Positions 1 to 36,584 of a stretch of DNA of 36,584 nucleotides are shown in pieces. The stretch covers positions 1 through 36,584 of the forward strand of contig JAGSHB010000048.1 of assembly GCA_023954815.1 (NCBI GenBank). The letters are read 5' to 3'. The stretch is from Myxococcales bacterium. Lineage in GTDB: Bacteria; Myxococcota_A; UBA9042. Made by a program: the position numbers and the translations under genes. A model generated the notes under the pieces. It had not been told where the DNA came from. It saw only the letters and a list, made by a program, of their open reading frames with translations, and did no database searches. Each line of letters opens with the position of its first letter. The first letter of the stretch is position 1.

Positions 1-642
1 CTCGTAGACGTCACACCGCAGTCGGCCAGCGCCCGACTTGGCGGGCGGCAACACCGTGCAAAACTCCACGTTGGCCTGGGCCGGAAAGAGCGGATGGGCT
101 GACAATACGGGGCCTAAGCGCAAACGCTCGTCCTCCGAGAGGGTGTCGAAGAGCACCATATGCGGGTTGCCGGTGCCCACGCCCGTGATGTGGACGGTGG
201 TGCCAACGACATCCAGTGCATGGTCGATAAGCGGCTTGTCGGCGGCCACCGGGACGGCGGCTGGGTCATAGGTGGGCGTTCCCATGGCAACGGAAACCTC
301 GAATGTGTCGCCACCCCGAGAAAAGCCACAGACCAGGGGACCGGCACCAGTCACCACGGTGATTGCGTCGCCGCCCACGGCAAACTTGTCCACCAGGTAT
401 TTGACGAAACACCGCAGGCCGTTGCCGCACATCTCCGGTACCGACCCATCGGCGTTGATCACCTGCATATGAGGTTCGCTGAGGTCACCTGTCAGCAGCA
501 ACAGGCCGTCGGCCCCAATGCCGCGGTGCCGGTCACAGAGGGCAATCGCATGATCGCTGCCAAGCTCGGCCTCTCCATGACGCAGATCAAAAACGATGAA
601 ATCGTTGCCGAGGCCATGCAGTTTGGAAAATGGCAGCTTCAT
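1..642 (-). CDS. dapF: Diaminopimelate epimerase, N-terminal 214 residues (3' end beyond the window)
   Basis: This enzyme interconverts LL- and meso-diaminopimelate in lysine and peptidoglycan synthesis in the cytosol. The reading frame starts at the ATG at 642 with MKLPFSKLHGLGNDFIVFD and runs open to base 1. Family signatures are visible: LHGLGNDF at the N-terminus, RHRGIGADGLL near residue 40, and MCGNGLRCF near residue 72, which carries the first of the two catalytic cysteines. The frame leaves the window at RCDVYE, just before the expected second catalytic cysteine (ACGTG block), so that half cannot be checked. The upstream neighbour, the riboswitch-lipoprotein unit, is divergent. Family call is firm; only the C-terminus is unseen. 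Confidence 0.95.
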   Translation of the reverse strand, partial: MKLPFSKLHGLGNDFIVFDLRHGEAELGSDHAIALCDRHRGIGADGLLLLTGDLSEPHMQVINADGSVPEMCGNGLRCFVKYLVDKFAVGGDAITVVTGAGPLVCGFSRGGDTFEVSVAMGTPTYDPAAVPVAADKPLIDHALDVVGTTVHITGVGTGNPHMVLFDTLSEDERLRLGPVLSAHPLFPAQANVEFCTVLPPAKSGAGRLRCDVYE

Positions 643-780
643 GATCACCTGTATTGGCGGGCTCTGGCGTACGGAGAAGGCGACTGGTCGCGGGGCGCGT
701 GATGCGGCCGACCGACTGTTGTAGCGACAGCGTGGTCCTGCTGCTGCGCAAGCCTACCGATTTGTAGAAGCCCGCGCGAG

Positions 781-955
781 CCGGTGCCTTGCCAGACGTC
801 GCCGCCCCGCGTACACCGCCACAGCTTCCCAGGCCGTGTTGGCTTGGTGAGGCAAAGGAGGAACCCGGTGAAATTCCGGGGCTGACGCGCAACCGTAAGC
901 TGTCGCCGCACCAACCTGCGGCGCCGGCAAGTCGGGAACTCCTTGGGTGGCTGCC
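781..955 (+). promoter_or_regulatory. Cobalamin riboswitch-like leader
   Basis: The block GAACCCGGTG at 861-870, followed by a pairing CCGG, GCTGACGCGCAACCGTAAG at 881-899 and a GCCGC/GCGGC hairpin at about 905-922, matches the conserved core of cobalamin riboswitches. The E. coli btuB leader has nearly the same GCTGACGCGCA..GGTAAG core. AGTCGGGAACTCC at 930-942 is an imperfect match to the 3' B12 box. The arm between core and B12 box is short. Upstream GGTGCC at 783-788 would be the usual 5' strand of the core. The element reads on the plus strand and ends about 130 nt before the ATG of the lipoprotein gene at 1087. A small hairpin at 1050-1064 (CTCGC/GCGAG) lies 10 nt before the Shine-Dalgarno and could be the expression platform; that part is inference. 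The outer boundaries are approximate. Confidence 0.85.
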
Positions 956-1086
956 CTCGCGAACTGGGGCCCGACTCGTGCTGATCACCTGCAGTTTTGC
1001 GGGCGATTGGACCGTCCATCCAAGTTGCTCCAGCGGTTGCCAAATACGTCTCGCCTATCGCGAGTGATGGAACCAGGAGCCTTGCC

Positions 1087-2115
1087 ATGAACCCCATGAT
1101 GTTTTCTCGCCTGCGGGCGGCCGCTCTCGTCGGATTGTTGACCTGTTTTACGGTCGGCTGCGGCGCCGATGACGGCACAGACGACAGCAATGCTGGCACC
1201 ACGACTGACGGCGGAGTGTCCAGCGATGGTTCCGCCAGTGACGGAACCGTCGAGGACGCGGGCGGCCAGGACGCGGGCGGGCAAGACGCCGGTTCGACAG
1301 ACACTGAAGGTGCCTCCGGTGACGACGCTGCGAGCGATGATGCAGCGCAGACCACTGGCGACGCCGGCACAACCGATGGCGGTAGCGTCGATGCAGGAGC
1401 CCCGGCCAAGCGGCCCTTCACAGCTCACAAGATCGCCATCGCGGGTGTGTGGGAGAGCAGCTTCGGCGGCAATGAGATCATCGACGACACAGCCTGGGCG
1501 ACGCCCTACGGCGCAGCCAAAATCGTCAAGACGGATAACACCAAGCGCGTCGTGTTCACCCAGAACGCCAAGGACGACAAGTATAACCCCAGCAAGTTCA
1601 ACAAGGTCGTCTGGACCGCGCCGAGCAAGGAGACCAAGGATGGCTTTGAGGTCACCACCATCTACCAGTGCACGGTCGCCTTTGGCCTAGACTCGTTGGC
1701 GCTGGCCGAGCAGAACACTCAAACGGCGGACGACTCGGACCCGGCGAAGAGCGGCTGTGGCAAGTTCCCATGGACCAAGCTGAGTGCTTTGGAAACGGCT
1801 GGCGAGTGGCAGACCAACTTCAAGACCAGCGAGACCATCAACCGGCAGGCGTGGGGCTTTGCTTGGGTGCGTGGATTCGAAAACGGCAAGAACGTGGCCT
1901 ACACCCAGAATCCAGCAGACGCGAAGTACAGCCCAAACAAGTGGAACAAGCTCGTGTGGACCACCCCCAAGGGCGGAAAGTGGCACTACTGCACAGTCGA
2001 TTTTGGGCTCGATAGCTTGAAAGCCGCGCAGGAAAGCAAGAAGACCGCGGACAGCTCCGATCCCGCAAAGAGCGGCTGTGGCGGCTTTAGCTGGACAGAG
2101 ATGAGCGCGAAGTAG
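1087..2115 (+). CDS. Twin-domain surface lipoprotein of unknown function, downstream of the cobalamin riboswitch
   Basis: A 342-residue predicted lipoprotein. The ATG at 1087 is chosen because AGGAG lies at 1075-1079; an ATG at 997 in frame has no such site and would spoil the signal peptide. The signal peptide ends in a lipobox-like TVGC with Cys25. Residues 26-117 are an Asp/Gly/Ser/Thr-rich spacer. Two homologous domains follow, about 118-233 and 235-342. Shared positions are AG-W---F, E-I---AW, a TQN block, KY-P-K-NK-VWT, CTV-FGLDSL and SDPAKSGCG-F-WT. Each domain has two cysteines in matching places, which suggests one disulphide per domain. I recognise no named family. The riboswitch suggests a role linked to corrinoid capture or use at the cell surface; this is inference. 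Its 3' end overlaps the convergent MATE gene by 29 bases. Confidence 0.85.
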   Translation: MNPMMFSRLRAAALVGLLTCFTVGCGADDGTDDSNAGTTTDGGVSSDGSASDGTVEDAGGQDAGGQDAGSTDTEGASGDDAASDDAAQTTGDAGTTDGGSVDAGAPAKRPFTAHKIAIAGVWESSFGGNEIIDDTAWATPYGAAKIVKTDNTKRVVFTQNAKDDKYNPSKFNKVVWTAPSKETKDGFEVTTIYQCTVAFGLDSLALAEQNTQTADDSDPAKSGCGKFPWTKLSALETAGEWQTNFKTSETINRQAWGFAWVRGFENGKNVAYTQNPADAKYSPNKWNKLVWTTPKGGKWHYCTVDFGLDSLKAAQESKKTADSSDPAKSGCGGFSWTEMSAK

Positions 2116-3454
2116 CGTCCGACAGCAGCGCCGGCATCGCGACAAGCAGCGTTGTCGTGCGGGCCGCGTAGTGGACGTAGAGCGCTGCCCAGAGCCCAGT
2201 ATTGCCCCATGGCCGGAGCGCCCACCAGGCCACTGCAAAGATGCCAAGGGAGACCACCATGGCGTTTCGCATGGCGGGCCCTCGGGTTGCGCCAATAAAG
2301 ATGCCGTCGAGTTGAAAGGCCGTGACGCCGGCGAGCGGGACCCACGCAGCCCACGGTAAATAGGTCGCCGCTAAGGAGCGCAGGGCCTCATCCGGTGTGA
2401 GCAACGCGATGACGAGGTCGCCGCCAAACACGTAAGTGCCAGTCAGCAGTACTGCGGCGAGCAGCGCCCATTGGCTGGAGCGAACCATGGCGCTCCGCAG
2501 ACGGACGACGTCTCGGGCACCGATCGCTTGGCCGGTGAGCGTCTCGGCTGCATAGGCCAGCCCATCGAGAAAGTAGGAGGCGATGCTGACGAGCTGCATG
2601 AGCAGCGCGTTGGCTGCGAGAATGTCGTCGCCGTGTTTGGCGCTCTGAGCGGTGAACCAGACAAAGACGCTGATCAGCGAAAGCGAGCGGATCATGATGT
2701 CGGCGTTCACGCCCAAGGTGCGGCGTAGAGACGCGGAATCGGAGATCGACTGCCAGGAGAGCGCACCCCCCATCTGTCGCACCGCCCTCAGGGCCAACCA
2801 GAGCCCAACACCTGCAGCGACGACCTCGGCTAGCAACGAACCGGCAGCGACACCGTCCACGCCCCAGCCGAGTAGCAGAACGAAAACTGCGTCCAGCACC
2901 ATGTTTGTCACGTTGAGAATGAGCTGCAGTGCCAGCGCCGTACGTGTGCGCCCTAGCCCAATAAACCAACCCAAAAGCGAATAGTTGAACAATGTTGCTG
3001 GGGCCGACCACAATCGGATGCGCACGTAGCCGCTCGCCAGAGATTCCACCTCTGGAGAGCCATCGAGCAGTGAAAATGCCAAGGCAGCGATGGGGCCCTG
3101 GGCGATGACTAGGACGCCCCCCGCGATGGCAGCGATCAGCAGCGCCCGGCCCAGATGCTGTGCTGTGGCGTGGCTGTCTCCGGCGCCCACCGACTGCGCT
3201 GTCAGCCCAGTTGTCGCCATACGGAGAAAGTTGAAGCCCCAAAAGACGAAGGAAAAAACCAGAGCCCCCAAGGACACCGCGCCGATTGGGACCGCCCCAC
3301 CGATGCGAGCGACCGCAGCCATATCGACCAGCCCAAGCAATGGGGTGGTGACGTTGGACAGCATGATCGGCACTGCGATGAGCAGTACGCGACGGTGAGA
3401 AATGCCGACGGACGGGACGACGCCACCTGAGGGCACATGAGGGGTGGGGGTCAT
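2087..3454 (-). CDS. MATE-family multidrug/toxin exporter, DinF-like
   Basis: A 455-residue inner-membrane protein with about 12 hydrophobic segments. The N-terminal half starts with RVLLIAVPIMLSNVTTPLLG, the typical opening of a MATE (MatE) repeat, and has LGLVDMAAVARIGG. DGVAAGSLLAE in the middle is typical of the DinF branch. MATE proteins export cationic or drug-like compounds against Na+ or H+; the substrate here cannot be read. The ATG at 3454 has no clear Shine-Dalgarno, and it lies in a 14-base tandem duplication (TGGGGGTCATGAG-type unit) that gives a second ATG at 3468, out of frame and stopped after five codons. It lies 48 bases behind the small unknown gene at 3503-3877 and may be co-transcribed with it. 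No LexA-type box is visible in front, unlike E. coli dinF. Confidence 0.88.
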   Translation of the reverse strand: MTPTPHVPSGGVVPSVGISHRRVLLIAVPIMLSNVTTPLLGLVDMAAVARIGGAVPIGAVSLGALVFSFVFWGFNFLRMATTGLTAQSVGAGDSHATAQHLGRALLIAAIAGGVLVIAQGPIAALAFSLLDGSPEVESLASGYVRIRLWSAPATLFNYSLLGWFIGLGRTRTALALQLILNVTNMVLDAVFVLLLGWGVDGVAAGSLLAEVVAAGVGLWLALRAVRQMGGALSWQSISDSASLRRTLGVNADIMIRSLSLISVFVWFTAQSAKHGDDILAANALLMQLVSIASYFLDGLAYAAETLTGQAIGARDVVRLRSAMVRSSQWALLAAVLLTGTYVFGGDLVIALLTPDEALRSLAATYLPWAAWVPLAGVTAFQLDGIFIGATRGPAMRNAMVVSLGIFAVAWWALRPWGNTGLWAALYVHYAARTTTLLVAMPALLSDATSRSSLSS

Positions 3455-3502
3455 GAGGTGGGGGTCATGAGGCTGCAGAGACGAGCAAAGGCGATCTTAG
3501 GC

Positions 3503-3877
3503 TCATCCCGGAATCGCCCATGGGCTGGAATCCGGGTAGTCCTCGTCCTCACCGTCATCCGGCCCCTTGGCCATCACAATGATCTGAAAGCGATTTACCT
3601 CGCCCCCGGGATGTGGAGACACGATTAACGTTGAGAAATCAGCGTCCTGTACAGCTTTGCCAACTGCGACGGAGATCATGATCGCCGCTTCGTCGACCTC
3701 AACCACCACGCCATCCTGCTTGCCGTAGATCGCCTGATAAAAATCTGCGATGTCTGGGAAGCGCGCTTTGACCTTGTAGGAGGCGATGGACTCTGTGACC
3801 TGCTCCTCCTCGGCGCCGCGCAACAGGGCGGCACCAAAGCGGGCGATGTCGGGACTAGGGCCTGCAGCCTGTGACAT
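3503..3877 (-). CDS. Small acidic protein of unknown function
   Basis: A 124-residue soluble protein with no signal peptide or membrane segment. The ATG at 3877 has a good AGGAG seven bases upstream, so it is very likely a real gene. The central part (residues 30-105) alternates short hydrophobic strands and charged turns, such as GVVVEVDEAAIMISVAVG and NRFQIIVMAKG, which suggests an alpha/beta fold. The last 15 residues are Asp/Glu/Pro rich. I recognise no family. It is followed on the same strand by the MATE exporter after 48 bases, and it diverges from tdk across 119 bases that contain an inverted repeat GTCCG-N6-CGGAC at 3894-3909. A role with the exporter is possible but not shown by the sequence. 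Confidence 0.75.
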   Translation of the reverse strand: MSQAAGPSPDIARFGAALLRGAEEEQVTESIASYKVKARFPDIADFYQAIYGKQDGVVVEVDEAAIMISVAVGKAVQDADFSTLIVSPHPGGEVNRFQIIVMAKGPDDGEDEDYPDSSPWAIPG

Positions 3878-3996
3878 GGAGTCTCCTGCTCGGGTCCGAA
3901 AATACGGACGTGTCGTGAAGTGAGTATAGCCGATCCAACCTTGTCGTCGCCCCCCTCAAGGGCTACGTTTCGCACCCTACTACCAAAGAGGTCCCC

Positions 3997-4623
3997 ATGA
4001 CCGTGCACGCCGCCGCTTTTCCTCAAGGCCGCATTGAAGTCATCTGCGGACCGATGTTCTCCGGGAAGAGCGAGGAGCTCATTCGGCGCGTTCGGCGTGC
4101 GATCATCGCCCGACAGCGGGTACAGGTCATCAAGCCAGCCATCGACACGCGGTATAGCGAGTCCCAAGTCGTGAGCCACAGCGACGTGCGCCTCAATGCA
4201 GTCTGCGTCGCCAGCGTGCGTGAACTGTACTCGGCGGTGCACCCGCGGACGGAAGTGGTTGGCATCGACGAGGCGCAGTTTTTCGACGACGAGCTGGTGA
4301 CGGTCTGCGACAACCTGGCCAATCGCGGTATGCGGGTCATCGTCGCCGGTCTCGACATGGATTACCGCGGACACCCGTTCGTTCCGATGCCGATGCTGCT
4401 CGGCGTCGCTGAGATCGTCACCAAGATTCAGGCCGTCTGCATGGTCTGCGGCGCGCCGGCGAGCTTCAGCCAACGCCTCTCCGGCGGCGGTGACACGGTC
4501 GAGCTAGGCTCATCGGAACATTACGAAGCGCGCTGTCGGCGTCACTTCGAGCCAGAAGAGGAGCGTCAGCTTGAACTGCTGCGCGCCCGAGCTGAAGTGC
4601 TGCGCGTCCCGCCCGTAAGCTAG
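3997..4623 (+). CDS. tdk: Thymidine kinase (type II)
   Basis: This enzyme phosphorylates thymidine with ATP in the nucleotide salvage pathway. The 208-residue length fits the bacterial family. The P-loop GPMFSGKS is at residues 18-25. IDEAQFF at 90-96 carries the probable catalytic base Glu92. The lasso domain has zinc ligands in CMVC (Cys148, Cys151) and CRRH (Cys180, His183). The ATG at 3997 is preceded by GAGG about seven bases upstream. The gene stands alone: it diverges from the small unknown gene and is followed by a strong hairpin at 4670-4729. Nothing in it looks degenerate. Confidence 0.97.
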
Positions 4624-4669
4624 AACACCACCCACAGACTTCCTTCGTCGCTCGCTGCTGCCAACTGCG

Positions 4670-4729
4670 TTGGCGCGTGACCGCGCGTCCCTACGCCTAC
4701 GGAGCGTCGACGCGCGGATTGCGCGCCAA
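4670..4729 (+). terminator. Long two-part hairpin behind tdk, probable terminator
   Basis: TTGGCGCG at 4670-4677 pairs with CGCGCCAA at 4722-4729. Inside it CCGCGCGTC at 4681-4689 pairs with GACGCGCGG at 4709-4717, and ACGC/GCGT can pair in the loop. This gives about 21 base pairs with one small internal loop. TTATTCCTT follows, a weak T-rich tail. The position 47 bases behind tdk and just before the TetR promoter region fits an intrinsic terminator that separates the two units. Confidence 0.6.
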
Positions 4730-4736
4730 TTATTCC

Positions 4737-4757
4737 TTGACAACCTGTCGATAAATA
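4737..4757 (+). promoter_or_regulatory. Putative operator 1 of the TetR unit, over a TTGACA -35 box
   Basis: This 21-base site matches the site at 4820-4840 in 18 positions, including a perfect 13-base run CCTGTCGATAAAT. It contains an inverted repeat GACA-N3-TGTC, a symmetric form usual for TetR operators. Its first six bases are TTGACA, a good -35 element; no convincing -10 is seen at the usual distance. The distance to the second copy is 83 bases, about eight helical turns. That the downstream TetR protein binds it is inference. Confidence 0.55.
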
Positions 4758-4819
4758 TTAAACCGTCACTGTGTCGAGGAATAGTTCAACACGTCCACGG
4801 CGAAAATGAGACCTTATTC

Positions 4820-4840
4820 TAGACACCCTGTCGATAAATG
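4820..4840 (+). promoter_or_regulatory. Putative operator 2 of the TetR unit, over the first ATG
   Basis: This is the second copy of the 21-base site, with GACA-N3-TGTC at 4822-4832 and the 13-base run CCTGTCGATAAAT at 4827-4839. It overlaps the ATG at 4838 and ends 30 bases before the GTG at 4871. A bound repressor here would block transcription close to the start of the regulator gene, as in autoregulation. Confidence 0.55.
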
Positions 4841-4870
4841 GCGACCAAACCGCTCACCAAGGACATTTGC

Positions 4871-5596
4871 GTGGCACGAACAGTAGACGAGCAACAGCAC
4901 GAGCAGATGACCTTGCGAGCATTTGAGGCCGTTCGAAAGGGCGGTGTCGCCGGTCTAAGCATGGCGCGAATCGCCCGTGATCTCGGGGTAAAACGATCGA
5001 CGCTGTACTGGTACTTCGGCAATCTCGGCGAGCTGTTCGAGGCGGTCTTGCGGGTGATTTTGGAGCGGCAGGCGATCTTTGTTGCCGGCGAGGTGGCGGA
5101 GCAAAGCCATCCGATCGATCAGATTTTGGCTTGGATTCACGGGGTCCAACGATTTTACGGCAAGGACCCCGAGCTCCTGCCGATTCTCATCCAGCTGTGG
5201 GCCGTGGGTCGGCCGGCGGAGCCTGAGCACGCCATTGCGGCGACCATCGCCCAGTTCGAGCCCCTGCGGCAGGCCGCGGTCGATGTGCTGGAGGAGGGCA
5301 TGCGCGACGGCACAGTGCTGCCCTGCGACCCGGGCACTGTGGTCGATTTGTGCGCGACGCTGATCGACGGATCTCTCATTCACCGGGTGAGTCGCAATCT
5401 GCAGCCAGATGCGGTGACGGCGCTCTTTGTTGCCTGTGTGCTCACGCCGCTCCGTAGTCCGACAACGCCTGGGTGCGAGCTCACTGGGGCCGACCTGGAG
5501 CTACCTGAAGCTGGAACACGGTCGCGGCAAGCAGCGATGCAATCAGAGCAAACACCCCAAGAACGCGACAGGCGAACTTGGCTAGAGGAGGACTGA
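4871..5596 (+). CDS. TetR/AcrR-family transcriptional regulator
   Basis: A 241-residue DNA-binding protein. The N-terminal helix-turn-helix reads GVAGLSMARIARDLGVKRST followed by LYWYFGNLGELFEAVL, the classic TetR pattern. The rest is a helical ligand domain with an unusually polar tail of about 50 residues. Two starts are possible. The ATG at 4838 has no Shine-Dalgarno and lies inside an operator copy. The GTG at 4871 has AAGGA at 4858-4862, so I prefer it; the ATG would add 11 residues. The stop at 5594-5596 is one base before the ATG of the C45 hydrolase, so the two genes form an operon, and the hydrolase is the likely main target besides autoregulation. The ligand is unknown. Confidence 0.88.
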   Translation: MARTVDEQQHEQMTLRAFEAVRKGGVAGLSMARIARDLGVKRSTLYWYFGNLGELFEAVLRVILERQAIFVAGEVAEQSHPIDQILAWIHGVQRFYGKDPELLPILIQLWAVGRPAEPEHAIAATIAQFEPLRQAAVDVLEEGMRDGTVLPCDPGTVVDLCATLIDGSLIHRVSRNLQPDAVTALFVACVLTPLRSPTTPGCELTGADLELPEAGTRSRQAAMQSEQTPQERDRRTWLEED

Positions 5597-5597
5597 C

Positions 5598-7364
5598 ATG
5601 GCCATGCATGACACCGTAGAGACCCCAGAATCCGTCGAGACGGCACAGACCGCGCCCCATCTGCCCCTCGCTATCTTCTCGCTGGCCGGCGACCAGGTGC
5701 AGATGGGCGCCCAACACGGCGCGCTCCTGCGGGCTGTCGGCGGGTGGCAACGCACGTTGGATTACTACCCACGCATGGTCGAGTCCATCGTCATTGGCCA
5801 GCGTAGCCATCCGGCCCAGGCGGCGTTGCCGTTGGCGCTGCGGCCGGTGGTCGGCCTAGCGTTGGACCGCCTCCATAAGCGTCGCGATCCATTCTTTCGT
5901 GCGCGCACGGAGGCGTTTTACGAGGCCCTTGGTGTGCCGAAAAATCAGGCGAAGTACATCGGCGTGATGGATGTGCTGCAAAACGTCATCGGCCTCGCCG
6001 GGCGTGTTGGTGTGGGCGATATCAGCGAGCGGGCCATGGAGATCGCGCCAGCAGCCTGTTCAACGCTGGCTGTTTGGGGAGACGCGACCGAAGACGGGCG
6101 ACTGCTCCACGCTCGCAACTTCGACTTTCCGGGTGCGGGCGTGTGGGAGCAGGCGCCCAGCGTCGTGTTTTGCACGCCAAAGAGCGGCCTACGCTATGGG
6201 TTTGTGACCACACGCGGCGCAGACGTGCCGGCGGTGAGCGTGTTCAATGAAGCGGGGCTGTGCCTGACGATCCATACGCGGTTTCATAAGGATATCAATT
6301 TCAGCGGAAACCTCGCGGTAGACATCTGCCATCGCGTCGCGCTCCACGCTCGGACGCTAGCCGACGCCGTACAGCTGCTGAAGGAGACCGATAGCGCATC
6401 TAGCTGGGGTATTTTGGTCTCTCATGACCGTTCGGCGGCGTTGGTCGAGATGACTGCGGGGCAGTTCGCGGTGACCTATCCCGATACGGACCAACCGTGG
6501 CTGAGCTGCACCAATCGCTACATGGCCCCCCATCTGCAAGGCGGAGAGTTGGAGCCAAGCGCTGGATTCCTGATGCACAGTGATGGTCGATGGGCAGCGC
6601 TCGAACGCCGGGCCCAGGCCGCAGTGGCCCAAAATCCGCTGTCGATTGAACATCTACAATCGCTGCTCGGCGACCACGGCGACCACGGCGAGGAGGGCCC
6701 AGGGAGCCGCGCATCTGGCGGTATCTTGGCGCAGTGCAATGGCGTGCATTCGGTGGTCATCGATCCCGAGCGGCAGACCGTCGATGTCTCCGTCGGTGAG
6801 GTCCCCACCGGACACGGGCCCTATGTGCGCATTCCATGGCGTTGGCAGGACTCACCAGGTGTCGAATCCATGGATCTAGGACAGATCCGCACGCAGCACA
6901 CGCCGACCCAGCGCCATAGAAATGGCCGTGTAGGCCAAGCGTACCAGCAGTTTCTGACGGCAGCTCGCATCGAGATGCACGCGGGCCATGCGACAGATGC
7001 CGAAGTCGCTGTGGAACAAGCCTGTGCGTTGGACCCGAAAGAGTCTTCATATCGGCTACTGCTGGCGGGCTACCGACTGCGGCGGCGCGATCCAGCGGGA
7101 GCACTAGCCCACTTGACGAAGGCGCTCACGACGGAATACGCACCCTTTTACCGTGCACGATTGCTGCTGTGGGCCAGTCGTGCAGCTGAGTTGACAGGCA
7201 ACGCGGTGCAGGCCCAAACCCTGCGCGCCGAGCTGCTGGCCCTTCGACACAGTCACATTGGTCGCTATCAAAGCGCGGCACAGAAAGAGTCACAGTCCCC
7301 GCTGCCTGGTCGGCGGCTATTTCGCACCCGCATTCAAGTGCAGCTCTGTGATCTGGCGGCGTAG
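5598..7364 (+). CDS. C45-family autoproteolytic hydrolase/acyltransferase with a TPR-like tail
   Basis: A 588-residue Ntn-hydrolase. The core motif is PAACSTLAVWGDATEDG followed by LLHARNFDF, as in the penicillin acyltransferase-like C45 peptidases. These cut themselves before a Cys and use it as the N-terminal nucleophile; here that is Cys154. The start is the ATG at 5598 with GAGGAGG nine bases upstream. There is no signal peptide, so it is probably cytosolic. Residues about 450-570 are Ala/Leu-rich helical repeats that resemble TPRs, an addition to the usual family length of about 350. Members cleave or form amide bonds in acyl-amino acids or beta-lactam-like substrates; the substrate here is open. 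It is co-transcribed with the TetR gene in front. Confidence 0.82.
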   Translation: MAMHDTVETPESVETAQTAPHLPLAIFSLAGDQVQMGAQHGALLRAVGGWQRTLDYYPRMVESIVIGQRSHPAQAALPLALRPVVGLALDRLHKRRDPFFRARTEAFYEALGVPKNQAKYIGVMDVLQNVIGLAGRVGVGDISERAMEIAPAACSTLAVWGDATEDGRLLHARNFDFPGAGVWEQAPSVVFCTPKSGLRYGFVTTRGADVPAVSVFNEAGLCLTIHTRFHKDINFSGNLAVDICHRVALHARTLADAVQLLKETDSASSWGILVSHDRSAALVEMTAGQFAVTYPDTDQPWLSCTNRYMAPHLQGGELEPSAGFLMHSDGRWAALERRAQAAVAQNPLSIEHLQSLLGDHGDHGEEGPGSRASGGILAQCNGVHSVVIDPERQTVDVSVGEVPTGHGPYVRIPWRWQDSPGVESMDLGQIRTQHTPTQRHRNGRVGQAYQQFLTAARIEMHAGHATDAEVAVEQACALDPKESSYRLLLAGYRLRRRDPAGALAHLTKALTTEYAPFYRARLLLWASRAAELTGNAVQAQTLRAELLALRHSHIGRYQSAAQKESQSPLPGRRLFRTRIQVQLCDLAA

Positions 7365-7389
7365 CTGAATCCGCTCGCCGGCACGCAAA

Positions 7390-7854
7390 TTATGTGGGTG
7401 CAGCGCTGAGCTCCTGTAGTCGCCGTGTCATGAGGTCGAGGCGGTCCAGCGCGATGCCAGCGAGCGGACGCCGATTGGCTGGCTGGCCCATCGCTGTTGC
7501 GAGCCGGTCGGCGTAGTCATCCGGGCATAAGATGACGATCTGGTCGGCCGCTTGCAGGCCGAGATCGCGGGCCTGTTCGCTCAAGCGCTGCGGCGAAATC
7601 ACCGGGTCGTCCTCACGCGAAAACGTGACGTCGTAGTCCCCAGGCACCTCGTCGTCTGGACGCAACAGGCCGTGAAGGGCCGATAGCACAAGCCACTCGT
7701 CCGCATGGTGCTGCGCGTAGGCCACGGCAGCGTGATGAAGCGGACTCGTGTACGCGAGGCGAGCGGGCAGCGGGCCAAGGTCGGGTGCGGTATGCCACGC
7801 TTTCTCACGGCTACACGGGACGATGGCGACAACTTTGCCTGCGTAGAAACTCAC
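7390..7854 (-). CDS. DUF6884-like protein
   Basis: A 154-residue protein. The opening VVAIVPCSREKAWHTAP, then PARLAYTSPLHHAA, DEWLVLSALHGLLRPDDEV and PGDYDVT match the pattern of DUF6884: a Cys-containing first strand, YTSPLF-like, W-(I/L)LSA-HGLL and PYD. The family has a Rossmann-like fold and no settled function as far as I know. The start is a GTG at 7854 that overlaps the stop of the upstream HTH-TPR gene (GTGA), so translation is coupled. The end is 25 bases from the convergent C45 gene. The coupling suggests that it works with the membrane HTH-TPR protein; its activity cannot be stated. Confidence 0.75.
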   Translation of the reverse strand: MSFYAGKVVAIVPCSREKAWHTAPDLGPLPARLAYTSPLHHAAVAYAQHHADEWLVLSALHGLLRPDDEVPGDYDVTFSREDDPVISPQRLSEQARDLGLQAADQIVILCPDDYADRLATAMGQPANRRPLAGIALDRLDLMTRRLQELSAAPT

Positions 7855-9716
7855 GCGCAGGCGTCGATGGGCGCCTTCGGGTCCGAGTCATCTTTGACCG
7901 GCACCTTCGGATCGGAGTCGTCGTCCGTCGGTTTTTTCGGATCGGAGCTGATCTTGTTCTTGCACGCCTTCGTGGTGGCCACATGCTTCGGATCGGAACC
8001 GACAGTCTTCGGGTCAGAACCCAATTTCTTGGGGTCGGAACTCACGCTCTTGGGATCCGAGCTCACGCTCTTCGGGTCAGAGGCCGTCTTCTTGGGATCC
8101 GAGCTCACAGTCTTGGGATCGGAGTTCAACTTCTTCGGGTCAGAATTGACCTGCTTGGGATCGGAGCTCGCTTTTTTGGGGTCAGAAGCGATCTGCTTGG
8201 GATCGGAATTGACCTGTTTGGGGTCGGACCGCAGCCGCTTCGGATCCGAGCCCACCTTCTTTGGGTCACTTGCGGCATGGCCGATGCTACCCAGTTGGTC
8301 GACATTCAACTCAAACTCGATGTCGTCGCCGCGGCCTGAATCGAATCCCAGGCGGTTGGACGAATCAACGCAGCCAGGGAACCAAGCGACGGCCATCACC
8401 AGGGCCAATGCGTTGAGCCACGGCGCACGAAGCAGCCAGCCCAAGCGCGCTGAACGGGGGTCGGGATCGCCCTCCCGGGCCCGCTGAACCACAGGCTGCA
8501 ACACCTCGGCGTGACGAATACCGTCGCGGTACACCCAGTCGAGCACCGCGTCGTACTGCACGTCCGACTTCTTCTGCATGCCAACGTGCTCGTAAAATGC
8601 GAGACGCAGGACCTCAGCCATGCTCATCAACAATGGGTCACCAGCAGCGCTCGAAGCAGAGGCCGCCTTTTTCACGAAGCGCTGACACTTCATGATGTCG
8701 TCTTGACCCAAGTAGGCCCAAGCGCGGCGATTGTGCAGACGAGCCTCGACGGTGGCCGAGAGCTCGCGCTGCTCCGCCAGGACATCGAGGCGCGCGTGGG
8801 CAGCCTCAAAATCACCGGCGCGAATCTCCAACATCGCAAGGTCGGTCGCGATGGCTTGCTCATCGACCCGCACGCGCCCCGACGTGACCCTGGCGTAAGC
8901 GGCCAAGGCCTTGTGGTAAGACTCGCCAGCCAACTCCGCGAAGCGCTCGCCGTGCTGCCGCAGACTCTTTTGCTCGTACAGGTCACCAAAACCGTGCCAG
9001 CACTTGCCATCGAGCACCGGCGACCGGGCCAGCACCCCGGCGTGAAGGGCGCGGCTCTCATTGAGTACACGCAGAGCCATATCCAAGTGGCCACGACGAC
9101 GGTAGATCGTGGCGCGCTCAATCTCGGCGGCAACGATGGACTCCTCGATGAGCGCTTCCCCGCCGTGCTCTAGCTCCAAGAACAGGTTCATCGCGTCATC
9201 GACAAAGCGCAGAGCGTCGTCGATGAATCCGGGGTAAGTACCGTGCAAACGAACCAGCTTGCCGATGAGCAAGCTCATCTCCGCACGCACATGCAGGCTC
9301 GTGCGGTCCGTGTGCCCCATGGCGCGTTCGTAGAGACGAACGGCGCCCTGAAGAGCATACATGTCCTCGTCGAGGTCGTAGGCCTCCACCACTTCGTCCG
9401 CTTCGGCACGCGTGGGCGGCGCGTCGCTGAACTCCAGCGGCAGCAGGTCGTCTTCGAACTCGATGAGCAAACGGGCGACATGGCGACCGACGTCAACGAC
9501 GTTGGCGAGCTGCTCGGCGTAGCGTTGGCGCGTGCCTGAGTCCCCGTGAAGGATGCGGTGGATCTGGCTCACATTCTTGGAAGCACCGAAGCGACTACGG
9601 GTACGCTCTGCTAACTCACGGTCGCACAAACCGAACACTTCGCGGCGGCGATTGAGCACTGCGACGAGCGCTGGGTAGCGTCCTTCTTGACGACGATCGG
9701 TACTGCTGCGTGCCAT
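7851..9716 (-). CDS. HTH-TPR-transmembrane protein with a C-terminal SDPK heptad array
   Basis: A 621-residue protein of unusual build. The ATG at 9716 is chosen because GGAGG lies six bases upstream; a longer frame to 9860 lacks this. Residues about 15-70 (LCDRELAERTRSRFGAS, then VSQIHRILHGDSGTRQRY) look like a Cro/XRE-type helix-turn-helix. Residues about 100-420 are TPR-like helices with YERAMGHTD, EIERATIYRRRGHLDMALRV and HNRRAWAYLGQDD. A single hydrophobic segment lies at about 427-446. From residue 483 on there are 17 SDPK motifs, the first 14 in a strict 7-residue period. The predicted topology puts HTH and TPRs inside and the Pro/Lys/Asp tail outside the inner membrane. It is coupled to the DUF6884 gene. 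I know no named family with this architecture; a membrane-bound regulator is an inference. Confidence 0.82.
   Translation of the reverse strand: MARSSTDRRQEGRYPALVAVLNRRREVFGLCDRELAERTRSRFGASKNVSQIHRILHGDSGTRQRYAEQLANVVDVGRHVARLLIEFEDDLLPLEFSDAPPTRAEADEVVEAYDLDEDMYALQGAVRLYERAMGHTDRTSLHVRAEMSLLIGKLVRLHGTYPGFIDDALRFVDDAMNLFLELEHGGEALIEESIVAAEIERATIYRRRGHLDMALRVLNESRALHAGVLARSPVLDGKCWHGFGDLYEQKSLRQHGERFAELAGESYHKALAAYARVTSGRVRVDEQAIATDLAMLEIRAGDFEAAHARLDVLAEQRELSATVEARLHNRRAWAYLGQDDIMKCQRFVKKAASASSAAGDPLLMSMAEVLRLAFYEHVGMQKKSDVQYDAVLDWVYRDGIRHAEVLQPVVQRAREGDPDPRSARLGWLLRAPWLNALALVMAVAWFPGCVDSSNRLGFDSGRGDDIEFELNVDQLGSIGHAASDPKKVGSDPKRLRSDPKQVNSDPKQIASDPKKASSDPKQVNSDPKKLNSDPKTVSSDPKKTASDPKSVSSDPKSVSSDPKKLGSDPKTVGSDPKHVATTKACKNKISSDPKKPTDDDSDPKVPVKDDSDPKAPIDACA
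7986..8270 (-). repeat. 21-base tandem repeats coding for 14 SDPK heptads
   Basis: Fourteen consecutive 21-base units encode SDPK plus three variable residues. On the plus strand they appear as repeated CTTnGG(A/G)TC(G/A)GA blocks. Synonymous codons vary between units, and some units are closer to each other than the rest, for example the two SDPKSVS copies. This suggests repeated local duplication followed by selection on the protein. Three more SDPK motifs lie outside this period towards the C-terminus (7860-7940). Confidence 0.9.
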
Positions 9717-9722
9717 TGGGGC

Positions 9723-9734
9723 CTCCGATCGGAG
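9723..9734. promoter_or_regulatory. Perfect 12-base palindrome over the ribosome binding site of the HTH-TPR gene
   Basis: CTCCGATCGGAG is a perfect palindrome that includes the GGAGG Shine-Dalgarno of the minus-strand gene. A second inverted repeat, CGGAGC-N5-GCTCCG at 9730-9746, overlaps it. Both could hide the ribosome binding site in RNA or serve as a protein operator. It lies in the 252-base divergent region shared with the ankyrin gene; I see nothing else convincing in that region. Confidence 0.4.
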
Positions 9735-9968
9735 CGCGCGGCTCCGGGATATCGACTGGCGGGCGCAGGGGCGCCGGCTGCCAGAGGGGGCGCAGGGTCG
9801 CAGAATCGCTCCAAGATGCCCAGAGTTTGCTGTATCCGGTGGGGTGTGGCGCGTGTGCAAGGATGCAAGAACGCGGTTCCGCGGCCGATTTTCGGTGTTT
9901 TAGCGCGCTTGTGGTTGACGGCGGGGGCCGTGAGTCCTACCTCTTTGTGTGCCGATCGGGAGGGGACC

Positions 9969-10790
9969 ATGTGGAAGAAAGTGCTGAATCGTCCAATTGT
10001 TCAGGGTCAAAGCGCCCTTCATCTGGCGGTCATGGCGGGCAAGGTGCGTACGGTGCGTTGGATGCTACAGCACGGCGCAAACCCAGATGACCACGATCTC
10101 GACGGCCTCGGCGCGGTGCACTGCGCTGTCATGCATGATGATGTGAATGTAGCGACGTCTCTGCTGTCCGCGCTCATGGATGCAGGCCTGTCCATCGATT
10201 CGGAAGATACCGATGACGGCGCGACCGCGCTGCACACCGCGAGCTTCCTCGGCCGCGACAAGCTCGTCGCCTGGCTGCTCGATCGCGGGGCTGACGTACA
10301 CGGCCGCGATTATTTCGGCCGCACGCCACTCATGCGGGCCCTGTCGATGTCGGAGCACAAAGTCGCGGCGCGGCTGCTCGGTCATGGCGCCAATCCCAAC
10401 GAGGCCGATGAGCACGGTGAGCCGACGCTTTTGCAGGCTCGCATGACCCCCAAGGGGTCGGATCTACTGCTCAAAGCGGGTGCAAACCTTCAGGGTACCG
10501 ACAGCCAACAACGCAACCTGCTGCACCTCGCAGCCCTGCGCGGCAACGGCCCAATGCTGACCTGGGCCCTGAGAAAGGGCGTGGACCCGACCCATCTCGA
10601 CGAAGACGGCCTGACCCCACTCGCAGCGCTGGAGATGGAGTTGGTCGGGCTCGGTACGCTCAGGTTCGCGCAAGCGCTCGGCCTGCAGACCGACGAGGAA
10701 GCCAGCGTGCTGGAGGAGCCGGAAGAGGGCTTCGATGCAGCGTTGCGGCTGTTACGCCTGCACCAACCAGGACCGATGGCGCACGCGTAG
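9969..10790 (+). CDS. Ankyrin-repeat protein
   Basis: A 273-residue protein made almost entirely of ankyrin repeats, about seven of 33 residues. Clear units are SALHLAVMAGKVRTVRWMLQ with HGANP, TALHTASFLGRDKLVAWLLD with RGADV, and RTPLMRALSMSEHKVAARLL with HGANP. The ATG at 9969 has GGGAGGGG at 9956-9963; an in-frame ATG at 9687 would lie inside the divergent HTH-TPR gene and is rejected. No signal peptide is seen, so it should act in the cytosol by protein binding. It diverges from the HTH-TPR gene and ends ten bases from the convergent M48 gene. The partner is unknown. Confidence 0.9.
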   Translation: MWKKVLNRPIVQGQSALHLAVMAGKVRTVRWMLQHGANPDDHDLDGLGAVHCAVMHDDVNVATSLLSALMDAGLSIDSEDTDDGATALHTASFLGRDKLVAWLLDRGADVHGRDYFGRTPLMRALSMSEHKVAARLLGHGANPNEADEHGEPTLLQARMTPKGSDLLLKAGANLQGTDSQQRNLLHLAALRGNGPMLTWALRKGVDPTHLDEDGLTPLAALEMELVGLGTLRFAQALGLQTDEEASVLEEPEEGFDAALRLLRLHQPGPMAHA

Positions 10791-10799
10791 CGCATTCAG

Positions 10800-11783
10800 C
10801 TACGAACGGGACTGATCGGTGAGCACAGGCCGCGGTTGGCCGGCCAGAATCTGGAAGAACGCCTCACTTTCTGCCCACTTTGCCGCGTGATGAGCCCGCC
10901 AGACTGGCAGCGGGTGGCTCCGCGCGCCCTCGTCGAGCATGTCTGTGACGCGTAGCAACAGGTCACCATCTCGCATCTGCTCGGCGCGCTCCGCCTGGGC
11001 CAAGAACGCGTCCGGGGACAGCTCCTTCATAAAGCGGGAGGAGCCACCGGCGAGGGCCATCTCCACCCGAATGTGGGCATCCAGATCGCCGATTGCCAAT
11101 AGACCTCCCCGATCGGCAGATAGCTCGCTCATCTGATACCAGCGCAGCAGCGCCACCTCGACGGGCTTGATCAAGAGCGATCCGATGGAGAAGAACCGGT
11201 CGACGAGCCCGACCCCGCCGGCCATCAGCAGCCGCGCCAAGGTGCGGTAGAGCGCGTGACCGAGGCGTACGTGGGTCAATTCATGGCCGAGCACCGCCTG
11301 CACACCGGTGTCATCGAGCAGGTCCAACGTCGCGGTCGTCACGACGATGAAGGGCGCGCCCGCTCCCGTCGCCCAGGCGTTGACCACCGGACTCTGCACC
11401 ACGTACAGCGGCGTCGGGCTCATGGCCAACCGGTCCGCAGCCTGGGTGTGGAGCCGCCAGAGCGTCGGAAGCTGATTGGAGCCGACCTCGATCGCGCCGC
11501 CGAGGTAGCGAAAGCGCGCGACCTTGTCGACGGTGCGCGCCATGACTGAACTCAGCAGCTGATCGACCTTCGGCAACGCCTTGAGAACGGCGAGCGTGTC
11601 GCGGTCCCAGGGGTGCGCCAGATCGTCGTCGTGCAAGTCACTGAGCGGCTCTCCCGCCACGCGCAGCAACCTACCGCCGCATTTTCCGCAGGTGGGTTTG
11701 CTCAGATCTTTGAGGGCGCGCTGGACCGGAACGCGATTTCGGCCGCTGCAAAGACGGCAGGTCAACGTATGGGCATGTGTCAT
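10800..11783 (-). CDS. M48-family metalloprotease with an N-terminal TrxC-like zinc ribbon
   Basis: A 327-residue protein. The peptidase motif GHELTHVRLGH has zinc ligands His167 and His171 and catalytic Glu168; SELSADRGG supplies the third ligand Glu220. NAWATGAGAPFIVVTTATLDLL before it is typical for M48. The first 40 residues are a zinc ribbon with Cys9, Cys12, Cys32 and Cys35. The spacing and the words NRVP and CGKCGG closely resemble the N-terminal ribbon of thioredoxin 2 (TrxC), which responds to redox state. Hydrophobic stretches around residues 175-215 may touch the membrane. Its ATG overlaps the stop of the upstream membrane-protein gene (ATGA), so the pair is translated together. 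A redox-controlled protease is an inference from the ribbon. Confidence 0.88.
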   Translation of the reverse strand: MTHAHTLTCRLCSGRNRVPVQRALKDLSKPTCGKCGGRLLRVAGEPLSDLHDDDLAHPWDRDTLAVLKALPKVDQLLSSVMARTVDKVARFRYLGGAIEVGSNQLPTLWRLHTQAADRLAMSPTPLYVVQSPVVNAWATGAGAPFIVVTTATLDLLDDTGVQAVLGHELTHVRLGHALYRTLARLLMAGGVGLVDRFFSIGSLLIKPVEVALLRWYQMSELSADRGGLLAIGDLDAHIRVEMALAGGSSRFMKELSPDAFLAQAERAEQMRDGDLLLRVTDMLDEGARSHPLPVWRAHHAAKWAESEAFFQILAGQPRPVLTDQSRS

Positions 11784-13309
11784 AACTTGGAGTCTGACAT
11801 ATCTCCGACAGGGTGTGTGCCCTCAGGTTCGGCCATCCGCAACCGGCGCAACCCGCCGCGGTCGATCAACAGCTCACCTTCCCGCACCAAGGCCGCGCCG
11901 CTGCTCTCATCATGCAGCGTGCAGCGGACGTGTAGGCCATAGAGCTTGCGAATCGACGCCATGTGGACCCGACCGTCGGAGCGCGTCACGGGCACATCGC
12001 GGCGGCCGTGATCCAACCTGGGAAACAGCGCGCTGAGATCATAGCGCATGACGTGTTTGACCCCGCCCACACCCCAATCGTTGGGCACCGCCAAGCCATG
12101 TTGTTCGAGTCGCATCGAGACCGTCAGCGCGACCACGCTCACCGTCTTGCCGAGCGCGGGATTGAGCGGGTCGTGGCGCATCACCTGCTCTGCGCGCAGG
12201 TTCTCCCGCGAAATCAGGAGCCTACCGCGAGCGCGATCGATCCGGCGTTGCAGGTGCAGCCTCACCACTTTGTCGGCGATACCGTCGCGCACGCGCCGGG
12301 TGAGCCAACCGCGACCGATCTCTTTGATGCGATCTTTCACCGCGTACAGCACGCCCGCGACGGCACCAGCCATGATCATCGTGACCATGCTCATGCCACC
12401 GGTGATGAGCTGATTCATGTAAGCAACGTGCCATGCAAAGGCCCACGACGACGCAACAATGGCCACAAACGCGGCGATCCAGTGGCCTAAGCGGTCGTCT
12501 GGCTTGAAGCCATCGGCATCGAGCCACAACAGCTGATGAAAGTGCTTCTTGAGCGCGCTCCGGCGACGCAACCAACGCTCCAGCCCCTTGCGACCCTCAC
12601 CCCGCGGCGTTGGCCAGCCTTGCTCCCTTCGGTAGGCACGCTCGGTGACGATGGCGGCTGTGAGTCGAGCCAAGCCAGGAGAATCGGCCGGCAAGGTGTC
12701 GCGTAATCGAGCAAAGGTGCTCAGCATCGCCACCGACAAATACTCGGCCGCCAGACTGGCCTCAACCCGCACACCCTCGGTACCGCCATCGCCCGTACGG
12801 AGGACAATGGCGCGACGGGCCTGGATATCATTGACCAAGCGTTCGATCGCAGCGCTCGCGTCTTCTTCACGGGCAATGACGAGACGCACCAGCCGCTCGA
12901 GCCGCTTCAGCCGACGCCCACCGAGTAGCGCCTCGTGGCGAATGTCGTCGATAACGCTGCGCGCTTGGGTGGCACGCACAGCCCGGTCAGGCGTCTGCAG
13001 GCGGGTGCGGGCACGAAAGGCCTCCCACAGCGGATGCTTGACCCAGAGGTGCTCGGGTACGTCGACCGTCAACTCAACAGCGTAGTTCCGGCGTTGACCA
13101 GGTTTGGCGAGCGGCGCCGACGCGACCCACTCGACCCGGGTCGTGTCGTGGATACCGATGTCCAGGCAGTAGCCGGTCGCTGGCGCGGACTTGTCCGAAG
13201 GCCATTTGGCCCCGGCGTCCGCGTCGATCGCTGCGGCACCCTTTTTCACGAGGGCAACGGGGTTCTCGCCCGTATTTGTTGCCAGTTTTAGAGCTACCGT
13301 GCGCGTCAT
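11780..13309 (-). CDS. Two-TM membrane protein of unknown function, partner of the M48 peptidase
   Basis: A 509-residue protein without a signal peptide. I use the ATG at 13309 with GGAG about ten bases upstream; the frame also has a TTG one codon earlier. Residues 1-270 are soluble and rich in Arg and Ala, with helices such as RLKRLERLVRLVIAREEDAS. Two membrane segments lie at about 273-297 and 300-322 with a very short turn (ITGGMS). The C-terminal 180 residues are basic and have strand-like parts, including VHMASIRKLYGLHVRCTL. I recognise no family. The ATGA overlap with the M48 gene is the best clue: it may be a substrate, anchor or regulator of that protease. A PhoB-type direct repeat lies 44-61 bases upstream. 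Confidence 0.8.
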   Translation of the reverse strand: MTRTVALKLATNTGENPVALVKKGAAAIDADAGAKWPSDKSAPATGYCLDIGIHDTTRVEWVASAPLAKPGQRRNYAVELTVDVPEHLWVKHPLWEAFRARTRLQTPDRAVRATQARSVIDDIRHEALLGGRRLKRLERLVRLVIAREEDASAAIERLVNDIQARRAIVLRTGDGGTEGVRVEASLAAEYLSVAMLSTFARLRDTLPADSPGLARLTAAIVTERAYRREQGWPTPRGEGRKGLERWLRRRSALKKHFHQLLWLDADGFKPDDRLGHWIAAFVAIVASSWAFAWHVAYMNQLITGGMSMVTMIMAGAVAGVLYAVKDRIKEIGRGWLTRRVRDGIADKVVRLHLQRRIDRARGRLLISRENLRAEQVMRHDPLNPALGKTVSVVALTVSMRLEQHGLAVPNDWGVGGVKHVMRYDLSALFPRLDHGRRDVPVTRSDGRVHMASIRKLYGLHVRCTLHDESSGAALVREGELLIDRGGLRRLRMAEPEGTHPVGDMSDSKL

Positions 13310-13352
13310 CAAACCGTCTCCAGACCGCCCAGGGTAGCGATCTCCGGCCGAT

Positions 13353-13370
13353 TTGTCACGTATCTGTCAC
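13353..13370 (+). promoter_or_regulatory. Pho-box-like direct repeat upstream of the membrane protein/M48 pair
   Basis: TTGTCACGTATCTGTCAC holds two TGTCAC units 11 bases apart. It fits the PhoB box form CTGTCAT-N4-CTGTCAC in most positions. An overlapping inverted repeat ATTTGT/ACAAAT spans 13351-13374. The only gene start nearby is the minus-strand gene at 13309, so the box reads against the direction of transcription, which is unusual. Another response regulator could use the same geometry. Confidence 0.35.
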
Positions 13371-13398
13371 AAATGACGGAATGAGGTCGCTGAAAGTC

Positions 13399-15372
13399 CT
13401 AGGGCAGACGGGCGCCCGTCATCCGCGCGGCAGCCTTTGCCAGCCCCACAAAGGCTGCCCGATAGCCACCCGGATCGTTGCCAATAGCAGACTGCGCTAG
13501 CGCGACGGTCTGGCCCCAAGTCCAACTCCCGGTGTGTTTTGACTTGCGCAGCAACATGCCAAAGCCAGCGACCGCGGCTGCGAACCGGTGATCATGGGAG
13601 GCTTGCGAGAGCTGATTGGGCAAATCACTGACCGGGAACTTGGCCAATTTGCTCTTCTTGGCCTGAGGCGCCTTCCACCGCAGCTTCACATGCATGAGCT
13701 CTCCGCTGTGGGCAGCTCGCGTCGCCTTCTTGCGCTGGTAGCGTAGCTTGCTCTTGGTAGTGGCGCCGTCTGCTGGGATCAACTCGTACAGCGCAGTGAC
13801 GTGATGGCCTGCGCCCAGTTCGCCCGCATCCTTCTTGTCATCTTTGAAGTCTCGGGCAGCGAGCTTGCGATTGGCGTAGCCGATGAGCCGGTAGGATTTG
13901 ACGCGCGCCGGGTTGAACTCGACCTGGATCTTCACGTCCTTGGCGATGGTCAGCAGGGTGCCGCCCATCTGGCGCACCAACACTTTGCGGGCCTCGAGCA
14001 GGCTGTCGATGTAGGCGTGGTTGCCATTTCCCTTGTCAGCCAGCTTCTGCATCTTCGCGTCTTGGTAATTGCCGGTGCCGAATCCCAGCACGGTCAGGAA
14101 GATGCCCGTGCTGCGCTGCTTTTCGATCATCCGCACCAGCTCGCCATCGGAGCTCTGGCCGACGTTGAAGTCGCCGTCGGTGCACAGAATCACACGGTTA
14201 TTGCCGCCTTTGAGGAAGCTCTGCCTGGCGATCCGATAGGCCAGCTTGATACCTGCCCCACCAGCGGTAGAGCCACCAGCGCGCAAGCCGCGCAGGGCCC
14301 GCATAATCATCTGCTGCTCATCGCCGTGCGTCGGCGGCAACACCAAGCCAGCGGCGCCGGCGTAGACCACGATAGACACGCGATCTTGGGGCCGCAGTTG
14401 CTGGGCCAACATGGCGAGCGAGCGCTTGAGCAGCGGCAGCTTGTTTGGGCTGTGCATCGAGCCGCTGACGTCGAGCAGAAAGACCAGATTGGCCGGCGGC
14501 AGCTTGTGGACGGGGACTTTACGGCCCTGAATCGCGATGCGGGCGAGGCGGTGCTTGGGGTTCCAAGGGGCTTCGGTGAGCTCGACAGCGACGCCGAAGG
14601 GCACCCGGCCGGTGGGCTCTGGGGTGTTGTAGGGGAAGTAGTTCAGGAGCTCTTCGATGCGCACGGCATCGGCCGGCGGCATCCGGCGATTGCGGGTGAT
14701 GAGCCGGCGCACGTTGCTGTAGCTAGCGGTATCGACATCGATGGAAAAGGTCGACAGGGGGCGCTGACTGGCAGTGTGGTAGTCGCCGTCGGGGGTGTGG
14801 TCGTAGCCCTCACGGGACTTGGGCTTGTCGTACATGGGGCGACGGACGGGCCGGGCGGCCATCCGATACTGCCTGCCCGCCGCCCCGTAGCTGCGGCGGC
14901 CCGATCCCATCGCGGCACCGGCACCCAAGCCGTAGCCCTTGAGCTTCATCGCCTTGCGCGGCGATGGCCGCGATCGATGGGCTGGCATCAGGCGATCGAT
15001 CTCTTCGGCTTCCTTCTTGACCACCGGGCGCCTAACCCGCCGTTGCAACCGCACCTGCACAGCCACGGACTGCCCTGGCCGCAACCGCAGGGTGCGGCGA
15101 TGGGTCCGAAACTGGCGATGGCGGACTGTGAGGATGGCCGCACCGACGGTACGGGTGTGCAGCTTGAAGTTGCCGGCCGCGTCACTCTTGGTCGCGCTAG
15201 TGCCGACGGCGATGGTTGCGCCGCGAATGGGGGCACCGTTGCCAGCGGCGCGTACTTGACCGGCGACGATGCTCTGCGGGCTGTCCGCCCAAGCGACGCT
15301 AGCGATGAGGCAGAGGGCCATGAGAGACGGGGCGAGCCCGAGGCTGGAAAGAGTGGGGCGAGATCGTTTCAT
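13399..15372 (-). CDS. YfbK-like von Willebrand factor A protein with a carboxypeptidase-regulatory-like domain
   Basis: A 657-residue exported protein. The ATG at 15372 has GGAGGA eight bases upstream. The signal peptide ends in VAWA-DS near residue 30. Residues about 33-110 (VAGQVRAAGNGAPIRGATI, then DAAGNFKLHT) form a carboxypeptidase-regulatory-like beta sandwich. A basic, Gly/Arg-rich linker follows. STFSIDVDTASYSNVRRLI at about residue 220 is the YfbK N-terminal signature. The VWA domain carries the MIDAS motif DVSGSM near residue 300 and CTDGDFNVG near 400. The C-terminal part, with RFAAAVAGFGMLLR, matches the DUF3520/YfbK C-terminal region. Such proteins bind ligands through a divalent metal at the envelope; the ligand is unknown. 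Confidence 0.9.
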   Translation of the reverse strand: MKRSRPTLSSLGLAPSLMALCLIASVAWADSPQSIVAGQVRAAGNGAPIRGATIAVGTSATKSDAAGNFKLHTRTVGAAILTVRHRQFRTHRRTLRLRPGQSVAVQVRLQRRVRRPVVKKEAEEIDRLMPAHRSRPSPRKAMKLKGYGLGAGAAMGSGRRSYGAAGRQYRMAARPVRRPMYDKPKSREGYDHTPDGDYHTASQRPLSTFSIDVDTASYSNVRRLITRNRRMPPADAVRIEELLNYFPYNTPEPTGRVPFGVAVELTEAPWNPKHRLARIAIQGRKVPVHKLPPANLVFLLDVSGSMHSPNKLPLLKRSLAMLAQQLRPQDRVSIVVYAGAAGLVLPPTHGDEQQMIMRALRGLRAGGSTAGGAGIKLAYRIARQSFLKGGNNRVILCTDGDFNVGQSSDGELVRMIEKQRSTGIFLTVLGFGTGNYQDAKMQKLADKGNGNHAYIDSLLEARKVLVRQMGGTLLTIAKDVKIQVEFNPARVKSYRLIGYANRKLAARDFKDDKKDAGELGAGHHVTALYELIPADGATTKSKLRYQRKKATRAAHSGELMHVKLRWKAPQAKKSKLAKFPVSDLPNQLSQASHDHRFAAAVAGFGMLLRKSKHTGSWTWGQTVALAQSAIGNDPGGYRAAFVGLAKAAARMTGARLP

Positions 15373-15678
15373 GGCGTCCTCCGTGATGGTCAGAGCACGG
15401 ACGGATGAGCCGGAGAGTCGATCTATGGTGGCGAAACATTGTGAGCAGCGAAGTGCAACAATCCACACGCAGGAGTCGTTTGGAGGGCCTTTTTGAAGGC
15501 TCAGATGCCCGGATTGGCCTCTGGACGGCTCGCAGGGGCGTTTTCTCGTGCGCAAGGCATATTAGTGGGGGGCACCTAAGATCGGCCGCTAGGCGGGCGA
15601 TTTTACGAAGTGGCTCAAGGCATCCGGCCTAACAGCCCACGAAACGGCACACGCCGAACGGGACGACGACGCCCTCTT
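15373..15678. other. Intergenic region between the VWA gene and the ABC-class ATPase gene
   Basis: The 306 bases hold no open frame with a ribosome binding site. The part next to 15372 should carry the VWA promoter on the minus strand, but no clear -35/-10 pair is seen. An imperfect inverted repeat ATTGT/ACAAT lies around 15437-15465. No terminator-like hairpin with a T-tract is evident behind the ATPase gene. Confidence 0.6.
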
Positions 15679-17367
15679 CTACCCTCGCAACCGCGCCAAC
15701 ACCGCCGCCAACTCCAGCATCCGCGGCCGCGCCAAGTCCCCACGCGGCGCACGGCTCAGGGCATCTAGCCCTCGGTCGGCCAGTTGTCGCTCCACCTGTT
15801 TCAACGCCGCTCCGAGATCCAGCGCGCCCGCTTCCAGCGCCGCGCGCACCAGCACCAGCGCCAACCCAGCAGCCCGCGACTGCCCCGGACACACCAGCTG
15901 ACTCACCCCGCGCAGATTTACGTCGTCAGCGCCTACCGTCAGTCGCCACAGACCGTCTGGCCGGACGCGCGCGCGGCCGCGGTGATCCGTCACCGTCAAA
16001 CGTCGAGGTTCAGGTCGCCACGGCAATGTCCCCGGATGCGGCGGCGCTTGAGTCGGCTCGTCGCCAGACAGGGCCTGCGCGCGCTCGGTCGCGTCGTGCG
16101 CCTGCCAACCGTCCATCCACACCACCGTATCAGCGCTGGAAAAGTAGTCCCCGCTACCGCCCATGACCATCACCAGCGAACAACCCTCCGATCGCAGCTG
16201 CGCGGTGCGCTGCACCAACGGGGTGATGGGCTCGTGGGCGCGACTGACCAGCTGTGCCATGCGCATATCCCGCACCAGCAGGTTGCTCGCCGAGGTGTCT
16301 TCGTCGAGCAGCAGCAGCTGACTACCTGCAGCGCGGGCCTCGACGATGGCCGCAGCCTGCGAGGTCGAGCCGCTGGCATCCGGCGTTGAAAACCGGGTCG
16401 TATCGATGCTGCCCGGCAGCTCGCCAATAAAGAGGGAGATGTCCAAGCCCGTCACGGCTCGGCCGTCTTCTGCGCGCACCTTGGCCGCATCTGTTCGCGT
16501 GACGACCCGCTCGCGGCCATCGCCGGGCACGTGGTCGTAGACGCCGACCTCCAGGGCCGACAGCAGCGTCGATTTGCCGTGATAGCCGCCGCCCACAATC
16601 AGTGTCAGACCAGTCGGCAGGCCCATGCCCCGCAGCGGACCGGCATGGGGCGTGTCCAACGTGACGGCCAAGCTGTCTGGCGTCCTAAAGGGTACGGCGC
16701 CGCGCGGCATCGGGCGGGGATCGATCCCGCTGGTGCGCGGCAAGATGGCCCCATCAGCGACGAAGGCGACCAGTGAGCGCTCATCGAGCTGCTTGCGGAG
16801 CGCCTGCTGGTCAAGGACGGCAAAGATGTGTGCTCGAAGCGCGTCTTGGTCGAGGGTATCCGCGCGAAAGGCCTGCTCGACGAGGTCTGGCAGGTCGTCG
16901 AGCAGCAGCGCCGCAGCTTGCCGCCCGGCGATCCGGCGGCCATTGGCGGGCAAGCCCACCCGCAGGCGCACCTCAAGCTCACCGCGCTCGTCGATCTGCA
17001 CGGCAGTCCGGGGCAGCACCTCCTGGCCCGGCGTCATCAACCAGATCAACCCCGAGCGCCCGGAGCCGCGATCGGTCTGCAATCGTTCGGCTACAGTCAC
17101 GGCCCCGCGCAACAGAAAATCCGCCGCGCTCACCCGCCGCGCAGTCGTCTCCAGCGCCCAGGCGGGCAGCGCGGCCGTCAGTCGATCGATGCGCAGCGCC
17201 ACGTCCGACGGCGCTGCGAAGGGGTCCCCCTGGACCCGGTCGATGCGCAGGTCGCAGTTGTCGAGCTGCCAGGAGCCGCCGAGCCGCTTGTAGGCCCCAT
17301 AGCTGCTGCCATCGAGACTGCGTAGCAGCTGTTCAAGCTGGTCTGTATCGTCCGATCTCTCGTTCAT
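15679..17367 (-). CDS. Predicted ATPase of the ABC class (PF09818/COG3044 type)
   Basis: A 562-residue soluble P-loop protein. GGGYHGKSTLL near residue 265 is the Walker A motif and QLLLLDEDTSASNLL near residue 350 the Walker B region, both in the form seen in the ABC-class ATPase family COG3044. The N-terminal GSSYGAYKRLGGSW and the later MVMGGSGDYFSSADTVVWMDG are further family blocks. The length is near the family norm. The family function is not settled as far as I know; there is no membrane partner beside it. The ATG at 17367 with GAGG nine bases upstream is preferred to a TTG at 17379. It stands alone, divergent from hlyIII. Confidence 0.87.
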   Translation of the reverse strand: MNERSDDTDQLEQLLRSLDGSSYGAYKRLGGSWQLDNCDLRIDRVQGDPFAAPSDVALRIDRLTAALPAWALETTARRVSAADFLLRGAVTVAERLQTDRGSGRSGLIWLMTPGQEVLPRTAVQIDERGELEVRLRVGLPANGRRIAGRQAAALLLDDLPDLVEQAFRADTLDQDALRAHIFAVLDQQALRKQLDERSLVAFVADGAILPRTSGIDPRPMPRGAVPFRTPDSLAVTLDTPHAGPLRGMGLPTGLTLIVGGGYHGKSTLLSALEVGVYDHVPGDGRERVVTRTDAAKVRAEDGRAVTGLDISLFIGELPGSIDTTRFSTPDASGSTSQAAAIVEARAAGSQLLLLDEDTSASNLLVRDMRMAQLVSRAHEPITPLVQRTAQLRSEGCSLVMVMGGSGDYFSSADTVVWMDGWQAHDATERAQALSGDEPTQAPPHPGTLPWRPEPRRLTVTDHRGRARVRPDGLWRLTVGADDVNLRGVSQLVCPGQSRAAGLALVLVRAALEAGALDLGAALKQVERQLADRGLDALSRAPRGDLARPRMLELAAVLARLRG

Positions 17368-17570
17368 TGCCCGCCTCAAGAGAGCGTTACACGGTACGAC
17401 CGTGGCTCAATGATACCTGTACAACAAGGACAAGCAGTGAGCACTCCGGCAGCCCCTGTCGCACGATGGTACGGGAGCGCCCGTCTCACAGTGTCAACGT
17501 CTGACGTGCATTGTCTTTATTCGGTCACGTCGCTTGGGTTGAGGCCCACAGCTTCGTCACAGTGCAGCCC

Positions 17571-18293
17571 ATGAGATGGCACGCATTGACCGAATACATC
17601 GAAGGCGCAGACAGCAGCTTGGGACCAGACGGCCCACGCGTCCGCTTCAACAAAGATCCATGGAGTTGGATGACGCACTTCGCCGGCATGATCGCGGCGA
17701 CGATTGGTCTGGTGTACCTGCTCATCGACAGCCCTGGAATGATTGAAAAACAAACCGGCATGGCCATTTACGGTGGCTCGCTCATCTTGTGCATGGGCAC
17801 GTCGACGGCCTATCACTTCTTCGATCTCGGCAGTGAGGGCAACCGCTGGCTTAGGCGAGCCGACCACAGCGCCATCTTCTTGCTCATCGGCGGCACTTTC
17901 GTGCCTGCGCTGCTGCACATGCTCACCGGTACGTGGCGTTCGGCGGCGCTCATCACCGTCGCCTCTCTGGCCGCTGCTGGCATCATGTTCAAGCTGGTCT
18001 GGTTGGAGGCCCCGCGTTGGCTGACCACGGGTATCTACGTCGTCATGGGCTGGGGCGCCTGCATCCCCGGTACGCAGATGTTCCCGATTATGAGCGCTAC
18101 CACACTAGGCTGGCTGTTCGCTGGCGGGGCTTTTTACACCCTGGGCGCGGTCATCTACGGCACACGCAAACCCGACCCGGTGCCTGATGTCTTCGGCTTC
18201 CACGAAGTCTGGCATCTCTTCGTTCTTGCCGGCGCCGCGTGCCACTACTTCTTCGCTCACAGTTTTTGCAGCGTGCCCTGCCTGCCCTTGTAG
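17571..18293 (+). CDS. Hemolysin III / AdipoR-family membrane protein
   Basis: A 240-residue protein with about seven membrane segments. Family motifs are STAYHFF in the first half, RADHSAIFLLIGGTFVP in the middle, and FHEVWHLFVLAGAACHYFF at the end; the conserved His and Asp residues of these motifs form the zinc site in the PAQR/HlyIII superfamily. Members are linked to membrane lipid homeostasis, and haemolysis is seen only in some. The ATG at 17571 is the first in frame; no strong Shine-Dalgarno is seen, and upstream TTG or GTG codons in the same frame remain possible. The gene in front is divergent. Confidence 0.9.
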   Translation: MRWHALTEYIEGADSSLGPDGPRVRFNKDPWSWMTHFAGMIAATIGLVYLLIDSPGMIEKQTGMAIYGGSLILCMGTSTAYHFFDLGSEGNRWLRRADHSAIFLLIGGTFVPALLHMLTGTWRSAALITVASLAAAGIMFKLVWLEAPRWLTTGIYVVMGWGACIPGTQMFPIMSATTLGWLFAGGAFYTLGAVIYGTRKPDPVPDVFGFHEVWHLFVLAGAACHYFFAHSFCSVPCLPL

Positions 18294-18405
18294 CGTCGCA
18301 CGACAGAGTTGACGAACTGTCAGCAAACGGCCTTGCACCAACACCTCACCGTGCTTGATTGAGCCACCGAGCGCTGGGCGCCCGGCTATTTTCTAGAGGC
18401 CAATC

Positions 18406-19473
18406 ATGATCGACATGTTGCTGGAAACCCTTGGCTTTGCGCTCAAAGCAGGACTCATCGTCGTCGCGTTCGCTGCGGTCGCATCGATCATCGCGAGTCT
18501 AGCGGCACGTCAGCGGCCGGCGACAACAGGCTACCTGAAGCTCACGCGCCTGAACGACACGCTGCGCCGGATGGAACGCCAGATTCAGCACGCCGGAATG
18601 GCGGGAAAAGCTCTGAAATCAACGAGAAAAGCCGAAAAGAAGCGCGACAAAGCGAAGAAGAAGGCCCGCGGCGCCCTACCGACTGGGGATGCCGCCGACA
18701 CGGATCCCAACAAGCCATCCAAGCGGGTGTTCGTTCTCGATTTTGTGGGTGACCTACAGGCCAAGCGGGTCAGCCAGCTGCGCCAAGAGGTGACTGCCAT
18801 CATCGCTGGCGCCCGTGAGGGTGACGAAGTGCTGCTGCGTCTACAGAGTCCAGGTGGAGCGGTGACGGGCTATGGCCTCGCTGCAAGTCAGCTCGCGCGC
18901 TTAGCGGCTCATCGTATCACGCTGACGGTGGCGATTGATCAGGTGGCAGCCAGTGGCGGATACATGATGGCAGCGGTCGCCGATCGCATCATCGCGGCAC
19001 CGTTCGCCGTCGTGGGGTCGATCGGTGTGGTGGCGACGGTGCCCAATGTTCGCCGCTTACTGGAAAAACAACACATCGACGTGGAGCAGCTCACTGCTGG
19101 GGAGCACAAGCGAACGCTGAGCTTTCTAGGGGAAAATACGGACGAAGGTCGGGCCCATTTTCAAGCTGATCTTGAGGATATCCACGCGCAGTTCAAGACC
19201 CATATCGGTCGCCATCGCGCCCAGGTGGACATCGACAAGGTGGCGACGGGGGCCCATTGGACCGGCGACAGAGCCGTACACTTGGGGCTGGTCGACGAAC
19301 TGCTGACCAGTGATGATTGGCTGCTCGCTCGCAGGGCAGATCACGACCTCTTTGCCGTCGCTTGGCAGCCGCCCCGTTCCGTGGGCCGGCGTTTCGCTGT
19401 CGGCGTGGAAGATACCGTGATGAATCTCAGTGAGCGGCTCGCGACCCGCGTGATGGACCTGCGTCGCCTGTGA
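18406..19473 (+). CDS. sohB: S49-family inner-membrane protease
   Basis: A 355-residue protease. One N-terminal membrane segment (residues about 8-33) is followed by a long Lys-rich linker (65-105) and the S49 domain. VAASGGYMMA near residue 181 holds the catalytic Ser, and GEHKRTLSFLGENT near residue 234 holds the catalytic Lys, so the Ser-Lys dyad is intact. LRLQSPGGAVTGYG is the substrate-groove block. The arrangement fits SohB rather than the double-length SppA. The ATG at 18406 has GAGG eight bases before it. The stop overlaps the GTG of the MFS gene (GTGA), which makes a coupled pair. The role of that pairing is not known to me. Confidence 0.9.
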   Translation: MIDMLLETLGFALKAGLIVVAFAAVASIIASLAARQRPATTGYLKLTRLNDTLRRMERQIQHAGMAGKALKSTRKAEKKRDKAKKKARGALPTGDAADTDPNKPSKRVFVLDFVGDLQAKRVSQLRQEVTAIIAGAREGDEVLLRLQSPGGAVTGYGLAASQLARLAAHRITLTVAIDQVAASGGYMMAAVADRIIAAPFAVVGSIGVVATVPNVRRLLEKQHIDVEQLTAGEHKRTLSFLGENTDEGRAHFQADLEDIHAQFKTHIGRHRAQVDIDKVATGAHWTGDRAVHLGLVDELLTSDDWLLARRADHDLFAVAWQPPRSVGRRFAVGVEDTVMNLSERLATRVMDLRRL

Positions 19474-20648
19474 GTGCAACCACGCTAAAAAGCGATAGGT
19501 TTCGACTGTCCCTGTGGTTCTCCCTGGCGATCGGCAGTCTCGGTGCGCTGCATCCGTTCCTGTCGCTGACGCTCGCCAAGCGTGGGCTCGATCCGGACTC
19601 AGTTGCCGGGATTTTGGCGCTGTTCCCAGCCGGCTTTCTCGTCGCGGGCCCGCTGTGGGGCTGGCTTGGCGATGCGACCTCACGACCCGAGCACTGGATG
19701 CGCGGGGCGGCGCTGGGGGCAGCTGTATTTGGCGGGATGCTGCTGACCGAGCCCAGTTTACCCATGTTGGTGGCGGCACTCGCTGGCATCGCGCTGTTCC
19801 GAGCGCCGCTGTTTCCCCTGGTCGACGCCCTGACCGTCGCGCGCCTGGGCGACGACCGTGGCCAGTACGGCCGCGTCCGACTTTGGGGGTCGGTGGCCTT
19901 TGGCGGGGCGGTGTTCTTGGTGGGGTCGCTCATCGACCAGTGGGCCATCGCGCCCCTGGGCGTCACCGCTGCCCTGCTCGCCGGGTTGGTGCTGGTGACT
20001 TGGCGGCTGCCGCAAGCCCCCATCCAAGCCAAGCTCGCAACATTGTCCGATCTGCGCACGCTATCGGGCCGCGGACCACTGGGGCGCCTGCTGTTCATCG
20101 CCATTTGCCACGGCATCGCGCACGCCACCTACGACTTTCTCTTCGCCCTCCACATGGACGCCCTGGGCGCCCCCACATGGCAAACCACGGCAGCATTTGT
20201 CGGCGGGCTGACACTCGAAGTGGCCATCATGGCGTGGGCACCTCGCCTACTGACTCGCTTGGGGCCCGTCGGTTTGATCAAACTAGCTGCATGGATGGCA
20301 GTGCCCCGTTTTCTAGTGACGGCCCTGCCGCTGCCAACCGCCTTGATAGCTGCCGTGCAGGTCCTTCACGGCATTAGTTTCGGAGCCTTCTGGCTCGGAG
20401 CGGTGGCCTACGTCGCCGTCGCAGCTCCCCCACGCCTCAGAAACACCGCGCAGGCTGCGCTCATGGCCGCGAGCGCTGGCGTTGGACCGCTGCTGTTGCT
20501 GCTTGGCGCGTCGGTGACCTTGCAGTTCGTATCGGTCACGCAACTCTTCATCGCAGCAGCCGTTCTCGCAGCCCTCGCCGCCTCGGTCGCAGGTCGATTG
20601 ACTGCCACACACGACGCCAAGGAAGACACCAAAATGGTGAGCCAATAA
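19470..20648 (+). CDS. MFS transporter, MFS_1-like (HcaT/LacY-type) group
   Basis: A 392-residue inner-membrane protein with about 12 hydrophobic segments. LWFSLAIGSLGALHPFLSLT at the start, DALTVARLGDDRGQYGRVRL with WGSVAF in the middle, and LHGISFGAFWLGAVAYV in the second half fit the MFS_1-like branch that includes 3-phenylpropionate and nucleoside permeases. The start is a GTG at 19470 that overlaps the sohB stop, so translation is coupled and no separate ribosome binding site is needed. The substrate cannot be read from the sequence. It is followed by 170 bases before the giant lipoprotein; these include a hairpin CACCTC-N9-GAGGTG at 20708-20728 without a T-tract. Confidence 0.87.
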   Translation: MSATTLKSDRFRLSLWFSLAIGSLGALHPFLSLTLAKRGLDPDSVAGILALFPAGFLVAGPLWGWLGDATSRPEHWMRGAALGAAVFGGMLLTEPSLPMLVAALAGIALFRAPLFPLVDALTVARLGDDRGQYGRVRLWGSVAFGGAVFLVGSLIDQWAIAPLGVTAALLAGLVLVTWRLPQAPIQAKLATLSDLRTLSGRGPLGRLLFIAICHGIAHATYDFLFALHMDALGAPTWQTTAAFVGGLTLEVAIMAWAPRLLTRLGPVGLIKLAAWMAVPRFLVTALPLPTALIAAVQVLHGISFGAFWLGAVAYVAVAAPPRLRNTAQAALMAASAGVGPLLLLLGASVTLQFVSVTQLFIAAAVLAALAASVAGRLTATHDAKEDTKMVSQ

Positions 20649-20818
20649 GGCTGCACCGCCAATTCGTTGCTTGCAAACCTTCTCGGATTCATGCATCGAT
20701 CTCTCATCACCTCGCTCACATTGAGGTGCCCCCTCCCCGGTGTTTCACCTCCCGCAATCGTCACCCTCCCCTCCTCTGACGAACGCGAACGCGACAGACA
20801 TATCCAAGGAGTCTCTCC

Positions 20819-23800
20819 ATGGCGTCCGACCTTTGTTTCCGATTTTCTCGGATCAGCCTCTTGTTGGCACTACTGCTCGGCCTATTCCTGAGTATTGGTT
20901 GTTCGGGGAGCGACCCTCAGCCTCCAACGGGCGGAGCTGACACGATCGGCGCGACCGATACGGGCGTGGCAACCAGCGATGCGGTTGAAGACAGTACATC
21001 GGCGTCGGATGCTGCCGACGGCGAGGACGCAAACGGAAAGACAGACGGCGGGAACTCCGACAGTGGAAACACAGACGGCGGAACCGCGGACGCAGGTCCC
21101 ACGTGCCCCGGCGCTGCGGACTGCGCATGCAAGGAAGATAAGGACTGCACCGGCGGCACGTGTGCCATGGGGGCGAACGGCAAGTCCATCTGCGCCAAGC
21201 CGTGCAAAGAAGATGCAGACTGCGGCGACTTGGTCTGCGCCGATGGCAAGAGCGGCAAGGTCTGCGCGGACGGCAAAGTCGCCTTGTGTAGTCCCTGCAG
21301 CGCCAACGCCGATTGCGCCGTGGCTGGAGCCAAAGACGCGGCCTGTGTCGCGACCGGAGCCGAGGGCAACTTCTGCTCGGTAGGCTGCGCCAAGGACGCT
21401 GACTGCGGCGATGGCTACAGCTGCACCGACAGCAAAGATGTCGACGGTACAGCTGGCAAACGCTGCTTGCCGAAAGACAACAAGGCCTGCGGATGTTCGG
21501 GCTGGGCAACCGCAAAGGCGCTTTCCACGACGTGCTGGGCCGATGGCAAACCTGGGTGCACCGGCAAGCGTTCCTGCAGCGACAAGGGCCTGACCGCCTG
21601 TGATGCGGTGGCTGGCAAAGTGGAGATTTGCGACGGCGTAGACACGGACTGCGATGGCACGGCCGACAATGGCGACCTCTGCGACGACAAGAACCCCTGC
21701 ACCAAGGATAGCTGCGGTGGCAAAGCTGGCTGCAAGAACGCCGCTGACGATGCCGCCAAGTGCGACGACGGCGATAGCTGCACCGAAAAAGACGCCTGTA
21801 CAGGCGGAAAATGCGGGGGCGCGGCGAAGGTCTGCAATGACAACAAGCCGTGCACCGACGACAGCTGCGATAAAGCCAAGGGCTGCGTTGCGCTCCCCAA
21901 CACAGCGACCTGCACCGACGGTGATAGCTGCACCGAGAAAGACGGCTGCGCAGCTGGCGCATGCACCGGCAGCAAAATCACCTGCGATGATAAAAACGCA
22001 TGCACGGACGACAGTTGCGACCCGAAGAAGGGCTGCGTCCACCTGAACAATAAGATCGCCTGTAACGACGGTGACGCATGCACGGACAAGGACACCTGCA
22101 AGGAGGGCAAATGCACTTCGGTTGCCAAGGACTGCGACGACAAGAACCCTTGCACCACCGATATGTGCGACGCGAAGACCGGCTGCAAATCAGTGAACAA
22201 CTTCAGCACGTGCGATGACGGTGATGCCTGTACATCTTCGGATATGTGCAAGGACGGCAAGTGCCAAACGGGTGTCGTTAAATGCGTCGACGGCAAGGCG
22301 TGCACGAAAGATTCCTGCGACCCGAAGACCGGCATTTGCACCTACCCGAACGCCACCGACGGCAGCAAGTGCGATGACGGTAAAAAATGTACGATCTCGG
22401 ACGCTTGCGCCAAGGGAAAGTGCACTGGCGCAGCCAACAAGTGTGATGACAGCAACCCCTGTACGAGCGACAGTTGCAGCACAAGCAAGGGTTGCCTGCA
22501 CACTCCTGTGTGCATCGATGGTGATGCCTGCACATCCGACACCTGCGACACGAAGACCGGAAAGTGCGCCTACACGGCGATGTCGGAGTGCGGCAAGACG
22601 GCGTTCAAACTGCCGTACGCTGCGAGTTTCTCCTGCGGCTCTGCGGGTTCGAAGCTGTGGACGCTGACGGGTACGGCCGGTGGTCCGTCCTGGGCGGTCG
22701 ACAAAACGCCCGTCTCCCCAAAGCCCGTTCTGGGCGACTGCTCGCTGAACTTCAACAACGGCAAAGACTACAAGTGCCCCACGGGGGCGAAGCTCGTCAG
22801 TGGGACAGCGACCTCACCCAAGATCGATTTGACGGCTGCAGTGAATCCAGGTGTGGCCTTCAAATATGGTGGCAAGTGGGAGACGTTGAGCTACTACGAG
22901 AAGATGGAGCTCAAGGTGCTCGTGGAGGGCAGCAAAACGCCCGAGACGATTGGCCTATTCAAGAAGTACAGCTCGACTGGCTGGTTGACACGAGTCTACA
23001 GCCTCAACAAGTACGCCGGGAAGACGATCCAGCTCGTGTTTTCGTTCTGGACGAAAGACTGCTTCAACAACAGCGCGGTGGGACCGTTCATCGACGCGGT
23101 GGTCGTCTCAGCGGACACATGCGCAAGCGCGTCCCAGTGTGACGACAACAACCCATGCACGACGGATACCTGCGACAGCAAGACCAACAACTGTGCCCAC
23201 GCCAAGAAGACCTCCGGCGCCTGTGACGATGGTAAAAACTGCACAGTGAGCACGACCTGTCAGGCCGATGGCAAATGCGGTGGCGGCTCGCCCAAGTGCG
23301 ACGACGGCAACAGCTGCACCAAGAACACATGCGCGACGTCTACTGGCAAGTGTGGATTCTCACTGCTGAGTTCCGCCTGCGAAGACGGCAATCTGTGTTC
23401 GGTCGGCGATAAGTGCAAAGACGGGCTGTGCTTCGCTGGCGAGAACGCCAACTGCGATGACAACAACAGCTGCACAGTGGATGCCTGCGACAGCAAGTCC
23501 GGACTCTGTACCCACAAAGCGACGGCAGGTTGCGTGCCAACGTGCAAAACTGATGCAGATTGTGGCGACGGCAACCCGTGCACCACGGACGCGTGCGATG
23601 CCAAGACTAGCAAGTGCGTCAGCACCAAGCTAAAGGACGGTGCGATCTGCGGCGGCGCGAGCAGCTGCAAGGCCGGAACCTGCGGCCCAGCGGCGGTGAC
23701 CGGGTGGGCCAAGGCGCTGCGCTCTGGCGCTGACGCCAACCACACGTGCGTGCTGCACGCCAGCGGTCGCATCAGCTGCTGGGGTGACGGCTACGCCGGC

Positions 23801-26800
23801 CAACTAGGCAACGGCGCGAAGACCGACAGCGGCAAACCCGTCAACGTCGACGGCATCACCGACGCCACGGACGTCGTGCTCGGCAGCGCCCACACCTGCG
23901 CATTACACAAAGACGGCACCGTCAGCTGCTGGGGCGACAACGCCTACTACCAGGCGCTCGGTTCGTCGAAGACCGACAACACCAAACCGGTCAAGATCAC
24001 CGGCCTCAAGGATGTGGAGGCGCTAGCCGCCGGCCGCTACCACACGTGCGCGCTGGTCAAGGGCGGCACCGTCACCTGCTGGGGTCGCAACTACGACAAG
24101 GAGGTCGGCCCGACCGCGGCTAGCGGAGGCTCACAGAAACTGGAGCCGGTCCAAGGCCTGACGGGTGTGAGCGCGATCTTCGCCGGTGGCTTCTCGTCCT
24201 GCGCGATTCGCCAAGATGAGACGCTGTGGTGCTGGGGTCGCAATAGCTACTACCTAGCAGCGGGCGGTGACGACATCACCACCACCGGCGATCTGAAGGT
24301 GCCCACCCGTGATGGGCGGTTCACCGGCGTAACCACGGTGTCCATGGGGTACTACACCCGGTGTGTCGGTCTTAAGAACGGTCAGATGATTTGCGGCGCG
24401 TACAACAGCAACGGCCAGCTGGGCACGGGCGCAAAAAGCACCACGACCACCAAGAAGACGAGCCTCTGGAGCACGAGCGCAGCCCAGTTCGGCGTGGGTT
24501 ACTGGCACGTCGCGGCGATGGATGCAGCCGGACAGACCTGGGGAGCGGGTGACAACGCGCAGGGCCAGCTCGGCAACGGCAAGAAGACCGATAGCGCCAA
24601 GATTGTGGCGATGGGCATCGTATCGAAAGCGATTGAGATCGCGGTTGGCTACGAACATACGTGCATCTTGCGGGCCGACGGCACCGTCTGGTGCACCGGA
24701 GAGAACTCCGATGGTCAGCTCGGCATGGGCAAGATCGGCTCCACCTATGACAGCGCGCGCTATGTCCGCGTGGCGGATGCCAGCTGCCAGACCGACGGCA
24801 ACTGTCAGGACGACAACCTGTGCACCAAGCAGCAGTGCTCGCTCTCCGACGGGCTGTGCACGAGCAAGGCAGTCAAGGACATCGCATGCTCGGATGGGGA
24901 TGCTTGCACAGTGGATGACAAGTGCAACGACAAGGGAGTCTGCCTCGCCAAGCCCAAGAACTGCGCGGACGACGACGCCTGCACCATGGGTCCAGTTTGC
25001 AAGTTGGGCGCATGCAGCCACAGCTCGAACGTCGACTGCGACGATGGTAACGCCTGCACAACCGACGCATGCGACAAGAAGACCGGCGCGTGCAGCCACG
25101 CAAAGATCGCGGGCTGCGTGATTAAGTGCAGCACCGATGCCGGGTGCAAGAACAACAACCTCTGCACGACGGGCAAGTGCGTCAACGGAGGCTGCCAGGA
25201 GACGCCGGGCAACGATGGCGCGCTCTGCGCCGATGGTAAGACCTGCAGCAAGGGGGCGTGCGCGCCATTTGCCATCACTGGGTGGGCCAAGCAGATCTCG
25301 GCTCATCCCAGGTCGACCCACGCCTGCGCGCTCAAGACGGACGCCACCGTCGCGTGCTGGGGGTACAACTACTATGGCCAGCTTGGTGATGGCACCAAGA
25401 CCCAGCGCACCTCGCCAGTGGACGTCAAAGGGCTGACAGATGTCACGGCTGTGCAACTCGGTGGTCGGCACTCATGCGCCCTGCTCAAAGACACGACGGT
25501 CAAATGCTGGGGCTACAATACCTACGGACAGTTGGGCAATGGCACCACCAGCCACAGCAGCTCGCCAGTCGCGGTGAAGGGCCTCACCGGAGTCATCGAG
25601 CTCGCGGCAGGCTACGACAGCACCTGCGCGCTGAAGACCGACTCGACCGTGCACTGCTGGGGTCACAACTACGACGGCATGCTGGGCAACGGCCAGTCGG
25701 GCTACAACAAGAAGTCGCTGACGCCCATCCCGAACGGCCTCAATAGCATCAAGCACCTGTCCGGCGGCTACCGCCACTATTGCGCGCTGAAGAGCGACCA
25801 ATCCACTTGGTGCTGGGGCTACAACCTCTACCAGCAGGCCGTGCCTGGCACCTCGAGCTCCGACGTGCTCAAGCCGACACTGGCGAAGGGCTTGGCCAAG
25901 TCCACCGCGGTCGCGGCAGGCGGTAACCACACCTGCGTCGTGACGGCCGCGGGCGGCGTAAACTGCATCGGTCGCAACACCGACGGGCAGTTGGGCATGG
26001 GCGCCAAGTCACCGTCTGACTCCAACGACAAGGTCTACGCTGCCCTGGGAGTGAGCAACATCATCTCGCTGGCAGGCGGCTACTACCACACGGTCGCACT
26101 CGACAGCACCGGCCGTGCGTGGACTTGGGGGGATAACTCTCAGGGCGAGCTCGGTGACGGCACCAAGACGGACAACCCCACCCCCCAAAAGCTCAACACG
26201 CCCACTGGGGTCATCCAGGTCACAGCGGGTGACGACTTCACCTGCGCGCTGCTGAAGACCGGCTCGGTTTGGTGTGTCGGTGATAACAGCAACGGAGAGC
26301 TGGGCATTGGTAGCACCTCGGACAAGACCGACTTCGTGCGCACTGTCGACAAGGCGTGCCAGAAAGACATCGACTGCCAGATCGGCAGCGCTTGCTTCGC
26401 TGACACCTGTGACACCAAGACCGGGCTGTGCACCGAGGTCATCAACAAGGGCAAGGCTTGCGATGATGGCAAGCCCTGCACCGTAGGCGATGCTTGTGAT
26501 GACACGGGGGGTTGCGCGGCCAAACCCAAGACCTGTGACGATGGCGACGCCTGCACATTGCTGCCCAAGTGTGATGATAAGGACGGCTCTTGCAAGCAGT
26601 TGGCCAAGGTCAACTGTGACGACAAGAACCCGTGCACAACGGACAAGTGCGATGCAAAGACGGGCGCCTGCTCACACGCCGCGATCTCGGGCTGCAAGTG
26701 GACCTGTAAGTCCGACGCGGACTGCGACGACGGCAAGCCGTGCACCGCAGACAAGTGCCTCAGCGGTACGGGAACATGCGAGCAGAAACCTGGCGATGAC

Positions 26801-27937
26801 GGCGCGATCTGCGGCATCGGAGGGCTCTGCAAATCGGGCAGCTGTGGTCCGATCACGAAGGGCTTCGCCAAAGCCATCAGCTCCAACGAGTTCGGCTCTC
26901 ACACCTGCGCGCTCGGGCTCGCCAACAAGGTCTACTGCTGGGGCTACAACTTCTACGGTCAACTTGGCGATGGGACCACGACCAAGCGCAGCAAGCCGGT
27001 GCAGGTCAAGGACCTTGGCGATGCCTCGCAGATCTCTGCCGGCTACAACCACACCTGTGCGGTGTTGGCGTCGGGACGCGTGTCGTGTTGGGGCAACAAC
27101 TCCGATGGCCAGCTCGGCGATGGAACAACGACCAAACGCACCAAGCCGGTGACCGTCGATGGTCTCAACGACGTGTCTCGCGTCGGCGCGGGCGGCTACC
27201 ACTCGTGCGCTGTGAAGAAGAACGGGACCGTCTGGTGCTGGGGCAGAAACTCCGACGGCCAGTCCGGGAACGGCAAGACCTCGACCGCCGACGTGAAGAA
27301 GGCCAAGCAGGTGGCAGGTGTCGCAGGCGCAGTCGACATCGAGTTGGGTCGCTACACATCGTGCGCCTTGATGAAAGACGGCGCCGTGATGTGCTGGGGC
27401 TACAACACCTACACAGCCATCGGTCCGAACAAGGCCGATCAGAAGACGCCGATCGCCCTGCAGGGTCTGCCGCCGATGAGCCAGATCTCCCACGGCATGT
27501 ACACCTTCGGCGGCATCAGCAAGGCGAACATGGCTTGGGGTTCGGGCTTCAACAACCACGGGCAGACCGGTGTGGGGGACAAGAAGACGCCAGTGTGGCC
27601 ACCCAAGGTCGCCCTCATGAGCACGACGCCGATGCAGGTCTCTACGGGCTACTACATGGCCTACTTCCTCGACACGACCGGCCAAGCTTGGTCGGTGGGA
27701 TACAACCTATACGGCGGTCTCGGCAACGGCACGACGTCGTCCAACGAGAAGATCGCCAAGATCATCGGCGGCTCCAACGTAGTCGCTGTCTCCGTGCGCT
27801 ACCGCGGAGGCTGCTTGCTCAAGGCGGACGGCTCGGTGTGGTGTGTCGGCCGTGGCAATTACGGTCAAAACGGCAATGGCACGCTCTCCTCCACAGTCAA
27901 GAACCTTGTGAAGGTCTCCCCGCCAGTGGCACCGTAG
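20819..27937 (+). CDS. Giant Cys-rich lipoprotein with three 7-bladed RCC1 beta-propellers
   Basis: A 2372-residue surface protein. The ATG at 20819 has AAGGAG eight bases upstream. The signal peptide ends at LSIGC (Cys28), a lipobox. An Asp/Gly/Thr spacer follows to about residue 85. Residues 85-590 are repeated Cys units (CDDGDSCTEKDAC, CTDDSCD and similar), with a MopE-like CDGVDTDCDGTADN near residue 272. Residues about 595-768 form a non-repeated beta-rich domain (LPYAASFSCGSAGSKLW at its start). Three modules of Cys-rich stretch plus RCC1 propeller then follow, with propellers at about 960-1320, 1484-1844 and 2010-2372. Each has seven blades of the form HTCAL--DGTV-CWG-N--GQLG. Most blades carry a Cys pair, which suits an oxidising outer surface. 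Binding partners are unknown; adhesion or ligand binding is a guess. Confidence 0.93.
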   Translation: MASDLCFRFSRISLLLALLLGLFLSIGCSGSDPQPPTGGADTIGATDTGVATSDAVEDSTSASDAADGEDANGKTDGGNSDSGNTDGGTADAGPTCPGAADCACKEDKDCTGGTCAMGANGKSICAKPCKEDADCGDLVCADGKSGKVCADGKVALCSPCSANADCAVAGAKDAACVATGAEGNFCSVGCAKDADCGDGYSCTDSKDVDGTAGKRCLPKDNKACGCSGWATAKALSTTCWADGKPGCTGKRSCSDKGLTACDAVAGKVEICDGVDTDCDGTADNGDLCDDKNPCTKDSCGGKAGCKNAADDAAKCDDGDSCTEKDACTGGKCGGAAKVCNDNKPCTDDSCDKAKGCVALPNTATCTDGDSCTEKDGCAAGACTGSKITCDDKNACTDDSCDPKKGCVHLNNKIACNDGDACTDKDTCKEGKCTSVAKDCDDKNPCTTDMCDAKTGCKSVNNFSTCDDGDACTSSDMCKDGKCQTGVVKCVDGKACTKDSCDPKTGICTYPNATDGSKCDDGKKCTISDACAKGKCTGAANKCDDSNPCTSDSCSTSKGCLHTPVCIDGDACTSDTCDTKTGKCAYTAMSECGKTAFKLPYAASFSCGSAGSKLWTLTGTAGGPSWAVDKTPVSPKPVLGDCSLNFNNGKDYKCPTGAKLVSGTATSPKIDLTAAVNPGVAFKYGGKWETLSYYEKMELKVLVEGSKTPETIGLFKKYSSTGWLTRVYSLNKYAGKTIQLVFSFWTKDCFNNSAVGPFIDAVVVSADTCASASQCDDNNPCTTDTCDSKTNNCAHAKKTSGACDDGKNCTVSTTCQADGKCGGGSPKCDDGNSCTKNTCATSTGKCGFSLLSSACEDGNLCSVGDKCKDGLCFAGENANCDDNNSCTVDACDSKSGLCTHKATAGCVPTCKTDADCGDGNPCTTDACDAKTSKCVSTKLKDGAICGGASSCKAGTCGPAAVTGWAKALRSGADANHTCVLHASGRISCWGDGYAGQLGNGAKTDSGKPVNVDGITDATDVVLGSAHTCALHKDGTVSCWGDNAYYQALGSSKTDNTKPVKITGLKDVEALAAGRYHTCALVKGGTVTCWGRNYDKEVGPTAASGGSQKLEPVQGLTGVSAIFAGGFSSCAIRQDETLWCWGRNSYYLAAGGDDITTTGDLKVPTRDGRFTGVTTVSMGYYTRCVGLKNGQMICGAYNSNGQLGTGAKSTTTTKKTSLWSTSAAQFGVGYWHVAAMDAAGQTWGAGDNAQGQLGNGKKTDSAKIVAMGIVSKAIEIAVGYEHTCILRADGTVWCTGENSDGQLGMGKIGSTYDSARYVRVADASCQTDGNCQDDNLCTKQQCSLSDGLCTSKAVKDIACSDGDACTVDDKCNDKGVCLAKPKNCADDDACTMGPVCKLGACSHSSNVDCDDGNACTTDACDKKTGACSHAKIAGCVIKCSTDAGCKNNNLCTTGKCVNGGCQETPGNDGALCADGKTCSKGACAPFAITGWAKQISAHPRSTHACALKTDATVACWGYNYYGQLGDGTKTQRTSPVDVKGLTDVTAVQLGGRHSCALLKDTTVKCWGYNTYGQLGNGTTSHSSSPVAVKGLTGVIELAAGYDSTCALKTDSTVHCWGHNYDGMLGNGQSGYNKKSLTPIPNGLNSIKHLSGGYRHYCALKSDQSTWCWGYNLYQQAVPGTSSSDVLKPTLAKGLAKSTAVAAGGNHTCVVTAAGGVNCIGRNTDGQLGMGAKSPSDSNDKVYAALGVSNIISLAGGYYHTVALDSTGRAWTWGDNSQGELGDGTKTDNPTPQKLNTPTGVIQVTAGDDFTCALLKTGSVWCVGDNSNGELGIGSTSDKTDFVRTVDKACQKDIDCQIGSACFADTCDTKTGLCTEVINKGKACDDGKPCTVGDACDDTGGCAAKPKTCDDGDACTLLPKCDDKDGSCKQLAKVNCDDKNPCTTDKCDAKTGACSHAAISGCKWTCKSDADCDDGKPCTADKCLSGTGTCEQKPGDDGAICGIGGLCKSGSCGPITKGFAKAISSNEFGSHTCALGLANKVYCWGYNFYGQLGDGTTTKRSKPVQVKDLGDASQISAGYNHTCAVLASGRVSCWGNNSDGQLGDGTTTKRTKPVTVDGLNDVSRVGAGGYHSCAVKKNGTVWCWGRNSDGQSGNGKTSTADVKKAKQVAGVAGAVDIELGRYTSCALMKDGAVMCWGYNTYTAIGPNKADQKTPIALQGLPPMSQISHGMYTFGGISKANMAWGSGFNNHGQTGVGDKKTPVWPPKVALMSTTPMQVSTGYYMAYFLDTTGQAWSVGYNLYGGLGNGTTSSNEKIAKIIGGSNVVAVSVRYRGGCLLKADGSVWCVGRGNYGQNGNGTLSSTVKNLVKVSPPVAP
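23118..27937 (+). repeat. Threefold module of Cys-rich stretch plus RCC1 propeller
   Basis: The modules lie at about 23118-24785, 24786-26355 and 26356-27937, roughly 1.6 kb each. Each starts with Cys units like CDDGDACT and ends with a 7-bladed propeller. In all three propellers blade 6 has lost both Cys of the pair (AAMDAAGQTWGAG, VALDSTGRAWTWG, YFLDTTGQAWSVG), and blade 7 has the form VWC-G. This shared exception shows that a complete 7-blade unit was copied, rather than single blades added at random. Confidence 0.85.
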
Positions 27938-27965
27938 CGCGCCGCCAGCTGTCCCATAACTAGAC

Positions 27966-27999
27966 CGGCCCTCGCTGCTTTGAAAAGTGGCGGGGGCCG
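27966..27999 (+). terminator. Hairpin behind the giant lipoprotein gene
   Basis: CGGCCCTCGC at 27966-27975 pairs with GCGGGGGCCG at 27990-27999, ten base pairs with one G-T pair, 29 bases behind the stop. The following CGTCGTTTGGG is only weakly T-rich, so termination may be partial. Confidence 0.5.
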
Positions 28000-28124
28000 C
28001 GTCGTTTGGGTCATTCCGCCGCCGCCCTTTGTCTTCTGGCGTTCGGGCAGTCACTCTTTAACGCTGCGCGCGGTCGGAATTGTCGCTCCGCCGGACTATG
28101 ATGAACGCACTACAGGAGGCGTGG

Positions 28125-29057
28125 ATGTCGCTCGAACGAATCTTGGTGGCCACTGATCTCAGCGCGGTCTCTCTGCTGTCCATTCCTTGGGTCGCGGGAC
28201 TGGCCAGAGGCACCGGCGCGCGCGTGACGGTCGCCTACGTCGACGGGGTGGCCAGCGGGCTGCACGGCGCCGCATTTGACGAAGAGACCGAAGAGGTAAA
28301 AGAGCATCTCGGTATCTTCAAGGATGCCCTAGGGATGATGGACGTGGCCTGCGAGGTTCGGGTGCTGTCTGGGCGTGCCAAACGGGTCCTCGAGCGCACC
28401 ACCGAGCGCGGCGAGTACGACCTCATCGTCACCACGCGGCACGGCGAGCGCGCGACCGGGCTGCTGGTAGGCTCCACCACGCTGCACCTAGCCCGGACCA
28501 GCAAGATTCCACTGCTTGTGGTCCATGGTCCCACGCCCGACGAGACGCCACCGGATGCTGTGCACATCGATCTGGAGACCATCCTCGTCTCGACCGATTT
28601 TAGCGAGGTGAGCACCGAGGGCGTCTATGCCCTTGTTCCGCTCGCGCGCGCCCTAGGCGTCCGGCTTCACATCATTCACGTGCTGACGGTGCCTGGCGCG
28701 GTGATCGACGTCGAGGCGCCGCAATTTCAACTGCCAGAGACGCCCGCTGAGTCGCGCAATGCCGCCCATGCCGCCCAAGCGCGGCTCGACGTGCTCGCGG
28801 GTCAACTCGACGTGGAGACGTCGACGGAGGTCGTCTGCGCGGAGGTGGCCGCCGATGGCATCGTCGCGACCGCCCTGCTGCGCAAGGCCCAGCTCATCGC
28901 GGTATCGTCCCACGGTAAGGGCACGATCACCTCGATTATTTTGGGTAGTACGTCACGCCGGGTGCTGACCCTATCGCCGCTGCCGGTGCTGGTTTTGCGC
29001 AAGGATGCGATAGGTGGGCGGGCGTGGGGCGGCGCTACGCGTTCAGCCAGCGCCTGA
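28125..29057 (+). CDS. Tandem universal stress protein (two Usp domains)
   Basis: A 310-residue cytosolic protein with two Usp domains. The first starts with RILVATDLSAVSLLSIPW and ends with GLLVGSTTLHLARTSKIPLL; the second starts with ILVSTDFSEVSTEGVYALV and ends with HGKGTITSIILGSTSRRVLT. Both keep the G-rich loop and GS(T) of the ATP-binding Usp type. The ATG at 28125 is preferred because AGGAGG lies at 28114-28119; a TTG at 28080 would add 15 residues without such a site. The 3' end overlaps the convergent BtrH-type gene by 23 bases. The signal that induces it is not visible. Confidence 0.93.
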   Translation: MSLERILVATDLSAVSLLSIPWVAGLARGTGARVTVAYVDGVASGLHGAAFDEETEEVKEHLGIFKDALGMMDVACEVRVLSGRAKRVLERTTERGEYDLIVTTRHGERATGLLVGSTTLHLARTSKIPLLVVHGPTPDETPPDAVHIDLETILVSTDFSEVSTEGVYALVPLARALGVRLHIIHVLTVPGAVIDVEAPQFQLPETPAESRNAAHAAQARLDVLAGQLDVETSTEVVCAEVAADGIVATALLRKAQLIAVSSHGKGTITSIILGSTSRRVLTLSPLPVLVLRKDAIGGRAWGGATRSASA

Positions 29058-30258
29058 GCACGACCAGGGCCTGCTTTTCTGCGAACCAGAGCGCTTGCAC
29101 GTGCTCGCTGAGGCGGCGAAAGAGCTGATTTTGCTGGTCAGAAGTCCACGGTGGGTGCCGATCGAGTTCGGTGTTGAGTTGCACGACGATCGCGTCTGCC
29201 TGAGCCACTGCGGCCAAGTCTCCGGCCGCGAGCGCAGCGTATTTTCGGTCCATTGCGGCGTACATATCAGCCAGCGGGGTCACCTCAGCGAACGGATGTG
29301 TCGCCTCCAGCGGGAACGGTGCCTGCGACAGGGCTCGCCAACGCTCACTCAACCCGTCGTAGGCCTCCGCAGCCCGCAGCAACGGCTCGGCGCCGAGTGC
29401 TTCGCCAGCCTCGCGCAAGAAGGCAGCGTACAGCGACCGCAAGCCAGCGCCATCCATGCCCCGTAAGGCGATGCCAGCGCGCATCGACCGAAACACACTG
29501 GCGAGGCGCGTTCGGTCTGCGAATTGCCGGTTCCAGCCTTTGGAGCCCCGCTCATCGGCCAAGGTGCGGCCCCACTGCCGCAGCGCGCCAAGCCCAAAGG
29601 ACGTCGATGGCGCGCCGAGATAGGCGACGTGGGCCTCGATCGCCGAACGCACGGCAGCTGCCAGATCTCCGCAGCCGGCGCCGGCCCGCACAGCCAATTG
29701 TCGATGGCGAAACGACGCGATCCGACTCCTCGCCATATCAAATCGCGGACGCTGCAGTACGATAGGTTTGCCCCAACCATCGTCGAGCGTGACGTGGCCT
29801 GCATCAACACCAATGACCGTGGTGACCCACCCGAAGCACCCCTCGAAGATCTCACTCACATGGAGGTGCGGGAGGTAGTGCTCGTCGACCCAACAGATCG
29901 CAGGGTGGCCGTTGCGCAGGGTGGCATCAAGCGCACGCGCCGCACGCCGATCACCTGAAGCGTGGGTCCACGATGCCGTCGCTCCAACCCGCGCAATCGC
30001 TTCATTGAACCAGCATTGGGAGTCATTCCAGCGATGATGAAACCCGAGGGTCAACACGGCACATCGGTGCGCTTTGAATTCCCACAGGATGTAGCCGGCC
30101 CCCAGACCACCGCCGAGACCGAGCAGCATCGCTTCTGACCAAGGCTTGCCGGAATGCGGAGCGGTGCAACCCGCATGACGCAGAGCCGTAGCCAGCGCGG
30201 CGGTGTGATTGAATTGAGCCACTTCACAGTCATGTTGGTCGACGTGATAGGTCGCCAT
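29035..30258 (-). CDS. BtrH N-terminal domain / DUF4872-type protein
   Basis: A 407-residue soluble protein. SEAMLLGLGGGLGAGYILWE near residue 42 is the hallmark of the BtrH_N domain, and the C-terminal half with a WFAEKQAL end fits the DUF4872 part that is often fused to it. BtrH itself is an acyltransferase in butirosin synthesis with a Cys nucleophile in an HC-(E/G)-(S/T)-like block near the N-terminus. Here the matching stretch reads FNHTAALATAL, so that Cys appears to be replaced; Cys11 lies six residues earlier. The start is the ATG at 30258 with GGAGGG six bases upstream. No biosynthetic cluster surrounds it. The function is open. Confidence 0.72.
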   Translation of the reverse strand: MATYHVDQHDCEVAQFNHTAALATALRHAGCTAPHSGKPWSEAMLLGLGGGLGAGYILWEFKAHRCAVLTLGFHHRWNDSQCWFNEAIARVGATASWTHASGDRRAARALDATLRNGHPAICWVDEHYLPHLHVSEIFEGCFGWVTTVIGVDAGHVTLDDGWGKPIVLQRPRFDMARSRIASFRHRQLAVRAGAGCGDLAAAVRSAIEAHVAYLGAPSTSFGLGALRQWGRTLADERGSKGWNRQFADRTRLASVFRSMRAGIALRGMDGAGLRSLYAAFLREAGEALGAEPLLRAAEAYDGLSERWRALSQAPFPLEATHPFAEVTPLADMYAAMDRKYAALAAGDLAAVAQADAIVVQLNTELDRHPPWTSDQQNQLFRRLSEHVQALWFAEKQALVVLRRWLNA

Positions 30259-30375
30259 GCCTCCCTCCTGCCGCGCCATGGTTGCCAATCGGCAGGCGCG
30301 CGGCAACCCACTTGCAGCGACGCCTACCGCGGTTCACTCTCTCGCTCCCAGCAGCGCGCGGAGGACCCCAGCCCC

Positions 30376-30816
30376 ATGAACACCCTCATCCGACAAATCA
30401 AAGGTGCGATCAGCGAGAAGATCCCCGCGGTCGAAGTGGACGTGGAGACAGCAGAACTTGCGAGTTTGAGCTTCACCCATCCCGCTCACCGCGCCACTGT
30501 GCTGGTGATCGCCGAGCGGGGCGACAACCGGCAGCCGCTGGCCACATTGGCGATCTTCATCTTGATCGACGACTGGTTCGACGTGCAGAAAGACCCGGCA
30601 GCTGTAACGAAGCTGCTGCAACTCAACACGGCTTTGATGAGCTGCGCGATCGGCGTCCTGCAGCTTGGTGACGAAGAGATGGCGACCACTTTGTGCCGCC
30701 GCCTGCCCGCCTCAGAGGTCGATCCAACGACCGTGCTCGACCTGATCGAAGGCATGGTCTGGGAGTACGCCAACGCAGCGGGCTTCATGGAAGCCGCCGA
30801 GGTGGCTGAGGCGTAG
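30376..30816 (+). CDS. YbjN-like (CesT/YbjN fold) small protein
   Basis: A 146-residue acidic protein. The pattern of a beta-rich first half, then KLLQLNTALMSCAIGVLQLG and a helical end (TTVLDLIEGMVWEYANAAG), resembles YbjN and type III secretion chaperone-like folds. There the words L-LN--L and a late helical pair are conserved. Similarity is at fold level only. The ATG at 30376 has GGAGGA about ten bases upstream; a longer frame to 30154 overlaps the divergent BtrH-type gene and is rejected. No secretion genes are nearby. Its function is unknown. Confidence 0.65.
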   Translation: MNTLIRQIKGAISEKIPAVEVDVETAELASLSFTHPAHRATVLVIAERGDNRQPLATLAIFILIDDWFDVQKDPAAVTKLLQLNTALMSCAIGVLQLGDEEMATTLCRRLPASEVDPTTVLDLIEGMVWEYANAAGFMEAAEVAEA

Positions 30817-30882
30817 CCCGAACGGCCCCATCGCCCATAACCGAGAGTTCGCGTTCGTGCATTTTTGGTGAAATAGGCGGTT

Positions 30883-30913
30883 GCGCTAGCTACCCGTCGT
30901 GGCACGCTAGCGC
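30883..30913. promoter_or_regulatory. Perfect 8-base inverted repeat in the gap before the TfoX-like gene
   Basis: GCGCTAGC at 30883-30890 and GCTAGCGC at 30906-30913 are perfect inverted copies separated by 15 bases. The gap from 30817 to 31041 holds no gene. A T5 run at 30862-30866, behind a weak CGAACG/CGTTCG stem (30819-30857), may end the YbjN-like transcript. The inverted repeat could then be an operator for the next gene; no regulator can be named. Confidence 0.35.
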
Positions 30914-31041
30914 CACGAACTGTTCCCGGTTCGGCGAAGGTGAGGGCTGAAGTTCCGTGCGGTGTGAACATCGCATGACGGCAGCGACTCACGAGGGAAC
31001 GAGGACACGCCGCGTCATTCATGCGGTTTGGAGAGCAGCCC

Positions 31042-31416
31042 ATGAAGAGCCGCCCTGAGTTCATTGCGCACATCAAGGACCTGATGTCCGACGTCCCGAA
31101 CGTTCGTGTTCGCGCACTTTTTGGTGGCCATGGGCTCTTTCGCGATGGCCTAATGTTCGCGCTGCTGGCAGACGATCTATTGTATTTCCGAGCCAATGGA
31201 GAGCGCGGCGAAGCGTTGCGGCTCAAGGGCGCGCGGCAGTTCTCGGCTACCGTCCGCGGTAAGACGGTGAACATGCCCTACTACCGCGCCACAGATGACG
31301 CGCTGGAAGATCCGGAACTGACGACCGCCATGGCTTTGGAGTCGTTCGCAGATGCGATGGTGGCCGACCAGCAAAAGCCAGCCTCAAAGCGCAAGCACCG
31401 CCCGCGACCGATCTAG
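31042..31416 (+). CDS. TfoX N-terminal domain protein
   Basis: A 124-residue protein that covers only the N-terminal TfoX domain. VRVRALFGGHGLFRDGLMFALLADDLLYFR is the family core (residues about 22-51; its first half reads ALFGGHGLFRDGLMFALLAD), followed by MPYYRATDDALEDPE. Full-length TfoX/Sxy is a competence regulator, but single N-domain proteins are common and mostly uncharacterised, so competence should not be assumed. The ATG at 31042 has GGAGA eight bases upstream. The basic tail KRKHRPRP could bind nucleic acid. The FAD oxidoreductase gene follows after 38 bases on the same strand, which suggests joint transcription. Confidence 0.87.
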   Translation: MKSRPEFIAHIKDLMSDVPNVRVRALFGGHGLFRDGLMFALLADDLLYFRANGERGEALRLKGARQFSATVRGKTVNMPYYRATDDALEDPELTTAMALESFADAMVADQQKPASKRKHRPRPI

Positions 31417-31454
31417 CAGACCGCGCTTTTTCTGGATTTTTCGGAGAGCGAGCC

Positions 31455-32669
31455 ATGCGGCCAGATGTAATCGTCATCGGGGCAGGTCTTGCGGGGTGCG
31501 CTTCGGCGTACCATCTGGCGAGCGACCATCACGTGTTGGTGCTTGAACAAGGCGACAATCCCGGGGCCGAGGCGACCGCTCAAAATGCCGGCATGGTTCG
31601 CCGCCTTGGTGAAGACCCGGCAGAGCGCGCGCTTGCGATGCAGACCTGGCGGTTTCTCTCCGATCCTGGCGCGGATTGGGCGGGGCTCACCGTCTCAAAA
31701 AAAACCGGAGCACTGCTTGGGCTTTGCCACGATCGCTGGCACCTGCACGATGCGGCGATGCACCTGCGCGCCCATGGCGTTCGTGTCGAGAGCGTCGATG
31801 CCGCGGGTGCCGAAGAGTTGGCGCCCATCCTAAGCGGTACACCTGTCTTGCAGGGGTGGTGGCTGCCTGACGAACATGTGGCAGATCCGCACGCGATCAT
31901 GACCGGCTATCTCCGTGGCCTGCGTCGCATGGGCGCTGAAATTCGCTGCGGGACCCGCGTGAGCCACCTCATCGTCAGCGAGGGCGTCATCACCGGAGTA
32001 CAGACGGACGAAGGCCCTGTGTATGCGGACCGCGTGGTGCTAGCAGCCGGCGCCTGGAGCGCGACGCTGGGCCAAACAGCCGGCGTGACCCGGCCGCTCT
32101 TTCCCCTGCGACGGACAGTCTTCGCGACCGAAGCCCACCCGCTCAGCACCCCAACCCATCCATGGTGCTGGCTCGATGACGCGGGCCTGTACCTGCGCCC
32201 AGAAGGCGATGGGTTCCTGGTCTCCGGATGTGACGAAGCCCTGGATCCACCGCGCCCGTCTCCAGGCTCGCAAGGCAGTCCATCACCAGCGGCAAGCGCG
32301 CTAACACTCGATAAAATCAAGCGACTTATGCCGAAACTAGCTGATTTGCGGCTGTCATCTGGCTGGTCGGGGCTGCGCACCTTTGCCGCCGATCGCTGCC
32401 CGATGATTGGCCAAGATCCCGATGTTTCGGGTCTATGGTGGGCCGCTGGCTTGGGTGGTTTTGGCGTGACCTGCAACTACGGGGTCGGCCAAGCGCTCGG
32501 TGCCTGGATGCGGGACGCCCCCACCCCGTGGCTGCACACTGCCAGCGTCACCCCCGCTCGCCACCTCCTGCGCAAGTTCCCGATTCGGCCCCAAGGGGAG
32601 CTCCACCGGCCTCGCTTGCTAGACGCGCGTTCGGTTCCGGTGCGAAAAAACCTGAGAAAATTGACCTGA
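31455..32669 (+). CDS. FAD-dependent oxidoreductase of the DAO family
   Basis: A 404-residue flavoprotein. VIVIGAGLAGCASAYHLA at residues 5-22 is the dinucleotide-binding GxGxxG motif. ATAQNAGMVRRLG near residue 40, DRVVLAAGAWS near 195 and the C-terminal WWAAGLGGFGVTCNYGVGQ fit the glycine/sarcosine/D-amino-acid oxidase group. These enzymes oxidise amines or amino acids with FAD; the substrate is open. The ATG at 31455 has GGAGAG nine bases before it. The last 60 residues are a polar tail beyond the domain. Its stop codon at 32667-32669 lies inside the LexA-type operator of the next gene, so that promoter starts within the end of this gene. Confidence 0.9.
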   Translation: MRPDVIVIGAGLAGCASAYHLASDHHVLVLEQGDNPGAEATAQNAGMVRRLGEDPAERALAMQTWRFLSDPGADWAGLTVSKKTGALLGLCHDRWHLHDAAMHLRAHGVRVESVDAAGAEELAPILSGTPVLQGWWLPDEHVADPHAIMTGYLRGLRRMGAEIRCGTRVSHLIVSEGVITGVQTDEGPVYADRVVLAAGAWSATLGQTAGVTRPLFPLRRTVFATEAHPLSTPTHPWCWLDDAGLYLRPEGDGFLVSGCDEALDPPRPSPGSQGSPSPAASALTLDKIKRLMPKLADLRLSSGWSGLRTFAADRCPMIGQDPDVSGLWWAAGLGGFGVTCNYGVGQALGAWMRDAPTPWLHTASVTPARHLLRKFPIRPQGELHRPRLLDARSVPVRKNLRKLT

Positions 32670-32688
32670 ACATTTGTTCAGCTATCAT
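32661..32688 (+). promoter_or_regulatory. Promoter of the AlkB-type gene with a LexA-type operator between -35 and -10
   Basis: TTGACC at 32661-32666 (5/6 of the -35 consensus) and TATCAT at 32683-32688 (5/6 of the -10) are 16 bases apart. Between and over them lies CTGAACATTTGTTCAG at 32666-32681, a perfect 6+6 inverted repeat around four bases. With the next C it fits all 17 positions of the M. xanthus LexA box CTRHAMRYBYGTTCAGS as I recall it, and it contains the Gram-positive form GAAC-N4-GTTC. The predicted start site, about seven bases behind the -10, falls on the A of the ATG at 32695. Confidence 0.75.
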
Positions 32689-32694
32689 CGAGGT

Positions 32695-33363
32695 ATGATC
32701 GCTATTCAAGGCAGCCTCTTCGGCCACGACACCATCGATTTCGACCCCACCTTCGCCAAGTTGAGACGCACCGATCTCGGCGCGGGCGCTTGGCTGGACC
32801 ACGCGCCCGGCTTTCTGTCTGGGCATGAGCGACTCTTTGCCCACCTCGGGCGCGTCACCGATTGGCAACGGGAGCAGCGCGCCATGTACGATGTCATCGT
32901 GCCGGTGCCGCGGCTAATCGGGTCGGCGAGTGACGAGCTCCATCCGGTCTTGGAAGAGTTGAAGGTCGCCCTGTCGCTGCGTTACGGGGTCGAATTGACC
33001 CACACCAGCTTCGCGCTGTACCGAGATGGCTCTGACAGCGTGGCGTGGCACGGCGACCGCATCGCGCGGGACCTACCGCAGACCATTGTCGTCACGCTGT
33101 CTCTCGGTGCGCCCCGCCCGTTTCGGCTGCGGCCCGCAGCCAAGCGGAGCAAGGCGCAGCTCGCCTCAACACAAGGCCCGCGCAGGCCGATTACGTTGAA
33201 TCTCGGTTGGGGAGACCTGGTCGTCATGGGCGGCACCTGTCAGCGCACATGGGAGCACTGTGTCCCCAAACGCAAGCATGCTGATCCGCGGCTCGTCGTG
33301 ATGTTTCGGCCTACATGGCGTCCTTCGACCACAGGCGTTATCAGCAGGCAGACCGCTGCCTGA
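32695..33363 (+). CDS. AlkB-type 2-oxoglutarate/Fe(II) dioxygenase, probably SOS-controlled and leaderless
   Basis: A 222-residue enzyme of the AlkB family, which removes alkyl groups from DNA or RNA bases by oxidation. The iron ligands are His119 and Asp121 in WHGDR and His188 in WEHC; Arg199 and Arg205 in PRLVVMFR bind 2-oxoglutarate. FALYRDGSDSVAWHGDR and VTLSLGAPRPFRLRP are typical of the plant/bacterial ALKBH2-like branch. The ATG at 32695 has GAGG only one base away, too close for a normal Shine-Dalgarno, and it coincides with the predicted transcription start. Translation from a leaderless mRNA is therefore likely. The LexA-type operator in the promoter suggests induction by DNA damage. 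It converges on clpB. Confidence 0.93.
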   Translation: MIAIQGSLFGHDTIDFDPTFAKLRRTDLGAGAWLDHAPGFLSGHERLFAHLGRVTDWQREQRAMYDVIVPVPRLIGSASDELHPVLEELKVALSLRYGVELTHTSFALYRDGSDSVAWHGDRIARDLPQTIVVTLSLGAPRPFRLRPAAKRSKAQLASTQGPRRPITLNLGWGDLVVMGGTCQRTWEHCVPKRKHADPRLVVMFRPTWRPSTTGVISRQTAA

Positions 33364-33465
33364 GAGGCGCAATGCAGAGCCAGAGGGGACGGGAAGCTGA
33401 GCGGAAGTTGGCGGAACCTACCTACGAGCCCGCGACAAACACGACGCGTCAACTCGGCGGGGCTG

Positions 33466-36087
33466 TCAGTGCGCTGACGCCACAGCGGTAGAAAATACGA
33501 TCTCGTCATCTGTGACCGTGCCCAAGATGTGGTCACCCTCGACAAATTGACCACTCAATAGCGCCATCGCCAACGGGTTTTCCACCCACTGCTGCAGCGC
33601 GCGTTTGAGCGGCCTCGCACCGAATTGCGGATCGTATCCTTCTCTCGCGAGCAGCGCCTTTGCGTCATCGTCGAGGGTCAGCGTCAACTTTCGGGCCGCC
33701 AGCCGGCCAGCGAGTCGTCGCAGCTGAATGTCGGCGATCTTCAGCACGTCCTGCAGGCGCAGGCTGTGGAAGATCACAATTTCGTCGATCCGGTTGAGAA
33801 ACTCGGGCCGAAAGTGGCCACGCAGGGCACCGTGAACGGCCGAATGAACGTCCGCTTCGATCTTGGCCTCATCGCGCTCTCCGGTCGCTTGGGTGGCAGC
33901 GTCGAGGATGGCGTGGGCACCGAGGTTGCTGGTCATCAGCACGATGGTATTGCGGAAGTCGACCTCGCGGCCGAGCGAGTCTGTCAATCGGCCGTCATCG
34001 AGCAGCTGCAGGAGGATGTTCAGCACGTCGGGATGGGCCTTTTCGATCTCGTCGAATAGCACGACTGAATAGGGCCGACGACGCACGGCTTCGGTGAGCT
34101 GTCCGCCTTCCTCGTACCCCACATAGCCCGGCGGCGCGCCAATGAGCCGACTGACTGCGTGTTTTTCCATATACTCGCTCATGTCGATGCGAACCATGGA
34201 GGTCTCGTCGTCGAACATGAAGTGAGCGAGCCCTTTGACCAGCTCGGTCTTACCGACGCCCGTGGGTCCCAGGAAGATGAAGGAGCCGATGGGCCGGTTG
34301 GGATCTTGCAACCCTGAGCGCGACCGCCTGATGGCGTTGGCGACCGAACTCACAGCGTCGCCCTGATTGATCACGCGCGCGTTGAGCCGGTCTTCAATCT
34401 GCAGGAGCTTCTGCATCTCACCTTCGAGCATCTTGGTCACGGGCACGCCCGTCCATGCAGCCACGACCTCGGCTACCTCTTGCTCGCCGACCTCTTCCTG
34501 CAACATGCGCTCGGTCTTTTGCAGCGTCTCTAGTTGCCCTCTCAGCACGCTGATTTCCTGCTGAAACCCCGGAATTGCACCATATTGAAGCCGCGCCGCC
34601 TCCTCATGGTCATGCCGGCGCTGAGCGCTTTCGAGCTGGATATTCGCCGACTCAATCTCCTCCTTCAGCGCCCGGAGCTGATCGATAAGCTGTTTTTCCT
34701 GCTGCCAATGCGCTTTCGCCGAGGTCGACTGCTCGCGCAGCTCCGCCATCTCCGCCTCGATGCCGTCGAGCCGTTCAGCGCTGGCGTCATCGGTTTCCCT
34801 AGCCAAGGCCGCTTTCTCGATTTCAAGCTGTTGAATCCGCCGCTCGAGCTGATCGATTTCGGTCGGTAGACTGTCGATCTCAATGCGTAAACTACTGGCC
34901 GCCTCGTCAACGAGATCGATGGCCTTGTCCGGCAAGAACCGGTCGGAGATATAGCGATCACTCAGGGTCGCCGCGGCCACGAGCGCGGTGTCCTGGATGC
35001 GCACACCGTGATGCACTTCGTATTTATCCTTGATGCCACGGAGAATACTGATGGTGTCTGCGACCGACGGCTCGTCGATATAGACCGGCTGAAACCGACG
35101 CTCGAGCGCTGGGTCCTTTTCGATGTACTGGCGGTACTCGTCGAGGGTGGTCGCCCCGATGCAGCGTAGATCGCCCCGAGCGAGCGCTGGTTTGAGCATG
35201 TTGGAGGCATCCATCGCCCCGTCGCCCTTACCTGCCCCAACGATGGTATGCAGCTCGTCGATAAAGAGGATGACCTCACCATCGCTGTTGCTGAGCTCCT
35301 TCAGGACCGCCTTGAGACGCTCCTCAAACTCCCCGCGGTACTTCGCGCCAGCGACCATGGAAGCTAGATCGAGAGAGAGCAGTCGTTTGTTCTTCAGCGT
35401 CGAGGGTACGTCCCCAGCGACAATGCGCTGCGCCAGCCCCTCTGCCATGGCGGTCTTGCCGACACCTGGCTCGCCGATGAGCACCGGGTTGTTCTTGCGG
35501 CGACGACTGAGGACCTGCATCACCCGGCGCACTTCATCGCCGCGACCAATGACCGGATCGAGTTTGCCCTGGCGCGCCACCGCAGTGAGATCACGCGCGT
35601 ACTTCTCTAGGGCCTGGTACGAGGCTTCTGGATCTTGACTGGTCACCCGCTCGCTGCCGCGTAGATCTTTCAGGCTCGCAAGCACCAACTCCCGGCTCAG
35701 CCCCAGCTCGCTCAGGGTCCGCGCGGCCTCGCCCTTGCGATCTTCCAGCAACGCGAGCAGCAGGTGCTCCGTCGACGTGTAGTCATCGTTGAACTGACCA
35801 CGTTCCTTGTCTGCTTGCCGCAAGAAAGCCGACATGCGGCTGCTTGCGAGCAAATCCCCCGCGCCATGAACAGCGGGCATGCGGGCGATGGCTGCTTCCA
35901 TCTGCTGGCTCACCTGCGCGGGCGACACCTCTAGTTTGTTGAGCAAGGGCCGGACGATGCCCTGGCTTTGCTCAGAAACGAGCGCCCACAGCACGTGCTC
36001 GGGCTCTAGGTACTGTTGGTTCCGCGCACGAGCGGCCTCTGCGGCCTCTGCCATCGCCTTTTTTGCATTCGTAGTGAAGCGTTCCAT
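33466..36087 (-). CDS. clpB: ClpB disaggregase (Hsp100)
   Basis: An 873-residue AAA+ chaperone that resolves protein aggregates together with DnaK in the cytosol. The N-domain starts with [23 protein letters not shown]1 has Walker A GEPGVGKT near residue 205 and [12 protein letters not shown]; the coiled-coil M domain covers about 410-520. NBD2 has Walker A GPTGVGKT near residue 606, then [20 protein letters not shown] and the C-terminal [12 protein letters not shown]. Length and order are normal. The ATG at 36087 has GAGGAGA nine bases upstream. No CIRCE repeat is seen in front; TTGACA on the minus strand at 36226-36221 is the best -35 candidate. It stands alone. Confidence 0.98.
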
Positions 36088-36331
36088 GGATCATCTCCTC
36101 GCGAGTGACTGGCGCAGGGATGCACGACGATCCACCGAGCGGCACATCGCCGCTGGTCGACCGGCCTTGTGCGCCAAAGCTGCGGTTGACTCGCAGGCAG
36201 GAAAGGATGAGCCCGTAGGGTGTCAAGCGCTGGGCGCCGAACTGCGCCTGATTTGAACGGGCGATCGCGAACTGAACGAGCGGTCCACCACGCCACGTAG
36301 GCCGGGCGTTTGTCTTCCAACCATCAACCAA
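36088..36331. other. Intergenic region upstream of clpB
   Basis: No gene is supported here. On the minus strand GCTTGACA (36228-36221) could be a sigma-70 or heat-shock -35 element, but no matching -10 at the usual distance is convincing. No CIRCE element (inverted TTAGCACTC) is present. The rest is GC-rich without a clear repeat. Confidence 0.5.
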
Positions 36332-36373
36332 AACGGCACGCGGCGCCCCCGTTTCCGAGAGCGCCGCGCCGTT
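36332..36373 (-). terminator. Intrinsic terminator behind the Gly/Arg-rich protein gene
   Basis: AACGG plus CGCGGCGC (36332-36346, with a two-base bulge) pairs with GCGCCGCG plus CCGTT (36361-36373), 13 base pairs. Read on the minus strand the stem runs into TTTT (36333-36330). It lies 17 bases behind the stop codon at 36390-36392. Confidence 0.65.
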
Positions 36374-36389
36374 CATTCATGTGGGCTGT

Positions 36390-36584
36390 CTACCAACCGC
36401 CGTTGTCGTCGAAGTCCCCGCGGCCGCCGCCACCGCCACGTCCACCACGGCCGCCGCCGCCGCCGCGTCCTCCGCGACCACCGTCACGACCACCATAGCC
36501 GCCACGACCGCCATCGCGACCACCACGACCACCGCGACCGCCGTCGCGACTACCGCCACTGTCACGGCCACCATCACGTCCACC
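36390..36584 (-). CDS. C-terminal Gly/Arg-rich (RGG) tail of a protein cut by the window edge
   Basis: Sixty-four residues are visible before the TAG at 36392-36390. They consist almost only of GGR, GGRD and GGGGG units, for example GGRGGRGGRDGGRGGYGGRD, and end in GDFDDNGGW. Such RGG tails bind RNA and occur in bacterial RRM proteins and DEAD-box RNA helicases. Single-stranded DNA-binding proteins also have Gly-rich tails, but their acidic tip normally ends in DDDIPF-like residues, which is not the case here. The start and the folded domain lie outside the window, so the family cannot be fixed. This frame is chosen over a Val/Ala-rich frame on the same strand because the tail is low-complexity GGN coding with consistent Arg/Asp positions and a terminator follows its stop. 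Confidence 0.7.
   Translation of the reverse strand, partial: GGRDGGRDSGGSRDGGRGGRGGRDGGRGGYGGRDGGRGGRGGGGGRGGRGGGGGRGDFDDNGGW

Follow-up and report, generated by a model that had tools for sequence, protein, structure and literature searches.

The gene at 1087-2115 of the DNA stretch under study (36,584 nucleotides, contig JAGSHB010000048.1 of a Myxococcales bacterium; referred to as the window) probably encodes a cobalamin-repressed lipoprotein that captures corrinoids, and it would represent one half of an undescribed cassette of two lipoproteins. Its product carries two copies of a small domain, termed barrel here; the second lipoprotein is designated V. Together, barrel and V are strong candidates for a pair of proteins, not described before, that catches vitamin B12. 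The gene probably belongs to a corrinoid uptake regulon with control of the OFF type. At high intracellular cobalamin, the riboswitch at 814-960 would shut the gene off, its ribosome-binding site probably becoming hidden. Under cobalamin scarcity, a lipidated and exported protein would be made, in which a flexible acidic linker carries two small barrels. Barrels and V would bind cobamides outside the cell, and the bound cobamides would be handed over to a BtuB-like TonB receptor that is encoded together with a periplasmic binding protein.

A role in corrinoid capture or handling had been proposed in an earlier note on this DNA, and it is supported here as the best reading, with cobamide binding as its presumed step. 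The riboswitch is not, as was then thought, the only functional clue: partner V, replacement of the barrel by DUF4465, a receptor operon and undetected CobQ provide further ones.

Riboswitch and leader

The cobalamin riboswitch aptamer is located at 814-960 on the plus strand, where cmscan aligns the full RF00174 model (positions 1-189) with 49.7 bits (E 1.2e-9), above the gathering score of 31.5. The riboswitch core that the earlier note had recognised by eye, and had proposed to score with covariance models, is therefore real and covers the whole model, but the coordinates given for it (781-955) have to be corrected to 814-960. It is the sole above-cut-off RF00174 match found in the 6.44 Mb genome, in which 150 of 368 candidates were scored. 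A second match is weak (26 bits, contig C130, locus L010), and no B12-like gene was found behind it.

Thirteen leaders, drawn from the 17 domain-carrying genomes of the window's family, have 35 aptamer positions in common without variation. Of the 26 pairs predicted by RNAalifold across these leaders, 14 show two-sided compensation at least once, several pairs being broken in some rows.

The remaining part of the leader (961-1086, plus strand) is a putative expression platform, as judged from ViennaRNA folds. In the predicted fold, the AGGAG Shine-Dalgarno sequence at 1075-1079 is base-paired to a CUCC located upstream. Since no terminator-like site was found in 640-1150 and this pairing is available to the Shine-Dalgarno sequence, control of the gene by the riboswitch is probably translational.

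Lipoprotein gene and its surroundings

The gene reads from ATG at 1087, which is preceded at a distance of seven bases by AGGAG, to a stop codon ending at 2115 on the plus strand, and it encodes a predicted lipoprotein of 342 amino acids. A putative signal peptide, read from the sequence, extends to Cys25 of a lipobox-like motif (FTVGC; 1087-1161) and is followed by an acidic low-complexity linker rich in Asp, Ser and Gly (1162-1422). Linker-like stretches give weak matches to other proteins of the same genome. A match of the linker to CobT was stray and weak (E 0.12) and was set aside. The two barrel copies occupy 1438-1785 (supported by the domain alignment) and 1798-2106 (supported by an AlphaFold model of 1786-2112), both on the plus strand and each with 136 bits in hmmsearch. 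Two domain copies with one Cys pair each had been noticed before and are borne out, the domain measuring about 105 residues.

Lipidation and export of the product are predicted from the motif. By a rough rule, a lipobox-like motif is present in 69 of 74 ORFs containing the domain (the window's ORF included, one contig counted twice), and four of the five ORFs in which it is missing are cut or broken on their 5' side.

The gene is indeed the only one behind the riboswitch, as had been stated. Upstream, dapF (TIGR00652) lies on the minus strand; downstream, a MATE/DinF gene is convergent with 1087-2115, with a 29-base overlap at its 3' end. Elsewhere in the window, 5598-7364 encodes a 588-aa protein with TPR-like stretches and a weak match to PF03417 (acyl-CoA:6-aminopenicillanic acid acyltransferase), just below the cut-off.

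Barrel domain

The claim that the lipoprotein belongs to no known family stands as far as Pfam is concerned, in which the window protein has no match at E 0.1, but the domain proves to be distant kin of NCBIfam NF047669, the LIC13354 family exoprotein of Leptospira. With 59.5 bits against a cut-off of 130, the window protein contains a related domain and is not a member of that family. NF047669 is matched by 49 of 53 barrel domains at E 0.01 (best 3.3e-13) and is the only named family found for the barrel. Searches of the barrel by sequence found no relative of solved structure, no match in plasmids or phages and, for the barrel domains, no match to an enzyme family. Membership in DUF4465 (PF14717) was rejected, as neither the window protein, the 53 domains nor the own genome gave a match. 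PF24230 and PF17276, each weakly matched by one barrel domain, were set aside.

Two cysteines, one glycine and one tryptophan are invariant in the 53 aligned barrel domains, and the cysteines are probably linked by a disulfide. Barrel copy 2 (1786-2112, eight rows) was modelled by AlphaFold with pLDDT 90.4 and pTM 0.83; its predicted fold is all-beta with one short helix. A model of both domains together was too weak for use (pLDDT 69.2, pTM 0.55).

A structure search, as had been suggested in the earlier note, was possible with the model of copy 2, yet its matches are only weak and point to no particular role. With Foldseek, nothing matched at E 0.001. The best of the weak matches are Tp0751 (5jk2; Z 8.2), the lipocalin-like Bacteroides proteins 4iab, 4i95 and 4gzv (Z 7.0-7.2) and avidins (Z about 6); values of Z near 8 are often obtained with models that have no true relative. 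All of these are small beta barrels, as is predicted for the domain; searches revealed no sequence similarity between them and the barrel, and what they share is at most architecture. The lipocalin/avidin-like likeness thus indicates at most a fold class. The top match, Tp0751, is not known as a B12 protein.

Association of barrels with riboswitches

Homologues of the barrel, which the earlier note had proposed to check for cobalamin riboswitches, lie mostly behind them. Barrel domains are carried by 46 of 89 related genomes, and cobalamin riboswitches are detected at E 0.01 in 85 of the 89. When rows within one gene are merged, 54 barrel places result. In 44 of these, the matched stretch is preceded at a distance of 185-915 nt by a same-strand riboswitch, whereas chance alone would account for about 0.01 of 54 (5.3 Mb per genome assumed); 39 of the 44 riboswitches score above and five below the gathering score. 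A riboswitch-linked barrel copy is present in 44 of the 46 carrier genomes. As to the two others, the gene is cut inside the domain in G039, and the contig ends at the aptamer-core copy in G019. Eight of the ten barrel genes without riboswitch are further copies in genomes that also have a riboswitch-linked copy; one of the eight starts near a contig end, which leaves seven second copies.

Forty further loci from 35 genera were chosen with earlier results in view and are not a random sample. Loci 1-20 represent one per genus, taken roughly by score, with at least one genome (G205) passed over; loci 21-40 were chosen by hand. Duplicates occur among the loci, L042 and L120 being the same contig, and likewise L011 and L040. 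A riboswitch above the gathering score is present in 31 of the 40, always upstream and on the same strand. Two of the nine loci without riboswitch have only 144 and 630 nt of upstream DNA. In the other seven, upstream DNA is ample and no riboswitch was found even at E 0.1. Because these seven loci and the seven second copies mentioned above lack a riboswitch, not all barrel copies are in the cobalamin regulon.

In a broader sample, the barrel domain is present in 117 of 377 genomes of the phylum, which is taken to be Myxococcota. Number of copies per protein varies: one, two and three copies are found in 42, 27 and 5 of 74 ORFs, respectively.

Several loci show peculiarities of their own. L032 and L167, which are the same locus, contain tandem barrel genes with the sole riboswitch between them, so that only the second gene is behind it. 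In the homologue at L041:1486-1815, the domain is interrupted by an in-frame TAG, which probably means a broken copy or else an assembly error. In L024, L026, L030, L112 (family f18) and L041, tRNA genes and the small SRP RNA adjoin the riboswitch gene.

Partner lipoprotein V

V, also predicted to be a lipoprotein, contains a domain of about 200 residues. Its gene directly adjoins the barrel gene in many relatives outside the window's genus, and the two genes often overlap by a few bases. V is carried by 64 of the 89 genomes, and none of the 46 barrel carriers lacks it (P 7e-11, kinship ignored). Out of 64 strong V places, 32 are within 500 nt of a same-strand barrel gene, two are beside DUF4465 and 30 are by neither; a cobalamin riboswitch lies at most 3.5 kb upstream in 46 of the 64, and 14 of the 30 have a riboswitch of their own. 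Among the 40 further loci, a same-strand V is present in 22: it accompanies 21 of the 31 barrels with riboswitch and is absent at all seven loci whose ample upstream DNA contains no riboswitch. Barrel and V share one open frame in G190. In G035 and G060, V and DUF4465 are neighbours or form one open frame; the single open frame, seen in L075, may be a fusion or reflect a missing stop.

In the window's genus, V is located away from the barrel gene. The V of the own genome is a lipoprotein gene at C250:49795-50340, flanked by oligopeptide-transporter-like and enoyl-CoA-hydratase-like genes (named by eye). No riboswitch was found at this gene in the RF00174 search of the genome (150 of 368 candidates scored).

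The only named family found for V is NF033170, the LIC_13355 family lipoprotein of Leptospira, which is matched by 32 of 35 V rows at E 0.01 (best 6.4e-47). Among 177,635 distinct PDB sequences, the V profile matches 7biz (BtuH2) best, with E of only 0.37, and neither a subset V profile nor a single V sequence gave a match in the PDB. V may be related to BtuH2, which we take as a lead and not as a test.

Counterparts in Leptospira

The nearest named families of barrel and V are thus LIC13354 and LIC13355, which have consecutive locus tags (PMC5348505); therefore, the pair probably exists in Leptospira too and spans two phyla. Some reports speak against a role in B12 capture. According to PMC3953431, LIC13354 and LIC13355 are up in host-adapted cells (3.77- and 3.72-fold in one data set), btuB is not up, and the two cobalamin riboswitches reported for Leptospira sit elsewhere than at these genes. 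LIC_13355 is described as a binder of laminin and plasminogen on the basis of refolded recombinant protein, in a paper whose main text does not contain the words "B12" and "cobalamin" (PMC11891782). In open-licence PMC papers, we found no description of the barrel-V pair as B12-related.

It is a tentative proposal, made with less confidence than the capture role of the window gene, that Myxococcota and Leptospira share a corrinoid trap of two lipoproteins. It would be composed of a new cobamide-binding small barrel (LIC13354-like, one to three copies) and of V (LIC13355-like), which would be distantly related to the B12-binding domain of BtuH, and DUF4465 could replace the barrel beside V. If this is true, the Leptospira pair, an exoprotein of unknown role and a supposed host-matrix binder, would be corrinoid scavengers. 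For these two Leptospira families, whose role is unknown or disputed, gene context gives a functional lead. Microbial communities are shaped by cobamide traffic, and capture lipoproteins have been characterised mainly in gut Bacteroidetes in the literature cited here. The present analysis names a candidate pair in Myxococcota, where the barrel domain occurs in 117 of 377 sampled genomes and 87 of 89 relatives are without detected CobQ.

B12 physiology of the source genome

CobQ, used as a proxy, has no match in the own genome (assembly 97% complete). It was found in two of the 89 genomes, neither of which is a barrel carrier, and was not detected in the remaining 87. The own genome has 13 above-cut-off matches to the B12-binding domain PF02310. 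A tight cluster on the minus strand (L188:1881-6231, contig C294 of genome G000) encodes a TonB receptor, a lipoprotein looking like a propeller by eye but having no Pfam match, and a Peripla_BP_2 protein (1.6e-29). The receptor is 52% identical to a riboswitch-controlled receptor of a congener; no riboswitch is detectable near the own one. NCBIfam assigns it 64 bits as B12 receptor versus 70 bits as siderophore receptor, both far below the cut-off. B12-binding proteins, the receptor cluster and undetected CobQ fit an organism that needs and takes up B12.

DUF4465 and known capture systems

DUF4465 occurs in seven of the 89 genomes and is absent from the 46 barrel carriers (P 0.005, kinship ignored); the seven matches include one fragment of 24 positions and one match cut at a contig start. 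In five of the seven genomes, DUF4465 is behind a riboswitch. DUF4465 proteins are reported to bind B12 (PMC13398666). As DUF4465 binds B12 and never shares a genome with the barrel among the 89, the barrel fills its slot. DUF4465/BtuJ (PF14717) resembles the barrel in being exported, in lying behind cobalamin riboswitches and in standing beside V in two genomes. It differs in structure, being an augmented beta jelly roll of 176 positions according to PMC13398666 versus about 105 residues in one to three copies, and homology between the two is not detectable (no PF14717 match).

BtuG and BtuH of Bacteroidetes are lipoproteins from riboswitch loci that aid cobamide uptake by TonB receptors; BtuG is described as a beta-propeller, and BtuH2 as comprising Ig-like domains and a globular B12-binding domain (PMC8941943). 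A sequence link between these proteins and the barrel was not found.

Alternative explanations

The strongest rival to capture by the barrel is that the barrel is a B12-repressed helper that binds no cobamide itself, either as a partner of V or the receptor, one of which would do the binding, or as a vesicle-release factor. Its model is BtuL of Bacteroides, a cobamide-operon lipoprotein reported not to bind cobalamin and to promote vesicle release (PMC12751083); by this analogy, a riboswitch-controlled lipoprotein need not bind B12, which speaks against a capture role. Moreover, V is more widespread than the barrel (64 versus 46 of 89 genomes), it stands behind riboswitches without the barrel (14 of the 30 places by neither barrel nor DUF4465), and the hint of BtuH2 (E 0.37) falls on V. 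However, it is the barrel that takes the place of B12-binding DUF4465 beside V, and its one to three tandem copies fit a ligand-binding role; we consider a non-binding helper improbable. Genes for B12-independent functions can also stand behind cobalamin riboswitches, and ribonucleotide reductases and thioesterases follow riboswitches in some relatives. Accordingly, a B12-repressed barrel could replace a B12-dependent step, or could bind heme, a metal or a lower-ligand base. Lipobox, linker and small barrels without any enzyme-family match argue against such a protein, as do the B12-binding proteins retained in the genome and the TonB receptors that form the largest share of other riboswitch genes examined, and its probability is low.

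Lowest of all is the probability of a general surface or adhesion role, with the riboswitch acquired by chance in the lineage. Barrel copies without riboswitch do exist, and LIC_13355, namesake of the V-related family, binds laminin and plasminogen according to PMC11891782. The distribution nevertheless makes this unlikely: the link to the riboswitch is kept in all carriers but those with the cut gene and the contig end, and the riboswitch-less further loci with ample upstream DNA are never accompanied by V, which stands beside two thirds of those with riboswitch. Capture of corrinoids by barrel and V remains the preferred reading.

Other genes behind cobalamin riboswitches

Genes at 25 other riboswitch loci encode 14 TonB receptors, two ribonucleotide reductases, two thioesterases, two DUF4465 lipoproteins, one V alone and four proteins without clear family. 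In the window's family, other riboswitch loci (15 in number) have a TonB receptor in 10 of 10 genes scanned. In L043, L047, L058 and L070, riboswitches precede proteins without an above-cut-off Pfam family, several of them lipoprotein-like; these are possible further corrinoid-handling families. Finally, a cobalamin riboswitch precedes a 4HBT thioesterase in two genera of one family (L055:1735-2301 and L065:1756-2283).

Follow-up and report, generated by a model that had tools for sequence, protein, structure and literature searches.

What kind of protein joins a probable DNA-binding head, a TPR array, a hydrophobic stretch and a long, regular array of SDPK motifs in a single chain, and what might such a protein do? 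The question is raised by one gene of the window, that is, of the whole 36,584-nucleotide stretch of Myxococcales DNA analysed here:

7851..9716, minus strand: gene for a 621-aa protein with helix-turn-helix (HTH), TPR, internal lipobox-like signal and SDPK tail (ORF reading)
9722..9726, minus strand: Shine-Dalgarno-like GGAGG (read from the sequence; the ATG of relatives is also preceded by a purine-rich site)

The reading frame opens with an ATG at 9716, has the GGAGG 5 nt upstream and ends at 7851. Its product runs from an XRE-like N-terminus through a TPR superhelix and a short hydrophobic segment into the SDPK tail. The initial annotation had found no family to which this architecture could be matched, and indeed the protein as a whole belongs to no known family. 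The order of parts is identical in all six orthologues, and the architecture they have in common is well supported. In its layout the protein would work much as a tethered regulator of the ToxR/CadC type does, with an RRNPPA-like head; what would be new are the internal lipobox and the SDPK tail. The answer we favour, with a confidence somewhat short of even, is that an HTH-TPR regulator tethered to the membrane has its tail exported in the manner of a lipoprotein, and that this export or the processing of the tail governs the regulator.

The gene is present in four of four genomes examined of its genus and in two other genera, giving six orthologues in three of the family's ten genera; the species that carry it are few, uncultured and myxobacteria-like. 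A scan of the genome collection returned the same orthologues. Among plasmids we found no relative, and outside the family the 379 genomes of the phylum yielded only weak partial matches to the TPR part. Matches to the tail alone in other genomes of the family (L007-L019) were rejected as homologues, being unrelated minisatellites or linkers of other proteins. As a side observation, genomes of the family are rich in minisatellites of 21 bp or nearly so at unrelated places (L008, L010, L013, L014, L018, L019); some of them can be read as SDPE/SDPK or DxxDA repeats, and L013 and L019 are lipoproteins with repeat linkers after the lipobox.

The part of the protein on which its interpretation turns is the hydrophobic stretch:

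8373..8447, minus strand: signal-like segment, residues 424-448, with the n-region RLGWLLRAPWL followed by a hydrophobic core (orthologue alignment)
8370..8372, minus strand: Cys449, invariant and always preceded by Gly or Ala, the proposed lipidation and cleavage site (orthologue alignment)

A membrane segment had been annotated here, and the hydrophobic stretch is real; its character, however, fits a lipoprotein-type signal better, with the n-region conserved and the core not. The stretch (approximately residues 428-449) is short, its best 19-residue Kyte-Doolittle mean being 1.56 (1.5-1.95 among the orthologues). Pairwise identity is 0.88 over residues 424-434, where the n-region has the consensus RL.WL.R..WL, as against 0.66 in the TPR part, 0.37 in the linker 409-423, 0.34 in the core and 0.23 in residues 450-481; at Cys449 it is 1.0. 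Only Cys449 and L470 are invariant within the 47 fast-changing residues 435-481. That this region diverges and yet keeps the cysteine together with its Gly or Ala was counted in favour of a lipoprotein signal. The segments end in FPGC, LPAC, LPAC, MGGC, ANGC and VAGC, so that Gly or Ala at -1, Cys at +1 and an uncharged hydrophobic core, as in type II signals, are found in six of six orthologues, and the distance from the last Arg to the cysteine is signal-peptide-like in all of them (18-19 residues). The strict PROSITE-type lipobox is found in two (SMGGC, GVAGC), the remaining four having Pro or Asn at -2, and processing is therefore something that we infer; within the same genus, one ordinary candidate lipoprotein likewise has Pro at -2 (TAPAC). 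Net charge is positive upstream of the segment and negative downstream, which together with the cysteine pattern points to a presumed N-in, C-out topology.

Lipoprotein signals are normally N-terminal, whereas this putative one starts at residue 424. In the literature we found neither a precedent for a large cytoplasmic domain ahead of a lipobox nor a regulator with an internal lipobox. A separately translated tail was ruled out: no GTG, TTG or ATG is conserved ahead of the segment, and hence the tail is made as part of a single polypeptide. A gene for Lsp and genes for M50 site-2 proteases are present in the genome, but as they occur in most bacteria their presence shows only that such a route is available. 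In the six orthologues Cys449 is followed by V, T, T, V, V or E and never by Asp or Lys. Lys at +2 marks inner-membrane lipoproteins in Myxococcus xanthus (PMC3222651), and sorting to the outer membrane would thus be the default guess. Taken as a whole, the segment has the look of a type II (lipoprotein) signal placed internally, which we consider a better reading than a plain transmembrane anchor.

A plain anchor is nevertheless the strongest competitor, although we regard it as rather unlikely. The protein would then be a single-pass regulator of CadC/ToxR-like layout, with an uncleaved segment and an activity set by disulphides of Cys449 and the tail cysteines. A single hydrophobic segment, the N-in/C-out charge pattern and the recurrence of cysteines on the periplasmic side all agree with it, and there is a precedent in CadC, whose periplasmic disulphide is functional (PMC3096576). 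Like ToxR and CadC, the protein would have a cytoplasmic HTH, one membrane segment, a C-terminal periplasmic part and cysteines that may form disulphides. The segment is short for an anchor, however (Kyte-Doolittle 1.5-1.95), and its C-terminal half is unconserved save for the Gly/Ala-Cys pair, which is the pattern of a lipobox. Moreover, ToxR and CadC carry a winged, OmpR-type HTH instead of an XRE-like HTH with TPR, and the protein described here lacks a folded periplasmic sensor and has a lipobox-like cysteine after the segment. Trans_reg_C, the winged HTH, gave no match in it, which places it outside the ToxR/CadC group.

Ahead of the segment lies the presumed cytoplasmic half of the protein:

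9543..9668, minus strand: XRE-like HTH (residues 17-58), enlarged by about 6 residues near the turn (XRE profile alignment, conservation)
8487..9428, minus strand: TPR superhelix, residues ~97-410 (AlphaFold model, structure matches)

An HTH had been proposed for the N-terminus, and the evidence for it is mixed. An XRE profile, built from XRE domains at loci of the same family, matches residues 17-58 at P 0.0026, a better value than any of the 100 column shuffles or the 7 TPR windows gave, and the HTH is the most conserved domain of the orthologue alignment, with a pairwise identity of 0.88. On the other hand, no Pfam HTH reached its cut-off in the protein, AlphaFold models the first 96 residues as helical with low confidence, and the HTH modelled by itself (pLDDT 56) gave no significant match in a fold search. 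On balance an XRE-like HTH is likely. The TPR array proposed earlier stands on firmer ground. The superhelix is modelled confidently over about residues 100-420, and its best matches among solved structures (APPBP2, MalT domain III, Rap, NprR, AimR) have Z values of 20-24, above the usual level for helical repeats, at a sequence identity of only about 10%. A sequence search of the PDB gave weak matches only, to bacterial kinesin-light-chain-like TPR. The TPR superhelix within a transcription regulator is shared with MalT (domain III, Z 22.4), which differs in being soluble, with an ATPase and a C-terminal LuxR-type HTH.

The resemblance to Rap, NprR and AimR raises the possibility, which we consider improbable, of an RRNPPA-like receptor whose TPR part binds a peptide, perhaps the released signal remnant, the tail being a mere carrier. 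A probable XRE-like HTH followed by a TPR superhelix would give the protein the general shape of NprR, PlcR, PrgX, Rap and AimR, the Z values for Rap, NprR and AimR lie at 20-22, and enterococcal pheromones are released from lipoprotein precursors through cleavage by type II signal peptidase and Eep (PMC10202637). But MalT (in the same range), APPBP2 and other TPR proteins match equally well, and a tie of this sort at an identity of about 10% allows a statement about the fold only. The protein has no clear sequence-level similarity to the RRNPPA group, whose known members are soluble proteins of Firmicutes and their phages (known systems come from Firmicutes; PMC9765709), whereas here a signal segment and a tail are attached.

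The exported part, in the reading that we prefer, would be the tail:

7986..8270, minus strand: 14 strict SDPK heptads, residues 483-577 (motif positions in the translation)
7962..7964, minus strand: tail Cys585 (translation, orthologue alignment)
7875..7946, minus strand: three more SDPK motifs at residues 591, 601 and 611, spacing 10 (translation)
7857..7859, minus strand: C-terminal Cys620 in the DACA end (translation, orthologue alignment)

The count given earlier (17 SDPK motifs in the 621-aa protein, the first 14 of them exactly 7 residues apart) was reproduced from the translation; 2000 shuffles of the same protein contained SDPK 0.0125 times on average and once at most. The array occurs a single time in the 6.4 Mb genome, and a literature search found nothing on SDPK repeat proteins. 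In the codons of D, P and K the first and second positions are identical throughout (identity 1.0), whereas the third positions vary (0.42-0.74 in these codons, 0.31-0.74 in the array), which indicates that the array is not a fresh duplication of DNA and that the peptide has been kept rather than the DNA. Five copies use TCN for serine in the majority of their units and the sixth, distant one (G014) uses AGC, which argues that SDPK itself is under selection. In G009 and G014 octads (SDPKAPAA) outnumber heptads. Hence the array seems to have been turned over repeatedly while selection retained SDPK.

AlphaFold leaves the tail disordered (pLDDT < 50), in agreement with the earlier view of an extended tail that is no coiled coil; charge-balanced and Pro-spaced as it is in the protein of the window, the array should take an extended form. 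For the roles proposed earlier, measuring envelope distance, touching peptidoglycan or binding a polyanion, the analysis turned up no evidence, and polyanion binding is not favoured by that same balance, as 31 basic residues stand against 30 acidic ones after Cys449. No folded sensor domain was found in the tail. Absence of the tail in close homologues, which the initial annotation had named as telling against its view, was looked for, and every orthologue has the tail, with 173-204 residues after the cysteine in the five complete copies. The two tail cysteines were likewise confirmed and recur near the C-terminus of the complete copies, which makes a disulphide input possible. The reading of the tail as a neutral coding minisatellite on an ordinary cytoplasmic HTH-TPR protein, at most peripherally bound to the membrane, is disfavoured and very improbable: the host genomes do hold many 21-bp minisatellites in various frames, but the length of the tail and its cysteine are kept in all five complete copies, SDPK survives codon turnover as well as octad and heptad spacing, and the array is unique within the genome.

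What the regulator might control is suggested by its neighbourhood:

7390..7854, minus strand: DUF6884 gene with CSREK (CxxxK) and LSALHG (LSAxxG), overlapping the regulator gene by 4 nt (GTGA) (Pfam, motifs)
9855..9868, strand not assigned: candidate operator dyad TTGCATCCTTGCAC (written for the minus strand), between the regulator gene and a divergent ankyrin gene

The DUF6884 gene, which had no place in the initial annotation, is a clear member of its family (PF21818; 61.9 bits, cut-off 30) and has both motifs described by the authors of the Pfam entry, who relate DUF6884 to YaaA and note a positively charged cleft; B. subtilis YfjM has been associated with DNA lesions (all PMC11701544). 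The genes overlap by 4 nt here and in G001, are adjacent in G002 and lie about 60 nt apart in G003. In G014, which belongs to another genus, the first letters of a contig encode the last part of a tail (SDPKAPADEMGCAA, then a stop) and DUF6884 follows, so that the pair has been kept across genera. DUF6884 passes the cut-off in five of 22 genomes of the family, all of which carry the regulator; G009 has the regulator without DUF6884. The two genes appear to form an operon in two genera, and our literature search found no description of this pairing. A second, weaker DUF6884-like match is present in three genomes of the genus (G003:C18, G001:C84, G000:C226; L082-L084).

The dyad has the consensus TTGCA-N4-TGCAA; five of the six orthologues, all but G001, have it 109-165 bp upstream of their ATG. 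It ranks best among all 5-mer dyads and was equalled in 3 of 200 dinucleotide shuffles, the orthologue sequences being related. As a putative operator it is suggestive only. Exact sites number 2-8 per genome with no clear enrichment over the control, and hence no regulon could be defined by the dyad. In G009 a second exact copy (TTGCACCGATGCAA; L086 148-161, G009:C869) marks a possible second target, a large lipoprotein-like ORF that it precedes or at whose start it lies.

Taking these parts together, we infer lipidation, cleavage, DNA binding, target and signal of the protein, and the following scheme might apply. The protein would be a one-component regulator in which a cytoplasmic XRE-like HTH and TPR superhelix are fused to a lipoprotein, an internal lipoprotein-type signal carrying the C-terminal tail over the inner membrane. 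Lgt would lipidate Cys449 and Lsp would probably cut before it. The SDPK tail, a disordered and charge-balanced rod or spacer held by its lipid anchor, would then move on, likely to the outer membrane, while what remains of the signal helix would keep the HTH-TPR half at the membrane. Whether this half is tethered or freed, possibly by a site-2 protease, might depend on how the tail is exported and processed, or on the redox state of the two recurring cysteines. Once freed, the HTH-TPR half could act on the dyad in its own promoter and so on the operon shared with DUF6884, a putative DNA-damage protein. Ordinary lipoproteins with low-complexity linkers (L013, L019) resemble this part of the protein in having Arg, a hydrophobic core, Gly/Ala-Cys and a repetitive Asp/Pro-rich stretch; they differ in that the signal here is internal, after about 420 residues, and that nothing folded follows the tail.

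In a stronger version, to which we give a low probability, lipoprotein maturation is itself the switch: processing by Lgt and Lsp, followed by a site-2 protease, would free or arm the HTH-TPR head, and gene expression would then read the state of lipoprotein export directly. More generally, the architecture and the DUF6884 neighbour suggest that gene control may be coupled to the export of lipoproteins. Should the internal signal be real, a regulator and a lipoprotein would come from a single gene, and the cut separating the two would link envelope export to gene control in a single step; the DUF6884 partner suggests a link from the state of the envelope to the protection of DNA. As head-first lipoproteins escape predictors of N-terminal signals, others may be hidden in genomes.

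Some further features of the window may be recorded. Positions 4838-7364 hold a TetR regulator and then a protein of 588 aa that weakly matches an acyl-transferase (AAT) and ends in a TPR-like part; the pair is kept near the HTH-TPR gene in G002 and G003. At 10800-13312 an M48 peptidase with a zinc-ribbon-like N-terminus overlaps by 4 nt a 510-aa protein with hydrophobic segments and zero Pfam matches, which is kept in the same two genomes. A 2372-aa lipoprotein candidate (lipobox LSIGC), the mature part of which opens with low complexity, is encoded at 20819-27937, and short GC-rich tandem repeats are found at the end of the window (36418-36554).
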